Below are positions 1-64,000 of a stretch of 64,000 nucleotides of DNA, piece by piece. Position numbers and translations under genes: made by a program. The DNA lies in assembly GCA_012518185.1 (NCBI GenBank), contig JAAYTA010000105.1, positions 1-64,000 of the forward strand, written 5' to 3'. This DNA is from Methanobacteriota archaeon (GTDB lineage: Archaea > Thermoplasmatota > Thermoplasmata > Methanomassiliicoccales > Methanomassiliicoccaceae). The notes beneath the pieces are model-generated. The model had not been told where the DNA came from. It ran no database searches and saw only the letters and a list, made by a program, of their open reading frames with translations. How positions within the stretch are numbered: position 1 is the stretch's first letter; every line of letters starts with the position of its first letter.

Positions 1-140
1 AATTGAGCAAGATAATAGACCTTCCCACGAGGAGTTATGGACTCCCAGGGAGTCTGCTCATAAGATGGGCATACTCTCATACAGTATCCACATTGCAAGC
101 ATGCGAGCAGTTCTCTGTTGATGTCAGGCATTTGTACCAT
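1..140 (-). CDS. GlcF/HdrD-like Fe-S oxidoreductase subunit, N-terminal fragment (runs off the window)
   Basis: Reading leftward from an ATG at 138-140 gives 46 codons without a stop. The peptide has a 4Fe-4S motif, CLQCGYCMRVCP, followed by a stretch with TPRGKVYYL. The Cys motif followed by a PRG-(K/R)-(I/V) segment is typical of the iron-sulfur subunit of glycolate or lactate oxidases (GlcF/LutA) and of HdrD-type proteins, which pass electrons from a flavoprotein to a membrane or soluble acceptor. A GAGGTG ribosome binding site lies about 6 bases upstream of the ATG. The gene is divergent from the Ehr operon, so the two may share the control region at 141-721. The second Fe-S motif and CCG domains would lie outside the window, so GlcF and HdrD cannot be separated. 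Confidence 0.72.
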   Translation of the reverse strand, partial: MVQMPDINRELLACLQCGYCMRVCPSYEQTPWESITPRGKVYYLAQ

Positions 141-721
141 TAGTGCACCTCATGACAGTATATCGGCAGTATGTCGGAGTCATACTGTTAAGATGTAAAT
201 GAGACCTCTGTATGGAGAGAGATCACATATATTTATCTATTGGATACCGGCACAATCTCTGAGGGAACATTACCCTTTTGGCCACGTAGGGTGAGGCATA
301 ATACATATACATATGGCATAGCACATTTCTAAACAATTATAGTATCTCAATTGAAATTCTGCAAATATAAAATATTAATTTAATATAAATCGTAATAATA
401 ATTATTATAAATTGATATAGTGATTTTATATGTCTACCTATAGTTCTTCAGCCTATGGATCGTGTATATGCCATACGCACGGCAATACTGAGATCTGTCT
501 CTAATTATTACTTTTTAATTAATACTGAGAGGATATGACCGATCCTGACACCATCAATAATAATATATGAGTCATATATTATTCGATTATTCCTGACTCG
601 TCCCGATACGTTTATGTGGTGGAATCAGATGATCCCATATCTTTAGGAAGGGTTATCTACGAGAATAAGCACACTTTGATCCATCAAGCTACTCGTAAAC
701 TTTCCATTGATCGGCTATAAC
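141..721. other. Divergent intergenic control region, about 580 bp
   Basis: No open frame with recognisable protein content is seen. The stretch is AT-rich and separates two divergent genes, so it must carry promoters for both. It contains the perfect palindrome listed separately at 559-583. A TATA-like element (CATATATTTATC) lies near 226-237, but it is not placed at a typical distance from either start. Confidence 0.5.
559..583. promoter_or_regulatory. Perfect 12+1+12 palindrome, candidate operator
   Basis: The left arm AATAATATATGA (559-570) is the exact reverse complement of the right arm TCATATATTATT (572-583), with a single G at 571 between them. It lies about 140 bases upstream of the first Ehr gene. 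Two arms one helical turn apart suit a dimeric winged-helix regulator; the AT-rich arms also look like overlapping TATA elements. Function is inferred from symmetry and position only. Confidence 0.45.
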
Positions 722-2761
722 ATGTTGTTTGTATCTATCATCCTGACCTCACTTGCTGGCGCGCTGCTGGCGGTGTTACTGAATAAACGAAGAGCTGGCA
801 TGCTCATCCCCTACATCGCAGCTGCGTTGAGTTCTGCTATGTTAATCGTTATGTCGGCACCAGTGCTCCTAGGCCATGGAGACGTAATACTATCTCTACC
901 TACTTATATCCAAAGACTCGGAGAATTCTCATTACGTGTGGACAGCCTATCTGCGTTCTTCCTAATCGTCATGGCCATAGTGACGATGTGCGTATCCATC
1001 TACTCCGTAGGATATCTTCGAGAATATGAGAATAAATATAATCTAGGAAGAATGGGATTTCTATTCAATATATTTATACTATCATTATGTATGGTATTCA
1101 CTGCAGGCAATGCCATATTATTCCTCATAATGTGGGAAATAATGTCTGTCTCATCCTATTTCTTAGTCATATATGAATGGAGGAGGGCAGATAGTGTCTC
1201 ATCAGGCCTGATGTATCTGGTAATGACACATGTTGGAACTGCATTTATAGCTGCAGCATTTTTACTAATGTGGACGCAGACAGGATCTTTTGATTTCACC
1301 TCATTTGCTGGCATCCGAGAAATGAGTGAATTATCAGGAACTATGCGTTCAGGAATATTCATTCTCCTACTATTGGGCTTTGGAACCAAAGCTGGGTTAG
1401 TGCCACTTCATATATGGCTTCCAAGGGCACATCCAGCTGCTCCATCTAATATATCTGCCCTGATGTCTGCTGTGATGGTCAAAACAGCAGCATATATGAT
1501 TATACGCTGTTGTTTCGGATTTCTGGGAGTCACTGAAGTATGGTGGGGCCTACTTGTTCTATTGATAGCCTGTATCTCTGCATTAGTTGGCGTAGTATAT
1601 GCTCTGGCAGAAACGGACATCAAACGCATATTAGCATATTCTACGGTTGAGAATATGGGCATTATATTCATTGGAATAGGAGCAGCTATGGTATTCCAGG
1701 CATTTAGCAATGGGGATTCTACTATTCCATACCTGGCTGATATAGCTGCCTTAGCTTTGGTAGCATCCCTGTTCCATGTAATGAGTCATGCATTGTTTAA
1801 GAGCTTGTTATTCATGGGCGCAGGAGCGGTAATCTCCTCCTCTCATACTCGTAACATTGAGAAGATGGGAGGAATCGGAAGAAGGATGCGATATACTGGT
1901 GCATTCTTCTTCGTAGGTGCATTATCTATATCGGCCATACCTCCTTTAAATGGATTCATAGGAGAATGGATGCTATTCCAGTCTCTGTTCCTTTCTCAGA
2001 CTATCGGGGATCCTATGGTCAATATTTTAATACCGGCTGCAGTAGCTGCTCTAGCATTAGCAGGAGCTATAGCTGCTGCATGTTTTGTACGCCTATATGG
2101 TGCAGTATTCTTAGCTAGGCCTAGAAGTGATCATGCAGAAAATGCTGAGGAAGCATCTAATTCTATGCTAGGGAGCATGATGATATTAGCCTCATTATGT
2201 GTTCTCACGGGTGTACTAGCGACCTTTATTGTAAGGATTGTAGACAAAGTATCTGCCTCTGTTCTTGGGACAAGTATAGCTTCAAAAGTGGTCGGTGGAA
2301 TTACCCTTAGTACGCCAGATGGAGGTTTTTCGCACATAAGTCCACTTGCAGTAGTCATAGTATTCCTATTGCTATTGCCCTTAGTGTACTTACTTTCTAA
2401 TCGACTAGGCGGCCCACAGAGGATAATGCGAGAGGATACTTGGGATTGCGGTACGCCACTTGGTCCACGCAACCAGTACACTGCCACTGGACACTCGCAA
2501 CCTTTAATACATTCATTTGGTCGCTATGTTGGTGTCAAGTCAGAAGTAAGTGAGACAAAATCTTCATCGCCACTCATACCTGCTCGCATGAAATTCCATC
2601 AAGAGGTTGAGCCAGTATTCGAACGCTATCTTTATCGCCCTATTCATCGTGCAGCAGTGGAATTATCCAATCGCATTGGATGGATACAGATGGGGAGCAT
2701 CCAGGCCTACCTGGCATACATCTTCGTCACACTCCTAGTGTTGTTGGTGGTATTCAGATGA
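722..2761 (+). CDS. Ehr complex HyfB-like antiporter-type membrane subunit
   Basis: This is a large polytopic membrane protein of the NuoL/MrpD family (about 679 residues from the ATG at 722; a TTG at 707 is an alternative, neither has a clear ribosome binding site). It shows the conserved proton-channel segments, including KAGLVPLHIWLPRAHP and a later HALFKSLLF with the channel lysine. The C-terminal soluble tail has TWDCGTPLGPRNQYTATGHS, a signature of HyfB/HycC-type subunits of formate hydrogenlyase-like complexes. It probably conducts H+ or Na+ in the membrane arm. It opens an operon in hyfBCEFGHI order and its stop overlaps the next start as ATGA. Confidence 0.88.
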   Translation: MLFVSIILTSLAGALLAVLLNKRRAGMLIPYIAAALSSAMLIVMSAPVLLGHGDVILSLPTYIQRLGEFSLRVDSLSAFFLIVMAIVTMCVSIYSVGYLREYENKYNLGRMGFLFNIFILSLCMVFTAGNAILFLIMWEIMSVSSYFLVIYEWRRADSVSSGLMYLVMTHVGTAFIAAAFLLMWTQTGSFDFTSFAGIREMSELSGTMRSGIFILLLLGFGTKAGLVPLHIWLPRAHPAAPSNISALMSAVMVKTAAYMIIRCCFGFLGVTEVWWGLLVLLIACISALVGVVYALAETDIKRILAYSTVENMGIIFIGIGAAMVFQAFSNGDSTIPYLADIAALALVASLFHVMSHALFKSLLFMGAGAVISSSHTRNIEKMGGIGRRMRYTGAFFFVGALSISAIPPLNGFIGEWMLFQSLFLSQTIGDPMVNILIPAAVAALALAGAIAAACFVRLYGAVFLARPRSDHAENAEEASNSMLGSMMILASLCVLTGVLATFIVRIVDKVSASVLGTSIASKVVGGITLSTPDGGFSHISPLAVVIVFLLLLPLVYLLSNRLGGPQRIMREDTWDCGTPLGPRNQYTATGHSQPLIHSFGRYVGVKSEVSETKSSSPLIPARMKFHQEVEPVFERYLYRPIHRAAVELSNRIGWIQMGSIQAYLAYIFVTLLVLLVVFR

Positions 2762-3693
2762 TAATAGAGTTAATTCAAACCTTTCTGCTATTAGCACTGG
2801 CTCCCCTAGTGACCGGAATCATACGCTCACTTAAAGCTCGTATGCAGGGGCGGAAGGGTCCAAGCGTGTTACAGCCATATCGTGACTTGCTCAAATTACT
2901 ATATAAGTCATCTATACGATCTAGGGACTCTTCATGGGTACTATCAATTGCACCGTACGTATGCATGGCTGCAGTGATAGCGGCGGCCTTGTTAGTCCCG
3001 GTAATCTATACAGGTACTTTTGGCCTAATAGGGGACCTGCTTTTACTGATATATTTACTAGCAATAGTTAGATTCTTCACTACTCTAGCTGCATTAGATG
3101 CTGGTTCAACATTCGGAGGGATGGGATCAAGTAGAGAATTATTCATATCCTCCATAGTAGAGCCTACAATGCTACTGTCTATATTCACTGTAGGATTAAT
3201 TTCCAGTACTACAGATCTAGGCGGTATATCAATGAATATGGCCTCTACAGGATTAGATCTAATAGAGCCATCCTTATTACTGGCTGCTGCAGCCTTCTTC
3301 ATAGCCATTTTAGCTGAAAACTCTAGAGTCCCAGTTGATAATCCAGCAACTCATCTTGAACTTACTATGGTTCATGAGGCAATGGTCTTAGAGTATTCAG
3401 GAAAGGATCTAGCGTTGATGGAATATGCATCCATGACCAAGTTGCTAGTATTTTTCACCCTAATGGCCAATATATTCTTTCCTTGGGGGATTGCTACTTC
3501 TATGGATCCGATAGCACTAGCCATCGGTTTGCTAGCTTACTTGGTCAAAATTAGCATCCTAACTCTAGCCATCGCAGTTGTCGAATCTTCTATGGCTAAA
3601 ATGAGATTATTCCGTTTACCCAATTTGTTTACTATGGCATTTATACTATCTTTATTAGCAGTAATAGCGTACTACATCTTGGGGGTGGCCTGA
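2758..3693 (+). CDS. Ehr complex HyfC/NuoH-like membrane subunit
   Basis: This NuoH/HyfC/EchB-family protein (311 residues) is the membrane subunit that joins the peripheral electron-transfer arm to the antiporter-like arm. It has about eight membrane segments. The cytoplasmic loop RMQGRKGPSVLQPYRDLLKLL is the family hallmark and contacts the N2 cluster and large subunit; ENSRVPVDNPATHLELTM is the conserved acidic loop. The ATG at 2758 overlaps the upstream stop by four bases, which is a better start than the upstream in-frame ATG at 2680 inside the preceding gene. Confidence 0.88.
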   Translation: MIIELIQTFLLLALAPLVTGIIRSLKARMQGRKGPSVLQPYRDLLKLLYKSSIRSRDSSWVLSIAPYVCMAAVIAAALLVPVIYTGTFGLIGDLLLLIYLLAIVRFFTTLAALDAGSTFGGMGSSRELFISSIVEPTMLLSIFTVGLISSTTDLGGISMNMASTGLDLIEPSLLLAAAAFFIAILAENSRVPVDNPATHLELTMVHEAMVLEYSGKDLALMEYASMTKLLVFFTLMANIFFPWGIATSMDPIALAIGLLAYLVKISILTLAIAVVESSMAKMRLFRLPNLFTMAFILSLLAVIAYYILGVA

Positions 3694-3708
3694 ATTAACG
3701 CTATTCCC

Positions 3709-4359
3709 ATGAATTTGATTGACGGACTAGCTGCCACTTTCTTACTAATAGCCATCCTTGCGGTGGCTAGTGGTCGAGTTTTGTCTCTGGTCCGATTATA
3801 TTCTTTACACTCTATCGTGTTAGGGATAACAGCTGCAGCAGTAGCAGCATTGACTAATGCTGGACACATCTACATTGTGGCTGCATTAACGATAGCGCTG
3901 AAAGGTGCTCTTATCCCGTGGGGACTTAGATATGTAATCGAAAAGATCGGAGTGCATAGGGAAGTGGAACCCTTAGTCCCACTACCTGTCTCACTCCTCA
4001 TATGCGGAGTCCTCACAGCACTGAGCTTCTACATAGTCCAACCAATAGTCACTGGACATGATATATTGGAGACCATAACTAAAAATTCCCTTCCGATGTC
4101 ATTGGCCGTCATATTCATCGGATTTTTCATGATGATTGCACGTAAGAAAGCCATCACGCAGATCATCGGATTGCTTATAATGGAAAATGGGCTATTCATG
4201 GCTGCCTATGCAGTAGCATATGGTATGCCACTCATAGTTGAGTTAGGTGTATTCTTTGACATACTCATGGCGGCAATAATCTTAGGATTGCTGGCCTTCC
4301 GAATCAATCGCACCTTTGACACAGTAGATACGACCATACTTAGGAGGTTACACGATTGA
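3709..4359 (+). CDS. Ehr complex HyfE-like membrane subunit
   Basis: A hydrophobic protein of 216 residues with about seven membrane segments, placed between the HyfC- and HyfF-like genes, as HyfE is in enterobacterial hyf operons. HyfE-type subunits combine a NuoK-like part with extra helices and help form the ion channel. A glutamate in ENGLFMAAYAV matches the NuoK-type membrane glutamate. A GGAGGT site near its end (4342-4347) serves the next gene. Identification rests on size, topology and gene order more than on long motifs. Confidence 0.8.
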   Translation: MNLIDGLAATFLLIAILAVASGRVLSLVRLYSLHSIVLGITAAAVAALTNAGHIYIVAALTIALKGALIPWGLRYVIEKIGVHREVEPLVPLPVSLLICGVLTALSFYIVQPIVTGHDILETITKNSLPMSLAVIFIGFFMMIARKKAITQIIGLLIMENGLFMAAYAVAYGMPLIVELGVFFDILMAAIILGLLAFRINRTFDTVDTTILRRLHD

Positions 4360-5825
4360 TTGAATTACTCTTACTTATCCCATTAGTCACAACATTCTTA
4401 CTATATCCTATGCGTCACAAGCGCGCTGTAGAGGCAATATCAGTGTTAGCTTCGCTGATCACCTTTGCTGCAACAATCTACCTAGCCTATCAGGTCTACT
4501 ATCACGGGACGATAGATGAGGGCCTACTGTACATGGATGCATTATCTACATACATCTTATTCCTCATTGCATTAGTAGGCCTGGTAGCTAACCTGTATTC
4601 GGTGTCCTATATAGGATTAGAGTTGAAAGATGGAACTATAGGTAAATCCAAACTACGTAATTTCCACTTATTCTTCCACTTATTCATATTCACCATGATA
4701 TTGGTAGGCGTATCGGATAATTTGGGCATAATATGGATAGCTATTGAAGGCACAACCTTAGCATCTGCTTATCTAGTAGGCTTTTACGATCGGGATACCT
4801 CAGTAGAGGCTGCCTGGAAATACCTAATAATATGCTCAGTAGGTATTACACTAGCTCTACTAGGCACCGTATTATTGTATGCTTCATCAGTCAACATTCT
4901 AGGAGGTGCCTCAGATGCTCTAAGTTGGTCTACTCTTATGGATCCAACTGTATTAGCTAATTTAGATGTTGGTCTGTTACGAATCGCTTTCATCCTAGTG
5001 CTAATTGGATATGGGACTAAGGTTGGATTAGCACCTATGCATACATGGCTGCCTGACGCCCACTCCCAGGCGCCAACTCCTGTATCGGCACTATTGTCAG
5101 CGGTCTTGCTAAACTGTGCTATGTATGGCATCCTACGTTTCCATCTCATAATTTCAGGTTCAGCCATTGGCCCTGAATTCAGTAGTAATCTACTACTCTT
5201 GTTTGGATTATTATCATTAGCTACAGCAGCAGCATTCATAGTACTTTCAAAAGACTACAAACGTATGTTGGCCTACTCTTCAATAGAGCATATGGGCATA
5301 ATCGCTGTAGGCTTTGGCGTTGGTGCTCCATTAGCCATTATGGGAGCATTATTCCACATGCTAAATCATGCCTTAACTAAGACCTTATTATTCTTTGGAG
5401 CAGGTAATATACTTCAGCGTTATAAAACTCGGGAGATCACAGAAGTAAGGGGATTAGTATCAGCCATGCCTGCTACTGCGATACTAGTTATAGGCGGTGC
5501 ATTAGCTATAGTCGGATGCCCTCCTTTCGCCACTTTCATCAGTGAAATAATGATATTAGCAGGAACCATAATGGAGGGCGATCTACTAGTAGCAGCTCTA
5601 TATTTGGGCCTACTCGCTGTAGTATTCGCGGCCTTATTGTATCAGGTAGGCCGAATGGTGTTCGGCGATGCTCCTGATATGGAGCAGGGGGAGATCAGTA
5701 AATGGAGGCCCGTGTTGATGGTTCCATTACTGGCAGCTATAGGTATTCTCGGACTTTGGATGCCCAATGTATTAGAGACAGCATTAGAGCAAATGACTTC
5801 ACTCTTCATGGGAGGGATGACATGA
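4356..5825 (+). CDS. Ehr complex HyfF/NuoN-like antiporter-type membrane subunit
   Basis: The second antiporter-like subunit of the operon, 489 residues and about 14 membrane helices. KVGLAPMHTWLPDAHSQAP and the following PVSALLSAV are the conserved channel helix; HALTKTLLFFGAG holds the second channel lysine. The start is a TTG at 4356, overlapping the previous stop; AGGAGGTT at 4341-4348 sits at the right distance, which supports this non-ATG start. With the HyfB-like subunit this gives the complex two predicted ion channels; no HyfD-like third channel is present. Confidence 0.88.
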   Translation: MIELLLLIPLVTTFLLYPMRHKRAVEAISVLASLITFAATIYLAYQVYYHGTIDEGLLYMDALSTYILFLIALVGLVANLYSVSYIGLELKDGTIGKSKLRNFHLFFHLFIFTMILVGVSDNLGIIWIAIEGTTLASAYLVGFYDRDTSVEAAWKYLIICSVGITLALLGTVLLYASSVNILGGASDALSWSTLMDPTVLANLDVGLLRIAFILVLIGYGTKVGLAPMHTWLPDAHSQAPTPVSALLSAVLLNCAMYGILRFHLIISGSAIGPEFSSNLLLLFGLLSLATAAAFIVLSKDYKRMLAYSSIEHMGIIAVGFGVGAPLAIMGALFHMLNHALTKTLLFFGAGNILQRYKTREITEVRGLVSAMPATAILVIGGALAIVGCPPFATFISEIMILAGTIMEGDLLVAALYLGLLAVVFAALLYQVGRMVFGDAPDMEQGEISKWRPVLMVPLLAAIGILGLWMPNVLETALEQMTSLFMGGMT

Positions 5826-7378
5826 GCTTCAACGATGGATTAATACGTAAAATTTCATCGATGGCAGAACGCTTAGAGCATCGGGGGGAGCTACTACATG
5901 TGGCTACATCTCGAGACCAATTCGTAGATCTAGTAGATATCATCCATAAGGTCGGTGGGCGTCTAGTAAGCCTGCATGCTACTGATGAGCGCGCTACAGC
6001 AGAATCATTTATGATGTATGCTATTTTAGATCATGATGGTTGCCTTATCGAAGTGGTAAGTCCAGTATGGGATGGTGTACCATTCCAATCTCTAGTGCCA
6101 AGAGTGCATGCAGCTAACTGGTATGAGCGTGAGATACAAGATATGTTTGGACTCACTCCTCATGGCCATCCCGATCCTCGCCCACTCGTATTGTATGATG
6201 ATTGGCCACAAGATACATTTCCTCTGCGTAAGGATTTTGATTCCTCAATAGATATACCGCGAATTCCGAGAGAATATAAATATCGCCACATGGAGGGAGA
6301 TGGTGTATTCGAGATCCCGGTAGGTCCAGTTCATGCTGGAGTTATAGAGCCTGGCCATTTCCGATTTTCTGTTGCAGGCGAACCTATTATGGCACTGGAG
6401 ATCCGACTTGGATATGTGCATAGGGGGGTAGAGAAACTCTCCGAAACTATGCCATATCATAAGGGCGTTATCTTGGCCGAAAGGATCTCTGGTGACACAT
6501 CAGCTGCGCACTCTGCAGCCTACTGCCAATCAGTTGAACAACTCTTTGAAATCAAGGCGCCAGAGAGGGCAGAGTATATTAGAACAATAATTTTAGAGCT
6601 AGAGCGCTTGTACAATCACCTAGGAGATATTTCTGGCATCGCACTTGATACTGCATTTGCAGTACCTGCTGCAGATGGCTATGTGCTCAGAGAGAGAGTG
6701 TTGGAGCTTAATGAGTGGTTGACAGGATCTCGCCTACTTCGCTCTATAAATACAATCGGAGGTGTCAATAAAGACATTGATAGGGACAAATCAGCTAAGT
6801 TATTATCTCATTTGGTTGATCTCCGTTTGCAATTTGAACGCCTATCTAGCACTATGATGTCATCTGTATCTATGCTAGATCGTGTTGAGGGAACAGGGAT
6901 TTTGAGCAAGGAAAATGCTAGATCCCTTGGTTGTGTGGGACCAATAGCCAGAGCTAGTGGTGTCGATATAGATACGAGGCGAGATCATCCCTATGCTGCA
7001 TATCCAGACATGTCATTTCGTATCCCTTTGCAGAAGTCTGGAGATGTTTATGCTAGAACTGTTGTAAGAATAGATGAAGTGAGAGAATCATTCGCTATAA
7101 TCGAGCAAGCCTTAGACAGGATACCAAATGGCTCAATCTGCACTGAGTTTACTGGAGCGCCTATCAAAACAACAGCACTTTCTTTAGTGGAAGCATCTCG
7201 TGGTGAACTTATGCATTGGATGATCGGCGAAGAGGAAAAACCATTTCGCCATAAGATTCGTGATCCTAGTTTCTGCAACTGGCTAGGTCTAGAACTCGCA
7301 GTGCGTGGAGACATTGTACCTGATTTTCCACTGGTAAACAAAAGCTTTAGCTTATCATATGCTGGAAACGATCTGTGA
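5822..7378 (+). CDS. Ehr complex HyfG/HycE-like large subunit without NiFe ligands
   Basis: A fusion of a NuoC-like domain (about residues 10-150, ending in the WYEREIQDMFGLTPHGHPDPRP and PLRKDFD signatures) with a NuoD/hydrogenase large-subunit domain, 518 residues, as in HycE and HyfG. In true NiFe hydrogenases the first ligand motif is RxCGxC; here residues 221-226 read RISGDT. The C-terminal motif DPCxxC is also gone: the end reads SFSLSYAGNDL where EchE has SVDPCICCTDR. All four metal-binding cysteines are therefore absent while the flanking fold is kept, as in complex I NuoD and Ehr complexes. The ATG overlaps the previous stop (ATGA). It cannot be an active NiFe hydrogenase; its substrate is unknown. 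Confidence 0.93.
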   Translation: MSFNDGLIRKISSMAERLEHRGELLHVATSRDQFVDLVDIIHKVGGRLVSLHATDERATAESFMMYAILDHDGCLIEVVSPVWDGVPFQSLVPRVHAANWYEREIQDMFGLTPHGHPDPRPLVLYDDWPQDTFPLRKDFDSSIDIPRIPREYKYRHMEGDGVFEIPVGPVHAGVIEPGHFRFSVAGEPIMALEIRLGYVHRGVEKLSETMPYHKGVILAERISGDTSAAHSAAYCQSVEQLFEIKAPERAEYIRTIILELERLYNHLGDISGIALDTAFAVPAADGYVLRERVLELNEWLTGSRLLRSINTIGGVNKDIDRDKSAKLLSHLVDLRLQFERLSSTMMSSVSMLDRVEGTGILSKENARSLGCVGPIARASGVDIDTRRDHPYAAYPDMSFRIPLQKSGDVYARTVVRIDEVRESFAIIEQALDRIPNGSICTEFTGAPIKTTALSLVEASRGELMHWMIGEEEKPFRHKIRDPSFCNWLGLELAVRGDIVPDFPLVNKSFSLSYAGNDL

Positions 7379-7384
7379 GGGAAG

Positions 7385-7708
7385 ATGATACTAAAATTAC
7401 TAAGACGATTACTTGGAAGGAGATCAAGAACAATTCAATATCCTATTGAACAGCCAATAATTCCTGCGGAATTTATGGGTTGCCCTGAGGCAGACATGAA
7501 TAGATGCGATCGCTGTGATCAATGCATTGCGTCATGTCCAGTATCTGCACTCGACTTCGTAGATGAGGGACTCCAGTTAGATCTCTCATTATGTGTATTC
7601 TGTGGAGAATGTGCACGAGTATGCCCAGAATGTATAGTTATGAGCGATAAATTTGAACTAGCCTCCAAGAGTAAAGAGGGATTGAAGGTGGTGTTCACTT
7701 ATGGATGA
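7385..7708 (+). CDS. Ehr complex HyfH/NuoI-like 2x[4Fe-4S] ferredoxin subunit
   Basis: A 107-residue polyferredoxin with two CxxCxxCxxxCP motifs: CDRCDQCIASCP and CVFCGECARVCP. Such subunits sit between the soluble ferredoxin partner and the N2-type cluster of the small subunit. The last cluster motif is followed by ECIVMSDKFELA, a common HycF/HyfH ending. It starts six bases after the large subunit and its end overlaps the small-subunit start by eight bases, indicating tight translational coupling. Confidence 0.9.
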   Translation: MILKLLRRLLGRRSRTIQYPIEQPIIPAEFMGCPEADMNRCDRCDQCIASCPVSALDFVDEGLQLDLSLCVFCGECARVCPECIVMSDKFELASKSKEGLKVVFTYG

Positions 7709-8168
7709 ATCTACAGAGCAACTTGGAAAGCAGTTACAGGAACGTATCCATCAACTATTCGGGCGATCCCTAGGCATACGTGAAGTAGACGCCGGCTCTT
7801 GCAATGGCTGTGAGGTGGAAGTGAATGCCCTTACCAATGCTATCCATGATATTGAGAGATTTGGTATGCATATAGTGGCCTCCCCTAGGCATGCTGATAT
7901 GTTATTAGTCACGGGGGCAGTTACTAGAAATATGGAGATGCCATTGATAAAGACGTATCGAGCAACACCATCACCCAAGATGGTGGTAGCCATGGGATCT
8001 TGTGCAGCCTCTGGTGGGCCATTTTTATCATCTTATGCAGTAGTGGGACCTGTCGATAGCCTCATACCAGTAGATGTGTACATCCCGGGATGTCCTCCTC
8101 GACCGCAAGCCATAATTCATGGCATAATGGTGGCTCTAGATTTGTTGGAAGAAGCTAATAATCGATAA
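7701..8168 (+). CDS. Ehr complex HyfI/NuoB-like small subunit
   Basis: A 155-residue NuoB/hydrogenase small subunit. Cysteines 34, 37, 101 and 131 (in GSCNGCEVE, MGSCAASG and IPGCPPRP) match the four ligands of the proximal N2-type [4Fe-4S] cluster. The cluster is therefore intact although the partner large subunit has no NiFe site, so electrons can still reach the interface between the two subunits and the membrane. It closes the operon and is convergent with the stress-protein gene four bases downstream. Confidence 0.9.
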   Translation: MDESTEQLGKQLQERIHQLFGRSLGIREVDAGSCNGCEVEVNALTNAIHDIERFGMHIVASPRHADMLLVTGAVTRNMEMPLIKTYRATPSPKMVVAMGSCAASGGPFLSSYAVVGPVDSLIPVDVYIPGCPPRPQAIIHGIMVALDLLEEANNR

Positions 8169-8172
8169 TTAT

Positions 8173-8592
8173 TCAGCGTACCACAATTACACTACAGCGC
8201 GAGTTGCGATAAATAAATTCTGACACACTACCTATCAGAACTCGACCCAAAGTGCTCTTACCTGACGTGCCAACAATCACTGCTCCAACTTGAAGACGTT
8301 CAGCGGCATCAATGACTGCTTCGTAAATATCTCCTCCCTCTAGAAGAGCCGTAGCTTCCACTCCACTTGCAGAAGCAAGTTCTTTCAACTCCTCTAATTT
8401 CTCCATCCCTTCATCAATAGAGGCCTGCTTTTCAGATTCGTTGCTCTTACTGACAACATATATCATATACAGTTTAGAGGAGGCCAAATTGGCCAATTCG
8501 ATAGCATATTGTGCAGCCTTCATTGAATGAGGCTTACCATCAGTCGCCAGGAGCAGGTTCTTCTTTTGGATGAGCCTCTCCGTCTTATTCAT
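8173..8592 (-). CDS. Universal stress protein, UspA family
   Basis: A single UspA domain of about 139 residues. The nucleotide-binding signature G-x2-G-x9-G-S near the C terminus is present as GTSGKSTLGRVLIGSVSE, so it is probably an ATP-binding member. The ATG at 8592 lies about 27 bases downstream of a TATA-like element (8614-8624), which argues for a leaderless message from this start rather than from an upstream in-frame ATG at 8661. It is placed between two energy-converting complexes and divergent from ech. A link to energy state is inference from position. Confidence 0.85.
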   Translation of the reverse strand: MNKTERLIQKKNLLLATDGKPHSMKAAQYAIELANLASSKLYMIYVVSKSNESEKQASIDEGMEKLEELKELASASGVEATALLEGGDIYEAVIDAAERLQVGAVIVGTSGKSTLGRVLIGSVSEFIYRNSRCSVIVVR

Positions 8593-8612
8593 ATCTATCA
8601 GTACAGCATGGT

Positions 8613-8624
8613 AACGTATATTAA
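8613..8624 (-). promoter_or_regulatory. TATA box for the universal stress protein gene
   Basis: On the minus strand the element reads TTAATATAC, centred about 27 bases before the ATG at 8592. That spacing fits an archaeal promoter that starts transcription at or near the initiation codon. Confidence 0.4.
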
Positions 8625-8697
8625 TAGCATTATCGAGATAGAGCTCGAAATCATAATGCAAAGATAGAATAAGGTATTGTTCTCATCTTAGATAATC

Positions 8698-10557
8698 ATG
8701 GCCACCATTGAAACAGCCATTACGCTGTTAATCTTCGTTCCACTGATAGGTGCCATAGCATGCCTTGTAGGGCAGCGGAAGATATTGAAACAGGTGACCA
8801 TAATGACTGCCGTCGCTACGGCAGTCATATCTCTAATACTCTTCATTGAAATAGCGGGACAGGGATTCATTGACACTCGTATCTTCCTGCCTGATGATCT
8901 AGGTTACTTAGTAGAAATATTTGGAGCTATAGTAGCGTTAACATTCCTCTATTTGGGATGGAGGACCAGAAGTATATTAGTGATAGCATTTTCAATCGGA
9001 CAATTAGCAGTACTAAGTACTATATTATTAACTCCCGGCTCCGAAACCAGCTTCTTCTTGATAGATACTCTTGCTCTGATCATGGTGATGATAACTTCCA
9101 TCATCGGCTCCATAATTGCTCTTTATTCGTTAACATATATGAGGAACGATCCACGTCGGGGTGTATTCCTTGCTGTAATACTTGCCTTCCTAGGTATAAT
9201 GAATGCAGCAGCGATAAGCAATGACATACGGTGGTTCGATGTTTTCTGGAGTATCACCACATTATTTTCATTCCTTTTGATTGGTCATACTAGGACAGAT
9301 GATGCTAGAGCTGCTGCCAGATTAGCCTTGATAATAAACACGGGCGGAGGTCTCGCATTACTCCTTGGCGCTAGGCTTATGATGCATTATCATGAGACTT
9401 ATCTATTCACTGACTTACCAATCGGAAACATGACTGGATTAGTTTTACTCCCATTAGCATTCATATCAATCGGAGCATTTACGAAATCGGCTCAACTACC
9501 ATTTCAATCGTGGTTGCTAGACGCCATGGTTGCGCCAACTCCTGTATCAGCACTTCTTCACTCCTCAACCATGGTAAATCTAGGAGTATTCCTAGTACTT
9601 CGAATCACACCCTCACTACAGGGAGAAACTTTCTTTTCCATATTTATCGCCCTTATAGGAGGGCTATCTTTTCTGATAACATCTATACTTGCCATGACTC
9701 AGAGTAATGCAAAGCGCATACTTGCATACTCCACTGTAGGGAATCTTGGCCTGATATTCATGTGCGCGGGTATCGGAACTCCGTTAGCTCTCGCCGCAGC
9801 TGTAATCCTTCTCCTATACCATGCGATCTCCAAGGCATTGTTGTTCCTAGCAGTTGGGGTCGTCCAAGAAGGTAAGATGTCTGAAGATATTGAGGATATG
9901 TATAGTCTAAGAAGAGATATGCCACTTGTCACTCTATCTATTTTCATAGGAATAGCTACCTTAGTACTTCCTCCATTTGGCATGTTCGTATCAAAATGGC
10001 TTATTAGTGAGACTACAACTACATTTCCCTTATTAGCATTCCTTTTAGCAGTGGGATTTGCATCGATGGTAGTGTATTATTTCAAGTGGCTTGGGATCTT
10101 GCTGACTTCTTTTACAGGAACGAGACGGCCTCTAAGAGAGGATGTATCTCCACAATCTTATCGGTGGATATTGGGAGCGTTAAGTGCAGGAGCGGTAGCA
10201 ATATCTGCCTTAGTAGGGCCAATAACACATTACCTCATATCTCCCTTTGTAGCCATGGAATATGAGCTCCCTGGTCTAACTGAATCACTATCTATATTTA
10301 CTGTAGAGGGCGAGGTCCAGGCACTCTTGATATTATTTTTAGTAGTTTTGGCCATATTGATAATCAGCTTATTCAGGCGGCGCTCTAGAGATGTCACCGT
10401 ACCATATGGTGGGGGCGAGGAGGTGATCTTCCAGGCTGGAGGATCATATTACCTATCGAATGAATTAGTAACCAAAATCACGCGTATTGGAAATCTGATC
10501 GGTGCCACACTAATTGTCATATTAGTCATTATTCCACTAATTATGGAGGTATTCTAA
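8698..10557 (+). CDS. echA: Ech hydrogenase subunit A (NuoL-like ion-translocating subunit)
   Basis: A 619-residue polytopic membrane protein of the NuoL/EchA family. KSAQLPFQSWLLDAMVAPTP and PVSALLHSS are the conserved channel helix region and HAISKALLFLAVG carries the later channel lysine. It begins a six-gene operon in exact echABCDEF order. It should drive H+ or Na+ movement coupled to ferredoxin-dependent hydrogen formation by the other subunits. The stop codon overlaps the echB start by one base. Confidence 0.92.
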   Translation: MATIETAITLLIFVPLIGAIACLVGQRKILKQVTIMTAVATAVISLILFIEIAGQGFIDTRIFLPDDLGYLVEIFGAIVALTFLYLGWRTRSILVIAFSIGQLAVLSTILLTPGSETSFFLIDTLALIMVMITSIIGSIIALYSLTYMRNDPRRGVFLAVILAFLGIMNAAAISNDIRWFDVFWSITTLFSFLLIGHTRTDDARAAARLALIINTGGGLALLLGARLMMHYHETYLFTDLPIGNMTGLVLLPLAFISIGAFTKSAQLPFQSWLLDAMVAPTPVSALLHSSTMVNLGVFLVLRITPSLQGETFFSIFIALIGGLSFLITSILAMTQSNAKRILAYSTVGNLGLIFMCAGIGTPLALAAAVILLLYHAISKALLFLAVGVVQEGKMSEDIEDMYSLRRDMPLVTLSIFIGIATLVLPPFGMFVSKWLISETTTTFPLLAFLLAVGFASMVVYYFKWLGILLTSFTGTRRPLREDVSPQSYRWILGALSAGAVAISALVGPITHYLISPFVAMEYELPGLTESLSIFTVEGEVQALLILFLVVLAILIISLFRRRSRDVTVPYGGGEEVIFQAGGSYYLSNELVTKITRIGNLIGATLIVILVIIPLIMEVF

Positions 10558-11402
10558 TGATACTGTCATCGATCGCTATTCTGCTCCTTGGACCATTATT
10601 AGTAGGGATCAGCATGGGATTGGATCGTAAGATCACTGCTCGTTTACAAAATCGGCGTGGCCCTCCATTATTACAACCATTCTATGACATAGGTAAATTA
10701 TTGAGTAAACAATCGCTCGTATTAAGCGATCTACAAGCACTATTTGCCTCATTTTCTTTGATTTTCCACATTATTGCCTTTGCGCTATTTGCATTTGGGG
10801 GAAATCTCCTAGTAATATTCTTTATCAGTAGCATGGGAGCTATCTTTCTTGTTCTGGGTGCCTATTCGACGCCTTCACCCTACTCTCATTTAGGCGCTAA
10901 TCGTGAACTACTCGCAATGCTTGCCTATGAACCCATCTTATTTTTAGCAGTAATTGCGATAGGTATGCAAGGATCATTTCTAGTTGGTGAGATAGTTCCT
11001 GGATTACTGTCTCATATTCCACTAATCCTTATTGCACTATTACCGGTATTAGTCATCCTACTGGAAAAATCCCCATTTGATGTACCAACAGCTCATCAGG
11101 AATTAGTTACAGGACCTTATGTAGAATATTCGGGGCCATATTTAGCCCTGCTAGAGTTAGGCCATTGGTATCAACTAGCGTTTGTTTATGGTATGATAAC
11201 ATTATTCATATGGGGAACCGGAATCACATCTGACATAATTCTCAAGCTTGTCTTGGCCTTTATATTATTATTTGCTGCAATATTGATAGATAATATCACT
11301 GCTCGCTTGACCAGGAAAAGTATGGTAGCCTTCATGTTAACCGTGGGGATAGGATTGATCGCTCTCAACCTCCTCATATTGTACATAATTGAGGTGATAT
11401 GA
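10557..11402 (+). CDS. echB: Ech hydrogenase subunit B (NuoH-like)
   Basis: A 281-residue membrane protein with about eight helices. The loop ARLQNRRGPPLLQPFYDIGKLL is the NuoH/EchB signature, and EKSPFDVPTAHQELVTG is the conserved acidic loop that contacts the hydrogenase module. It anchors the EchC-EchE catalytic part to the membrane. Overlaps at both ends (one base with echA, four with echC) show an operon under translational coupling. Confidence 0.92.
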   Translation: MILSSIAILLLGPLLVGISMGLDRKITARLQNRRGPPLLQPFYDIGKLLSKQSLVLSDLQALFASFSLIFHIIAFALFAFGGNLLVIFFISSMGAIFLVLGAYSTPSPYSHLGANRELLAMLAYEPILFLAVIAIGMQGSFLVGEIVPGLLSHIPLILIALLPVLVILLEKSPFDVPTAHQELVTGPYVEYSGPYLALLELGHWYQLAFVYGMITLFIWGTGITSDIILKLVLAFILLFAAILIDNITARLTRKSMVAFMLTVGIGLIALNLLILYIIEVI

Positions 11403-11845
11403 TGGGATTACTGGATAAGATAGGGACAAAATCGCCTTGGATATTACATTTTGATACTGGTTCATGTAATGGATGTGATCTAGAGATATGGGCGCTATTA
11501 ACTCCTAAATATGATGTAGAGCGATTTGGTGGAATAAATCGAGCCAATCCTAAACAAGCCGATATATTATTGATAACTGGGCCGGTGACAATGAGATGCG
11601 AAGATAGACTTCGCAATCTCTATGAGCAAGTTCCAGAACCTAAGCTGGTAGTAGCATGTGGCAACTGTGCTAGTACTGGTGCGCCCTTTCATAATTGCTA
11701 CAATGTCTGCCAAGGAGTTGACAAAGTCATCCCTGTAGACGTTTACGTACCAGGATGTGCTGCTTGCCCAGAGGCCCTTATCGATGGCTTCGTCAGAGCA
11801 TTATCGTTATGGGAAGATAAGGCTAGGAGGCGAGAGTCTGAATAA
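11399..11845 (+). CDS. echC: Ech hydrogenase small subunit C
   Basis: A 148-residue NiFe hydrogenase small subunit of the group 4 type, lacking the medial and distal cluster domains of group 1 enzymes. Cysteines 23, 26, 90 and 120 (GSCNGCDLE, CGNCASTG, VPGCAACP) bind the single proximal [4Fe-4S] cluster. GAGGTGAT precedes the start. Its paralogue in the neighbouring Ehr operon is clearly related but diverged, so the two operons are not a recent duplication. Confidence 0.92.
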   Translation: MMGLLDKIGTKSPWILHFDTGSCNGCDLEIWALLTPKYDVERFGGINRANPKQADILLITGPVTMRCEDRLRNLYEQVPEPKLVVACGNCASTGAPFHNCYNVCQGVDKVIPVDVYVPGCAACPEALIDGFVRALSLWEDKARRRESE

Positions 11846-12188
11846 TAGCTCTGCTAATGAATCACATAAAGTCATACGAGACATAGCTGTCAGAATGAAA
11901 AATAGAGGTGTGAGATTAGTATCAATAACTGGCCGAGATTGTGATGAGGGAAATATAGAACTAATATACGTATTTGATGAAGATGGAGTCATACTAGATC
12001 ATCGTTTTGTTGTGGATGTCGAACGCGAATTAGATAGCATATCTGATATCTATTCTGGAGCGATAAATATGGAGCGCGAAAACATCGATTTACTGGGAAT
12101 GAAATTCAAAGGTCTTACACCTGGACTGTTGCTTGAGCCAGAAAAGAGTGTTATAGCACCTCTACGCAAAAGACAGGAGGAAGTATGA
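11838..12188 (+). CDS. echD: Ech hydrogenase subunit D (NuoC-like)
   Basis: A NuoC-like subunit of about 116 residues between the small and large Ech subunits. Recognition rests on order and on the conserved pattern RGVRLVSITGRD followed by a beta-rich IELIYVFDEDGVILDHRFVV. The start is unusual: no ATG, GTG or TTG lies in frame near the echC stop, but a CTG at 11838 has GGAGG at 11826-11830, seven bases upstream. The only in-frame ATG before it, at 11784, lies inside echC and would add 18 residues. An ATG further on would cut into the domain. Confidence 0.82.
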   Translation: MNNSSANESHKVIRDIAVRMKNRGVRLVSITGRDCDEGNIELIYVFDEDGVILDHRFVVDVERELDSISDIYSGAINMERENIDLLGMKFKGLTPGLLLEPEKSVIAPLRKRQEEV

Positions 12189-13261
12189 AGCGTCCTACAA
12201 CTATTCCCATTGGACCACAGCATCCTGCGTTTCTGGAACCTCTCAATATAGGACTTGAGTTAGAAGAGGAGAGAGTAGTAGGAGCAACACTGAATCTTGG
12301 CTACAACCATAGAGGAATGGAATATGCGTTAGCTCTTGACTATAAGAAAACGCAATATTTAGTTGAGAGAGTTTGTGGTATCTGCTCTAATCATCATTCT
12401 GCAGCTTACTGTCAAACTATGGAAGATATTTATGATATAGAGGTGCCGGTACGGGCCAAGGTGATACGAACAATAATGATGGAGTGCCAACGCATAACGT
12501 CTCATCTCCTTGCACTTGGGCATACCGCTGAGACTATGGGCTATGAGAATCTATTTATGCAGTGTTTTAGGGAAAGAGAATTGGCTATGCGTCTTGTTAA
12601 TGAAATCTCTGGCAACCGTGTACATTATAGCATCAATGTTATCGGAGGCATTAAGAGAGATATGGATGCTGGCATGGAGAGACATACCGCTAATGTGATG
12701 AGGGAGCTTAGGCCATTATTAGAAGATTTAAGAGATGTATTTGCTAGAGATAATACTCTAGTGAAGAGGATGAAAGACGTCGGTGTTCTGACGAATGAAC
12801 AAGCTAGAGATTGGTGTACGGTGGGGCCAGTGGCTAGAGCATCTGGACTTCCTCAAGACATACGAGAAGATGGATTCGCTGCTTATGATATGATAGATCT
12901 AAAACCTGTAGTAAGAGATGAAGGAGATTGTTATGCACGCACTATGGTAAGAATGGACGAATGCTTACATTCTATAGATCTAATTGAAGAATGTCTCAAG
13001 CTGCTTGATGAGGGACCAGTGATAATGACTGTAAAAGGACACCCGACTGGGGAAGGCCTCAGTCGCGTAGAAGCGCCACGTGGTGAGTTATTATACCACG
13101 TCAAGGCAATTGGAGGGCTACAATTAGATCGTATAAAAATTCGAACTCCAGCCTTCTTGAATGTACCCTCAGTGCAGGCCATGCTTCCAGGGAGTCGGTT
13201 AGCCGACGTACCACTCATTACGGTCTCGGTAGATCCATGTATATGCTGTACAGATAGGTGA
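12185..13261 (+). CDS. echE: Ech hydrogenase large subunit E, NiFe ligands intact
   Basis: The catalytic large subunit, 358 residues. Both ligand motifs are present: RVCGICSNHH with Cys64 and Cys67, and the terminal DPCICCTDR with Cys352 and Cys355. It reduces protons with electrons passed from reduced ferredoxin through EchF and EchC, or runs in reverse. The protein ends directly at the arginine of the second motif, so there is no C-terminal extension for a maturation protease to remove, a known trait of some Ech and CooH-type enzymes. No hyp maturation genes are in the window. Confidence 0.95.
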   Translation: MKRPTTIPIGPQHPAFLEPLNIGLELEEERVVGATLNLGYNHRGMEYALALDYKKTQYLVERVCGICSNHHSAAYCQTMEDIYDIEVPVRAKVIRTIMMECQRITSHLLALGHTAETMGYENLFMQCFRERELAMRLVNEISGNRVHYSINVIGGIKRDMDAGMERHTANVMRELRPLLEDLRDVFARDNTLVKRMKDVGVLTNEQARDWCTVGPVARASGLPQDIREDGFAAYDMIDLKPVVRDEGDCYARTMVRMDECLHSIDLIEECLKLLDEGPVIMTVKGHPTGEGLSRVEAPRGELLYHVKAIGGLQLDRIKIRTPAFLNVPSVQAMLPGSRLADVPLITVSVDPCICCTDR

Positions 13262-13265
13262 TATA

Positions 13266-13673
13266 ATGTCTATGCTTCGTTCCTCTTTAAGGAATTTGTT
13301 CCAACGACCAGTAACTACGGCCTATCCTAATGTGCAGGCAGATCTGCCTCAATCTAATCGTGGCCGCGTTATGTGGGAGATGAGTAAATGCATATATTGC
13401 AGGCGCTGCGAACGGGTGTGCCCTACCAACGCGATAAGTACTAATAAAGAAGCTAAAAGTCAGACAATAGTGCGCAATCGATGCATCACATGCAATGCCT
13501 GCGTAGAGGTGTGCCCCACTCAGACCATCAGTATGGTAGCTGATTATTCTAAACCCGATCTTGCGCCTACGGTACACATATTTTCTGCTAATCTTCCTGA
13601 TTATAATTTCCGTGTCGAGCATCTGCCGCGAGGTAGCGGTAGCCGCCGTCCTGATGAAGTGACTAATGATTAG
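13266..13673 (+). CDS. echF: Ech hydrogenase ferredoxin subunit F
   Basis: A 135-residue subunit with two [4Fe-4S] motifs, CIYCRRCERVCP and CITCNACVEVCP, the entry point for electrons from soluble ferredoxin. It starts four bases after echE and closes the operon. The C-terminal tail (about 45 residues) is charged and without clusters. A 240-base AT-rich gap with no recognisable feature follows before the methyltransferase gene. Confidence 0.92.
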   Translation: MSMLRSSLRNLFQRPVTTAYPNVQADLPQSNRGRVMWEMSKCIYCRRCERVCPTNAISTNKEAKSQTIVRNRCITCNACVEVCPTQTISMVADYSKPDLAPTVHIFSANLPDYNFRVEHLPRGSGSRRPDEVTND

Positions 13674-13914
13674 TTAAATTTACATAATTTTTAATAAAAT
13701 ATTCGGATTGATGGATCGCTCACGAATTGACAATTATATTGAGCTGATCCCAACTCATATGCTAATATTTTATAGCATTATTTATTGATTAAAGTATTAT
13801 TTATTATTGTAAAAATAAATTATTCACGCTGAGATCTAAATAATCAGCTTTGATTACTAGTATCACAAAAGCTTAACAATGACTGCCTGCCTAATTTGAT
13901 ATGTGGATGGTTAG

Positions 13915-14946
13915 ATGCATCAGGATCGCCACGATTATCGCGATCGGAAATATCTATCTGCAGTGGAAGCGGCAAGATTTCTAGAAACTACTGTAGAAGA
14001 AATACATCGATTAGGCCGAGAGAATCATATATTAATGCATAGGGCATCTAGCGGTCAGCAACGGTTTGACCTTGACTCATTAATTCATCTGGCAGATTCT
14101 AGCAGTCCAAATACTATATCTCGCGGTACAAGATTGAATATTGGTAAAACAGTGCAAAAAGTAATATGTGCTGATGCTTCACATATGAAAGATCTAAATG
14201 ATGAAAGTGTGCATCTTGTAGTGACCTCGCCACCATACTTCAATGCTAAAATGTACTCATCTCCATCTATTGATGGAGATCTTGGTAATGTACACTCTGT
14301 GGAAGAATGGCTTGAGCGCATAGCCTTGATATGGAAAGAAGTGTTCCGTGTCCTACAACCTGGTAGAAAGGCGTTTATAAATATAATGAATCTTCCTGTT
14401 CGATTGGGAGGAGGTTCATACAGGACGCTGAACCTCGCTGGCCGTACTATAGACTTATGTGAGGAAATAGGTTTCATATTTAAACGAGATATAGTCTGGC
14501 ATAAGACAAATGGAGTACGTGCTCCTATAGGTACATACCCTTTCCCAGGAGGAATTTTACTGAATAATATGCATGAATTTATCTTAGAGTTAGAGAAACC
14601 AATGCCGGAAAAAACCTCCAAATACTCCCACGTCACTCCTGAAGATCGAGAGGCTTCCCGCCTTGATAAAGAGTTCTGGCTAAGTATAAAGAATTCTGAT
14701 GTATGGCTCATGAATCCAGAGGGAAGTGGAGATCAGCGCGATCATGTAGCGCCCTTTCCACTCACTCTCCCGTCTCGTTTAATACGTGCGTTTAGCTACC
14801 GGCAGGAAACGATATTAGATCCATTTTGCGGCAGTGGAACCACATTAGTTGCTGCATCACGACTAGGACGAAATGGAGTAGGCTATGAGATAACTCCCGA
14901 TATCGCTTCTCACTCTATAATGCGACTCAAACAGGAAAATAAATAG
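13915..14946 (+). CDS. Orphan DNA methyltransferase with N-terminal helix-turn-helix
   Basis: A 343-residue fusion. Residues 12-60 (SAVEAARFLETTVEEIHRL and following) look like an excisionase/MerR-type HTH_17 DNA-binding domain. The rest is a permuted amino-methyltransferase: motif IV TSPPY at 104-108 comes before motif I, DPFCGSGTT, at about 302-310. TSPPY is typical of N4-cytosine enzymes, though N6-adenine activity is not excluded. The order IV then I with a target-recognition region between is the beta class. No restriction endonuclease lies next to it, so it is probably a regulatory or maintenance methylase rather than part of an R-M pair. Confidence 0.88.
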   Translation: MHQDRHDYRDRKYLSAVEAARFLETTVEEIHRLGRENHILMHRASSGQQRFDLDSLIHLADSSSPNTISRGTRLNIGKTVQKVICADASHMKDLNDESVHLVVTSPPYFNAKMYSSPSIDGDLGNVHSVEEWLERIALIWKEVFRVLQPGRKAFINIMNLPVRLGGGSYRTLNLAGRTIDLCEEIGFIFKRDIVWHKTNGVRAPIGTYPFPGGILLNNMHEFILELEKPMPEKTSKYSHVTPEDREASRLDKEFWLSIKNSDVWLMNPEGSGDQRDHVAPFPLTLPSRLIRAFSYRQETILDPFCGSGTTLVAASRLGRNGVGYEITPDIASHSIMRLKQENK

Positions 14947-15030
14947 TATATGTGTTTTGTAATATTTTCTAGTCATGTCTTCCTAGCCAAACAGCATTTA
15001 GAAAGGATTAATTATCATGATAGATGATAG

Positions 15031-16029
15031 TTGACTGTGCACCCTCTATCGCGTTATCTAAGTGTAGTTGATGGCACGGTCAGACCGCGTTATATGAGTG
15101 CAAAATCGATAAAAGTCGATATGTCGTCGCAGGAGCGACGATGGGAGGAGCACGATTCCGCGGTGAAGCGAGCATACACACTTACCAATGAGATTGGTCC
15201 TGAGGTAAAACCGTCATTAGTAGACCTCAAGGCTGAGCTAGCAAGACCACATATGAGATCGTGCTCACTATGCCCTTGGCGATGTGGAGACGCTCGTATG
15301 TCTGGTCGGGGACGGTGTGGAGTCACTAATCCTCGGATAAATAGTACATTCATACATATGGGGGAAGAAGCTCCCCTTGTCCCCTCATATACTATATTTT
15401 TCTCTGGTTGCAATCTTAATTGTGCATTTTGTCAGAACTACGATCTCAGTACAATGCCAGATCGAGGAGTTGAACTTTCATCGAAAGAGTTAGTTGAAAC
15501 TATAAGTGATGCTTTAAACTCGGGAAGATTGATTAAGAATGTAAATTGGGTTGGAGGTGATCCAATCCCAGTTTTACCTTATGTGCTAGAATCTCTAAGT
15601 CTTATGGAATCAAACATCGCCCAAATTTGGAATTCTAATATGTATTTAGAAGAAGACTCCATGAAATTACTCAGTGGAGTCATCGATGTATATCTTACTG
15701 ATCTAAAGTTTGGCAATGACGACTGTGCTCAGCGAATTTGTGGTGTGAAGGATTATTCCTCCATAGTGTATCGCAATCATAAGATAGCAATGGAGCAGGG
15801 TGAAGTAATAGTGCGGCATTTACAGCTCCCTGGTCATCTGGAATGCTGCACCTTCCCAATTATCGATTGGTTGGCTAAATACCTCCCTGGTGCAGCAATT
15901 AACCTTATGGATCAATACCGTCCAGAGCATCGTGCATACGAGCATCCAGAACTAGGCAGATCCTTATCCTCAGAAGAAAGGAGAGAGGCTCTAGAATATG
16001 CTAGAGAGCGTGATCTCTATCTCCTCTAA
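15031..16029 (+). CDS. PflX-like radical SAM protein (COG1313 type)
   Basis: A radical S-adenosylmethionine protein, 332 residues from a TTG at 15031. The cluster motif is CNLNCAFC (Cys127, 131, 134) in SGCNLNCAFCQNY, the form seen in PflX and pyruvate-formate-lyase-activating-like proteins. Before it, four more cysteines (78, 81, 85, 96) in CSLCPWRC and GRCGV probably bind a second metal centre, as in this family. The substrate of PflX-like proteins is not known. The start is uncertain: an ATG at 15094 is the next candidate. The stop is 33 bases before the FAD oxidase ATG, suggesting co-transcription. Confidence 0.83.
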   Translation: MTVHPLSRYLSVVDGTVRPRYMSAKSIKVDMSSQERRWEEHDSAVKRAYTLTNEIGPEVKPSLVDLKAELARPHMRSCSLCPWRCGDARMSGRGRCGVTNPRINSTFIHMGEEAPLVPSYTIFFSGCNLNCAFCQNYDLSTMPDRGVELSSKELVETISDALNSGRLIKNVNWVGGDPIPVLPYVLESLSLMESNIAQIWNSNMYLEEDSMKLLSGVIDVYLTDLKFGNDDCAQRICGVKDYSSIVYRNHKIAMEQGEVIVRHLQLPGHLECCTFPIIDWLAKYLPGAAINLMDQYRPEHRAYEHPELGRSLSSEERREALEYARERDLYLL

Positions 16030-16062
16030 TTGTTAAATAGTCTATTTTCAAATAACTCCATC

Positions 16063-17367
16063 ATGGCAGTCCAGAAGGGCTCACCGTGGCTAAGTCTCTT
16101 GAATAGAGAACGTATTCCCATACCAATTACAGCGAATGAGTCTACTGATACAGTTGTGATTGGCGGAGGCATAGCTGGTCTTTCTACTGCTTTTTATTTG
16201 TTACATGATACAGATAGAGAAGTTGTATTACTTGAAGCGAATCTAGTCGCCCATGGAGCAACTGGTCACAGCGCTGGTAGCGTGGTAGCATCTATGGAAA
16301 AGAGCTATAACGAATTAATTCAAAATCTGGATGAGGAATGTGTAGCTCAAGGATATCGGGAACTACGTTCAGGATGGCATCTACTAGAAGAAATATTAGA
16401 AAAAATTGGCCAGAAAAATATTTTTCATAGAGTAAAAGGAATGACGTTTGTCGATTCCCAAAAAATGATCTCATCTATGATTGAGGAAGCAGATAGGCGA
16501 GCTGCTATATGGGGCGAAAAGGTAGAAGTAGTTATTATAAGCAATACGTCGGCAAATATAGGTGGAACAAGGGAGGTGGAATCTGAGCAACTTGTTCCGC
16601 CGTTCAATCTCAAAAATAAGGGATATACTGCTGCTATGTGCGTTCCAGCTGGTGTGTTAAATGCCGCCCTCTTTACAAACATTATAGCAGATTACTTGTT
16701 GGATGAATATCCGGATCGATTTCACCTATACGAGAAAAGTCGTGTTCGACGATTGCGCTTAGGTGATGAGATAGCTGCCACTGTCGATCGCAACACAGTG
16801 TTTGCAGATAATGCAGTGTTGTGCACTAATGGATATATAGGTATGGAGATAGAGTCTTGTGAGGTGCCCGTATCAGTAGGCAACATTAAGGCTAAAATTG
16901 GATTCATGTCGGGTTGGTATGATAATGAATCTCCTGCCTCTGCATCATTTTTTAAAGAACATGAGAAGAGTTATTACTACGTCACCAATCATCCATATTC
17001 TGAACACTCATTAACTACTCTCGGTGGGCCAGAAAAAGATTTAGCGTCTGGCGAACAATACAATCCTCAGAAGATCTATGATGTTGACGCTTACAATCGT
17101 CTTGATATATTTGGTAGAGAAACATTAGACGACTATAGTAGAGATATGGAGTGGCATGGGTTGATGGGATATGTGACAGATGGCATTAGGTTGGTTGGAC
17201 CGGATCCTAATAATCCAAACCTGATGTATAATTTAGGATGCAATGGTATCGGGATACTGGCATCTTTGGCAGGTGGATGGAAAGTTGCACAACAAATGTG
17301 CGGAATAACTTTGCCACAGTCCATGTTCGATCCATGTCGACTAGCTAATATTGATCAGTCAGATTGA
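16063..17367 (+). CDS. FAD-dependent oxidoreductase of the DAO (glycine/D-amino acid oxidase) family
   Basis: A 434-residue flavoprotein. The dinucleotide-binding motif VVIGGGIAGLSTAFYLL lies near residue 35, followed by a second FAD contact LEANLVAHGATGHSAGSV, both typical of DAO-fold amine oxidases. The C-terminal GYVTDGIRLVGPDPNNPNLMYNLGCNGIG is the usual closing FAD contact. A TTG at 16030 right after the previous stop would add 11 residues. The substrate cannot be told; an amine or amino acid is likely from the family. It may work with the PflX-like gene upstream. Confidence 0.83.
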   Translation: MAVQKGSPWLSLLNRERIPIPITANESTDTVVIGGGIAGLSTAFYLLHDTDREVVLLEANLVAHGATGHSAGSVVASMEKSYNELIQNLDEECVAQGYRELRSGWHLLEEILEKIGQKNIFHRVKGMTFVDSQKMISSMIEEADRRAAIWGEKVEVVIISNTSANIGGTREVESEQLVPPFNLKNKGYTAAMCVPAGVLNAALFTNIIADYLLDEYPDRFHLYEKSRVRRLRLGDEIAATVDRNTVFADNAVLCTNGYIGMEIESCEVPVSVGNIKAKIGFMSGWYDNESPASASFFKEHEKSYYYVTNHPYSEHSLTTLGGPEKDLASGEQYNPQKIYDVDAYNRLDIFGRETLDDYSRDMEWHGLMGYVTDGIRLVGPDPNNPNLMYNLGCNGIGILASLAGGWKVAQQMCGITLPQSMFDPCRLANIDQSD

Positions 17368-17439
17368 TGTAATTTATCGATATCTCAACGCCAATGTAGG
17401 GCCCAGTCTGCGATCAGGCTCTTTCAAAGTTGGAATCAT

Positions 17440-17928
17440 TTACCAGTTATACACATGATGTCTCCATATTAATGAAGTCCCAACTATGGCAACTAGTAGC
17501 GACATAATGATTATGGCAACGTTCTGATATCCAGATAATCTGTCAGCAAAAAAGTATAGCCATATAATCACCACAGATGTCCAAACTCCCCACATAGTCG
17601 CTACAGCAGCGAATCTTCCTCTAAGGAAATGAGACTTCCAGGATTCTATTGCTGTAGGAGCATAGCGCTTACCGATTCCAATACCATAATTTATCCATAA
17701 TATTCCTATAATGATAACAGTCACTGCTAGCGATAGCAAAATAATCGCTATGTTCCTATATATAGTGAAATTATTAGCTGCTAAAAGTAGCCATAAGAAA
17801 AAGAAAATCATCCAGCCTACGCAGATAATTGCTGAGGCGTATAATCTAGATCTTAGACTGGGAGCAGGCAAATCTCCTCTGATCCAATATATCTCATTTC
17901 TATCTCTTTTCCATGGAGCCACGTTCAA
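17440..17928 (-). CDS. Unknown four-helix membrane protein
   Basis: A 162-residue protein with four clear hydrophobic segments arranged as two similar hairpins, each ending in a polar (N/R)-Y-rich stretch (AANNFTIYRNIAIILLSL and ADRLSGYQNVAIIIMSLL). The internal repetition suggests a duplicated two-helix unit. No family is recognised. Its first 29 bases overlap the end of the rhodanese gene, so the two are translated from one message. Confidence 0.7.
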   Translation of the reverse strand: MNVAPWKRDRNEIYWIRGDLPAPSLRSRLYASAIICVGWMIFFFLWLLLAANNFTIYRNIAIILLSLAVTVIIIGILWINYGIGIGKRYAPTAIESWKSHFLRGRFAAVATMWGVWTSVVIIWLYFFADRLSGYQNVAIIIMSLLVAIVGTSLIWRHHVYNW

Positions 17929-18235
17929 TTCTCCAGTGATTCAATCCTCCATCTAGTATTGAGATGTTCTTGAATCCTTTACTAGCTAGTAGATTGGCAG
18001 CCCGTCTACTTCTAACTCCTGAGCGACAATATAGTACTAGATTTTTCTCTGGATCTAATTCCCGCCATCTTTTATCAAGTTCAGATATGGACATTAAAGT
18101 GGCAAGAGGAATATGCTCTGATTCAAATTCGCGACGTTCTCTTACATCGAGCAGTATGTAATCTCCCTCCTCTATCTTATTCTCTAATACGAGAAGATCT
18201 TTAACACTTATCTGACTATGCTCTATGGTAGACAT
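17900..18235 (-). CDS. Single-domain rhodanese-like sulfurtransferase
   Basis: A 111-residue rhodanese domain. The active-site loop is YCRSGVRS with the catalytic Cys70, and LLDVRERREFESEHIP and ILDGGLNHW are the flanking CH2A-type and C-terminal signatures. Such proteins carry a persulfide and pass sulfur to acceptors. It sits in a three-gene minus-strand operon: SMC-like ATPase (46 bases upstream), this gene, and the four-helix membrane protein that overlaps it. Confidence 0.88.
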   Translation of the reverse strand: MSTIEHSQISVKDLLVLENKIEEGDYILLDVRERREFESEHIPLATLMSISELDKRWRELDPEKNLVLYCRSGVRSRRAANLLASKGFKNISILDGGLNHWRIERGSMEKR

Positions 18236-18281
18236 GTATAATCCCTACTATCATCTACTTTTTACTGCACCTACTTATTTC

Positions 18282-19124
18282 CTAACCCTTGATCTCTAAT
18301 TCTTTATCTACTCTTCCGCTGGATCTAACCTTCTCAACATCATCCTTATTAGAAAGTAGTATCACAAGCTGATATCCATCCATAAATTCCAATATGGCAT
18401 CTGCTACTTGTTCTATTATATCAGAATTCATTTTCTCAAATGGCTCATCGAGAAAAATAGGGATTCCACTGCAATTCTCTCTAGCAAAAGCAATAGCAGC
18501 AGCGAGTGTCATAGCATGACACTCCTCGATGTCAACGACTGGACCATCAAGCTCTACACTTAGCTTCCCATGCTCATCAAACATGAGGCAGGTGATGGCA
18601 GAATCGAGCATCATCGATGAGAACAAGGATGTGGCTTCCATCGACGATCGTAATTGAGCATCGTGTTTATCCCAACCTCCCATCTTCTCTATTGCCACCT
18701 CTCCACCAGCTCTATCTCCATATGCAACTCTCTCCAATGAGATTCCTGACAAAATATTGGAGTGAATACATGACAATGGAAAAAGTTCCTCCCGCTTTGC
18801 ATTAAAGTCTCCATCAGGGTAGGTTATTATATCTTCCTCAAGACCGGTTGCTGATGACAAAATAATACGCTCAAGAACAGTCTGATGAGGATCATAGAAT
18901 TTTAAGGAAACCATTGTACTTTCTCCCGCATGACGTCCTTCTAAATTCATGACTTCGTTCCATGATATATTCCCGGCCAGACACCATGCAACTGATTCTA
19001 CAATGCTCGATTTCCCCATACCTTGAGGCACTTGAATAATGTCAATACCTCCCGATAAAGGAAGTTCGACCTCACCGCGAAAGCGTCGATAATTGCGAAG
19101 CACTATACTCTGGACATATGCCAT
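18282..19124 (-). CDS. Short SMC/RecF-like ATPase without coiled coil
   Basis: A 280-residue ABC-type ATPase of the SMC/RecF/Rad50 fold. The N terminus IVLRNYRRFRGEVELPL is the classic first strand, and the P-loop is VPQGMGKSS (32-40), with valine where the first glycine of GxxGxGKS would be. Walker B is FLDEPFEKM near 224-232. There is no long coiled coil and no clear LSGG-type signature; the region before Walker B reads DIEECHAMTLAAAIAFA. The protein is about a quarter of an SMC in size. It is the first gene of the operon with rhodanese and membrane protein. Its role is unknown; a nucleic-acid-linked ATPase is the best guess. Confidence 0.72.
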   Translation of the reverse strand: MAYVQSIVLRNYRRFRGEVELPLSGGIDIIQVPQGMGKSSIVESVAWCLAGNISWNEVMNLEGRHAGESTMVSLKFYDPHQTVLERIILSSATGLEEDIITYPDGDFNAKREELFPLSCIHSNILSGISLERVAYGDRAGGEVAIEKMGGWDKHDAQLRSSMEATSLFSSMMLDSAITCLMFDEHGKLSVELDGPVVDIEECHAMTLAAAIAFARENCSGIPIFLDEPFEKMNSDIIEQVADAILEFMDGYQLVILLSNKDDVEKVRSSGRVDKELEIKG

Positions 19125-19209
19125 TATGATGCACTAGGTATAAGATACACTTAATCCTTCGCAGGTTATTCATAGCTTAAATCATCATCAATCAATAATA
19201 AATACTAAG

Positions 19210-19234
19210 ATTTGATACCATATAGCTATCAAAT
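19210..19234. repeat. Inverted repeat between divergent genes, candidate operator
   Basis: ATTTGATA at 19210-19217 and TATCAAAT at 19227-19234 are exact reverse complements with nine bases between. Outward, ACTA and TAGT extend the symmetry after a two-base gap on the left. It lies in the 272-base region between the SMC-like ATPase (minus) and the NYN-LOTUS gene (plus). Confidence 0.35.
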
Positions 19235-19396
19235 TAGTATCTATATTTTTCAAAATGATAAGCTAATATTAATCTCATGTTAGCACATTTTCCATGATTT
19301 TCACAACAGTTGACAGAAGGTGAGGGCGATCTGAGCTAACAAAACTATTTTATCAAACCTCTCTTTAGATATGCAGTACTTATTGGAGATCTCTTG

Positions 19397-20809
19397 ATGG
19401 TTGAAAAAAGGATAGATGATAGGCAACTTGCCTTTCTGGTTGACGGAGATAATGCTTCGGCAACCCTCATTGAAGACATGTTGGCGGAAGCATCCAAGTA
19501 TGGTTCAGTCATCATTCGAAGAGTATACGGAAATTGGACAGGAGGGGGCCAAGTTAATAACTGGAAGGCCAAATTGAAAGAATATGCTCTAACACCATAT
19601 CAGCAATTTCCAAACATATCAAATCGACACATTACTAAGAATGCAACTGATATCGCACTCATAATAGATGCCATGGATATACTTCATGATGGCATCGTGC
19701 AAGGATTTGTTATTGTCTCTAGCGATTCTGACTATACTTCATTAGCTATAAAGATAAGAGAGCATGGACTATTCGTTATAGGCATTGGTAGGAAAGACAC
19801 CAATGACTCTTTCCGACGTGCTTGTGATGTTTTCGTATCCACTGAAAATCTAGGAAAGGATCAGGATGAACTCGATGAAGAAGAGAAGGCAAAGGATCGT
19901 CCTAGGAGCCAACGCAAGCAACGTCCCGTTCGAGATGCACTTGAACTCTTAAACAGAGCATTCGATTCAGCAGTAAATGATGATGGAAGGGCACTTAACG
20001 GAGATATCGGAGCTGCGCTAAGACGTTTAGATCCTGGATTTGATACGCGAACTTATGGTAAACCATCGCTCCTCAATCTCATCGAAGACCTAGACGATGT
20101 ATTTGAGGTAGAGCGCTATGATCGCGGAGTCATATATGTACAGAGGAGGGGTGAGAAGAAAGAATCAATTGATACTAAGCGGACAAGCTCCTCTCCTGAT
20201 TGCATTCCTACAATGTCTCCAGAGGATGCTCTTCCACTCATAAATCGTGCATATGAGCTAGCTGATAAAACTTCAGATGGATGGGTAGATACGTTCAGAT
20301 TATTCAGAGCAGCACGTAGAATAGACTCCTCTTTTGATAGCAGCTTTTACGGTAAGGAGAAGATATCTCATCTCCTCGAAGCACTACCATCTTATTTTAC
20401 ACTCAATCGTAGGGGTAAAAGTATGATGGTTCGGCCTACTGCATGGGCAGAAGAGGAGATAATGCAGCCTCCTGAAGTCATCGAATCAGTTAGCGAAAAG
20501 AAATCATCTGATCCAGCTCCTCATGAAACCCAATTAGAACTTAGACCTATGGAAGTCGTGCGCCTAGCTACTAAGGCTTTTGAGACTGCAGTCAAAGATG
20601 ATGGTAAAGCATTCCTGCCCCAGATGAGTAAGGAATTGAAGCGCATTGCTCCCGAGATAAACTTTAAGAGCATGGGAAAGAGCGGATTGAGAGAGTTCTT
20701 GGAGGAGTATCCTGATATATTCATTCTTCATAAAAAAGGACGTAATGTATATGTAAGTAGGAGAAAAGGGCGCCGACCTGCTCGACCTATTAGCGAACTG
20801 ATTCAATAA
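19397..20809 (+). CDS. NYN-domain ribonuclease-like protein with three OST-HTH/LOTUS domains
   Basis: A 470-residue protein. Residues 8-160 form a NYN (PIN-like) domain: FLVDGDNAS with Asp16 and Asp18, NATDIALIIDAMD, and SSDSDYTSLAIKIRE supply the acidic metal-binding residues. Three LOTUS/OST-HTH domains follow (about 178-255, 276-350, 383-460), each with the pattern LxxRAF...LKRLDPxFxxxxYGKxxLxxLLE...VxVRRRG. LOTUS domains bind RNA, including G-quadruplex RNA in known cases; NYN domains cleave RNA. The charged linkers (DELDEEEKAKDRPRSQRK) are probably flexible. An RNA-processing or decay role is likely; the target is unknown. Confidence 0.88.
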   Translation: MVEKRIDDRQLAFLVDGDNASATLIEDMLAEASKYGSVIIRRVYGNWTGGGQVNNWKAKLKEYALTPYQQFPNISNRHITKNATDIALIIDAMDILHDGIVQGFVIVSSDSDYTSLAIKIREHGLFVIGIGRKDTNDSFRRACDVFVSTENLGKDQDELDEEEKAKDRPRSQRKQRPVRDALELLNRAFDSAVNDDGRALNGDIGAALRRLDPGFDTRTYGKPSLLNLIEDLDDVFEVERYDRGVIYVQRRGEKKESIDTKRTSSSPDCIPTMSPEDALPLINRAYELADKTSDGWVDTFRLFRAARRIDSSFDSSFYGKEKISHLLEALPSYFTLNRRGKSMMVRPTAWAEEEIMQPPEVIESVSEKKSSDPAPHETQLELRPMEVVRLATKAFETAVKDDGKAFLPQMSKELKRIAPEINFKSMGKSGLREFLEEYPDIFILHKKGRNVYVSRRKGRRPARPISELIQ

Positions 20810-21139
20810 ATCACTCTATCACTATATTCCATTAGAGATGGTGGAATAGGATAGAAACCTCTCAATCTATCCTGAATTATGCACTAATAATGAATATGAG
20901 ATATAATTCATAAGATGGATTCCAACAAGTCGGAGAGTCTAATCAAGCATACAGAACTATGTTATCAGCCACTCAATGAATTGATATTGTATATTTCTTA
21001 ACAATAATTATTGATTGTCGTAAAATCTAATCAATCACTTAACGTGAGAATTGATAAAGCGTCATAGGTTCATAACGCTCTACATGAGGTAATTCTATAT
21101 CGATAATGTACGGCATTTACATCAAAGAGTATTATTTGA
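20810..21139. other. Intergenic stretch between convergent genes
   Basis: The whole gap runs to 21174. No coding sequence is recognised. Sixteen bases after the NYN-LOTUS stop, TATTCCA (20825-20831) and TGGAATA (20842-20848) could form a seven-base-pair hairpin, but no T-run follows, so terminator function is doubtful. The rest is AT-rich and featureless to my eye. Confidence 0.4.
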
Positions 21140-21174
21140 ATAAAACAATTTAAATACTCAGATATTATATCGAA

Positions 21175-22140
21175 TCATGTGGGCTTCAGCGCTTTTTTGA
21201 TCCGCCTTACTTCTCGGTTATGATCTGCCACCATCCCTTTTTTCCTGTATAAGGATAGAAGTTTTCGGCTTGCTTCTAAATCGTCGGGTAAGAGACTTAC
21301 CAAACTTTCTGCCTCGGCTATCGCCATCATAGTAAGTCCCTTGGCCTCATATGCCGCTATGCGGCCATACATAGCCTTTGGTTTTTTAGGACAAAATGCT
21401 GAGAGAAGATCACACCAATTCAGAACACGATCCCACTTATGTGATTCACTTAACACTCCAATCATATCAATACTTTTTTGGACACATGCTTCCTCTGATG
21501 GGAGTTCTTCATCCAGCAGTGGTAGGAGGCGAATAAGATTATAGTGTTTAGTTCCAACTGCATCCTCTACGCGCTGTATTGCCATTATATATTCGATCAA
21601 ATCTTGCGGCGGATCTCCCTGTCCAACTATGTCTGATTCTTGAAATATACTCATCAACTGGGCGTGATAAAGTGGCCATATGCTAGGGGCTTGCAGATGC
21701 CACATATACGTGATTAAGGAATAGAATCCATAAATTACTGATCGATCTACTTTTCCATTTGCAACCTTAAGCTCAATAAATTCCTCAGCATCTAATAACT
21801 GACCCTTAGCACACGTAAGATCTTCTGGCATGGCTCCTAATTTAATGAGAATGGGTGAGATCTCATCTACATCTATATTTAAGACGACTTCTCGAATGGC
21901 CCCTACAACCTCTCTAGGAGGGAATATATATCCTGTCTCAGTGAACGAATTATCCATGCGGTATTTCAGAGTGGCTAGATTTATGTTACCATTCTGAAAC
22001 TCATCCAGAGTATGATTTAGGATTGATAATGAATCTGAGATATTATGATCCTCATCTCCGTGGTCAAGATCCATTTCTTCTGATAGATATGCACACATGG
22101 CACGACGGAATCGATCTTTTAGAGACTCCTCAGAATTCAT
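21175..22140 (-). CDS. Unknown protein with a TPR-like C-terminal half
   Basis: A 321-residue soluble, acidic protein without a recognised family. The N-terminal half is helical and rich in charged residues. In the C-terminal third, ALxxCxxLLxxxPKKPKAMYGRIAAYEAKG, AIAEAESLVSLLPDDLEASRKLLSLYRKKG resembles two tetratricopeptide-like helical hairpins, which usually bind proteins. GTGAGGAAT just upstream supports the ATG at 22140 over an in-frame TTG at 22161. It ends a minus-strand run after the DUF116 and QueG-like genes, 26 bases after the latter. Confidence 0.7.
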   Translation of the reverse strand: MNSEESLKDRFRRAMCAYLSEEMDLDHGDEDHNISDSLSILNHTLDEFQNGNINLATLKYRMDNSFTETGYIFPPREVVGAIREVVLNIDVDEISPILIKLGAMPEDLTCAKGQLLDAEEFIELKVANGKVDRSVIYGFYSLITYMWHLQAPSIWPLYHAQLMSIFQESDIVGQGDPPQDLIEYIMAIQRVEDAVGTKHYNLIRLLPLLDEELPSEEACVQKSIDMIGVLSESHKWDRVLNWCDLLSAFCPKKPKAMYGRIAAYEAKGLTMMAIAEAESLVSLLPDDLEASRKLLSLYRKKGMVADHNREVRRIKKALKPT

Positions 22141-22166
22141 ATTATTCCTCACACCTAACAACGATA

Positions 22167-22976
22167 TTAGACTTGCTTACTACCATGAGACTGCACATGC
22201 TTCCAGGCCCGATGAAGATCTGGCCGTATATACTCTCTATCATATAGCCTTAGATCGGTGCGTTTGAAACGAACCCGATCTCTGCCGATTGGACATACCT
22301 TGATACATCTTCCACAAGGCGATACATGTTTCCGTGCAAGTGAGGCATTATATTGTGTACAAATCTCCTTCTTTGTAAGGCCTAGGGGATAATCTGTATC
22401 ATCCAGCGCTTCTACCGGACATGATCTTGAGCAGCGCATACACTTGATGCACAAATCTATATCCATTACATCATCCACCGGTAGCTCAGCAGTAGTGAAT
22501 ATAGTGCCAAGCCTCACTCTAGGGCCGTATTCGGGTGTAAGAAGCATATTATTCACACCGAAAGTACCCAATCCTGCGAGATAGGCTGCGTGTCGGTGTG
22601 AGAAAAATGCAAAGGGATTATCCTTGAGTATAGATAGGGAGCCGTAACCATCCCGGGGAACGTATATGGATGGGTAACCATGATTATCAAGGAAGCGAGC
22701 TAGACGATAGGTAGATAGATCGAGAAATGTATTAACTGTATTATATAATTCATGATAATATATAGAAGGAGCAGTTTCTATTATTGGAAGATCTATAGGG
22801 AGGCCTATAACGATCACTGAGCAGACCTCAGGCCATATAGAGAGGGGACGGAATTCTTCTGGAATCCATGGAGTGAACGGTGGGTCATTCCACCTTTCTG
22901 CTGGCGCTACACCTAGCAGTGGGATATCCATATTTTTACATTTTACTTCTAGCCGATCTCTGAGTTTGTTGCTCAT
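22167..22976 (-). CDS. QueG-like (epoxyqueuosine reductase-related) Fe-S protein
   Basis: A 269-residue protein. A ferredoxin-like region near the C terminus has CIKCMRCSRSCP and CGRCIKVCP, two [4Fe-4S] motifs in the layout of QueG and reductive-dehalogenase-like proteins. The middle part YLAGLGTFGVNNMLLTPEYGPRVRLGTIFT is the conserved block that forms the cobalamin-binding side in QueG. Archaea make archaeosine and usually lack queuosine, so the true reaction is probably another reduction in this family. It lies between the DUF116 gene (15 bases upstream) and the TPR-like gene. Confidence 0.82.
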   Translation of the reverse strand: MSNKLRDRLEVKCKNMDIPLLGVAPAERWNDPPFTPWIPEEFRPLSIWPEVCSVIVIGLPIDLPIIETAPSIYYHELYNTVNTFLDLSTYRLARFLDNHGYPSIYVPRDGYGSLSILKDNPFAFFSHRHAAYLAGLGTFGVNNMLLTPEYGPRVRLGTIFTTAELPVDDVMDIDLCIKCMRCSRSCPVEALDDTDYPLGLTKKEICTQYNASLARKHVSPCGRCIKVCPIGRDRVRFKRTDLRLYDREYIRPDLHRAWKHVQSHGSKQV

Positions 22977-22991
22977 ACTTGATGAATGATG

Positions 22992-23681
22992 TTATGGAGC
23001 TAAACTACTTGCTGTGAGTGGATCTCCCGGAACAAGTTCTACTACTTCTAAGAGCTTCTCCCACTCCATAGTGGTCTCTACACATCCATCTTTGGAAGTC
23101 ACAACACCCATAGCTATCATGTCGATACTATCTGCCATTTCTAACCCCTCTTTTACTTCAAGTAGGCATCCAACTCCCACAATAGCTCTGGGATGATATT
23201 CCTTAATCATGCGCTTGATGAACGTTGATCCGGGTATTATGAAAACCATTCTTCCGTCATTCTCCAACTGATCGATGACGCTACCTATGCCGCAACGCAT
23301 ACATCGCCTACATACCAAACCCTCTGTAGTTAGATCAGCAGGGCACTTAGCAGAGCGGAGGCACTGAGGGAGAAAAATGGCTCTCTTATTCATGGGCACA
23401 GCGCAGAATTTATCATGATTCATCTGATTTCGTAGTCGAATAGTGAATGAAATGAGTTCTTTATCATCTAGCCGTAATGCCCTCCAGATAGAGCGGAGAA
23501 GTCCTTCAACTACGATTAGACCTGGCTTGATCAAATTTGGAAAATAGAATTTACCTCTTCTAATGGATATTAATGTTAAAAAGAGTATTATTAATGCATA
23601 TGATAGAATTAATATGGCGATTATCAGGATGATATATCCCAACATAAGCATCGTTTGGTCTAGAAGACTTAGAGATGGCAC
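22992..23681 (-). CDS. DUF116 family Fe-S/metal protein, membrane anchored
   Basis: A 229-residue protein with two N-terminal hydrophobic segments (residues 10-40) and a soluble part carrying the DUF116 signature: LPQCLRSAKCPADLTTEG, then CRRCMRCGIG, and later GVGCLLEVKEG. The five to six conserved cysteines suggest a metal or Fe-S site. The biochemical role of DUF116 is not established. It is the first of three closely spaced minus-strand genes with a QueG-like reductase and a TPR-like protein, 55 bases after the aldo-keto reductase gene. Confidence 0.85.
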   Translation of the reverse strand: MPSLSLLDQTMLMLGYIILIIAILILSYALIILFLTLISIRRGKFYFPNLIKPGLIVVEGLLRSIWRALRLDDKELISFTIRLRNQMNHDKFCAVPMNKRAIFLPQCLRSAKCPADLTTEGLVCRRCMRCGIGSVIDQLENDGRMVFIIPGSTFIKRMIKEYHPRAIVGVGCLLEVKEGLEMADSIDMIAMGVVTSKDGCVETTMEWEKLLEVVELVPGDPLTASSLAP

Positions 23682-23736
23682 ACTATGCGATAAGAGTAAA
23701 TGTATATTTGTTTGTAGCCCTATCTCTTCGTTAATG

Positions 23737-24555
23737 TTATTTCATATCATACGGATTCCATGTTGTAGTGCGATAATTTTGATCTAGCTTGTCTAGAATA
23801 GCAATGTCCTCCTGCGATAATGAAATATAGAGCGAGTCGAAATTCTCTTTCATATGCACTTTAGATGTAGTTTTAGGTATTGCCGCTACATTCCGCTGGA
23901 GACACCATGCAATCATCACTTGTGCGGGCGTTAAGTCATTTTTGGTCGCCACTTCTTTAATATAAGGATCATTCAGGCGTTTTCCTCGTGCCAGAGGGCT
24001 GGAAGCCTCTATAGCTATATGACTTTCTTTACATTGATCTAATACCTCATTACGCTGCAGGAAAGGATGCATCTCTACTTGATTTACTGAAGGAATTATC
24101 GAACCATGTTCTAAAATTTCTTCTAGATGAAGAGGCATAAAGTTGCTGACGCCAATGGCACGTACCATCCCTTCTTCGTATATAGACTCCAATGCTCTCC
24201 AAGTCTCCAGTCGGCTAGGCATAGGCCAATGTATCAGATATAGATCCACATAATCAATTTTGAGCAATTCTAAACTCCGTTGGAATGCGCTCTTAGTCTC
24301 TTCATAGCCCTGTTCATCATTCCATACTTTTGTAGTGATAAATATATCATCCCTATTGATACTGCTATCTCTTATCGCCTCACCCACTTCAGCCTCGTTA
24401 CGGTAGAAAGAGGCAGTATCAATATGCCTATACCCTAATGATAACGCATCTAGCACAGATCTTTTAGTAAGCTCAGGCTCCATCTTATATGTACCAAGGC
24501 CAAGAATTGGCATTTTGACGCCATTATTAAGTATAATAGAATTAGGAAAAGACAT
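23737..24555 (-). CDS. Aldo/keto reductase
   Basis: A TIM-barrel NADPH-dependent reductase, about 272 residues. Catalytic tetrad positions are visible: Asp in GYRHIDTASFY, the Tyr that ends it, Lys in FITTKVWND, and His in YLIHWP. GLGTYKM at the N terminus and the cofactor region IPKTTSKVHMKENF are typical of AKR3/AKR5-like members. Several in-frame ATGs lie upstream to 24600; the one at 24555 (MSFPNS) gives the usual N terminus. A second, related enzyme is encoded at 34050. Substrates are unknown, probably small aldehydes or ketones. Confidence 0.88.
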   Translation of the reverse strand: MSFPNSIILNNGVKMPILGLGTYKMEPELTKRSVLDALSLGYRHIDTASFYRNEAEVGEAIRDSSINRDDIFITTKVWNDEQGYEETKSAFQRSLELLKIDYVDLYLIHWPMPSRLETWRALESIYEEGMVRAIGVSNFMPLHLEEILEHGSIIPSVNQVEMHPFLQRNEVLDQCKESHIAIEASSPLARGKRLNDPYIKEVATKNDLTPAQVMIAWCLQRNVAAIPKTTSKVHMKENFDSLYISLSQEDIAILDKLDQNYRTTTWNPYDMK

Positions 24556-24787
24556 CGACCTCATTATCGTACTCATACTATTTGGACAGTTACTGATCAC
24601 CCATCATCATTGAAATAATCAATGAATACTTATTGAAAATATATTATACTAATCCATAGTATTTTAGGGCAGTCAATAATGATATCTGATAATTGGGAAC
24701 CTTAAAAAATGAATTACTTATCAATAAGACGAATTAAATTTACATATTATATTAGGTAGTAGGTACTTCCCAAGCCTATTAAATAGG

Positions 24788-26071
24788 ATGCCAACTTTTT
24801 CCAATAGAGTGCAAATGAATGGACTATCCATTGAGATCATATTACTTCAAATATTCACTCTATTCGTATTAGCCAAAGTGGCTGGCCTCATATGTGAGAG
24901 GTTCAAAGTATCATCAGTAATAGGAGAGATATTTGCTGGTATTATCGTAGCAAATACAATTCTATTCTCAGCACTTCAACTTGACGTTGATATCAGCTTG
25001 TTTGAAATATTAGCTGAACTTGGTGTAATCTTCTTACTATTTGCGGTTGGTTTAGAAACTCCCTTTAGTGAGCTAAGGAAAGTAGGTGATACGGCCACCA
25101 AGGTAGCTATTCTAGGTGTAATTCTACCTTTCTTAGCCGGATTCGCTATGTTCATGATTATAGATAATAATCTGAATGAGGCACTTTTCATCGGCGCTGC
25201 AATGGTCGCCACCAGTGTGGGTATCACAGCTCGTGTAATCAGTGATATGAATGTCACCAGAACGCTGGAATCAAGAATTATTGTTGGCGCAGCAGTCATC
25301 GACGATGTCCTTGGAATGATAGTCTTAGCGATTGTTATGGGAATAGCGGCAGGTTCTTCAGGCGGAATATTAGATATTATACTAATCTCTTTGGAAGCTG
25401 TCCTATTTGTAGTGCTAGTAATATTACTTGGATCTATACTTCTACCTAAGTTAAGAAAAAGGCTCGATAAGCGCCGAAAACCGAAATCGACGATCCATTG
25501 TGGAGACAGGAAAAAAGCATCCATATCTCCCCTTCCTCTCGCAATCATTGTATGTCTCGGTCTTGCAGTTCTAGCTACTGTTGCCGGCCTTGCTGCGATC
25601 ATTGGTGCATTTCTTGCAGGTATGGTATTTGCTGAATTCAAAGACAAGTGGCCCTGTGAAAAAGACTTTGGCCCTATCAATGATTTCTTAGTACCATTCT
25701 TCTTCCTTCATGTAGGTATGCTAGTTAATATCGAATCCTTCAGTGGAGTGCTAGGCATAGCAATAATCTTGACTCTCCTTGCTGTAGTGACCAAATGGGT
25801 GGGATGCGGATTAGGCGCCAGAAAGATGGGACGTGAATCATCCAACATAGTAGGCATTGGAATGATCCCAAGAGGGGAAGTAGGCATAATTATTGCTGCA
25901 ATTGGAGTCGGTGCAGCCTTCATCTCTGAAGAGTTATTCTCAGTAGTAGTGTTCATGTCTATGGCTACTACGATTATAGCTCCTCCATTATTGGAATGGG
26001 CTTTCCGGCGTAAAATGAAAGCCGATGGCATATGTGGCATTTCAGATAATTCATCGACAGGAAAAAAGTAG
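24788..26071 (+). CDS. CPA2-family cation/proton antiporter (KefB/NapA-like)
   Basis: A 427-residue membrane protein with about 12 helices. VIGEIFAGIIVANTILF and the paired acidic residues in AAVIDDVLGMIVLAI are the CPA2 signature and ion-binding site; the DD pair suggests an electrogenic Na+/H+ exchange. IGMIPRGEVGIIIAAIG is the conserved C-terminal motif. There is no TrkA-N/RCK domain at the C terminus, so it is unlike full KefB/C. It would regulate internal Na+ and pH in a cell that runs on ion-pumping complexes. Confidence 0.88.
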   Translation: MPTFSNRVQMNGLSIEIILLQIFTLFVLAKVAGLICERFKVSSVIGEIFAGIIVANTILFSALQLDVDISLFEILAELGVIFLLFAVGLETPFSELRKVGDTATKVAILGVILPFLAGFAMFMIIDNNLNEALFIGAAMVATSVGITARVISDMNVTRTLESRIIVGAAVIDDVLGMIVLAIVMGIAAGSSGGILDIILISLEAVLFVVLVILLGSILLPKLRKRLDKRRKPKSTIHCGDRKKASISPLPLAIIVCLGLAVLATVAGLAAIIGAFLAGMVFAEFKDKWPCEKDFGPINDFLVPFFFLHVGMLVNIESFSGVLGIAIILTLLAVVTKWVGCGLGARKMGRESSNIVGIGMIPRGEVGIIIAAIGVGAAFISEELFSVVVFMSMATTIIAPPLLEWAFRRKMKADGICGISDNSSTGKK

Positions 26072-26350
26072 TAGGATCATGTTCTGTATTGATCTTCAGT
26101 AAGAGTGAACACAGATAATCAAAATACCTTATGAGATTACTGTCATAGATAAATTAATATGGCTTATCAAAGTGATAACTTTGACATATTATAGATAAGT
26201 TAAAACATGTAGAAATCTAACTGATTTAGTCGTTTGCACATGTAATAGGGATAAAGATTATGATATATGCCGTGTTCCATTACTTCAGATGCGAGTCATA
26301 ACTATCTTGACTTCATGTCAGTACCCGGCTCGTGCATAGAGGTGTCTTAT

Positions 26351-28213
26351 ATGAACAGTGACTCTTACCCCAGCGCAGCACAGCGAAACGATGTCTCTGA
26401 GCGACAGATCAGTGGCGTATCGCCTCTGCATACTCTGCGGTTCGAGCAGCTCAAGGAATCGGATCCTGAGATGTACGACATCTTCAAATCCTCAATGGGC
26501 TTAGAAGGAATCCGCCAAGAATTATTTCGACTACTCATCGAGCGAGAAATGAAATTATTCTCCTATGATTGTGAGATGGAGAGTATGGAGCGAGCCAATT
26601 CTCTACATTGCATCCGTGTTCTGAAGAATATATTCTCCCGCCGCAATGAGCGGCGGTCCGGACATAGTACTCTTTATCACGTAGTTGAACTAGCAAGAGA
26701 GGATGTAGAAGAAATTCAGAAGGACCGGAGAAGTCTATTTCTAGAATTATACATGTTATCTCGCGGCTCGCTCAGTAAGGCTGATATGCCCATCGAAAGG
26801 GCACCAGATTTCATGGATCAAGATGGTCGGGAAGGCGCACAAATTCGCTCTAATTTTCTAGATGTAATGGCGAAGCGCTGTGAAGATCGTATGAAATCAT
26901 ACATTTCTGGCTTAGATCCCTCAGTCGTTAAACATAGAGAAGGATCCAAGCACCGTATTCTTGAATTACTAGGAGGAGACGCCGACGATTGGAATGATTT
27001 CAAATGGCATCATAGGAATGTATTCTCTGATTCATCACTAATTTCTGAAATAGTAGATCTAACTGAGGATGAAAGGGCAGCTATCGACTTGGCCGTTGAG
27101 AATGATCTTCCATTTGGAATAACACCTTATTATCTATCCTTATTCGACCGAGACTCTTCTCGTAAATGGGATCATGCAGTCAGAGCCCAGGTAATACCTC
27201 CTCTTAGCTATGTCAACGCAGTTTTAAGTCCTAAAGTACATGGTCCTGAAGACCTGGACTTCATGAAAGAAGGTCAGACATCCCCTATAGATCTAGTGAC
27301 TCGTAGATATCCTATGATCGCAATCCTCAAGCCATACAACACTTGCGCTCAGATATGCGTATATTGCCAAAGGAATTGGGAGATAGACAATGTCACCGGC
27401 ACATACCAAGCGATGGCTCCGAGAGAAAGCATCGATCAGGCTATACAGTGGTTCCGTGAACATCCTGGAGTCACGGAAGTATTGATGACAGGAGGCGATC
27501 CCGCCTTGATGGATGATGAGATACTAGTAGATCTATTACAAGAGATCTCAGACATCGAGCATGTTAGTCGTATACGAATTGGTACTAGACTTCCCGTCGT
27601 ATTACCTATGCGTTTCACCGATCACTTAGTAGATACACTTGGCCGATTCCATCATCCGCCCCAACAAGATCTCTGCATAGTGACGCATTTCGAACATCCA
27701 TATGAGATAACTCCGGAAGCAGTTAAGGTAGTTAAAGATCTGCGCATGAATGGCTTAGCGATATACAATCAACAAGTATTCACTATAGAAAATAGTAGGA
27801 GGTTCGAAACTGCTGCAACTCGCATGTTATTAAAACAGATAGGTGTCGATCCTTACTATACGTTCAATACTAAGGGGAAGGAAGAGACTAGCTGGTATCG
27901 TGTCCCCATTTCTCGGATAATGCAAGAACGTGAGGAAGAAGCCAGATTACTTCCAGGACTATCTCGTACAGATGAGCCAGTATTCAACATCCCAGCGCTG
28001 GGGAAGAACCATTTGAGAGCATGGCAGAATCACGACCTGATTATGATCTCTCCACGGGGAGAAAGAATATATGAATTCTATCCATGGGAGAAGAATATCA
28101 CTACTGCTCCAACTTACACATATACTGACGTTCCTATTTTAGATTACTTGGAACGACTTCACGCGCGCGGAGAGGACATAGAAGAATATCGTAGTATCTG
28201 GTATTATTTCTAA
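26351..28213 (+). CDS. KamA-family radical SAM protein with long N-terminal domain
   Basis: A 620-residue protein from the ATG at 26351, which has GAGGTG eight bases upstream; an upstream ATG at 26267 lacks one. The radical-SAM cluster motif CAQICVYC (about Cys332, 336, 339) and VLMTGGDPALMDD match lysine 2,3-aminomutases. Near the C terminus IPALGKNHL aligns with the PLP-lysine loop of KamA (GGGGK), so PLP binding is plausible. The enzyme is about 200 residues longer than KamA; the extra N-terminal 250 residues are helical and charged and not recognised. An aminomutase acting on lysine or another amino acid is likely, perhaps for osmolyte formation. Confidence 0.82.
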   Translation: MNSDSYPSAAQRNDVSERQISGVSPLHTLRFEQLKESDPEMYDIFKSSMGLEGIRQELFRLLIEREMKLFSYDCEMESMERANSLHCIRVLKNIFSRRNERRSGHSTLYHVVELAREDVEEIQKDRRSLFLELYMLSRGSLSKADMPIERAPDFMDQDGREGAQIRSNFLDVMAKRCEDRMKSYISGLDPSVVKHREGSKHRILELLGGDADDWNDFKWHHRNVFSDSSLISEIVDLTEDERAAIDLAVENDLPFGITPYYLSLFDRDSSRKWDHAVRAQVIPPLSYVNAVLSPKVHGPEDLDFMKEGQTSPIDLVTRRYPMIAILKPYNTCAQICVYCQRNWEIDNVTGTYQAMAPRESIDQAIQWFREHPGVTEVLMTGGDPALMDDEILVDLLQEISDIEHVSRIRIGTRLPVVLPMRFTDHLVDTLGRFHHPPQQDLCIVTHFEHPYEITPEAVKVVKDLRMNGLAIYNQQVFTIENSRRFETAATRMLLKQIGVDPYYTFNTKGKEETSWYRVPISRIMQEREEEARLLPGLSRTDEPVFNIPALGKNHLRAWQNHDLIMISPRGERIYEFYPWEKNITTAPTYTYTDVPILDYLERLHARGEDIEEYRSIWYYF

Positions 28214-28220
28214 TTAAGAT

Positions 28221-29783
28221 CTATTCTCTTCGACGATATCGTGTCAATTCCCGCCAAAATACGGGAGTGAGTAGTGCAAAAACTGTAAGGAATTCTAAAC
28301 GGCCCGCCCACATAGCAAATATCAAAACGACTTTGGCCAAATCTGATAATCCGCCATATGTGCCAAATGGTCCCAGTTCGCCCAGAGCAGGACCAGCGTT
28401 GGAGACAGAAGATATAGATGCTGATATAGCAGTGGAGGGATCCAATCCCATGAAGATCAAGCTTGCAGAAACAATTACTACAGTAATCATATAACAGAAT
28501 ATTATGGCCATCATTGAGGTAAGAGCATTTTCTGTTAACGTATGACTATCTAATTTTATACTAAATATGGCCTTAGGATGAACGATTTTGTATACTGAGT
28601 TTGAAATGAACCTCTTTACCAATACTATGCGGACAACTTTCATTCCTCCTGCAGTAGATCCCGTACTTCCACCAATCGCTGTTAATAAAAATAAGATGAA
28701 TAGTAGAGGACCGTTCCATAATGGGAAATCAACAGTTGCAAACCCAGTAGAAGACATCATGCTAACCATCTGGAATGTAGAATCAGTTACAGTTCTCAAT
28801 ATATCAGAATGTGACTCCATCCACAAGATAATTGATCCCACTAGGCTGGCTGCTACTAGGATAATAGTATAGGTACGGAACTCAGAATTTCGCCAATAGG
28901 CCTTCCTGTCGCGGGCTCTAATTGCCTGGAAATGTAGATAAAAATTGACGCCTGCTAAGAACATAAAGATGATTACTATCCATTCTATCACTACACTATT
29001 GTAATGTGAAATGCTTCCTCCATATGGTGAAAAACCACCAGTAGACAGTGTAGAAAACATGATAGTCAATGAGTCATAAATGCCGATACCTGTTAAAAGC
29101 AATAATAAGAGTTGAATTACCGATAGTCCGATAAAGATGTAGTGAAATTTCATCGATTCTTCTTGGACCCGTCGAGTAAAATGTCGTACATCTATGCCAG
29201 AAAATTCTCTTCTAGCTAATGTACGTCCAACAACTCCTAGCATGGGGAATATGGTGACGAATACTAAGATTATACCCGCTCCCCCTAACCATTGAGTCAT
29301 ACTCCTCCAAAATAATAGACTCTTAGGCCAAGATTCAATATCGAACATAATAGTGGATCCAGTAGTTGTGAATCCACTCATGGTTTCGAATAAGGCATCT
29401 ACTATCCCCATGCCATACATCACATATGGAATAGCTCCGAACACCATAGCCATCAACCAAGCATTAGTTACCACAAACAATGCCTCAGTAGGGCGTGTAA
29501 CATCAGCTGGCTGAAATCGTAGGAGTAACGGGATACTCAATAATGTCGTGATCAAGAGAGGATAGATCCAGGGATTCAGATCATCTCCATAGGAGTATGC
29601 TACGATCAATGGAGCAAGGAGTGATATTGAGAGGAATAGGAAAAGAATGCCAAACATATAGGCTACTGTATTTCCTCGGCGGGCCATTCTCTCTTGAATT
29701 ATGTAATGATTCAGATTCAACTTCGATATTGTATGTCGGACATTTCTAGCTGATTGAGGATTACGGCCAGTCCTTCTAATCAT
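28221..29783 (-). CDS. trkH: TrkH/KtrB-type potassium uptake membrane subunit
   Basis: A 520-residue membrane protein of the TrkH family, with four selectivity-filter-like P-loops (for example SGFTTTGSTI, FSTLSTGGFSPYGGS, SSTGFATVDFP, SSVSNAGPALG). It forms the K+ channel part of a Trk transporter. The gene follows trkA with a four-base gap, so subunits are made together. The first about 30 residues are basic and cytoplasmic. End overlaps nothing; it is convergent with the KamA-like gene, seven bases away. Confidence 0.92.
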   Translation of the reverse strand: MIRRTGRNPQSARNVRHTISKLNLNHYIIQERMARRGNTVAYMFGILFLFLSISLLAPLIVAYSYGDDLNPWIYPLLITTLLSIPLLLRFQPADVTRPTEALFVVTNAWLMAMVFGAIPYVMYGMGIVDALFETMSGFTTTGSTIMFDIESWPKSLLFWRSMTQWLGGAGIILVFVTIFPMLGVVGRTLARREFSGIDVRHFTRRVQEESMKFHYIFIGLSVIQLLLLLLTGIGIYDSLTIMFSTLSTGGFSPYGGSISHYNSVVIEWIVIIFMFLAGVNFYLHFQAIRARDRKAYWRNSEFRTYTIILVAASLVGSIILWMESHSDILRTVTDSTFQMVSMMSSTGFATVDFPLWNGPLLFILFLLTAIGGSTGSTAGGMKVVRIVLVKRFISNSVYKIVHPKAIFSIKLDSHTLTENALTSMMAIIFCYMITVVIVSASLIFMGLDPSTAISASISSVSNAGPALGELGPFGTYGGLSDLAKVVLIFAMWAGRLEFLTVFALLTPVFWRELTRYRRRE

Positions 29784-29787
29784 ACAT

Positions 29788-31137
29788 TCACGGGCTAATT
29801 GGTATACGTGTGCTGAATAGCTTTTCTAGCACTCCAGCATCTGATCTATCTGCATACAGCAATATTGCATCTCCTTCGAGTATGCGGACATCTGATTCGG
29901 GAATTATTGCTCCATCTTTAGTTAATATCATAGCAATAGCTGATTTGGGAGGCATATCAATGTCTTTTATTAGCTCACCACGAACGCGACTATTATGGCC
30001 CACATCGACACTTATCAGCTCTCTCTGAAAACCTTCCATAAGTATTAGGACTCCATAGTGAGGCACAGTCCTTTTTACTATCGCATTTGCCACTACTTCA
30101 TAAAAACTTATAGGAGAATCGATCCCCACTGTCTGAAAAATATCTTTATAATCTGGATTGGAAAAGGATGTGATAACTTTTGAAACTCCTAGGTGTTTTC
30201 CCACCAAGCCTGCTAATAGGTCACTCTCTTCGTTACCCGTAGCACATACCATCACATCAGTCATTCCTACATTCTCGTTTTTAAGAACTAATGGATCTGC
30301 ACCATCATCATTGATGACTATGGTATGATTGAATGATTGGGCCAGTTCTCGGCAGCGTTCTTCGCTCTCCTCAATGAGCCGTATAGATACATTTTCGCGT
30401 TCCTCCAACATAGATACTAAGTATTGCGCTACGATTCCTCCGCCAATTATCAAAACATCTCTTGATGATTTAGTCGTTCCAAGAAATGTGTTGAACTCTG
30501 CAACGCCGTCCTCTTTTCCGATTACAATTATCTCATCTCCCGTCAGGAGAACATCATCTTCCTTAGGTGCAATAGTCCTGCCTCCGCGATGTATGAATAA
30601 TATCTTACACTCGCTTGGAATAGAAAGGTGCTTAAGAGGAATAGAAGCTATGCCTTGGAGATTATGCATCATTCGGAATCTGGCAATTTCAAGTCCTCTG
30701 GATGGCATGGCATTGTAATCTATCGCATTTTCTAACATGGCGAGCTTCATCATCTTCCGCGCTACTAGGTATTCTGGAGATATCACCTGATCCACGTTAA
30801 GGAAATTAGTGATAAGGTCTCCTTCAGAATGATCAAACTCTCTGGCCCTAGCTAAAGTCACTACGTCCGGTAAAATCCTTTTAGCTAACATACAAGCGAA
30901 TATGTTGGTTTCATCTCTATCAGTTACGGCCATAAATAGGTCGACATGGTTTCGCAATATCTCCTGTAGAGTGTGAGGACTCGCTCCATTAGAGTGTAGG
31001 GCGCCAACATCTAATGTATCTACCACGTGCTCGAATCGCTTCTCATTCTTTTCCACTACCATAACAGAATGTTTACTAGCAAGAATCCGCGCAATATTGT
31101 AACCGATCCTGCCTGCACCTATAATGACGATATTCAT
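29788..31137 (-). CDS. trkA: TrkA potassium uptake regulatory subunit with two RCK domains
   Basis: A 449-residue protein with two TrkA-N plus TrkA-C units. Both Rossmann motifs are visible: IIGAGRIGYNIARILA at the N terminus and IIGGGIVAQYLVSML near residue 225. Such proteins bind NAD(H) or ATP and gate TrkH. EKNEKRFEHVVDTLDVGALHSNGASP is the conserved second nucleotide contact. Co-transcribed with trkH immediately downstream. Confidence 0.93.
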   Translation of the reverse strand: MNIVIIGAGRIGYNIARILASKHSVMVVEKNEKRFEHVVDTLDVGALHSNGASPHTLQEILRNHVDLFMAVTDRDETNIFACMLAKRILPDVVTLARAREFDHSEGDLITNFLNVDQVISPEYLVARKMMKLAMLENAIDYNAMPSRGLEIARFRMMHNLQGIASIPLKHLSIPSECKILFIHRGGRTIAPKEDDVLLTGDEIIVIGKEDGVAEFNTFLGTTKSSRDVLIIGGGIVAQYLVSMLEERENVSIRLIEESEERCRELAQSFNHTIVINDDGADPLVLKNENVGMTDVMVCATGNEESDLLAGLVGKHLGVSKVITSFSNPDYKDIFQTVGIDSPISFYEVVANAIVKRTVPHYGVLILMEGFQRELISVDVGHNSRVRGELIKDIDMPPKSAIAMILTKDGAIIPESDVRILEGDAILLYADRSDAGVLEKLFSTRIPISP

Positions 31138-31259
31138 CCTATCGACCTTCGGCCTGAGTAATTAGCAATATGATAATTGATCGACGCCTATAATGCCTGC
31201 CCTGTTAGGATATATGTTTACATATCAATATTCATATTTCATATAACGTAGTGAATTCG

Positions 31260-31267
31260 TTTATATC
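31260..31267 (+). promoter_or_regulatory. TATA box for the UbiA-like gene, leaderless start likely
   Basis: TTTATATC is centred about 25 bases before the ATG at 31288. That spacing places transcription start at or next to the ATG, which also explains the missing ribosome binding site. Confidence 0.5.
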
Positions 31268-31287
31268 TGTTAAGCATTCATCGTCTC

Positions 31288-32187
31288 ATGTCGCTCAGAG
31301 TATGGCTAGTTGAGATAAGGGCTCCCTTCCTACTACTGCCTGTAATACTCGCTATTGTCGGAAGCTCTCTAGCTATATATGATGGATATTTCGATGCCAT
31401 AAATTTTGCACTATTCACTATAGTATTGGTGCTACTTCATATAACAGTCAATACTCTGAATGAATACTATGATCATCGAACTGGTATTGATTTTAATACG
31501 CGAAAAACGATGTTCAATGGCGGCACAGGCATACTTCAGACTGGTCTATTATTACCGAGGCAAGTACTCACTGTATCCATAGGATGTTTCATAATAGCTG
31601 GAATAATTGCTGGCGTAGTGATAGCTCGTACTAGCTTATTACTGGCTCCATTAGTAATCCTAGGGATGCTATTCTCACTATTTTATACACAAATATTTGC
31701 GAGAAATATGCTGGGAGAGATGGCTGCAGGATTAGGTCTCGGCGTTCTTCCTGTAATCGGTGCATATATGATTCACAATCCAGTCCTTACCGTACCGTGC
31801 ATTGCTCTCTCAGCAATGGCTGGTATTCTGACATTTAATTTACTGCTACTGAATGAATTCCCCGATTTAGAGGCAGACATGGCAGGAGGGAGGAAGAATA
31901 TCGTAATGGCATTAGGGATTAGGAAAGCAGCATGGTTGTATGCAATTCTAACCTTTTCTGTGTATGCAATTCTACTCATATTTGTTATCCTAAGATCACT
32001 ACCCACATTATCCTTACTTGGCCTTTTGACGCTCCCATTTGCCTTTAAGGCCGCCACTATGGCATTTATCGATCCACGAAAAACAGGCAAATTCTTACAG
32101 GGGCAGAAAGCCAACGTACAAATGATATTAGGTACTCAGGCATTTGTAGCTATAGGTTTGCTAGCAGCTTTCTTATTAGCTACATAA
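31288..32187 (+). CDS. UbiA-family prenyltransferase
   Basis: A 299-residue membrane protein with about nine helices. The first aspartate-rich motif appears as NTLNEYYDHRTGID and the second as NEFPDLEADMAGGRKNI, both in the form seen in MenA-like and other UbiA enzymes that move a prenyl chain onto an aromatic or other acceptor with Mg2+. In archaea this family also makes ether lipids, heme or quinone side chains. No quinone pathway genes are near, so the acceptor is open. It is divergent from trkA. Confidence 0.85.
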   Translation: MSLRVWLVEIRAPFLLLPVILAIVGSSLAIYDGYFDAINFALFTIVLVLLHITVNTLNEYYDHRTGIDFNTRKTMFNGGTGILQTGLLLPRQVLTVSIGCFIIAGIIAGVVIARTSLLLAPLVILGMLFSLFYTQIFARNMLGEMAAGLGLGVLPVIGAYMIHNPVLTVPCIALSAMAGILTFNLLLLNEFPDLEADMAGGRKNIVMALGIRKAAWLYAILTFSVYAILLIFVILRSLPTLSLLGLLTLPFAFKAATMAFIDPRKTGKFLQGQKANVQMILGTQAFVAIGLLAAFLLAT

Positions 32188-32434
32188 TACCTAATCTTAT
32201 TTAGAATTAGAATAATAAATAATATGTCATAATCTTCATTAGCATTTTGACGATATCTAGTGATTTAATACTATATTAATTAATTTATAAAATATAGGCA
32301 GGGTATTTTGATAGATAATCCCTTAATAATTACATTGATCTGAATATGATTTACATGAAATCTCACATTACTCCTACCAATATGCTAGACATGCTAGAAT
32401 GATGAAAATAACTACCTATTGATGATAAATAGGT

Positions 32435-32533
32435 TGGTGGGCCCGACCGGATTTGAACCGGTGACCATCAGGTGTCTCAAGATCGAATAGATCTTTATGA
32501 GCCTGACGCTCCGCCAGACTAAGCTACGGGCCC
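32435..32533 (-). tRNA. tRNA-Met (CAU), probably elongator, with a 22-base intron and encoded CCA
   Basis: Reading leftward from 32533 gives acceptor GGGCCCG paired with CGGGCCC, a D stem, the anticodon stem TCAGG/CCTGA with loop CTCATAA and anticodon CAU (32497-32499), a T arm with GGTTCAAATCC, and a genomic CCA at 32435-32437. The intron (32474-32495) lies after position 37; a CTCA/TGAG helix with three-base bulges TAA and ACA makes a textbook bulge-helix-bulge. It lacks the GGG/CCC anticodon-stem triplet of initiators. tRNA-Ile2, which also has CAU, cannot be fully excluded. Confidence 0.88.
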
Positions 32534-32563
32534 TTGCTACGAGTTGAGGTTAAATGAAGAGTT

Positions 32564-32578
32564 CGATATAAACCCTTT
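32564..32578 (-). promoter_or_regulatory. TATA box and BRE of the tRNA-Met gene
   Basis: On the minus strand the element reads AAGGGTTTATATCG: a purine-rich BRE followed by TTTATAT. Its centre is about 36 bases before the tRNA 5' end at 32533, the usual archaeal spacing with a short leader. Confidence 0.6.
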
Positions 32579-32587
32579 CTTTCTTGA

Positions 32588-32672
32588 GCTCATTGCTTTA
32601 TATATTGTATTGTAATGAGCGCCTATTGTTATTAATCATTAATAGAGTATTCTGATAGGGCGACCCTATCAG
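32588..32672. repeat. Three consecutive inverted repeats
   Basis: GCTCATT (32588-32594) pairs with AATGAGC (32614-32620); TATTAAT and ATTAATA (32630-32644) flank one base; CTGATAGGG (32652-32660) and CCCTATCAG (32664-32672) flank CGA. The last is a nine-base perfect arm pair that could be a tight hairpin or a dimer operator. All lie upstream of msrA. No T-run follows, so a terminator is unlikely. Confidence 0.4.
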
Positions 32673-32854
32673 TAATAATTGCTCTCATCGCTTTACGTCT
32701 ATGTGTTGGCAACCTTAAATTCCCTATTATGCGCGATGCACCTTACAGATGATATATTACTTTTCCCCATTTCAGAACTATTACATTATGATTCTAACAT
32801 CTATTTGAACAGTAATAAGTACACCTGCTTACCTAAAAAGTCATGAGGTAGAAA

Positions 32855-33337
32855 ATGAACGCGATGACTAATAGGGCAACTTTTGGAGCAGGATGCTTCT
32901 GGGGCGTTCAAGTATCTTTTGACCGCATAGATGGAGTAATGTGTACTCAAGTTGGATACATGGGAGGTAAAGTAGAAAATCCCACTTATGAGCAAGTGTG
33001 CAGCAACCGTACAGGACATGCTGAAGTTGTAGATCTGCGATATGATCCTGATAAAGTTAGCTATCAGGATTTGTTAGAAGCGTTCTGGAATATGCATGAT
33101 CCTACTACGCTGAATAAACAAGGTCCCGATGTTGGCTCACAATATAGATCGATCATATTCTATTACGACGAGGAACAGAAAAAAGCTGCTGAGGGCATGA
33201 AGAAAAAACTCTCTAACAGCAATCGCTTTTCACGCCCTATTATGACTCAGATAGTGCCTGCAAATACATTCTGGCGAGCTGAAGAATATCATCAGAAGTA
33301 TCATCAGAAATATGGCGGAGCATGTCCTACCTGCTGA
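32855..33337 (+). CDS. msrA: Peptide methionine (S)-S-oxide reductase
   Basis: A 160-residue MsrA. The catalytic motif GCFWG (Cys14) is at the N terminus, with [26 protein letters not shown] as the family block, and C-terminal resolving cysteines in GGACPTC. It repairs S-form methionine sulfoxide with thioredoxin as reductant; thioredoxin, its reductase and MsrB are encoded at 40.9-48.8 kb. GAGGTAG lies at a normal distance before the ATG. Confidence 0.95.
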
Positions 33338-33377
33338 TCATATTTCATGATATATTAGACAATATCCTTCGTATTAA

Positions 33378-34040
33378 ATGAAGCATAGTACCGTGCTAAC
33401 CAAATACCATTCTAAATATTTACTATTTATGCGCTCCTCCACTGATCTAGATATACTTTGTCAGAATGCACTCTCCTATGGTGCCTCTTCTGTGACTGTC
33501 ATGAACGCTAAAGATATAGTTTTAGATCCACGAGTTAGGCTGAAATGCATGATACCACAATGCATCAACTATGGTCGAAACTTGATGTGCCCTCCCAATG
33601 TCATAGATATAGACACATTTTCGGTCGTAATCAGCCGATACACTGATGCTATTCTAGTGCAATATCCCATCCCTCTAGATACGAAATTAATGGCTAGCTT
33701 TAAGGATAAAAATCTAGAAGATATCTATGATGAGGAGGATTATAAAAAGAGAATAGTCAGCAGCGAACGGAAATTCCAAAACCTTATGGGAAGACTAGAG
33801 TCTAATGCTCTAGAGCTCGGATATAGATTCGCCGCTGCACTCTCCGGCGGCCCCTGCTGCTTATGCGATGAATGTGTTGGCCAAAATTCTGGAGAAAATT
33901 GTCGCCATCCATTCCGCTCACGTCCATCAATGGAAGCCTTAGGGATTGATGTCTATATGACTGCTCAAAATGCTGGTTTGTCATTTGAGGTGCCAGCAAA
34001 AGATGATCCAGTTTGGAACGGACTGCTACTAGTAGATTAG
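33378..34040 (+). CDS. DUF2284 metal-binding protein
   Basis: A 220-residue cysteine-rich protein. The blocks VRLKCMIPQCINYGRNLMCPPN and ALSGGPCCLCDECV, with a later CRHP, are the DUF2284 (COG5423) signature of eight or more conserved cysteines that probably bind Fe-S or zinc. Function is not known; members are common in anaerobes. It lies 40 bases after msrA and nine before the second aldo-keto reductase, so the three may form an operon. Confidence 0.85.
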   Translation: MKHSTVLTKYHSKYLLFMRSSTDLDILCQNALSYGASSVTVMNAKDIVLDPRVRLKCMIPQCINYGRNLMCPPNVIDIDTFSVVISRYTDAILVQYPIPLDTKLMASFKDKNLEDIYDEEDYKKRIVSSERKFQNLMGRLESNALELGYRFAAALSGGPCCLCDECVGQNSGENCRHPFRSRPSMEALGIDVYMTAQNAGLSFEVPAKDDPVWNGLLLVD

Positions 34041-34049
34041 GGGGATATA

Positions 34050-34877
34050 ATGAAAGATAGTACTGAAGAACCGTCTCCGGATACGCGGATAAAGCTGAAT
34101 GATGGAAATGAGATACCACTGATTGGACTTGGAACATGGGGAATTGGAGGAAAATCCTGCTACAAGACCATACTGGAGGCACTAGACATTGGCTACCGCC
34201 TCATTGATACTGCTCCTATGTATCTCAATGAGGAAGAAATCGGTCGAGCAATGAGAGATAGTGGCATTGATAGGGATGAAATAATTATCACTACTAAAGT
34301 GGCTAGTGCTGATATGGGGTATGAGAGCACTATAAGGGCATGTCATAACAGCCTACGGCGCTTAGGCGTCGAACAAATAGATCTATATCTCATACATTGG
34401 CCGTCGGCTGGTAGGAACATTAAAACATGGGAAGCAATGGAAGAATTAAGATCGCAGGGATTAGTCCGATCGATAGGTGTAAGCAACTATACGTCAAATC
34501 TTTTGAATGATTTACTATCGTCCGGAGGACCGATCCCAGCAGTGAATCAAATCGAAGCTAATCCATTCATATATGATATTGAACTGGCAAAGTATTGTGC
34601 TGATAATCGGATACATATAGAAGCATACAGTCCTCTAACTCGTGGATATTGCTTACAGGAAAAAAAACTTTTACAAATAGCAAATGCCTATGGTCGAAGT
34701 CCAGCACAAATTCTTCTACGATGGTCTATACAAAGAGGCTTGACAGTGATACCAAAGTCCGCGACGACCACCCACCTTAGAGAGAATTTTGACATCTTCG
34801 ATTTTGAAATTTATTTAGGAGATATGAATAAATTAGACACTCTCAACACAGTCAGTAGTATGTTGGATTGGCGTTGA
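34050..34877 (+). CDS. Aldo/keto reductase, second copy
   Basis: A 275-residue TIM-barrel reductase related to that at 23737-24555. IPLIGLGTWGIGG, YRLIDTAPMYLNEEEIG (catalytic Asp and Tyr), IITTKVA (Lys) and LYLIHWP (His) give the full tetrad. VIPKSATTTHLRENFDIF is the NADPH-binding end. GGGGATATA sits before the ATG. The two reductases differ at many positions, so this is not a recent duplication. Confidence 0.88.
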   Translation: MKDSTEEPSPDTRIKLNDGNEIPLIGLGTWGIGGKSCYKTILEALDIGYRLIDTAPMYLNEEEIGRAMRDSGIDRDEIIITTKVASADMGYESTIRACHNSLRRLGVEQIDLYLIHWPSAGRNIKTWEAMEELRSQGLVRSIGVSNYTSNLLNDLLSSGGPIPAVNQIEANPFIYDIELAKYCADNRIHIEAYSPLTRGYCLQEKKLLQIANAYGRSPAQILLRWSIQRGLTVIPKSATTTHLRENFDIFDFEIYLGDMNKLDTLNTVSSMLDWR

Positions 34878-34900
34878 ATTATTAGATATGAGAGGAAGGA

Positions 34901-34997
34901 TGGCGCCGTCGAACGGGCTCGAACCGTTGACCTTGTGATGACCGCTCCCGATTAAGGAATTAACAGTCACACGCTCTACCAGCTGAGCTACGACGGC
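34901..34997 (-). tRNA. tRNA-Asn (GUU) with a 21-base intron and encoded CCA
   Basis: From 34997 leftward: acceptor GCCGTCG with CGACGGC, discriminator G (usual for Asn), D stem GCTC/GAGC, anticodon stem TGTGA/TCACA, anticodon GUU at 34962-34964, T arm with GGTTCGAGCC, and a genomic CCA at 34901-34903. The intron (34940-34960) begins after position 37; a four-pair helix CTGT/GCGG with bulges TAA and TCA gives a bulge-helix-bulge, and TTCC/GGGA closes the intron hairpin. Confidence 0.9.
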
Positions 34998-35023
34998 TTA
35001 GCGCAGAAGACCACAATAATCCC

Positions 35024-35036
35024 CACATATTAAGCA
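35024..35036 (-). promoter_or_regulatory. TATA box of the tRNA-Asn gene
   Basis: The minus strand reads GCTTAATATG, centred about 33 bases before the tRNA 5' end at 34997. Confidence 0.45.
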
Positions 35037-35093
35037 TTTGCGCTCATACAAATCATATTCCATGTTCTTAAGCACTCTAATGGTACGATAAGC

Positions 35094-35402
35094 CTAACTA
35101 AGCTCCTTCCTAAGTTTCATTACAGTCCTTTCTATGTAATCAAGGACTTCTCTTATCTGCTCCATGAATGCTTTCGCTTCTTCCGTGGTCACTGCACCCT
35201 CCGGAGAGGGTTGTATGAGCCCTTCCTGCTCCAATATACGCATAGAATATCGTACTTTATGTTGAGGATGATTCAGCAATTCAGATAATCGGATGATGCC
35301 TATAGGCTCATTCTCACGGATAGCCTTCAACATGTGTACATGCCGCTGTAACAACTCGATCTCATTTTCGATCTTACGCGTTAGGATACTTTTCCCCTTC
35401 AT
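35094..35402 (-). CDS. Small winged-helix transcriptional regulator
   Basis: A 102-residue basic protein with one helix-turn-helix: IIRLSELLNHPQHKVRYSMRILEQEGLIQPSPEGAVTT, with a beta wing, followed by a long helical, probably dimerising tail (residues 70-102). A helical segment also precedes the HTH. It resembles the many one-domain archaeal wHTH regulators. Targets are unknown. A 270-base AT-rich gap without features separates it from the membrane protein genes to the right. Confidence 0.8.
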   Translation of the reverse strand: MKGKSILTRKIENEIELLQRHVHMLKAIRENEPIGIIRLSELLNHPQHKVRYSMRILEQEGLIQPSPEGAVTTEEAKAFMEQIREVLDYIERTVMKLRKELS

Positions 35403-35673
35403 TAGCCCCTCTCGTCATTGCCTCGATTGCTGTAAGAGCATATAAATGAATATCTCACCACTCTTGCAGAATCGGAATATATCACTTCATAAATATGAAC
35501 TATATCGTATCTGGTTCGACATTCTTTTGACTGATATGCAATTAATGAATATACTTAGCCATTACGACCAAATCGATACTTAAGTAGGGATAGCATATCA
35601 TATAATTAATTATTAAATATTTATAATATGAAAATTATGGGTAGGAATTAATAATTATGATTCGTTCTTCATT

Positions 35674-36156
35674 TCAAAGTGAAAACCACGCCTTCACATG
35701 CGGCTGAAATAGATATACTATGATCAAAATAGGAATGACTATACTAATTCCTAATGTGAGGAATTCCATAATTCCGCCAGAGATTAGAGTAGAGATTATT
35801 GTCACAGTAACAGTTAGGAACCCATATGCTATTGCGAGATACCACGACCAGCCCTTGCCTTTAAAGAAACCAAAAGACACTATTAGGGCCAGTGTCCCAA
35901 ATACCATAGAGAATATTCCTATAGTTCCTAATAATATAGGAACCTGTTCCATGAACCACTCCGGCGTATTAGCATCCACCAATGCCTCGTGGAATACTGG
36001 ATCATCAACCATTGATATAGCCATAAATGTAGCCAGTGCCACTAATATAAGAGCTATACCTATCAATATGTTCAATATTGCGAGTAGTGTAATTCCGGTA
36101 GGTCTCTGCCTATAGGGCGGAGCAGGGTAAGGTTGAGGAGGATAGTATTCTGTCAA
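35674..36156 (-). CDS. Small membrane protein, paralogue 3 of a tandem family
   Basis: A 160-residue protein with four membrane segments after a proline/tyrosine-rich N terminus. It starts its first helix with RPTGITLLAILNILIGIAL and ends with PILIIVYLFQPHVKAWFSL. The same opening (RPxGITxLAIL) and ending (YLFQxHVKxWF) occur in the two genes upstream, so the three are paralogues. GKGWSWYLAIAYG between helices 2 and 3 is also shared. The family, seen widely in archaea, has no known function. Confidence 0.78.
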   Translation of the reverse strand: MTEYYPPQPYPAPPYRQRPTGITLLAILNILIGIALILVALATFMAISMVDDPVFHEALVDANTPEWFMEQVPILLGTIGIFSMVFGTLALIVSFGFFKGKGWSWYLAIAYGFLTVTVTIISTLISGGIMEFLTLGISIVIPILIIVYLFQPHVKAWFSL

Positions 36157-36197
36157 TGTGACTTAAACGACGTCTAAGTATATGAATTCTAGATAAA

Positions 36198-36617
36198 TCA
36201 TACATAAAATGCTCTTACCTGTGGCCTATATAGGTACCATAATATTATTATGCTAATCAGCGCCCCTAGGATTGATGGTTCTAGTATAATAGCGCCTAAT
36301 ATGCTAAATGCCAAGATGATAATGGTAAATGCGATAGCAATAGTTCTGGCCCATTCCCTGCCTTTCCAGAGCCCCCGCGCAATGACTAAACCTATAATAC
36401 CTAGCAATATCAGGAAACTTCCGATTATGATGCCAACGCTTACTCCGATAGGTCCGAGCAAGGCTCCTAATCCCAAGATGCCGACGCCTGCTATGATGAA
36501 GAACAAGGATTCTAATCCGAGTAATATTGATAGGATACTCACGCCGGTAGGTCTAACTTTCACATACTTTAAATTAGGAGGTGGATGAGGAGTCATCATG
36601 TCATCAGACACTGTCAT
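36198..36617 (-). CDS. Small membrane protein, paralogue 2 of a tandem family
   Basis: A 139-residue relative of the flanking genes, the most diverged of the three. Conserved elements are RPTGVSILSILLGLESLFF at the first helix, WKGREWARTIAIAF in the loop, and the C-terminal WYLYRPQVRAFYV. The N-terminal tail is short and has MMTPHPPPN. It lies 17 bases after the first paralogue and 41 before the third, so all three form one operon. Confidence 0.75.
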   Translation of the reverse strand: MTVSDDMMTPHPPPNLKYVKVRPTGVSILSILLGLESLFFIIAGVGILGLGALLGPIGVSVGIIIGSFLILLGIIGLVIARGLWKGREWARTIAIAFTIIILAFSILGAIILEPSILGALISIIILWYLYRPQVRAFYV

Positions 36618-36634
36618 GCGCTATTCACTCCTAG

Positions 36635-37183
36635 TCATGCCTTTCCAAACCATACCTTCACATGCGTTTGGAATAGATATATCAATATTATGATAGGTAT
36701 GGCAATGCCTACTAGTAATCCTATTAGTAATCCTATTAGTCCAGAGGAGCTGAAACCAGCCGAGACAAACCCAATCACATTGAATAGTATAGAGAGTACC
36801 ATCAAGACCACTCCGAGAGTCCAAGACCACCCCTTTCCCTTGAAGTATCCGTATGCGATTAGGAATGATAGTATAGCAGATATTAAGAATACTATACCTA
36901 ACGCGGCAAAGAGGAGCGGTGTTGCCTCTATAATTTCCTGTGGAAAGTCTGAGCCTACTTGGTCAATAATCTCTTGAACATTTACGACTGAAGACGCGAT
37001 GAATAATCCTATAGCCGATATCAATGATAATATGCCACCAATTATTGCCAGGATTGCTAAAATAGTTATGCCCAGTGGCCGCTGGCGAGGGTGAGGCGGG
37101 TATGTATAGGGGATCGTCGGCGAGTCCATATGGACTGGTTCCACCGCTGGTCGATCATCAGGAGGCGGAGAATCGCTTGACAT
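36635..37183 (-). CDS. Small membrane protein, paralogue 1 of a tandem family
   Basis: A 182-residue member with the longest N-terminal tail, rich in proline, aspartate and tyrosine (SSDSPPPDDRP and IPYTYPPHPRQRP). Four membrane segments follow; GITILAILAIIGGILSLIS opens the first, GKGWSWTLGVV the third, and YLFQTHVKVWFGKA closes the protein. The proline-rich tail is like those that face the cytoplasm and bind partners. First gene of the operon, divergent from the SEC59-like gene. Confidence 0.78.
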   Translation of the reverse strand: MSSDSPPPDDRPAVEPVHMDSPTIPYTYPPHPRQRPLGITILAILAIIGGILSLISAIGLFIASSVVNVQEIIDQVGSDFPQEIIEATPLLFAALGIVFLISAILSFLIAYGYFKGKGWSWTLGVVLMVLSILFNVIGFVSAGFSSSGLIGLLIGLLVGIAIPIIILIYLFQTHVKVWFGKA

Positions 37184-37320
37184 GAGCTTATTTCTTAGAG
37201 CGCGTGTTATTTAATATGATTCTTTGTGAACATATCTAAACATAAGTATTTTGAGTTTTAATCATTAATCATGACGATATCGAACATAGAATTTAACTGA
37301 CTCAAATCTCATCACATATC

Positions 37321-37875
37321 ATGGATCGAGAGGCCACCTTCCGCAGGATAGTGCATCTCTCCGCACCATTATCACTAATATATTATTATTTACCATCTCC
37401 AATATGGAGCGGAGGGCCAACGCGTGAATTTGGCCTATTATTCTTATTATTGATTGTTTTAATTGTGGAATCTCTGCGCCTATTGATTGGATTTCATGTT
37501 CCTGGCCTGCGCAATTATGAGAAAAAGCGCATATCTGCGGGAGCATGGGCAGCTATTGCCATGACGTTCACTATGTTATTCTTCCCCCTATCCATAGCGG
37601 CTCCAGCAATTACGGGTATGGCAATTATAGATCCTCTTATATCAGCTATCCGGAATACTCGTTGGTATCCTTGGATACCGATGATATCCTATTTCCTACT
37701 TGCAATTTCGTTGCTATCTCTATTCTATCCATTATCATCGAGAATAATATTTGCTGCCGCAATAGGCTCTTTTTTGGCAATTGGATCGGAAGCACTCCGA
37801 TGCAGACGCGTAGATGATGATTTCCTGATGATAGTCATTCCTCTGTTAGGAATGGCTGCAGTAATATGCATTTGA
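37321..37875 (+). CDS. SEC59/dolichol kinase-like membrane protein
   Basis: A 184-residue membrane protein with about six helices. RRIVHLSAPLSLIYYYL at the N terminus and IIDPLISAIRNTRWYP in the middle follow the pattern of the COG0170 family (RKxxHLxxG and GDxxAS/IGxxxG), which phosphorylates polyprenols or makes CDP-lipids. The DP(L/A) motif is kept but the preceding glycine is not. A role in lipid or dolichol phosphate supply to the glycosylation locus at 52-59 kb is inference. Confidence 0.65.
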   Translation: MDREATFRRIVHLSAPLSLIYYYLPSPIWSGGPTREFGLLFLLLIVLIVESLRLLIGFHVPGLRNYEKKRISAGAWAAIAMTFTMLFFPLSIAAPAITGMAIIDPLISAIRNTRWYPWIPMISYFLLAISLLSLFYPLSSRIIFAAAIGSFLAIGSEALRCRRVDDDFLMIVIPLLGMAAVICI

Positions 37876-37880
37876 AAATA

Positions 37881-37899
37881 AGTTTACACTGTGTAAACT
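37881..37899. terminator. Perfect 9+1+9 palindrome between convergent genes, possible bidirectional terminator
   Basis: AGTTTACAC (37881-37889) and GTGTAAACT (37891-37899) are exact reverse complements around one T. It begins six bases after the SEC59-like stop and lies 68 bases past the end of the convergent small gene. Convergent placement suits a terminator or a bound protein that blocks read-through; no T-run follows. Confidence 0.35.
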
Positions 37900-37966
37900 A
37901 TCTAAAGGCATCAAGAGTTAATGCCACTGAGATTGTAGGATAAGTATAGACGACTTTATGTATCTT

Positions 37967-38170
37967 CTATTTGTTTTTCTTGTCCCACCAGACAACGGTG
38001 CCAAAAAACCCATTCTCGGGAAATCTTCCCACCTTAGTTTCGAAAGCCTGATAGGGTCCATCACATTTTTCTAGAGCTTCTTCTTCAGTTTTGAAGACTC
38101 TGCCTGTGTAGGCACACTGATAAACCACTCTATTCTTCTTCCTACCTACTATAGATTGCCAAAGACCCAT
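37967..38170 (-). CDS. Small conserved-looking protein of unknown function
   Basis: A 67-residue basic protein from the ATG at 38170 (MGLWQSI). It contains VVYQCAYTGRVFKTEEEALEKCDGPY with two cysteines 20 residues apart, and ends with GTVVWWDKKNK. The CAYTGRVFKTEEEA pattern is like a short zinc or ribosome-associated domain but is not recognised. A TATA element 25 bases upstream supports this start over an ATG at 38194. It is divergent from the ArsR-like gene. Confidence 0.6.
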   Translation of the reverse strand: MGLWQSIVGRKKNRVVYQCAYTGRVFKTEEEALEKCDGPYQAFETKVGRFPENGFFGTVVWWDKKNK

Positions 38171-38189
38171 GATGCCCTGTATTCGGAAT

Positions 38190-38200
38190 GACATTTATAA
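38190..38200 (-). promoter_or_regulatory. TATA box, leaderless promoter for the small protein
   Basis: The minus strand reads CTTATAAATG, centred about 25 bases before the ATG at 38170. A second, outward-facing TATA lies at 38259-38266. Confidence 0.45.
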
Positions 38201-38258
38201 GGATTGAGGTACATCTAATCCCTGCGGCGTATGGCTGCCCTGTAAACTGCGGTAGTCC

Positions 38259-38266
38259 TTTATATT
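38259..38266 (+). promoter_or_regulatory. TATA box, leaderless promoter for the HTH regulator
   Basis: TTTATATT is centred about 28 bases before the ATG at 38290 and no ribosome binding site is seen. Confidence 0.5.
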
Positions 38267-38289
38267 CTACCACTCCAATTAGGTGTTCT

Positions 38290-38787
38290 ATGAACAGGAT
38301 TAAGGTCATCAACGAGCCATCGGAACTTGTACCGATGTTGCGAGCCGTTGATACCGAGGTTAAAAGGGAAGTCCTCAAGGAAGTGACGCTGGAATGGCGC
38401 ACAGTTAAGGATGTGGAGGCAAAGTTCGGTCCTGAAGGAGCCGAATCCCTGAAATTCTTCGAGAAGATGAAGCTGGTAGAAACTCGTTGGCAGAGTACCA
38501 GCGGCTCATTCCCTGAGAAAGCCTATCACACTTACTATACCTCGTTTCATATCAATGCTTCGTGGCCTGTTTATGAAATATCTGATGTCCTCGCCGCTGC
38601 TATGATGGATGAGGAAGAATTTGATAAACTAGAGAAGCAAATATATGAAGAGGTAGGGCGAGACGGTCGCTTCGCTGGAGATATTGCTGAGAGTTTGGGG
38701 ATAACTTCCACTATGCTTCGCAGCTTGGTTAAGCGTTCTGTAAGACTAGACTATCGCGGACATCGAATTGAGAGACTCAAGGAGTAA
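38290..38787 (+). CDS. ArsR-like winged-helix protein
   Basis: A 165-residue protein with a winged-helix domain: PMLRAVDTEVKREVLKEVTLEWRTVKDVEAKFGPEG, then ESLKFFEKMKLVETRW, as in archaeal ArsR-like regulators. The C-terminal half, DEEEFDKLEKQIYEEVG, and RFAGDIAESLGITSTMLRSLVKRS, holds a second helical HTH-like unit. It lies nine bases before the aTrm56 gene and probably shares its message. The start at 38290 is set by the TATA position; an upstream frame extension to 38188 overlaps the divergent promoter. Confidence 0.78.
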   Translation: MNRIKVINEPSELVPMLRAVDTEVKREVLKEVTLEWRTVKDVEAKFGPEGAESLKFFEKMKLVETRWQSTSGSFPEKAYHTYYTSFHINASWPVYEISDVLAAAMMDEEEFDKLEKQIYEEVGRDGRFAGDIAESLGITSTMLRSLVKRSVRLDYRGHRIERLKE

Positions 38788-38796
38788 TGTACTCCA

Positions 38797-39321
38797 ATGC
38801 TTGATACATACGTATTAAGACTCGGTCATCGGCCTGAGAGAGATAAACGCGTAACAACGCACGTTGCTCTCACAGCACGCGCATTCGGAGCCAAAGGTAT
38901 CTTCGTCTCGACTAAGGACGAAGAGCTAGAGAATAATGTAAGATCAGTAGTGGATAGGTTCGGAGGAGACTTTCAAATCACCACCGGAATAAAATGGAAG
39001 CCCTTTCTCAAGGAATTTGATGGAACATCTGTACACTTGACCATGTATGGCACACATGTAGACGATGCCATACCTTTGATCAAAGATGTAGCCACTAGAA
39101 AGATGCTTATCGTGGTTGGTGCTGAGAAAGTACCTCCAGACGTATATCAGTGGGCAACTTTCAACGTAGGAATGGGTAACCAGCCTCATTCAGAAGTTGC
39201 TGCTCTAGCCGTATTCTTAGATCGATTCTTTCAGGGAGAAGGACTTCGTCGTGACATGGATGGGAATATGAAAATACTACCTTGTGAACGAGGGAAGAAA
39301 GTTGTCAATGATACCCAGTGA
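38797..39321 (+). CDS. tRNA (cytidine-56-2'-O)-methyltransferase aTrm56
   Basis: A 174-residue SPOUT methyltransferase. [27 protein letters not shown] at the N terminus is the aTrm56 signature; [38 protein letters not shown] forms the trefoil-knot SAM site. The enzyme modifies C56 in the T loop of archaeal tRNAs and is archaea-specific, which supports the taxonomic call. AAGGAG precedes the start. It overlaps the HD gene by 14 bases. Confidence 0.93.
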
Positions 39322-39871
39322 GGAACGATGCATACGTATCCTATTCGATGAAGGCATCCACCCTAAGATTGTACGTCATGTATGTACCGTGATGAGGGTA
39401 GCGGAAGCGATTGCAATAAAATGCGATGCTAATTTGTCTCTTGTACGCGCCGGAGCTTTACTCCATGACTTAGGACGCAGCCGTACGCAGGGAATCCGCC
39501 ATGCCATAGAAGGAGCTACACTTGCGCGGGATCTCGAGCTACCAGAGGAGTTGGTACTGATAATTCAAAAACACGTAGGTGCTGGCATAGAGCCAAAAAA
39601 TGCTCAGGAGCTTGGACTCCCTCCTCTAGATTATATGCCATCAACGCTGGAAGAAAAGATCGTTTGCCATGCTGATAATCTGGTCGATGATCATAAGATC
39701 ATAACTTTACGCGAAGCATATCTCGATTTCGTTGAGAAGAATCTTGAAGAGCAAGGAGAGCAGATGCTCAAAATGCATAGAGACTTATCTGAGGCATGTA
39801 ATATGGATGTCAGTCAGATAGTATCTCAAATCAATTCAATAGATGAGAGTCTATGCTCTGATTACTTATGA
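39308..39871 (+). CDS. HD-domain phosphohydrolase (TIGR00295-like)
   Basis: A 187-residue HD protein. H...HD...D ligands are seen in [22 protein letters not shown], then IQKHVGAGI and CHADNLVDD. This small archaeal HD family is often found next to tRNA or nucleotide genes; its substrate is unknown, probably a nucleotide or cyclic nucleotide. The ATG at 39308 is chosen; one at 39284 in frame lies deeper in aTrm56. Overlap with aTrm56 shows translational coupling. Confidence 0.85.
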
Positions 39872-39884
39872 CTTCACGTATACT

Positions 39885-40382
39885 TCAGAATGTGAATCTA
39901 TTATGTTTTCCCTCTAAGTATTCGTCTCTAAGATGATGATAATCTCTAGCATTTTCAAGAGATTTAGTCTCTAGTGAGATGTCATTACTTCTGACAATCT
40001 TACCAGGGATTCCGACTACTAATGAATAGGGAGGAATATCTACTTTGCCGGTTACAACTGCACCTGCTCCAATTATACATCCCTTACCAATAGTAGCTCC
40101 TTCTATTATTGTGCAATTCATTCCAATGAGGGTACGATCGCCGATAGATGCTCCATTAATAATGGCGCCATGACCTATAGTTACATCCTCTCCGATGATT
40201 GTAGGGTGATCACTAGTGACGTGCAGTACTGCATGATCTTGGACGTTACTACCACTCCCTACTATAACGTAATTCTCATCGCCCCTAATCACGGCATAAG
40301 GCCATATGCTAACTCCATCTTTGAGTGTTACTCTCCCTATGATGATTGCAGATGGATCAACATATGTGCCTTTACCGATCAT
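39885..40382 (-). CDS. Gamma-carbonic-anhydrase-like hexapeptide protein with altered zinc site
   Basis: A 165-residue left-handed beta helix with repeated (I/V)GxxxxI units, of the YrdA/CaiE/gamma-CA group. His54 (AVLHV) and His71 (TIGHG) match two zinc ligands of gamma-carbonic anhydrase. The third, five residues after the second, is Asn76 (HGAIIN) instead of His. Zinc binding or anhydrase activity may therefore be lost or changed. An acyl carrier or structural role is also possible. It is convergent with the HD gene, 13 bases away. Confidence 0.85.
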   Translation of the reverse strand: MIGKGTYVDPSAIIIGRVTLKDGVSIWPYAVIRGDENYVIVGSGSNVQDHAVLHVTSDHPTIIGEDVTIGHGAIINGASIGDRTLIGMNCTIIEGATIGKGCIIGAGAVVTGKVDIPPYSLVVGIPGKIVRSNDISLETKSLENARDYHHLRDEYLEGKHNRFTF

Positions 40383-40401
40383 AATTCACCGTTAGAATGC
40401 A

Positions 40402-40662
40402 TTAGATCTTAGCTGGCTTCTTAGTGGTGACTCGTTTTGGAAAGTACTTTAGCAAAATCACGTCTCCCACGGCGCTTATCCAGCGAAATGGGAGATTGAC
40501 TGCTCTGGACTCCTCCACCAGTAAGGGGTTAGTCTCACCGATGAACAGGCCATCCACGCGCTTATTATCCAGGTCGATGACGAGATTATTAACGTTACCT
40601 AAGAATATCCCGTTAGGAGTGTAGACCTGTAGTCCAATCAGTTCGGAGGCTTCCTCTAGCAT
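40402..40662 (-). CDS. PRC-barrel domain protein (first)
   Basis: An 86-residue single PRC-barrel: LIGLQVYTPNGIFLGNVNNLVIDLDNKRVDGLFI, then a second half VNLPFRWISAVGDVILLKYF and a basic tail KRVTTKKPAKI. In archaea, PRC-barrel proteins of this size have been linked to cell division (CdpA/CdpB proteins that partner SepF) as well as RNA processing. A second PRC-barrel gene is at 48777-49022. It is upstream of the gamma-CA-like gene with 19 bases between. Confidence 0.85.
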   Translation of the reverse strand: MLEEASELIGLQVYTPNGIFLGNVNNLVIDLDNKRVDGLFIGETNPLLVEESRAVNLPFRWISAVGDVILLKYFPKRVTTKKPAKI

Positions 40663-40884
40663 GAGTTCATCCCGCCATTGGTATCTGCTTGCATATTTTA
40701 AACATTATTGTACAAAACTCGATATAATGAGGAAGCTAAGCCCATTATCCTCTATTTTTAGCAGTATTCGAAATGATCCTGTGGATATCTAGTCTATGTA
40801 CCGAATCCAGTGGCAATAAGATATTTATCCGGGAATGAATAATACGGTTTTGCATAAATAATGCACAACCGAGAGGATGATCAC

Positions 40885-41274
40885 ATGGATGAGCTTGAGC
40901 AGATCAGGGAGAGGAAGAGGCAGGAAATGGCTGCTTCCGCCGGTTCCGATTGGCCTTCCGAACCAGTCAACGTAAATGATAGTAGTATTGATGATTTCAT
41001 CAAGCGCTACGATGTAGTGCTTGTAGATTGCTGGGCACCATGGTGCGGACCATGTAGAATGCTGACTCCGGTAATTGACTCCCTCGCTAAGGAAATGCAG
41101 GGTAAAGTCGCCTTTGCTAAATTGAATACTGATGAAAATCAAAAAACTGCTATGAGATACACAATTGAAGCCATCCCCACTCTATTGGTGTTCAAGGACG
41201 GCGAATTAGCAGATAGATGGGTAGGGGCACGTCCAAAAGAAGATTTAGCACGTCGATTGCAGGCCATGACCTAA
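40885..41274 (+). CDS. Thioredoxin with short N-terminal extension
   Basis: A 129-residue thioredoxin. VLVDCWAPWCGPCRML contains the active pair Cys54/Cys57; PTLLVFKDGE holds the cis-proline. The first 30 residues are a charged helix (LEQIRERKRQEMAASAG) absent from plain thioredoxins. GAGAGGATGATC upstream favours the ATG at 40885 over that at 40861. It probably accepts electrons from the reductase encoded 121 bases downstream and serves MsrA and MsrB. Confidence 0.93.
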   Translation: MDELEQIRERKRQEMAASAGSDWPSEPVNVNDSSIDDFIKRYDVVLVDCWAPWCGPCRMLTPVIDSLAKEMQGKVAFAKLNTDENQKTAMRYTIEAIPTLLVFKDGELADRWVGARPKEDLARRLQAMT

Positions 41275-41395
41275 TCTTTAAAATCGTTCGCCAAACCCTT
41301 TCTTCTTATTAGTATTCCATAGTAATATTATCCTTAAAAGACATAATATATTCCAAAAGTACAAATCATCGAGATCATATTTACAATTGATAATC

Positions 41396-42298
41396 ATGGA
41401 CTCGGATGTAGTGATTATAGGCCAGGGTCCCGCAGGACTACAGGCAGCCATACATGCTTCTCGAAAGAAAATAAATGTCACTGTGTTGGGAAAGAGTGAA
41501 AATTCTGCTCTTTACAAAGCTGAGATAGAGAATTACTTTGGGATAAAATCGGTAAATGGCAAAGAACTTCTCGATATTGGTCAAGAACAGGCTAAAAATT
41601 TTGGAGCCTCCATAATCGATGAGGACGTGATTCAACTTACTAAGGAAGGGGATGGTTTTAAAATAATCACAGAGACTGATCGAGTGATTCGTTCGAAGGC
41701 GATCATTCTAGCCATGGGTATCAGCAGAGTTAAGCTGAATATTCCGGGAGAGAAGGATTTTTTGGGGAAAGGTGTGAGTTACTGTGCTTCGTGCGATGCC
41801 GGCTTCTTCCGGGATCGTCCCGTGGCAGTCATAGGTGAAGAATCAGAAGCTGCCGAGTCTGCTATATTATTGAGTGAATATGCTTCTAAAGTATATTGGA
41901 TACACCGCGAGCTCAAAGTTACCTCTCAAATGCTGAATAGGGTAGATAATAGTAAGGTAGAGATGATCTCTGGAGATCCAGTAAAGATAACAGGAGAAAA
42001 TTCTGTAACTGGGCTCGAATTACGAGATGGTCGCCATCTGGAAATACAAGGAATTTTCATTGCGTTAGGAGCGAAAGGCTCGATGGAATTAGCTCTAGAA
42101 ATTGGATTACTGCCCGACCCTTCTGGAAAAATCAATGTTAATGAAGATTGCCGCACCGAGATGGAAATGGTATATGCATGTGGAGACGTCACCGGATCTC
42201 CTTGGCAACTAGCTCGTGCAGTAGGACAAGGAGCTGTAGCTGGAGATAATGCTTCTAGAGCAGTTCGGAAAGGGAAAATTGATGGCTCTAGAGAATAA
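41396..42298 (+). CDS. trxB: Thioredoxin reductase-like flavoprotein
   Basis: A 300-residue two-domain pyridine nucleotide-disulfide reductase. FAD motif IIGQGPAGLQAAIHA at the N terminus, active-site CASCD with Cys130 and Cys133, and YACGDVTGSPWQLARAVGQG at the C terminus. The NAD(P)-binding stretch VAVIGEESEAAESA has IGEESEA where the standard motif is GGGxSA, so its cofactor choice may differ from standard NADPH enzymes. The end overlaps the next gene by 17 bases. A TTG at 41387 would add three residues. Confidence 0.88.
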   Translation: MDSDVVIIGQGPAGLQAAIHASRKKINVTVLGKSENSALYKAEIENYFGIKSVNGKELLDIGQEQAKNFGASIIDEDVIQLTKEGDGFKIITETDRVIRSKAIILAMGISRVKLNIPGEKDFLGKGVSYCASCDAGFFRDRPVAVIGEESEAAESAILLSEYASKVYWIHRELKVTSQMLNRVDNSKVEMISGDPVKITGENSVTGLELRDGRHLEIQGIFIALGAKGSMELALEIGLLPDPSGKINVNEDCRTEMEMVYACGDVTGSPWQLARAVGQGAVAGDNASRAVRKGKIDGSRE

Positions 42299-42803
42299 AT
42301 TAGTAGCTGGAATTTTAAGAGACGAAGGTGGTTTTAGAGATGCATTGCGAGAAGTGTTAGATGAAGATCTGAAAATGTCGGTACATGAGTTCTGCACATC
42401 TACTGGCCTATCGCCAAGCACGATCTATAAGATCATGCAAGAGCGGAGGGAACCTAATCTACGCACGATCAGAGAAATCATACGGGCAGTAAGGAAGCTA
42501 GAAAGGAGTCCTGGAGGAAATTTCATAGCTGTAATCGGTCACCGAGTAGTTCTAAATCAAATGGTAGAGCGAATTGTGCGTGTTAATGGTAAAGATGTCA
42601 GAATTAAGGAATATCCTGCTGCTAGTATAGAAGATGCCATTGTGGCTGCAGTACATGCTGAGAGAGATGGAGCCATAGCTCTAGTTTGCGCTCCAATTGC
42701 AGCACCTACTGTGGAGAAGATACTAACTATACCAGTCTCTATAGTTATTCCTCAGGAGAGCGTAACGCGAGCTATTGCTAGGGCAGCAGAGAAGACTACT
42801 TAA
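42282..42803 (+). CDS. XRE-type helix-turn-helix regulator with C-terminal sensor-like domain
   Basis: A 173-residue protein. HTH region SVHEFCTSTGLSPSTIYKIMQERREPNLRTIREIIRAVRKLE is a Cro/C1-type fold. The C-terminal 90 residues (VRIKEYPAASIEDAIVAAVHAERDGAIALVCAPIAAPTVEKIL) are alpha/beta and may sense a ligand, as seen in an archaeal group of such regulators. It overlaps trxB upstream and is convergent with the ABC ATPase gene, overlapping it by four bases. Redox or transport control is inference. Confidence 0.8.
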   Translation: MALENKLVAGILRDEGGFRDALREVLDEDLKMSVHEFCTSTGLSPSTIYKIMQERREPNLRTIREIIRAVRKLERSPGGNFIAVIGHRVVLNQMVERIVRVNGKDVRIKEYPAASIEDAIVAAVHAERDGAIALVCAPIAAPTVEKILTIPVSIVIPQESVTRAIARAAEKTT

Positions 42804-43558
42804 GTTGATCTCGCTGCATCAAGCTCATCTAATATAGTCTTGCGAAGCTCGATAAATACTGGTGATGCACGGCTCCGAGGCCGAGGGAGAGTTATGTTAT
42901 GAATACTTTTTATTGTTCCGGGACGACTTGTTAGGACGACGATACGATCTGCTAGAAATACTGCCTCATCGACAGAATGTGTTATGAAAACGATAGTTTT
43001 TTTCGTCTCTTGCCATATTCTAAGTAATTCGTTCTGCATCTGATTTCGCGTCTGAGCATCTAAGGCTCCAAATGGTTCATCCATCAGTAATATAGCAGGT
43101 TCATTTGCTAACGCTCTAGCTATACCTACGCGCTGTCTCATCCCGCCTGATAATTCATACGGATGTGCATCTTCGAATCCTCTTAAGCCAACGAGATCTA
43201 TGTATGTTTGAGATATCTCCCTCCTCTTCTCAGATGATAATTTTTGGATCTCTAAGCCGAATTCGATATTTCTCCTTACAGTCCTCCAAGGGAATAATGC
43301 AAATTCTTGAAATACCATTCCTCTATCTGAACCAGGCTCGGTAACTACGCGATTATCAACCTTTATTTCCCCAGATGTTAGATTCTCTAGCCCTGCGATA
43401 GTTCTTAAAATAGTGGTCTTACCACATCCAGATGGGCCAAGGATGCAAATAAACTCCCCTTTATTGACTTCCAGTGTGAAATTTTCGACCGCTACTAGAT
43501 CGTCGCCTTTTTCTCGTGGGAAAGTCTTAACAAGGTTAGATATGGAAAGGATACTCAT
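42800..43558 (-). CDS. ABC transporter ATPase, NitT/TauT family
   Basis: A 252-residue ATPase with GPSGCGKTT (Walker A), LSGGMRQRVGIARAL (signature) and ILLMDEPFGALD (Walker B) in the arrangement of SsuB/TauB/NrtD. It powers uptake of sulfonates, nitrate-like or related small molecules. It overlaps the permease gene upstream by four bases. The substrate is not fixed by the sequence. Confidence 0.92.
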   Translation of the reverse strand: MSILSISNLVKTFPREKGDDLVAVENFTLEVNKGEFICILGPSGCGKTTILRTIAGLENLTSGEIKVDNRVVTEPGSDRGMVFQEFALFPWRTVRRNIEFGLEIQKLSSEKRREISQTYIDLVGLRGFEDAHPYELSGGMRQRVGIARALANEPAILLMDEPFGALDAQTRNQMQNELLRIWQETKKTIVFITHSVDEAVFLADRIVVLTSRPGTIKSIHNITLPRPRSRASPVFIELRKTILDELDAARST

Positions 43559-44382
43559 TTATGAGACACCCCCATCCATTTGGATAATCGAATCTCGATA
43601 TATCTGGCTCCCCCAACTGTTATAATCCCCAATATGGCGACTACTGCCATGCCTGCAAACATTTCGGGATACCGCCCAATAGCATTCATATTTTGAATAA
43701 ACAGGCCTACACCTCCTCCCTCTGCACCTATCATCTCAGCAGCAACAATGCACATCCAACCGATTCCCAGTCCAATCGTCACACCCGCCATCAAAAATGG
43801 CACAGTATAGGGAAAAATCACCTTTAGAAATAAATCCGTTTGCTTCGCGCCCAATGTTTTTGCTGCATCAAGTAGATTAGGATCCACACTCTTGACTCCG
43901 AAGATCACATTTGAGAGTATTGGAAAAAGCACTCCTAAGAAGATCACTAAAACCGGACCTAGGAATGCACCGAATACGATGAAAAAAAACGGTGCCCAAG
44001 CTAGTGGAGGAATTGGTCTGAAAATTTCAATAATGGGCTTAGCTGCAGTTTCAGCTATCTTAGACCAACCTAATCCTAGTCCTATGGGTATTGCCACTAT
44101 GGCGGCTAATAAGAATCCAACAAGAAATCGATTCAAACTTGCTTCCAGGTTTTTCCACATAGTCACTCCCGTTATGGGATCTATCTCACTAAACGATCTA
44201 AAGAACGCATCTAGAACCTCAACTGGGTATGGGAGATATGGCGTATTGAGTATAATGACTGATAAATGCCATATAATTACAAAAGCGATCAGTCCTAGTA
44301 TAGAGATAAGTACATCAGTGAAACTAAGTTTGCCAAGGCGTCTGCCTCGTCCAGAAAAGAAATCTTTGACACCTTCAAACAT
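43555..44382 (-). CDS. ABC transporter permease, NitT/TauT family
   Basis: A 275-residue membrane permease with six helices. The EAA-like loop DAAKTLGAKQTDLFLKVIFPYTVPFLMAGV is the contact for the ATPase and is typical of SsuC/TauC. It lies between the ATPase (overlap) and the binding protein, 104 bases upstream. The gap holds a GGCCAAAAGGCC-like hairpin near 44473-44484, possibly tuning expression downstream of the binding protein. Confidence 0.9.
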   Translation of the reverse strand: MFEGVKDFFSGRGRRLGKLSFTDVLISILGLIAFVIIWHLSVIILNTPYLPYPVEVLDAFFRSFSEIDPITGVTMWKNLEASLNRFLVGFLLAAIVAIPIGLGLGWSKIAETAAKPIIEIFRPIPPLAWAPFFFIVFGAFLGPVLVIFLGVLFPILSNVIFGVKSVDPNLLDAAKTLGAKQTDLFLKVIFPYTVPFLMAGVTIGLGIGWMCIVAAEMIGAEGGGVGLFIQNMNAIGRYPEMFAGMAVVAILGIITVGGARYIEIRLSKWMGVSHK

Positions 44383-44486
44383 AATATGGGATAATTACCT
44401 ATGATAATTATAATCTTGGGCTTCACAATGACTTGGCTTCTCTTCACTTAGTCATAATAAAAATAAAAACTGGCCAAAAGGCCAGA

Positions 44487-45590
44487 TTATGCAATATTAT
44501 TCTCTACCATTTCCTCCGCCCTTTCCAGATAGCTCGTATCAATGATCTTATCTACAAAATCCTTTACAGAACTATACCCTCTTTCAGATATTCTGTTCGA
44601 CTTAATCACATCTAGATCAATATATGATTCAGTAAATCCATCCAGGCTAGTTCTAAATGCTTCATCTATTTGATACTTGTATTTTATCTTGCTAAGAGCA
44701 CTGTCGATGACTTTTTCATCATTTATTCCTGAGAATGTTTTGGACATATCTACCAACTTAGTATAGTTCTCAGAATTCTTGTCCTCAACCGTCTCCTCTA
44801 TCCATTCTGTAGCATCTATATGCGCTTTAATGACCTTAGCTACTATGTCTGGATTGGCCTCAGCATAACTTGTTCTAACGGCTACAACGCAGCAAGGATG
44901 ATCTGGCCATACTTCGCCTGACCATTCTAATATCTTCGCAGTGCCATCTGTTATAGCAGCTGAGCCGTAGGGCTCCCAGCCTACAGCGGCATCTACGTCA
45001 CCCTTCTCAAGAGCTGCTTTTTGATTTACTGGAGGAAGCTGCTTCCAATAGACTATATTAGGGCCTGTTTCAGCGCCCTTCTGCACTGTTTTCATACCTG
45101 CATTTTCTATAACTTCCATGAATAATAGGTGCTGAATAGATGCAGGTCCAGGAGTAGCAACGGTCTTGCCCCTGAGATCTTCAACGCTATCAATGCCGTC
45201 TTTCACAACTATCGAAGAACCCTCGCTGTTAGCAACTGCAATAATCTTCACATCAGTGCCTGCATTCAGATGTTTCTGTATCACAGGAGGAGCTCCCAGC
45301 CATGCAATATCAACTGAACCTGCAGCAATAGCATCCATGACTGCACCACCATTTGCATATCCTCCAGGATTTGCACTTACGGCATCAACTTCATATTTTT
45401 CGAGTAAAGATTCATCACCAAATAGAGATTTATCCATCATAACCAGATGAGATATTTGATGCAAATCTCCAGTAAGATATCCTATCTTTACTCGATCATC
45501 ATCATCATGAGTCAGGATAATGATCCCAGCAACGGCAGCAATGATAACTACCGCAGCCACGCCTATAGCCAATGGTTTACTAATGTTCAA
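44487..45590 (-). CDS. ABC transporter substrate-binding protein, NitT/TauT (NMT1-like)
   Basis: A 367-residue protein with an N-terminal membrane segment (LAIGVAAVVIIAAVAGIIIL) followed by DDDD, so it is anchored outside the cell; no lipobox cysteine is seen. The periplasmic-binding fold (IGYLTGDLHQISHLV, GSVDIAWLGAPPVIQKHL, VEDLRGKTVATPGPAS) fits NMT1/SsuA binding proteins. The start is TTG at 45590 with GGTGCTACC upstream. It is the first gene of the transporter operon. Confidence 0.88.
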   Translation of the reverse strand: MNISKPLAIGVAAVVIIAAVAGIIILTHDDDDRVKIGYLTGDLHQISHLVMMDKSLFGDESLLEKYEVDAVSANPGGYANGGAVMDAIAAGSVDIAWLGAPPVIQKHLNAGTDVKIIAVANSEGSSIVVKDGIDSVEDLRGKTVATPGPASIQHLLFMEVIENAGMKTVQKGAETGPNIVYWKQLPPVNQKAALEKGDVDAAVGWEPYGSAAITDGTAKILEWSGEVWPDHPCCVVAVRTSYAEANPDIVAKVIKAHIDATEWIEETVEDKNSENYTKLVDMSKTFSGINDEKVIDSALSKIKYKYQIDEAFRTSLDGFTESYIDLDVIKSNRISERGYSSVKDFVDKIIDTSYLERAEEMVENNIA

Positions 45591-46180
45591 GGTAGCACCA
45601 TCTCAATTAGCTATGGATTCCTATAAATTAGTTTGTCTCTAATAGGTGTAAACTATCCTTATTGTACATTTATCTATCACTCTTAAGACACATGTATTCC
45701 TCACCTCTCAAATAATGATATTAATATAGACAATTCTGCAACCTTTGGAGAATCTCAAAGTTCAATTCATTTAAATGAATATATTATTAGTCAGATGGAA
45801 TTCTATTAATTATGATCCTATTTTGATCAAATTATGATGCTTTAATCAGATTAAATAATGCAAAACAAAAGAATATCCTCTTAAATCATATGCGAATTTA
45901 ATGCAATAAGAGTAATTTATTTTTGTACAATATCATAAAACGTTAATAATTTTAACATGATGTGGGATTCATATGTGGCTCTAAAGGCTCTTCTGGATAC
46001 GCATGTCGCTCCTATAGTATTTTGAGATAGATGAAATAAGTCATCTGCTCGCTGATATATTTCTTTACAACATTGAATTAATCATAAAAATATCCCAGTA
46101 ATTGTGTAATCTATTATTAATTCATTAGAGATGTAAACAAAAGAAGCTAATACATTAACTGAGATTAGCTGCTGATATTA
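45591..46180. other. Long intergenic region, about 590 bp, between divergent genes
   Basis: No coding sequence recognised. It is AT-rich and must hold promoters for the ABC operon and the HTH gene. It contains the perfect palindrome at 45765-45780. A slightly more GC-rich patch (45958-46030) with no clear structure could be a small RNA, but no box motif or strong fold supports it. Confidence 0.4.
45765..45780. promoter_or_regulatory. Perfect 16-base palindrome, candidate operator
   Basis: ATTCATTT followed directly by AAATGAAT forms an exact palindrome about 175 bases upstream of the ABC operon start. It could be the site of the HTH regulator encoded at 46181 or of the convergent XRE-type regulator. 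Symmetry and position are the only evidence. Confidence 0.35.
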
Positions 46181-46636
46181 ATGTTTGAACTTCATGTAGA
46201 GAGCAATACCCCCCTTACTCCGCTGAATAATGTCGATGATGTCGCACTCCAATTCCTCACTCATATTGGGTATCTTCCCAAAGGCTATAGTCCCAAAACT
46301 AATGTGACAGATACTCAAGATAGCGTGCCATATAAATTATTCATGGATTGCTTCATGAAAAATATAAAGAGAGCGTGGCAAGTAGAAGAACTGGCTGCAT
46401 ATCTTGATACTACTAAGCCAACAATCTATCGTCACCTCAATAAGCTTAAATCTATCGATCTTTTAGAGGAAGCAGAAGTAGAGCGAAATGGCGTAATGAA
46501 GCGGGGTTACCGAATACGCTATGGCGATCTTCGAAAAGCTTGGGCCTTTACTGAAGCAAATGTAGAGATGGCTATGAAGAACTACCGGCAGACCGTGGAG
46601 CATCTCCAGGAATTAATAGACAAATCTCCTGAATGA
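46181..46636 (+). CDS. Helix-turn-helix regulator (ArsR-like)
   Basis: A 151-residue protein. The HTH is AWQVEELAAYLDTTKPTIYRHLNKLKSIDLLEEAEVERNGVMKRGYRIRYG, a classic winged helix with a beta wing. The first 60 residues (NTPLTPLNNVDDVALQFLTHIGYLPKG) do not match a known domain. It is divergent from the ABC operon across a long control region, which fits local control; its other neighbour is elp3. Effector unknown. Confidence 0.78.
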   Translation: MFELHVESNTPLTPLNNVDDVALQFLTHIGYLPKGYSPKTNVTDTQDSVPYKLFMDCFMKNIKRAWQVEELAAYLDTTKPTIYRHLNKLKSIDLLEEAEVERNGVMKRGYRIRYGDLRKAWAFTEANVEMAMKNYRQTVEHLQELIDKSPE

Positions 46637-46755
46637 GTCGCCTATCAATCTGTCTACAGATATCATAATGGCATAAAAAACATAGGCAAAAAACTAGGTG
46701 AGCAATAGTTAGCAACGCGGTAGAGAGAACAAAGAACAGTAACTTGAGGGAATAA

Positions 46756-48309
46756 ATGAGCAGTGACGTAGCATTACAGGAATATCATCACGAGCTAGTT
46801 CAGCGACTGCTCGATGGTCGCATCCAGGATAAAGATGCTCTCCAACGTGCTAAAATTGAGCTATGTCGCAGATATCGATTGAGTCGTGTACCTCCCAATT
46901 CAGAGACACTGGCATTATTGGGAGATAAAGAACTAGGAGATGCCGAATTGATTCTGCAGCGTAAACCCGTAAGAACATTATCTGGTGTGGCAGTGGTCGC
47001 TGTTATGACTTCTCCGGCTCCATGCCCTCATGGTAAGTGTACATTCTGTCCTGGAGGTGTTGATAATGGCTCGCCACAATCATACACGGGAAAAGAACCA
47101 GCCGCCCGCCGAGGAGCATCGTATAATTTTGATCCGTATGATCAAGTTGTCGGACGGATCGAGCAACTAGAAACGATTGGACACAATGCCGGCAAGATTG
47201 ATCTAATAATCATGGGCGGAACATTTACTTCTAGGTCTCTAGAGTACCAAGAACATTTTGTGAAGCGATGCTTTGATGCTATGAACGGGAGAGAATCTGC
47301 TACATTAGAGGAAGCACAGTCGCTCAATGAGACAGCACCATATCGATGCATAGGAATGACTGTTGAAACCCGTCCTGACGCATTGACTGAGGAGCAATGC
47401 AAAGCATCGATGGATCTTGGCATGACGAGAGTAGAGATGGGTGTACAGGTACTCAATGATAATATTCTAGAGAATGTGAATCGAGGTCATAATGTCCAAG
47501 ATATAATCGATGCCACTCTAATCGCAAAGCGCGCTGGCCTCAAAGTATGCTATCACATCATGCCTGGACTTCCGAACTCGTCGCCTGAATTAGATATAGA
47601 GAGCTTCCGCCGCATGTTTGATAATCCATCTTTTCGTCCCGATATGCTAAAGATATACCCCACGTTAGTCGTTGGTGGAACCAAGTTATATGATATGTGG
47701 GAATCAGGAGAATATGTTCCCTACAGTACTGATGAAGCAGTAGATGTTATAGCTCACATGAAAACAATCATTCCGCCATATGTACGCATACAGCGCATCC
47801 AGAGAGACATTCCTGTCCCATTGATTGAGGCGGGAGTAAATAAGGGACATTTACGTGAACTGGTCAAAGAACAGATGCGAAAGAATAGCACTGAGTGCGC
47901 ATGCATAAGGTGCCATGAGGTTGGGCTAATGGGCATAACTGATTATAGTATAGAAGATGTAAAAGCAAATGAGATAGCCTATGAAGCATCTAGTGGGAAA
48001 GAGCACTTCATCACGATCTCACTCCCTGATAGAGATGCTATAATTGGATATGTCCGCCTTCGCACTGGTGATGGGTCTCTGGCCAGTATTAGAGAATTAA
48101 AAGTATTCGGCAAGATGGTACCCCTTGATCAGGAAGTAGCTGGATGGCAGCACCGTGGCTTTGGCCGAGAGCTACTGTCCTTGGCAGAGAAGCGTGCCGA
48201 GGAGGAGGGATGTACTTCGATACGTGCCACTAGCGGAGTAGGTGTGCGCCTGTATTATGAGTCCCTTGGCTATCAACGAGACGGTATGTATATGACGAAA
48301 AAACTGTGA
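46756..48309 (+). CDS. elp3: tRNA uridine(34) 5-carboxymethylaminomethyl synthase Elp3
   Basis: A 517-residue Elp3: an N-terminal helical part, a radical-SAM domain with CPHGKCTFC (Cys90, 95, 98, the CX4CX2C form peculiar to Elp3) and a C-terminal GNAT acetyltransferase domain (GWQHRGFGRELLSLAEKRAEEEG). It makes cm5U34 on tRNAs using acetyl-CoA and SAM. IRCHEVGLMGI includes the zinc-site cysteines. TTGAGGGAATAA precedes the ATG. Archaea keep Elp3 without the eukaryotic partner subunits. Confidence 0.95.
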   Translation: MSSDVALQEYHHELVQRLLDGRIQDKDALQRAKIELCRRYRLSRVPPNSETLALLGDKELGDAELILQRKPVRTLSGVAVVAVMTSPAPCPHGKCTFCPGGVDNGSPQSYTGKEPAARRGASYNFDPYDQVVGRIEQLETIGHNAGKIDLIIMGGTFTSRSLEYQEHFVKRCFDAMNGRESATLEEAQSLNETAPYRCIGMTVETRPDALTEEQCKASMDLGMTRVEMGVQVLNDNILENVNRGHNVQDIIDATLIAKRAGLKVCYHIMPGLPNSSPELDIESFRRMFDNPSFRPDMLKIYPTLVVGGTKLYDMWESGEYVPYSTDEAVDVIAHMKTIIPPYVRIQRIQRDIPVPLIEAGVNKGHLRELVKEQMRKNSTECACIRCHEVGLMGITDYSIEDVKANEIAYEASSGKEHFITISLPDRDAIIGYVRLRTGDGSLASIRELKVFGKMVPLDQEVAGWQHRGFGRELLSLAEKRAEEEGCTSIRATSGVGVRLYYESLGYQRDGMYMTKKL

Positions 48310-48350
48310 ACACGCACTTCTAAATATCTGATCGATGACTAGAATGTTGC

Positions 48351-48758
48351 ATGCGATCATGCGATCGGAATAAGATAAAACGTTCAGATGAGGAATGGAA
48401 GCGCATTCTCACTCCAGAGCAGTTCCGCATACTTCGTCAAGATGGTACTGAACCACCTTTCCATAATAAGTACTGGGATAATCACAATAAGGGAATATAT
48501 TTATGTGCTGGATGCCAGAGTGAATTATTCTCTTCAGATACTAAATTTGAGTCGGGAACGGGATGGCCAAGCTTCTATGAGCCAATATGTGAAGGGGCTG
48601 TAGATGTCGTTGAGGATAAGCGCTTTGGAATGACTCGTGATAGTATCTCATGTGCGCGCTGCGGTGGACATCTAGGACATGTTTTCGAAGATGGTCCTCC
48701 ACCCACTGGATTGAGATATTGTATGAACTCTGGAGCCTTGGAGTTCAGAGAAAAGTAA
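48351..48758 (+). CDS. msrB: Peptide methionine (R)-S-oxide reductase
   Basis: A 135-residue MsrB. Zinc cysteines are CAGC (52, 55) and CARC (101, 104); the catalytic Cys124 lies in LRYCMNSGAL and a possible resolving cysteine at 80. TGWPSFYEPI is the substrate-binding block. It repairs R-form methionine sulfoxide with thioredoxin. MsrA is 15 kb away instead of adjacent or fused. Confidence 0.95.
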   Translation: MRSCDRNKIKRSDEEWKRILTPEQFRILRQDGTEPPFHNKYWDNHNKGIYLCAGCQSELFSSDTKFESGTGWPSFYEPICEGAVDVVEDKRFGMTRDSISCARCGGHLGHVFEDGPPPTGLRYCMNSGALEFREK

Positions 48759-48776
48759 TAATGGCTCCATATTTGA

Positions 48777-49022
48777 TTAAGCATCGGAAACTGACATCAC
48801 GACAACGTCACGAACAGCTCTCATTTCACTGAATGGCAACACTAGACGACCTTGTTCATCAGTCCTATATAAACGACTTTCCACTTCCTGAGCAGGTACG
48901 ACTAATACATTCTGTATATCGCCGCTGGCAGTATTTATAAGAAAGTTTTCAATCATTCCGAGTATCTGCCCATCATTAGTCATCACAGTTTTTCCCTTGA
49001 GCTCAGTTATAAATTTCCTCAT
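48777..49022 (-). CDS. PRC-barrel domain protein (second)
   Basis: An 81-residue PRC-barrel: MRKFITELKGKTVMTNDGQILGMIENF, then LVVPAQEVESRLYRTDEQGRLVLPFSEMRAVRDVVVMSV. This is a highly conserved archaeal form, matching the size of the CdpB-type cell-division proteins. CGAGGTTACTGGG lies before the ATG at 49022; TATA sequence at 49080-49093 rules out the upstream in-frame ATG at 49076. Downstream of CDC48 but with its own promoter. Confidence 0.87.
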   Translation of the reverse strand: MRKFITELKGKTVMTNDGQILGMIENFLINTASGDIQNVLVVPAQEVESRLYRTDEQGRLVLPFSEMRAVRDVVVMSVSDA

Positions 49023-49079
49023 CCCAGTAACCTCGTTTAATATGAAATACGACTGAGCAAGAATCAAGTCTTCCATATA

Positions 49080-49093
49080 TAATATATACGAAT
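49080..49093 (-). promoter_or_regulatory. TATA region for the PRC-barrel gene
   Basis: The minus strand reads CGTATATATTATAT, about 60 bases before the ATG at 49022, leaving room for a leader with the ribosome binding site. Confidence 0.45.
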
Positions 49094-49195
49094 TGAATTG
49101 TCATTTGACAACTTGCTAAAACAAACTGACATTTTCTATATCTCTATCAAGTCATACATGCTCATTATTCGCAGTATAAGTAATATGATTATACA

Positions 49196-51394
49196 TCACC
49201 TATATACTCCTGGATCCTCCCATTTTGGGATTGAAGGATCGATGCTCCGACTGAAGTTTTCGTACCAGTTCATAACATCATTTGTACATGATGCACGAAT
49301 GATTTTTAACGCAGCCTCGAAATGATGTTGCTTCACACAATCAGCATTAGAATTCTCGCGCAAAGCAATCATTGCGGCCTCTCTACATAGCGACTCTAAA
49401 TCAGCACCTACGAATCCCTCAGTTCTCATTGCAAGATTATCTAGATCAACATCATCTAACGGCATCTTGGAGGTCTTGATACGTAATATGCTTGCTCTAG
49501 CTCCGGTATCTGGAAGAGGAACAAGAGCTAGGCGGTCAAATCGTCCTGGTCGCAATAATGCAGGATCAATTATATCAGGGCGATTAGTAGCAGCCATAAT
49601 AGTAACTCGATCTAATGGTTCGAAGCCATCCATGGAAGTAAGTAATTGATTAACGACACGTTCGATGGCATGCGAATCAAAGTCGCTGCCTCTGCGAGGT
49701 GCAATAGCATCCAATTCATCTAGGAATATTATGGCAGGTGCAACTTGCTTAGCTTTCTTGAATATTAAGCGGATGGCTTTCTCGGACTCACCTAGCCATT
49801 TACTCAATACTTCAGGCCCTTTGACAGATATGAAATTAACTCCACATTCATTAGCCACTGCCTTAGCTATCAGGGTCTTACCCGTTCCTGGTGGTCCATA
49901 TAATAGTATCCCCCTCCCCGGCTTGATTCCCATACGGTCGAAGTTTTCTGGTTTCTCTAATGGCATTTCGACCATCTCTCGTAGCAGTTGTTTAACATCA
50001 TTAAGACCACCAACATCGGACCACTGGACACGAGGAATTTCAATTGCAACCTCTCGCATTGCTGATGGTTCTACTTCTCGCCTAGCGTCGTTGAAATCGC
50101 TGTGCGTAACGCGCATAGTTTCTAATATTTCAGGCGCCACAGGGCGATCAAGATCCAGGTGGGGGACGTGACGTGCTAGACATTTCATAGCCGCTTCCCT
50201 GGCAAGGGCTGCAAGATCTGCTCCCACAAAGCCGTGAGTAGAGTTGGCCAATTTTTTCAAATCCACATCTGAGCTAAGAGGCATGCCTCGAGTATGGATT
50301 TGCAATATCTCCAATCTTCCTTCCCTGGTCGGAACGCCAATTTCAATCTCACGATCAAATCGGCCTGGACGGCGTAGTGCTGGATCTATGGCATCTTCTC
50401 GATTGGTAGCGCCTATAACTATTACCTGACCACGTCCACCTAAGCCATCCATTAAGGTTAGCATCTGGGCCACCACTCTTCTCTCAGTCTCGCCTGCAAC
50501 ATCTTCACGTTTGGGAGCTATCGAGTCTATTTCATCAATGAAGATGATGGATGGTGCGCCTTTCTCTGCTTCTTCAAATTTTTCTCTTAGTTTCTCTTCA
50601 CTTTGCCCATAATATTTGGACATTATTTCTGGCCCATTAATACTATGAAAATTTGCTCCCGATTCATTAGCCACTGCCTTGGCTATCAGGGTCTTACCCG
50701 TTCCAGGCGGACCGTAAAGCAATACGCCTCGTGGAGGTACAATGCCTAGGCGGTCGAATAATTCGGGGTGCTTAAGTGGCAGCTCGATAATCTCTCGGAC
50801 GCGCTTCAATTCATCTCCCAATCCGCCTACATCGTCGTATGTAACAGATGTTGAAGCCACCTCTTCTGCTTCTACTGGTTCGGTTTTCACTACTAGCTCA
50901 GTATGACTTCCTACGACTACAACTCCAGATGGTATGGTGGAGACAACCATAAATGGCAAGAAGCCACCCATGAGGGCAATGTTTGGGATTATAATAGCGT
51001 CTCCTTTCACTAGTGGGCGATTAGTCAATCCTTTTTTGAATAATTCTTCCACTCCCTGACCGAAGCGAACTCTCTTCCCAGGAGGTATCTTGGGCGCTAC
51101 TATGATCTTACTAGCTGGCTGAGTCTCAGCTTTTGTAACTGCTACTTTCTCTCCAATACTTATTCCTGCGTTGGAGCGTATCATCCCATCAATAGATATT
51201 TGCCTCTTTCCTTCATCTTCCTGAGAAGCACGGAAGACCTTAGCTGCAGTCTTTCGCTTACCAACTATCTCTATAAAATCTCCCATATCGACACTGAGTT
51301 TTCTCCTAGTCTCAGTATCTATTCTGGCTCTGCCCAGCCCAACTTCTGACTGATGCTGTGCACTAGCTACCTTAAGCATTAGCGGCTCGTTCAC
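49196..51394 (-). CDS. CDC48/VAT AAA+ ATPase
   Basis: A 732-residue protein with an N domain (residues 1-185, double-psi barrel plus a four-stranded part) and two AAA modules. Each module has GPPGTGKT (Walker A) and a Walker B ([12 protein letters not shown] and [12 protein letters not shown]), with arginine fingers in RRPGRFDR and LRPGRFDR. It unfolds proteins for the proteasome, like Thermoplasma VAT (745 residues). The start is GTG at 51394; ATG at 51379 is an alternative. It is divergent from the DUF89 gene. Confidence 0.95.
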
Positions 51395-51455
51395 AAGAAG
51401 CCCCCAGCGAGGGAATCACAGGTGGGCATATTAACCTTGGGTCGTTAGTCATCAT

Positions 51456-51467
51456 TGTTATATCTAA
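51456..51467 (+). promoter_or_regulatory. TATA box, leaderless promoter for the DUF89 gene
   Basis: TGTTATATCTAA is centred about 26 bases before the ATG at 51487, so transcription should start at that ATG rather than before the TTG at 51478. Confidence 0.45.
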
Positions 51468-51486
51468 CACTGTTCCTTTGAGAACT

Positions 51487-52350
51487 ATGGAATTAACGCC
51501 GGAATGCATTCCTTGCCTACTCGGGAGGGTATTATTCGAATCTGAACTATGTGCACCTGATCGATCTTCGGAAGCTATGCGTACTGGATTAGCAATCCTC
51601 TATGAAAATTACGTTTCTGGAGTAAACTCTGCTGAGGTGGCAACTAAATTACATAGTCATGTTTATGACATATTGGGTTGCGATGATCCCTATATTGAAT
51701 TGAAAGAAAGAAGCGATATCGTGGCCAGATCTTTACTAGATCGTGCAAACGATTTTATCGATCGCTCCACGGATCGCCTGGAAGCTGCAGTATTAGTAGC
51801 TATTGCAGGTAACGTGATGGATTTCGGGATACCGGGACATGACGATCCAGAACAGTTAGTGAATGATTTAGATACAATCCTATTGCAGGGGCTAAATATC
51901 AATGACGTTGATCAGCTGAAAGATAAATTAGGATCGGGCAAGAAGGCTGTATATCTGACTGATAATTGCGGTGAGTCAGTGTTTGATCGCCTGTTAGTGG
52001 AAGAGATTAGAAAAACTGGGACCAGAGTCATTGGCATAGTCAAGGGAGCGCCCGTGCTAACAGATGTTACAATGGATGAAGTCCATCGTGCTGGACTCGA
52101 TGAAGCGTTTGATGAATTACTCGATACTGGTATGTTTGCTGTAGGTATTGATGTAAAAAAAATAAGTAGCAACCTTCGCTCTGTGTTAGATGATGCTGAT
52201 ATAATTATTTCTAAAGGTATGGCAAATTTCGAATCTCTTTCGGATAGTGAAATAGGGCCGATTATGTACTTGTTGAGGGCTAAGTGCCGTCCAGTAGCCA
52301 AGGCTATTGGAGCTAAGAAAGGCGATAATGTAGCCAAATTGTTTGTTTAG
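51487..52350 (+). CDS. DUF89 (ARMT1-like) damage-control phosphatase
   Basis: A 287-residue protein. The archaeal DUF89 opening ECIPCLLGR is present, then YLTDNCGESVFDRLLVEEI with metal ligands, KGAPVLTDVTMDEVHRAGLDE, and ISKGMANFESLSD. DUF89 enzymes are Mn2+/Co2+-dependent phosphatases that clear damaged sugar phosphates such as fructose-1-phosphate. Divergent from CDC48 with a TATA box in between. Confidence 0.88.
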   Translation: MELTPECIPCLLGRVLFESELCAPDRSSEAMRTGLAILYENYVSGVNSAEVATKLHSHVYDILGCDDPYIELKERSDIVARSLLDRANDFIDRSTDRLEAAVLVAIAGNVMDFGIPGHDDPEQLVNDLDTILLQGLNINDVDQLKDKLGSGKKAVYLTDNCGESVFDRLLVEEIRKTGTRVIGIVKGAPVLTDVTMDEVHRAGLDEAFDELLDTGMFAVGIDVKKISSNLRSVLDDADIIISKGMANFESLSDSEIGPIMYLLRAKCRPVAKAIGAKKGDNVAKLFV

Positions 52351-52681
52351 TACTGATATCCTGACGAGTGTCAATTTACACCTAGATTAATGATGCTTAA
52401 TCTCAGATTACTCTGGCCCGGAAGTATTTATAAAATATATTAGGCGCTAGCATCACTGATGAGATATGGTAAAATATTCCATCTATCTGATCTGTTAATG
52501 AATATACCTGCATCTCAGGAGAGCAGTATGAATTCTGTTATATTGTTTATCAAATCAAGCTTGAACGCATTGCTATCATTCAATAGTAAAAAATGCATGT
52601 AGCTACCTCCTACCTCTCTATGTCTCATAAGAATATCGACACTATGCCCGCGTCTACGCCTGATCTGATTGGGGTGCTAAT
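52351..52681. other. Intergenic region, about 330 bp
   Basis: No gene recognised. A TATA-like element (TTTATAAAATAT) near 52428-52440 could start a long leader for the nucleotidyltransferase gene. No strong inverted repeat was found. Confidence 0.4.
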
Positions 52682-53758
52682 ATGAGCAGAGCACACCAAG
52701 CAGTCATACTTGCTGGCGGCAAAGGTACTAGGCTCCGCCCACTGACAAACAATCTGCCCAAACCTCTTTTACCTGTATTGGGACGGCCATGCGTAGAATA
52801 TGTCATCGAGTCGATGGCAGATGCAGGAATAGAGGAAATATTCTTGACCTGTGGATATCGAGCTGATGATATGGTGAAGGCCCTTAGATCAGGCAATCAG
52901 CTAGGAGTAAATATTGTCATGTGTGTAGAGGAGAGTCCAGCAGGAACTGCAGGGGCAGTAAAGCTACTAGAAGATCGTCTTGAAGACACATTCATAGTTG
53001 CATCAGGCGATGTGCTAGCAGATGTAAATATCCATTCTCTAATTAAGTTACATGATGACACCGGTGCCATGGCAACTATGGCGTTGGCAGCAGTGGATAG
53101 GCCCGAAGAGTTTGGCATAGTCGGCCTTGATAACCGGGGTAGAATTGAAAGATTTAAGGAGAAGCCACGCACTGAAGAAATATTTTCTAACTTAGTTAAT
53201 GCCGGCATCTATGTATTGGAGAGAGATGTATTATTAGAAATGCCCGAGGGAGAAATGTATGATTTCTCTAAACAACTATTCCCTAAGTTATTAGATGCGG
53301 GTCAGGCACTCTATGGCTCTCTTCTAGATGGGTTATGGAAAGACATTGGGCGCCCACAAGATCTCTTAGATGCCAACATACAGATGGCGGATCGAAAGGG
53401 AAGCATATTGTCACATGACACTGCTGAAACTTCTGGGAAAATAGTAGCCACATCATTTTCAGCAAAAGATTGCAAAATTGATGGACCTACGTACATTGGT
53501 AAGGATGTCTCACTTGGACATGAGTCGAAACTACATTCAAGTGCTATTGGTGACGCCACTATAGTGGGCGAAGGGAGTGAATTATCCAATTCATTTGTTA
53601 TGAACGACTGTGTCATCGGATCCCAATGTCAAGTGATTGGGAGCTTATTAGGGAATGACGTGATAATAGGAAAGGGCGCAATATTGCATAACTGCATATT
53701 AGGCGATGGAGTACGAGTAGATGCTGGTATAAAGTTACTGGATCAGATATTAGAATAA
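52682..53758 (+). CDS. Sugar-1-phosphate nucleotidyltransferase with hexapeptide-repeat tail
   Basis: A 358-residue fusion. Residues 1-235 form the nucleotidyltransferase, with LAGGKGTRLRPLTNNLPKPLLPV and GYRADDMV; the C terminus (about 255-345) is a left-handed beta helix. The layout is of RmlA/GalU-like archaeal enzymes making dTDP-glucose, GDP-mannose or UDP-sugars, or of GlmU-like bifunctional forms. GGGGTGCTA lies before the ATG. It heads a glycosylation locus that extends to 59.5 kb. Confidence 0.9.
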   Translation: MSRAHQAVILAGGKGTRLRPLTNNLPKPLLPVLGRPCVEYVIESMADAGIEEIFLTCGYRADDMVKALRSGNQLGVNIVMCVEESPAGTAGAVKLLEDRLEDTFIVASGDVLADVNIHSLIKLHDDTGAMATMALAAVDRPEEFGIVGLDNRGRIERFKEKPRTEEIFSNLVNAGIYVLERDVLLEMPEGEMYDFSKQLFPKLLDAGQALYGSLLDGLWKDIGRPQDLLDANIQMADRKGSILSHDTAETSGKIVATSFSAKDCKIDGPTYIGKDVSLGHESKLHSSAIGDATIVGEGSELSNSFVMNDCVIGSQCQVIGSLLGNDVIIGKGAILHNCILGDGVRVDAGIKLLDQILE

Positions 53759-53887
53759 TATCCTGTAGCCTAACGGATGATGTATGAGATGATAATATAC
53801 TATCTATCTGATCCAGCGCTTTCGCTCTCCCTACTAAATAGCTCAAAGTCATGGCGTAGGAATATCTAGACGTGTTTAGTCATACGT

Positions 53888-54289
53888 CTAGAAATACTTT
53901 GATAGAATCTCACGTGCTCTCTTACTATCATCCGTGGCAATAGCAATCTCATTTACGTTATTTCCATGAGTTCCTAAGATGAATAGAGATTCTATATTTA
54001 TTCCTGATCTAGATAATAATTTAGTCATCTTAGCAAGCTCGCCAGGCCGATCTGGGAGTGATACGACATCTATTTCTCTCTCAGAGAACTCCATATTTGC
54101 TGCCCGTAGAGCACTCCTTGTGCTAGCTTCATCGTCTGTGATGACTCGGATCATCGGTCGAGGCGATCCTAGATCAGTCGATATGCCCCTGATATTGACA
54201 GAATTGCGGGATAAGGCTTCCGCGATCCTCGATACGTCACCAGGTTTGTTCTGCACGAAGATCTCAAACTGTTGTATCATCATACCCAT
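53888..54289 (-). CDS. Tandem ACT-domain regulatory protein
   Basis: A 133-residue protein made of two ACT domains: FEIFVQNKPGDVSRIAEALSRNSVNIRGIS and EIDVVSLPDRPGELAKMTKLLSRSGINIESLF. The RPGEL(A) and NKPGD motifs are ligand-binding loops for amino acids. Such stand-alone proteins regulate amino-acid enzymes or act as sensors. It is divergent from the glycosyltransferase gene at 54375; a link to IlvE at 59.8 kb is conjecture. Internal ATGs at 54283 and 54280 are alternatives. Confidence 0.85.
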   Translation of the reverse strand: MGMMIQQFEIFVQNKPGDVSRIAEALSRNSVNIRGISTDLGSPRPMIRVITDDEASTRSALRAANMEFSEREIDVVSLPDRPGELAKMTKLLSRSGINIESLFILGTHGNNVNEIAIATDDSKRAREILSKYF

Positions 54290-54374
54290 ATTGTCTGTGC
54301 ATGTTTATAATCCTGGGTTATATCATCTCGACAGAAGTCGTTAATATTAGCGACTCTTTAATATCATAGTTATA

Positions 54375-55280
54375 ATGAGTCGAAAAATAGCGGTGGCAGT
54401 AGTAAACTGGAAGAGAGCTGCTGATACGCTTGAGTGCCTAGCATCACTCATGAATCATTCATACTATGATCTAGAGCTAATAGTGGTAGATAATGGATCA
54501 GAGGATGGCTCGGTTGAGAAGATTGCAGAACATTTCCCTCAAGTTCGCCTCATAGCTTTGGAGCGTAACGAAGGATATGTAGTAGGGATTAATACGGCCA
54601 TAAAGGAGGCGCTGAAGAATGATCCAGAATTTGTCCTAATAATGAATAATGATGCTGTGTCTACACCCTATTTCCTAAAACCTCTAATAGATATTATGGA
54701 TCGCCGCCCCCAATGTGGGGTGGCGGGACCTAAAATATTATACTATGATTCTGACTTAATATGGTTTGGTGGAGGAGCATACAATAAATGGCTAGGATAT
54801 ACGAAACATCAAGGTATGGATAGAGCAGATATTGAAGACGTAGAGAGGCAAGTTGACTATATCACTGGATGTGCTGCCCTTATCCGCTCTGAAGTATTCC
54901 AGCACATCGGCCTGTATGATGAAGAATTCACTATTTATTTCGAAGATCTAGATCTAGGCCTTCGAGCAGAGGCGGCAGGGTATGAGAGTTGGTATGTACC
55001 ATCATCAATAGTGAGACATAAGGTATCGGCATCTGCTGGGATGATTGGTGAAAATGTCCTTACTCCCATGCGAGCATATTATTACGCAAGAAATGCCCTA
55101 TTAGTCATTGGCAAAAATCGCAAAGGCATTCAGGCGACCACTTCCATAATGGGACAGTATTTGGTAGCAATGCCATACTATTCTCTGGGAATATTACTTG
55201 GACCTATCAAGCGTTCAATATTCTCATATATCAGAGGGCTGTGGGAAGGAACGCTGTGGCTAATAAATCATAATGGGTGA
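54375..55280 (+). CDS. Family 2 glycosyltransferase (rhamnosyltransferase-like)
   Basis: A 301-residue GT2 enzyme. NWKRAADTLECLASL opens the fold, VVDNGSEDGSVE and MNNDAVST carry the metal-binding aspartates, and FTIYFEDLDLGLRAEAAG is the conserved catalytic-base region. It is cytoplasmic with a hydrophobic C terminus that may dock on the membrane. It probably adds sugars to a lipid carrier. It is three bases before the GT-C gene and so co-transcribed. Confidence 0.9.
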   Translation: MSRKIAVAVVNWKRAADTLECLASLMNHSYYDLELIVVDNGSEDGSVEKIAEHFPQVRLIALERNEGYVVGINTAIKEALKNDPEFVLIMNNDAVSTPYFLKPLIDIMDRRPQCGVAGPKILYYDSDLIWFGGGAYNKWLGYTKHQGMDRADIEDVERQVDYITGCAALIRSEVFQHIGLYDEEFTIYFEDLDLGLRAEAAGYESWYVPSSIVRHKVSASAGMIGENVLTPMRAYYYARNALLVIGKNRKGIQATTSIMGQYLVAMPYYSLGILLGPIKRSIFSYIRGLWEGTLWLINHNG

Positions 55281-55283
55281 GAT

Positions 55284-56693
55284 ATGGAAGGGTCTACATT
55301 CAAAAATATACGATTATTCTTATGTCCTCCCAGCCTTGCGAAAATATTCGCCATCGGCCTCGTGATCCGGCTTGCTATAGCTCCATGGACATCCGATCCT
55401 TATGACATATATCCATTTTATGCAGCTAGCGTGGATATGTTAGCAGGGATGGGCATGTATGGTCATGCAATATTCTCATATCCTCCAGGATTTGGAATGA
55501 TAATGTATCCATTCATGGTCCTGCTATCTTGCTTCATCGATCCAGCATTATTCGGAAGCTTTCATTCTGAGATACTTGAGATACGTGAGATAGGAGCGAA
55601 TACTGATCTAATTTATCCATTTATTACGGCTCCAGCATTCAATCTAGCTCTAAAGTTACCAATCATCATTGGCGATCTTTTAGTTGCTTCTATGCTTTAT
55701 ATAATGGTGCGTGAATGGAAAGGAGATAAGTTAGCTAAACAAGCCTACATGTTATGGATCTTCAATCCACTTACTATATGGATAGGCTCGGTTATGGGAC
55801 AATTCGATGTACTAGCAGTATTGTGCACCTTGATAGCAGTATATTTCTTCATTCATCATCGCAACATACTAACTGGTCTTTTCCTAGGCATAGGCGTGCT
55901 AATTAAGGTATATCCAATTTATTTTGGCATATTATTCATAATTTATCTACTAGCTAATAGTAGTTCAGCATGGAAAGAGCGATTCATTTCTGTAATAAAT
56001 CTAATATCTGGAGCGTTAGTATCAACAATCTTAGTGTTACCTCTACTATTCACTACGCCTCAAATGATTGATATTATCTTCAGGAGAGCAGGAAATGACA
56101 CATTCGGAGGGATCAACGTATGGTTTCCATCCTCCTATATAAAGAATCTAACATCATCCTTGGAAAATAATATTTCAATTGAAAATTTTTTTCAGACTCC
56201 ATTATTCATAATGCTAATAGGACTTGCCCTAGTAATCGTAGTCTCATTTATCTTAGCTCGATCGGATAATTTGCCGCGCGAAAAAATCCTATTCGCTAGC
56301 GTAATAGTCATGGTAATAGCCCTAATGTTCCGCTCGATAACAAATCCACAACACTTACTATGGGTGCTGCCATTCATACTACTGTCCTCATTCGTCGATA
56401 AACGCATGCGTACTCCCATGTATGCGCTGACAGCCTCTGGTCTATTATTTTCTATGGCGTTACGCAGCCCTGCAGTCGTCCTCTATCCGCTGGCAGCTCA
56501 CACTCCGCTATTGACCATAAGTCAACTAAACAATATCATAATTGCCTACTTCTCTGCTGGATCTTTATTGCCCGCTACTCTTCTAGCGCTATCTAGCCTC
56601 GTAGGCGTTGTTGCTATGATCCAGGCCGTCTTGATAATCTCTCCGTTCCCTTCAGGGAAGCTTCGAAAAAAACTATGGGGCACTGGGAGATGA
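55284..56693 (+). CDS. GT-C type membrane glycosyltransferase
   Basis: A 469-residue polytopic protein with about 11 helices. The first outer loop has SDPYDIYPFYAASVDML, with acidic residues expected in GT-C active sites, followed by SYPPGF, a common motif in mannosyltransferases using lipid-linked sugars. It lies between a GT2 gene and an exported protein in an operon (ATGA overlap with the latter). GGTGAG precedes the ATG. Sugar donor and acceptor unknown. Confidence 0.8.
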   Translation: MEGSTFKNIRLFLCPPSLAKIFAIGLVIRLAIAPWTSDPYDIYPFYAASVDMLAGMGMYGHAIFSYPPGFGMIMYPFMVLLSCFIDPALFGSFHSEILEIREIGANTDLIYPFITAPAFNLALKLPIIIGDLLVASMLYIMVREWKGDKLAKQAYMLWIFNPLTIWIGSVMGQFDVLAVLCTLIAVYFFIHHRNILTGLFLGIGVLIKVYPIYFGILFIIYLLANSSSAWKERFISVINLISGALVSTILVLPLLFTTPQMIDIIFRRAGNDTFGGINVWFPSSYIKNLTSSLENNISIENFFQTPLFIMLIGLALVIVVSFILARSDNLPREKILFASVIVMVIALMFRSITNPQHLLWVLPFILLSSFVDKRMRTPMYALTASGLLFSMALRSPAVVLYPLAAHTPLLTISQLNNIIIAYFSAGSLLPATLLALSSLVGVVAMIQAVLIISPFPSGKLRKKLWGTGR

Positions 56694-57694
56694 GACGTAT
56701 ACTAATTGTAGGAGCAACAATTTTGCTTACTCTAATCATAATTGGGGTGCAACCGACACATTCAGTAATTTCGGTTTATCTCGATGCTGAGAAGAGTCTA
56801 AAAAATGAAGACGTTTTAGAAGTACACTTTTCAGTGGATAGATCTCCTCATCTCTATGAAATGATAATATCAGCCATACCTGTAGATTCTATACCAAATA
56901 TCCCTGGTATAGTAATACTGAACATGAATAATCAGAAGAACATACCGCCATCATTAACTGGATTATATGATCATATAACTGCCGACTTAAGTTTGAAAGG
57001 CCTGAGTCCTAATGTTTCTATAACAAATTTTAAAGATATGGATTTTAAAGAGATTTCCAACGATATCCTTATCATAAGTGAGCCTACGGATATAGATGAG
57101 GATGTCGCTGCTGATTTCTTATCATGGGTACTGAGTGGAGGTCGCCTGATATGTATAGGTCCCGACTCCCTTCCTTTCCGCCAAAAATTAGATGGATATA
57201 GATGGACAGGCAGAGATGATTTCTTGCGTATTAGTTATCGTGAACTTAACTATTCAGCCGATGCAGTAGAAGAGAGCATTTATGCTAAGGCTCTATCATT
57301 ACAGACATCTGCTCCTCAATGGGCATTAGAAAAACAATATCTAGATGAATTTGAAGCAGTGATGACTGGACACATTCATCATGATAGCAAGGGTAGTTTA
57401 GTAACTTCTGCTATGCTAGAGCTGGAAAACGGGCGTTTAATTTTATTTGGCGGCCCTATTAAGCAACCAGCCATAACTTCAGGAGATGTTGCTATCTCCT
57501 GGGATATTTCGCAACTAATACTTAGTGGTGCTTTATGGTCAGTTGGAGAGCCCGATTTCCTCATACTTCCGCTAGACTCTGCAGAACGTAGTGGTATATT
57601 CCATACCTCTCTGAATGAATATACGGTAGTGATGGCTTATAGTTCTTCCACATATGTCCCAATCTATGGGCGCATAGTGGCAGCGATCTCCTGA
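56690..57694 (+). CDS. Exported protein of unknown function in the glycosylation operon
   Basis: A 334-residue protein with an N-terminal signal or anchor (ILIVGATILLTLIIIGV) and an extracellular part rich in beta structure. It contains DILIISEPTDIDEDVAADFLSWVLSGGRLICIG, which resembles the glutamine-amidotransferase-like fold found in surface and gliding-type proteins, and VMTGHIHHDSKG. ATGA overlap with the GT-C gene. No family is recognised with confidence. Its last 31 bases overlap the convergent glycosyltransferase gene. Confidence 0.72.
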   Translation: MRRILIVGATILLTLIIIGVQPTHSVISVYLDAEKSLKNEDVLEVHFSVDRSPHLYEMIISAIPVDSIPNIPGIVILNMNNQKNIPPSLTGLYDHITADLSLKGLSPNVSITNFKDMDFKEISNDILIISEPTDIDEDVAADFLSWVLSGGRLICIGPDSLPFRQKLDGYRWTGRDDFLRISYRELNYSADAVEESIYAKALSLQTSAPQWALEKQYLDEFEAVMTGHIHHDSKGSLVTSAMLELENGRLILFGGPIKQPAITSGDVAISWDISQLILSGALWSVGEPDFLILPLDSAERSGIFHTSLNEYTVVMAYSSSTYVPIYGRIVAAIS

Positions 57695-58446
57695 TCTGGT
57701 GAGTGTTTAGCTGGCTTTCGATAAAATAAACTTACAAGCGCAGCTGCAAACTTTCCGAGATAGCCACATTGACGCAGGAGAGATATTATCACTCTAGAAT
57801 CAAGTTTGGATTCCCCACATGATCTCTCGCCAAAGTCATATTTCACCTCTGCCACTTCGATTCTTACTGGTGAAAACTTCATCAGATCAAACAGAGCCTT
57901 AAATCCCTGCCTTTCGAACTTTGTATTATTATTGATTACGACATTTTTCCAAACTATTGCATCGCCACCAAAGAATCCACTCATGAGGTCACGGGGTCTA
58001 GTTTTGCGATGTAAAAAAAGATAGGATTGAGCGAGAAAATTAGCTCCCCAAGATGCCAGACGCCGTATCAAACTTAATGCTTCTATGTCGTTACGCGTCC
58101 CCACTGCTATGGCATATCCTGTGGATAACTTCTCCATGATATCGCCAACTTTATCAGGAGGGTGTTGAAAGTCGGCATCCATTATGATGAAATATTTTGT
58201 TTTTGTATTAATTATTCCATCCATTAAGCTAGCAGTCAGACCTCTATCCTCTGGATCTCGGACTATGAGCCTTATTGAGGGATTTTTTAAAGCTAGGTCT
58301 TTCACAAATTCGATCGTACCGTCAATAGAGTTATCATCCACTACAAGTATCTCAATTTCTGGATATAACCTTAGAAGGCTCGCAATCATGTGCTGAATAT
58401 TTTGAACCTCATTATATGTAGGAATAATAATCGTGAAATGAGACAT
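57664..58446 (-). CDS. Dolichol-phosphate mannosyltransferase-like GT2 enzyme
   Basis: A 260-residue GT2 enzyme of the DPM1 type. TIIIPTYNEVQNIQHMI opens the fold; VVDDNSIDGT and MDADFQHPPDKV carry the metal-binding DxD-type aspartates. It would make polyprenyl-phosphate sugar from a nucleotide sugar, the donor for GT-C enzymes such as that at 55284. An upstream in-frame ATG at 58467 is less likely; the ATG at 58446 gives the normal N terminus. Confidence 0.88.
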   Translation of the reverse strand: MSHFTIIIPTYNEVQNIQHMIASLLRLYPEIEILVVDDNSIDGTIEFVKDLALKNPSIRLIVRDPEDRGLTASLMDGIINTKTKYFIIMDADFQHPPDKVGDIMEKLSTGYAIAVGTRNDIEALSLIRRLASWGANFLAQSYLFLHRKTRPRDLMSGFFGGDAIVWKNVVINNNTKFERQGFKALFDLMKFSPVRIEVAEVKYDFGERSCGESKLDSRVIISLLRQCGYLGKFAAALVSLFYRKPAKHSPDQEIAATMRP

Positions 58447-58645
58447 ATCCAGCCCAGATCTGGTCATATAATCAAATCCTATTTAACATATTAAAGTGTA
58501 GTCATAGTTAACATCGCACTCATTCCCGCGCCAAGGTCAATCGAAATAGTATCTTCTATACGGTAGCATTGCATATTACTTCTCAATCAAAGGCCTTACA
58601 TCATCAAGAGATATTTTTATGTGTCTAACTTATTGTAGAAACTGA

Positions 58646-59536
58646 ATGATCTCTCTTACAGTGGGTGTCTGTGCTTACAATGAGGAAAAAAATATAGCCG
58701 ATTGCATAGACTCTATCCTGACTCAACGGGCCTCTTCATATAAACTTCTAGATATATTAGTCGTCTGTAGTGGATGTACTGATGGGACCGAGAATATTGT
58801 TAAAGAAATATCGCATAGAGATCATAGAGTTCGCCTATTAATTCAGAAGGAGCGGGAGGGCAAGTGCTCTGCTATCAATCTGATAATCTCTCAGGCAGAA
58901 GGAAATATAGTAGCATTGGTAAATGGTGACAATAGATTAGAGGAAGGAAGTTTAGAACACTTAATGAGACCTTTTAATGATCCATTAGTTGGAATGACTG
59001 GAGGTCATCCTATACCAGTAAATTCCTATGATGAAATGATTGGTTTTGCTGTCCATATGGTGTGGGAACTTCATCACAGACTATCTTTAAATTCTCCAAA
59101 GATTGGAGAATTAGTAGCCTTCCGTAAGGACGGCATCTCGCTACCAACGCATCTAGGCTCGGATGAAGATAATATTCGAATGCAACTGGAACGTAAGGGC
59201 CTTCGCTCAGTATATACTCCTAATGCTACGGTAATAAACAAAGGCCCTACTACAGTAACAGATTTCATGAAGCAACGAACTCGGATAAACATCGGTGAAG
59301 GATATATCAAGAAATTATACGACTATGATATACCTACTCAGGATCGGAGTTTGGTTATTCGTGCCTTGCTTGATTTCTTGCGAAAACATGGAAACCATCC
59401 TTTAAAAATCGCAGCAGCAATCATCTTAGAAGCGTCAGCACGAATGTATGCTAAAGTATACGTAGCTTTAGATAAGGGAGATAAGGCAGTGTGGTGTCCA
59501 ATAGCAACGAGTAAGGATATTGATATGAAAGATTAA
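58646..59536 (+). CDS. Family 2 glycosyltransferase
   Basis: A 296-residue GT2 enzyme. TVGVCAYNEEKNIADCIDSI, VVCSGCTDGTENIV and VNGDNRLEEGSL are the first nucleotide-binding and metal-binding blocks; GSDEDNIRMQLERKG is the acceptor region. It lacks obvious membrane helices apart from a C-terminal amphipathic segment. A TATA-like element about 30 bases before the ATG (GATATTTTTATG) suggests its own promoter. Confidence 0.88.
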   Translation: MISLTVGVCAYNEEKNIADCIDSILTQRASSYKLLDILVVCSGCTDGTENIVKEISHRDHRVRLLIQKEREGKCSAINLIISQAEGNIVALVNGDNRLEEGSLEHLMRPFNDPLVGMTGGHPIPVNSYDEMIGFAVHMVWELHHRLSLNSPKIGELVAFRKDGISLPTHLGSDEDNIRMQLERKGLRSVYTPNATVINKGPTTVTDFMKQRTRINIGEGYIKKLYDYDIPTQDRSLVIRALLDFLRKHGNHPLKIAAAIILEASARMYAKVYVALDKGDKAVWCPIATSKDIDMKD

Positions 59537-59771
59537 ACCACGAATATAATACAGTAACTATGGTCTCTAAGACAAAGTCCTTTTATCTAATCAGTTACGA
59601 AACATATTGTATTATCCGATAGTGCCTAACATCCTTAACATTCATTGTTCACATGACTACATATAGATCAATCATTGAGCACAAGAAGATTATGAAGTCA
59701 ATAGCCTGACCGAACATTTTTGTATTGGTTACTCTCAAACAAATTTAATCTAGCATCATCTAAATGGGGGA

Positions 59772-60743
59772 ATGATCACGGGAGATAAGGTCTGGTTTGA
59801 TGGCTCATTAGCTACATCAAAAAGTATCAGTGTATCATTGATGTCGCATGGACTCCATTATGGCGGAGGAGTCTTCGAAGGTATCAGAATATATGATACT
59901 CCTCGAGGAAGAAGCATATTTAGATTGAGAGATCACCTATGCCGTTTCATTGACTCTGCCAAATATTTACGTCTCAATATAGAGTATGATATAGACGATC
60001 TTTATGAGGCAGTTAAATTAGTGGTCAGAGCCAATGGTCCTAATGCTGATTACATTAGGCCCATAGCGTTCTATGGCGAAACGCCCAATTTAAGTATGAA
60101 TCCGCTCAACATACCTAGTCATGTTGCCATAATTACAGTTCATATGGGTTCATACATAGGTAATAGGCAAGTGCAAGATGGAATGGATGTAATAATATCT
60201 TCCTGGGAGAAGTCATCCAATAGGACTACGTCTTCAATGGCCAAAATATGTGGGAATTATATTAATTTAGCATTAGCCAAATTAGAGGCGACTCAGGCTG
60301 GAGTAGATGAAGCCATAATGATCAACTGCAATGGCACGGTAGCAGAAGGGACAGGAGAGAATCTTTTCATAGTTCGCAATGGCAATGTTATAACGCCAGA
60401 TCTGGCCTCGGGCATATTGGAAGGGATTACGCGCGATACCGTGATGCGCTTGGCTAAGGCATCAGATTATATTGTAGAGGAACGGCCAATCATTAGGGGA
60501 GAACTCATGGTGGCAGATGAAATATTTATGACTGGCACTGCGGCTGAGATAGTACCTGTCCGAACAATAAATAATGTACTAGTGGCTGATGGAGCGCCGG
60601 GGCCAGTAACTCGGCACATGCAGAAACTTTTCCATGATGTGGTTAGGGGAAGAGATGCCCGATTTATAGAATGGATAGATCTAATCGATGATAAATCAGC
60701 CGAAATCTCAGATTCTTTAGAGACATTTGAGACCGAAAGCTGA
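59772..60743 (+). CDS. ilvE: Branched-chain amino acid aminotransferase
   Basis: A 323-residue fold-type IV PLP enzyme. GGGVFEGIRIYD at the N terminus, SMAKICGNYINLALAKLEA with the PLP-binding lysine, and EGTGENLFIVRNG and GTAAEIVPV fit IlvE. It moves the amino group between glutamate and branched-chain 2-oxo acids. TGGGGGAATG puts a strong GGGGG just before the ATG. A 235-base gap without features lies to the left. Confidence 0.93.
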   Translation: MITGDKVWFDGSLATSKSISVSLMSHGLHYGGGVFEGIRIYDTPRGRSIFRLRDHLCRFIDSAKYLRLNIEYDIDDLYEAVKLVVRANGPNADYIRPIAFYGETPNLSMNPLNIPSHVAIITVHMGSYIGNRQVQDGMDVIISSWEKSSNRTTSSMAKICGNYINLALAKLEATQAGVDEAIMINCNGTVAEGTGENLFIVRNGNVITPDLASGILEGITRDTVMRLAKASDYIVEERPIIRGELMVADEIFMTGTAAEIVPVRTINNVLVADGAPGPVTRHMQKLFHDVVRGRDARFIEWIDLIDDKSAEISDSLETFETES

Positions 60744-60896
60744 TATGACACATTGATATGAGAACGCCTTATTGAGATAGGTAAAAGTAGAAAACAACGT
60801 TATATGGACTTTAATTGAACGTTATAATATTCGAGTAATAATTACCCCGACTCTATGGGTAAAGACTAATAGGAAGTTAAGCAGTCCATCAGCTCA

Positions 60897-61685
60897 ATGT
60901 CTTTCTCTCTCGGCATGCCTGCACTTATAGATATGCCCGATCTTACTGACCTTGTTGACCTGTGTCAGGAACTCGAACTCTCATTTATCGAGCTCAATAT
61001 GAATCTGCCAGAGAATAGCCCTGAAAAGCTAGATCCACTGGAAGTTAGAGACATCTCTAAACGCTACGACATCGAGTTCACATTACATTCGCATGACGAA
61101 CTAGATCTCGGCTCACTGCATCCAACAGTACGCAGAGGTCATTTGGATGCCATAAAAGAAGTGTTAGATTGGTCTGCACAGGCTGATATAAAAGTTCTGA
61201 ATATGCATCTAGGAACAGGAGTATACTTCACACTGCCAAATCGAAAAGTGTGGATATACGAGCAGTATGAGGAACAATTCATCGAGAATCTATGTTCCAC
61301 TCATCGTGACATACTCCCTCTGGCACAGGCCTATGGTGTAGAAATATGCACAGAAAATGTTGTAAATTTTCACATCCCCTTTGTCACTAGAGCTATCAAT
61401 ACATTATGTCGACTTGAAGGATTTAATCTTACATGGGATATTGGACATGATGCTCGATCTGACTTCAAGGAAAGAGAAGTTCTTATGAGACATGAATCGC
61501 GCATAAAGCACATGCATTTACATGACTATAATGGCATAAGTGATCATCAAGTACCTGGTACGGGCACATTAGATATACCAGCCATGCTAGATTTCGCCCA
61601 ATTAAAGAATATAAGAGTACTCGTTGAGACTAAGACACCCTCATCTCTCAGGAAGTCAGTCAAAGCAGTCAAGTCCATGATATGA
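60897..61685 (+). CDS. Sugar phosphate isomerase/endonuclease-IV-like TIM barrel
   Basis: A 262-residue xylose-isomerase-like TIM barrel. Metal-binding pattern residues are seen in VLNMHLGTG, EICTENVVNF, TWDIGHDARS, MHLHDYNG and VETKTPS. Members act as sugar isomerases, epimerases or AP endonuclease IV. Substrate not assignable. No ribosome binding site; start of transcription unclear. Confidence 0.85.
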   Translation: MSFSLGMPALIDMPDLTDLVDLCQELELSFIELNMNLPENSPEKLDPLEVRDISKRYDIEFTLHSHDELDLGSLHPTVRRGHLDAIKEVLDWSAQADIKVLNMHLGTGVYFTLPNRKVWIYEQYEEQFIENLCSTHRDILPLAQAYGVEICTENVVNFHIPFVTRAINTLCRLEGFNLTWDIGHDARSDFKEREVLMRHESRIKHMHLHDYNGISDHQVPGTGTLDIPAMLDFAQLKNIRVLVETKTPSSLRKSVKAVKSMI

Positions 61686-61803
61686 TTATAAAGTTCATAT
61701 TTTAGATCTACATATATCACTATGTCTTGATTCATACATTCCCGCAGCATGGAGTAGTAGGACTGGAGTCCAATAGATCAGAGTGCTCTAATGCAGCAGA
61801 TTA

Positions 61804-61815
61804 ACTATAAATAAG
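61804..61815 (+). promoter_or_regulatory. TATA box upstream of the ribosomal operon
   Basis: ACTATAAATAAG is centred about 85 bases before the L7Ae ATG at 61895, which leaves a leader of about 60 bases with the GAGGTAAT ribosome binding site. Confidence 0.45.
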
Positions 61816-61894
61816 ACTGTCACTTTGCTTCTCCTGCATTCATATTAAACCGATGAATGATGAGGACACTTATCGTCCGAATGAGGTAATAATT

Positions 61895-62266
61895 ATGTCA
61901 AAGGCAATGTTCGTCCGTTTCGAAATGCCCAAGGAGCTCTCTGATAAAGCCTACGAGATCGTTGAGGCTGCTAGAGATACTGGCAAGGTGCGCAAGGGGA
62001 CAAATGAAGTAACCAAGCTCGTGGAGAGGAGCGAGGCCGTATTAGTGATAATGGCTGAAGATGTTCAGCCTCCAGAAATATTAGCTCATGTACCCCTACT
62101 GTGTGAGGAGCGCAACATACTATATGCTTATGTCCCATCTAAGGCGGAACTAGGACACGCTGTCGGTATGGAAAAACCTGCCGCCTCGGTTGCCGTTCTC
62201 GATGCTGGTAAGGCCAAGCCCATGATCGAGAGCTTTACTGAACAAATTAAGAAGCTAAGGCAGTAA
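61895..62266 (+). CDS. rpl7ae: Ribosomal protein L7Ae
   Basis: A 123-residue L7Ae. KGTNEVTKLVERSEAVLVIMAEDVQPPEILAHVPLLCEERNI is the kink-turn RNA-binding block. It serves in the large ribosomal subunit and in box C/D and H/ACA RNPs and RNase P. GAGGTAAT upstream fixes the ATG at 61895; an upstream in-frame ATG at 61853 adds a non-conserved tail. First gene of the operon that continues with S28e, L24e and Ndk. Confidence 0.96.
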   Translation: MSKAMFVRFEMPKELSDKAYEIVEAARDTGKVRKGTNEVTKLVERSEAVLVIMAEDVQPPEILAHVPLLCEERNILYAYVPSKAELGHAVGMEKPAASVAVLDAGKAKPMIESFTEQIKKLRQ

Positions 62267-62278
62267 GCGAGGGATATC

Positions 62279-62491
62279 ATGGTTGATGGAGACAGCATTC
62301 CATCCGAAGTGGTGGAGATTATAGGCCGTACCGGTATGACTGGTGAGGCCACCCAAGTCAAAGTGCGTGTGCTTGATGGCCGCGATAAAGGCCGCATCAT
62401 CACTCGCAATATCATGGGACCCGTTAGAATGGGAGATATACTGATGCTCCGCGAGACCTCTAGAGAGGCCCGTAAGCTATCGATTAGGTGA
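62279..62491 (+). CDS. rps28e: Ribosomal protein S28e
   Basis: A 70-residue S28e, normal length. [58 protein letters not shown] is diagnostic throughout. GAGGGATATC precedes the ATG. It lies 12 bases after L7Ae and six before L24e. Confidence 0.96.
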
Positions 62492-62496
62492 TATAT

Positions 62497-62823
62497 ATGG
62501 CCGAGAGACGCGTGTGTTCGTTCTGCGGTGAGGATGTAGAGCCAGGCACTGGTAAAATATATGTTAAGAGAGATGGCACTATTTTGATCTTTGATTCTAG
62601 TAAGTGCTACAAGAATATGATTGGTCTCGGCAGGATACCTAGGAGAACCAGGTGGACTAAGTCTGCTAGCGCTCTAAAGGCCTCTCTTAAGGCAGCTGGT
62701 ACTAAAGATACTAGAGTAGAGATCCCAGCAGTTCCTACTAGGACCAAAGCCACTACCAGGCGGTCTCGAAGGGTGAGAACTAAGGCTGAGGCTCCGGTAG
62801 AATCAGATGAAAATAATGAGTGA
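62497..62823 (+). CDS. rpl24e: Ribosomal protein L24e with long basic tail and one zinc cysteine missing
   Basis: A 108-residue L24e. The N-terminal zinc ribbon reads [22 protein letters not shown], then IFDSSKC; normal L24e has FCSSKC, so the third cysteine is Asp. The fold core [11 protein letters not shown] follows. The typical archaeal protein is about 55-65 residues; here about 45 extra basic residues ([10 protein letters not shown] to [18 protein letters not shown]) form a disordered tail. Its stop overlaps the region before ndk. Confidence 0.92.
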
Positions 62824-62827
62824 TAAT

Positions 62828-63280
62828 ATGGCTGAGCGCACCTTCTTAATGCTTAAGCCTGATGCAATTCAGCGTGGACTAATGAGCGAGATACTTGCCC
62901 GCATCGAAGCCAAAGGTTATAAGCCAATTGGCATGAAGTTCATGCGACTACCTAGGGAACTTGCTGAGCGTCACTATGGCGAACATAAGGACAAACCGTT
63001 CTTCCCTGGACTCATTGAATACATTACATCTGGACCATCTTTAGTAATGGTATGGGAAGGAGAAAATATCATTGCTGGAATGAGAGCACTGATGGGCAAG
63101 ACAAATCCTTCTGAGGCTGCACCAGGTACTATTAGAGGAGATCTAGCTCAACATACGGGCAGAAATTTAATACATGGATCCGACTCTCCAGAATCGGCGA
63201 AGAGAGAAATTGATCTCTTCTTCAATGATTATGAGCTACAGAGTTGGGATCGATCTGTAGAGACTTGGCTAATAGAATGA
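62828..63280 (+). CDS. ndk: Nucleoside diphosphate kinase
   Basis: A 150-residue [26 protein letters not shown] opens the fold; [15 protein letters not shown] and [16 protein letters not shown] hold the catalytic His in NLIHGSD. It balances NTP pools. TGAGTGAT precedes the ATG at 62828; another in-frame ATG is at 62816. Its place between L24e and infB is a known archaeal order. Confidence 0.95.
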
Positions 63281-63287
63281 ATTACTT

Positions 63288-63310
63288 AGGAGCTCCAACT
63301 CCTCTTTTTT
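63288..63310 (+). terminator. Hairpin followed by T-run after ndk
   Basis: AGGAG (63288-63292) and CTCCT (63299-63303) form a five-base-pair stem with a six-base loop, followed by TTTTTT at 63305-63310. It lies eight bases after the ndk stop and should end the ribosomal operon. Confidence 0.6.
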
Positions 63311-63485
63311 ATTATATATCTAAAATCATTTCTTATCATTTATATAAAATATAATCTCTATTATCTTTTAAGATTAGAAAACATTAGATGTTAGTATTCC
63401 ACGTTCCGTGAGCTATGTGTGAAGAATATCAAACAATGTCAAAAATCCATATATCTGATCATGATAGCATGTTAGCTATGGCAAA

Positions 63486-63499
63486 TCAATTAATATATG
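63486..63499 (+). promoter_or_regulatory. TATA box, leaderless promoter for infB
   Basis: CAATTAATATATG is centred about 24 bases before the ATG at 63518 and overlaps the in-frame ATG at 63497, which cannot then be in the message. Confidence 0.5.
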
Positions 63500-63517
63500 T
63501 CCCTTCATCGCTCCAAT

Positions 63518-64000
63518 ATGGCCACCCGACAGCCAATCGTAAGTGTCCTTGGTCATGTTGACCATGGTAAAACCTCCCTGCTCGATCGCATTAGAGGTAC
63601 CTCAGTCACCAAGCGAGAGGCTGGCCTAATCACTCAGCACATAGGTGCTACCGAAGTGCCTATTGATCATATCTATCGAGTCACTAAGCCTCTAACAGGA
63701 GATAATCGCAAATTCACAGTTCCCGGCTTATTGTTCATTGACACTCCAGGACATCAGTCGTTCACATCATTACGTGCTCGAGGAGGTGCTCTGGCCGATC
63801 TTGCTGTATTAGTGATCGATGTAAGTGAAGGCCTGAAACCACAGACTCTAGAATCCATTCAACTTCTAAAGCGTTTCAAAACTCCATTTATTATCGCCAT
63901 GAATAAGATCGATCTTATAGATGGCTGGCAGACTAAGGAAGGCGCACCTTTCATACTAAATTACAATGCGCAGACAGAACAGACGAAGGCCAAGCTAGAT
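63518..64000 (+). CDS. infB: Translation initiation factor IF2/eIF5B (aIF5B), N-terminal part
   Basis: The first 161 residues, running off the window. GHVDHGKTSLLDRIR is the G1 motif, IDTPGHQSF G3 and NKIDL G4, in the archaeal/eukaryal eIF5B form without the long bacterial N domain. ITQHIGATEVP is the switch I region. It joins the ribosomal subunits at initiation. Start choice follows the TATA box position. Confidence 0.94.
   Translation, partial: MATRQPIVSVLGHVDHGKTSLLDRIRGTSVTKREAGLITQHIGATEVPIDHIYRVTKPLTGDNRKFTVPGLLFIDTPGHQSFTSLRARGGALADLAVLVIDVSEGLKPQTLESIQLLKRFKTPFIIAMNKIDLIDGWQTKEGAPFILNYNAQTEQTKAKLD

Follow-up and report, generated by a model that had tools for sequence, protein, structure and literature searches.

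A predicted coil-less Rad50/SMC-type head protein with degenerate catalytic motifs and its small membrane-protein neighbours in the Methanomassiliicoccaceae

As a rule, SMC and Rad50 heads come with long coils and work on DNA; DndD, too, is an SMC-like ATPase with a long coil. The small ATPase considered here, which is encoded in the window (i.e., the whole stretch of 64,000 nucleotides that was analysed), resembles Rad50/SbcC in the sequence of its N-lobe, in its overall fold, and in its division into N and C lobes, and it has in common with the Rad50-like proteins of Thermoplasmata the motifs NYRRF and EA(I/V)xWxLxG. It differs from Rad50 in that it has neither a coiled coil nor a hook, and hence no coil base for Mre11 binding. 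Moreover, it lacks the first Gly of the P-loop, the Gly-Gly of the signature motif, and the His of the H-loop; its Walker B motif is often degenerate in the family, and it is more acidic.

RecF, too, is short and has a head but no long coil, and its model (TIGR00611) gives weak matches to the N-lobe (12.5-23.4 bits). Membership of the RecF family was nevertheless rejected, since the window protein scores 12.5 bits against a cut-off of 172, and the ATPases differ from RecF in being only 280-297 aa long and in having no signature motif. The best NCBIfam match of the ATPase, again via the N-lobe, is to arcadin-4 (NF053563; 7.7e-7), and one ortholog weakly matches ASRP/coalescin, an archaeal SMC-related protein. 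However, arcadin-4 and ASRP are far longer (models of 747 and 593 positions) and match around 50 N-terminal residues only; assignment of the ATPase to arcadin-4 was rejected because the score is far under the cut-off. As for the neighbouring rhodanese, it resembles the GlpE-like rhodaneses in having a single domain with the catalytic Cys in a CRSGVR loop, and its solved relatives include thiosulfate sulfurtransferases, but it falls under every NCBIfam equivalog cut-off. A search of the literature found no paper that pairs a rhodanese with an SMC-like ATPase, and the papers available to it included none on Rad50 in this genus. The genes of the locus are as follows:

18282-19124, minus strand: predicted coil-less Rad50/SMC-type head protein (the ATPase), 280 aa (Pfam SMC_N/AAA_23, AlphaFold2 model, Foldseek)
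17900-18235, minus strand: putative single-domain rhodanese, 111 aa (PF00581, 9e-22)
17440-17922, minus strand: predicted four-helix membrane protein, around 160 aa, with two helical-hairpin repeats (AlphaFold2; alignment of the halves; start chosen by homology)
17900-17922, minus strand: overlap of the rhodanese and membrane protein genes, 23 nt (identical length in G000, G001, G002, G003, and G004)
19394-20809, plus strand: NYN nuclease-like protein with three OST-HTH/LOTUS domains (PF01936, 4.3e-30; PF12872, 4e-25)

The original prediction was of an operon comprising an SMC-type ATPase with N and C halves but no coiled coil, a rhodanese, and a four-helix membrane protein, and all three open reading frames were found where it had placed them, each on the minus strand. 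For the membrane protein gene, a GTG start at 17922 (MAPWKRD...) is likelier than a TTG start at 17928, as it aligns with the ATG starts of the orthologs. With this start, the overlap with the rhodanese gene, which had been noticed from the window alone, is exactly 23 nt, and it has the same length in five genomes, namely that of the window and four others. That these are chance open reading frames is excluded by the presence of ATPase orthologs in 12 further family genomes and by the concentration of substitutions between them at third codon positions; in the comparisons with unsaturated dS, dN/dS is far less than 1. The genes for the ATPase, the rhodanese, and the four-helix protein are probably co-transcribed.

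The family models detect the ATPase at scores below their thresholds: SMC_N matches the N-lobe with an E-value of 2.5e-7 (30.8 bits, under the Pfam gathering score of 40), AAA_23 matches it with 2.4e-5 (25.5 bits, under the gathering score of 27), and the C-lobe has a weak match to SbcC_Walker_B (0.022). Profile comparison with the PDB gave Rad50 (3qf7) as the best match (E 8.6e-9). An AlphaFold2 model built from nine sequences has a pLDDT of 84.2 and a pTM of 0.83, and a Foldseek search with this model found the Rad50 heads 4ncj and 3qkt as the best matches (E 8.6e-14, TMq 0.71-0.76), followed by other Rad50 and SMC heads, including 5h68. The long antiparallel coiled coil with a hinge or zinc hook is absent, as judged from the ortholog lengths, which are 280-297 aa throughout, and from the model, which has no long helices. 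On this modelling, the ATPase is an ABC-type Rad50/SMC head composed of an N and a C lobe, with the coil simply absent, which agrees with the architecture first proposed for it. The orthologs have net charges of -12 to -22 and pI values of 4.4-5.0; most of the family's Rad50 heads are less acidic, and there is no hint in this of a DNA-binding surface.

The sites at which the ATPase departs from a canonical head, and its two invariant cysteines, were located by alignment:

19008-19031, minus strand: equivalent of Walker A, V32-P-Q-G-M-G-K-S39, with the first Gly replaced
18981-18983, minus strand: Cys48, in the helix after the P-loop, invariant in 12/12
18768-18770, minus strand: Cys119, beside the Q-loop position, invariant in 12/12
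18522-18536, minus strand: position of the ABC signature, V197-D-I-E-E201, with Gly-Gly absent
18441-18452, minus strand: end of Walker B, L225-D-E-P228, intact in the window protein and degenerate in half of the family
18348-18353, minus strand: position of the H-loop His, S258-N259, with no His

The valine that had been read in place of the first P-loop glycine is indeed there (position 32) and reflects a property of the whole family, as this residue is never Gly in the 12 aligned members. The rest of the Walker A consensus GxxGxGK(S/T) is kept, except that two of the 12 have Arg for Lys. The claim that there was no clear signature motif was right as well: none of the 12 has the Gly-Gly of LSGGQ/E, and none has the H-loop His. 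Six members, including that of the window, have LDEP at Walker B; the remaining six have LDDP (as in G010), MEDP, or MADP. A comparison within one genome illustrates the extent of these changes, since the Rad50-like protein encoded by the same genome as the ATPase has GSNGSGKT, a Q-loop FARQKEL, RFSGGE, LVLDEIFGSQD, and SHIDD, where the equivalent stretches of the ATPase are VPQGMGKS, CIHSNILSG, VVDIEE, IFLDEPFEKMNS, and LLSNKDD.

Given the known roles of the lost motifs in ABC and SMC heads, the ATPase family looks like one of nucleotide-binding pseudo-ATPases. The six members that combine LDEP with GxGK(S/T), the window protein among them, might include some that hydrolyse ATP. At the other extreme, G007 and G009 have both the Lys-to-Arg change in Walker A and AD in Walker B; between these two genomes, the gene has a dN of 0.08 and a dS of 0.46, which shows that it is not simply decaying. 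The G011 gene (L066:9186-10076, minus strand) contains one in-frame TAG, at codon 203, where its relatives have Glu or another residue. Archaea of this group encode pyrrolysine, and the codon could be read through as pyrrolysine or could mark a disabled gene. In the orthologs from Methanomassiliicoccus (L062, L064, L065, L066, L067, and L068), there is a Cys-rich stretch around CSxxWCTSDLSxRC, which is absent from the genus of the window and which is possibly a metal or redox site.

The window's genome is one of the Methanomassiliicoccaceae, its related contigs being those of Methanomassiliicoccus sp., Methanomassiliicoccales archaeon RumEn M1, and similar organisms. Full-length orthologs were found in 13 of the 15 Methanomassiliicoccaceae genomes examined (in G002, the gene is split by a contig end), the two without it being G006 (99% complete) and G013 (67% complete). 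A profile of 12 orthologs was run against 350 genomes of Thermoplasmata. Matches over the entire length, with 400 bits or more, were confined to the Methanomassiliicoccaceae; outside this family, the same 350 genomes yielded no full-length ATPase, and the best matches were the N-lobes of long Rad50/SMC proteins, at 58 bits or less. One possible origin, by which the head would derive from the Rad50 of the Methanomassiliicoccaceae themselves, was rejected because, in a tree of N-lobes, the head forms a long branch outside the Rad50 proteins of this family; its position in the tree allows only a Rad50-like origin to be claimed.

In 13/13 genomes, the ATPase occupies one fixed position inside a long syntenic block that opens with a hydrogenase cluster; the synteny covers about 15 genes across the family, from the hydrogenase to an aldo-keto reductase. 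At every one of these loci, its divergent neighbour is the NYN-LOTUS gene, although some Methanomassiliicoccus and G008 have short open reading frames or a longer gap between the two. The NYN-LOTUS protein is much better conserved than the adjoining ATPase, with 65-82% identity across the family. The conserved block also contains, beside the hydrogenase genes, a solitary DNA methyltransferase (13915-14946, plus strand; PADLOC MTase_II, 9.8e-53), next to which no restriction enzyme was seen.

The idea that the ATPase, the rhodanese, and the four-helix protein form a unit stands in part. The trio is conserved beyond the window genome, but all three genes are adjacent at only 6 of the 13 loci. 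The rhodanese is at the ATPase locus in 11/13 (it is absent in G005 and G011, and lies around 0.7 kb away in G008), and G006, which has no ATPase, still carries it next to the same FAD oxidoreductase. The four-helix gene is at the locus in 7/13, and its family is wider than that of the ATPase: of 120 genomes of the order, 33 have a member, some of them in two other families, where the gene lies in unrelated settings. A four-helix paralog adjoins the NYN-LOTUS gene in G006, G008, and Methanomassiliicoccus; that the Methanomassiliicoccus gene is the same one moved was rejected, since a tree separates the paralogs and G008 has both.

A more constant partner is a gene that the window genome does not have. 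A two-helix membrane protein of 80-90 aa, with one invariant Cys, is encoded downstream in 11/13 ATPase loci, and among the 120 genomes of the order it was found in none that lacks the ATPase. On the strength of these two observations, the ATPase and the two-helix protein are the tightest pair at the locus. The two-helix gene is missing from the window genome, where it has been lost, and from G003; since both genomes keep the ATPase, the two-helix protein cannot be strictly required.

The rhodanese appears from its sequence to be an ordinary single-domain rhodanese, with 77.9 bits in its PF00581 match against a gathering score of 22.2. Its catalytic Cys is invariant in 11 orthologs and lies in the following loop:

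18011-18028, minus strand: rhodanese active-site loop, C70-R-S-G-V-R75 (sequence and alignment)

In several Methanomassiliicoccus rhodaneses, the Gly of this loop is replaced (CRTINR, CRTTNR), which makes activity uncertain in those proteins. For the four-helix protein, the four helices first predicted from the window are also present in an AlphaFold2 model (pLDDT 76.8). An hhalign alignment of its two halves (E 2.5e-23) shows it to be an internal duplication of a helical hairpin, and it has the motif W(L/F)FxA...YQN. The window's protein has no Pfam family, and assignment to a known fold was rejected, as its AlphaFold model has no significant PDB match (best E 2.1).

The preferred explanation, to which we give a probability of around 0.42, mostly on the basis of anatomy, is that this is a Methanomassiliicoccaceae-specific operon with a membrane-linked, nucleotide-dependent head as scaffold or switch at its core. 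This core would consist of the coil-less, catalytically degenerate Rad50/SMC-type head and the small two-helix membrane protein. The head most likely binds nucleotide via the remaining GxGK(S/T) loop and would do so without efficient hydrolysis. It would probably serve at the membrane as a scaffold or switch that depends on nucleotide, and not as a machine that hydrolyses ATP and clamps DNA; its association with the membrane could be through the small membrane proteins. The rhodanese and the four-helix protein would be co-transcribed accessories, gained and lost separately. That a clade keeps a coil-less head under purifying selection without the hydrolysis residues points to a second use of the fold, as a scaffold without motor function, and the existence of close relatives with intact and with lost Walker residues makes the role of a head without hydrolysis directly testable.

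A rival explanation, doubtful but close behind the preferred one, is that these genes are bystanders in a family with little rearrangement, such that the transcript shared by a lineage-specific head, small membrane proteins, and a housekeeping rhodanese would not reflect any process in common. It comes so close because of the long surrounding synteny, which makes adjacency alone weak evidence for a shared function, and because of the independent behaviour of the rhodanese, which stays next to the FAD oxidoreductase in G006 and is dispensed with in G005 and G011; the occurrence of the four-helix family in unrelated contexts in two other families is in keeping with it. It accounts less well for the identical restricted distribution and locus of the ATPase and the two-helix protein, and for the exact retention of the 23-nt overlap in five genomes. 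Another possibility is a sulfur relay or redox switch, in which persulfide from the rhodanese would pass to Cys48 or Cys119 of the head, or to the Cys of the two-helix protein, and sulfide or redox conditions at the membrane would govern nucleotide binding. Cys48 and Cys119 are invariant in all 12 divergent heads, further cysteines are conserved within genus g3, and the two-helix protein and the rhodanese each have their own invariant Cys. The relay is nonetheless unlikely: G005 and G011 retain Cys48 and Cys119 without a rhodanese, some Rad50-like proteins (L117, L121) also have Cys at the Cys48 position, and the G006 rhodanese exists without the head. Less likely again is a variant in which a Rad50-type head, stripped of its coil and its catalysis, has become a membrane-linked nucleotide sensor outside chromosome biology, with its state set by rhodanese persulfidation.

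The two roles raised at the outset, sulfur transfer to DNA or RNA and defence, have little in their favour. A defence module against viruses, with an SMC-like sensor and membrane effectors, would fit the membrane proteins in the operon and the weak PADLOC matches to LmuB, PbeC, PtuA, and GajA. However, most of these matches involve a generic N-lobe, the C-lobe accounts for a few, and none is full-length; inheritance of the operon is vertical, at a single fixed locus in almost every family genome, and the ATPase had no matches in phage, plasmid, and viral-contig collections; the generic matches and the empty collections led to the rejection of this role, which is now very improbable. The most improbable reading of all is a Dnd-like sulfur modification of DNA or RNA, for which the only argument is that an SMC-type ATPase and a persulfide carrier occur together. 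It was rejected for the absence of DndC, no match to which (TIGR03183) exceeded the cut-off in any of the 15 relatives; moreover, no further Dnd-type gene was seen in the operon, and the strongly acidic head is without the long coil of DndD.

Elsewhere in the window, two genes on the plus strand, at 32855-33337 and 48351-48758, look like those of the methionine sulfoxide reductases MsrA and MsrB, in what is presumably a strict anaerobe.
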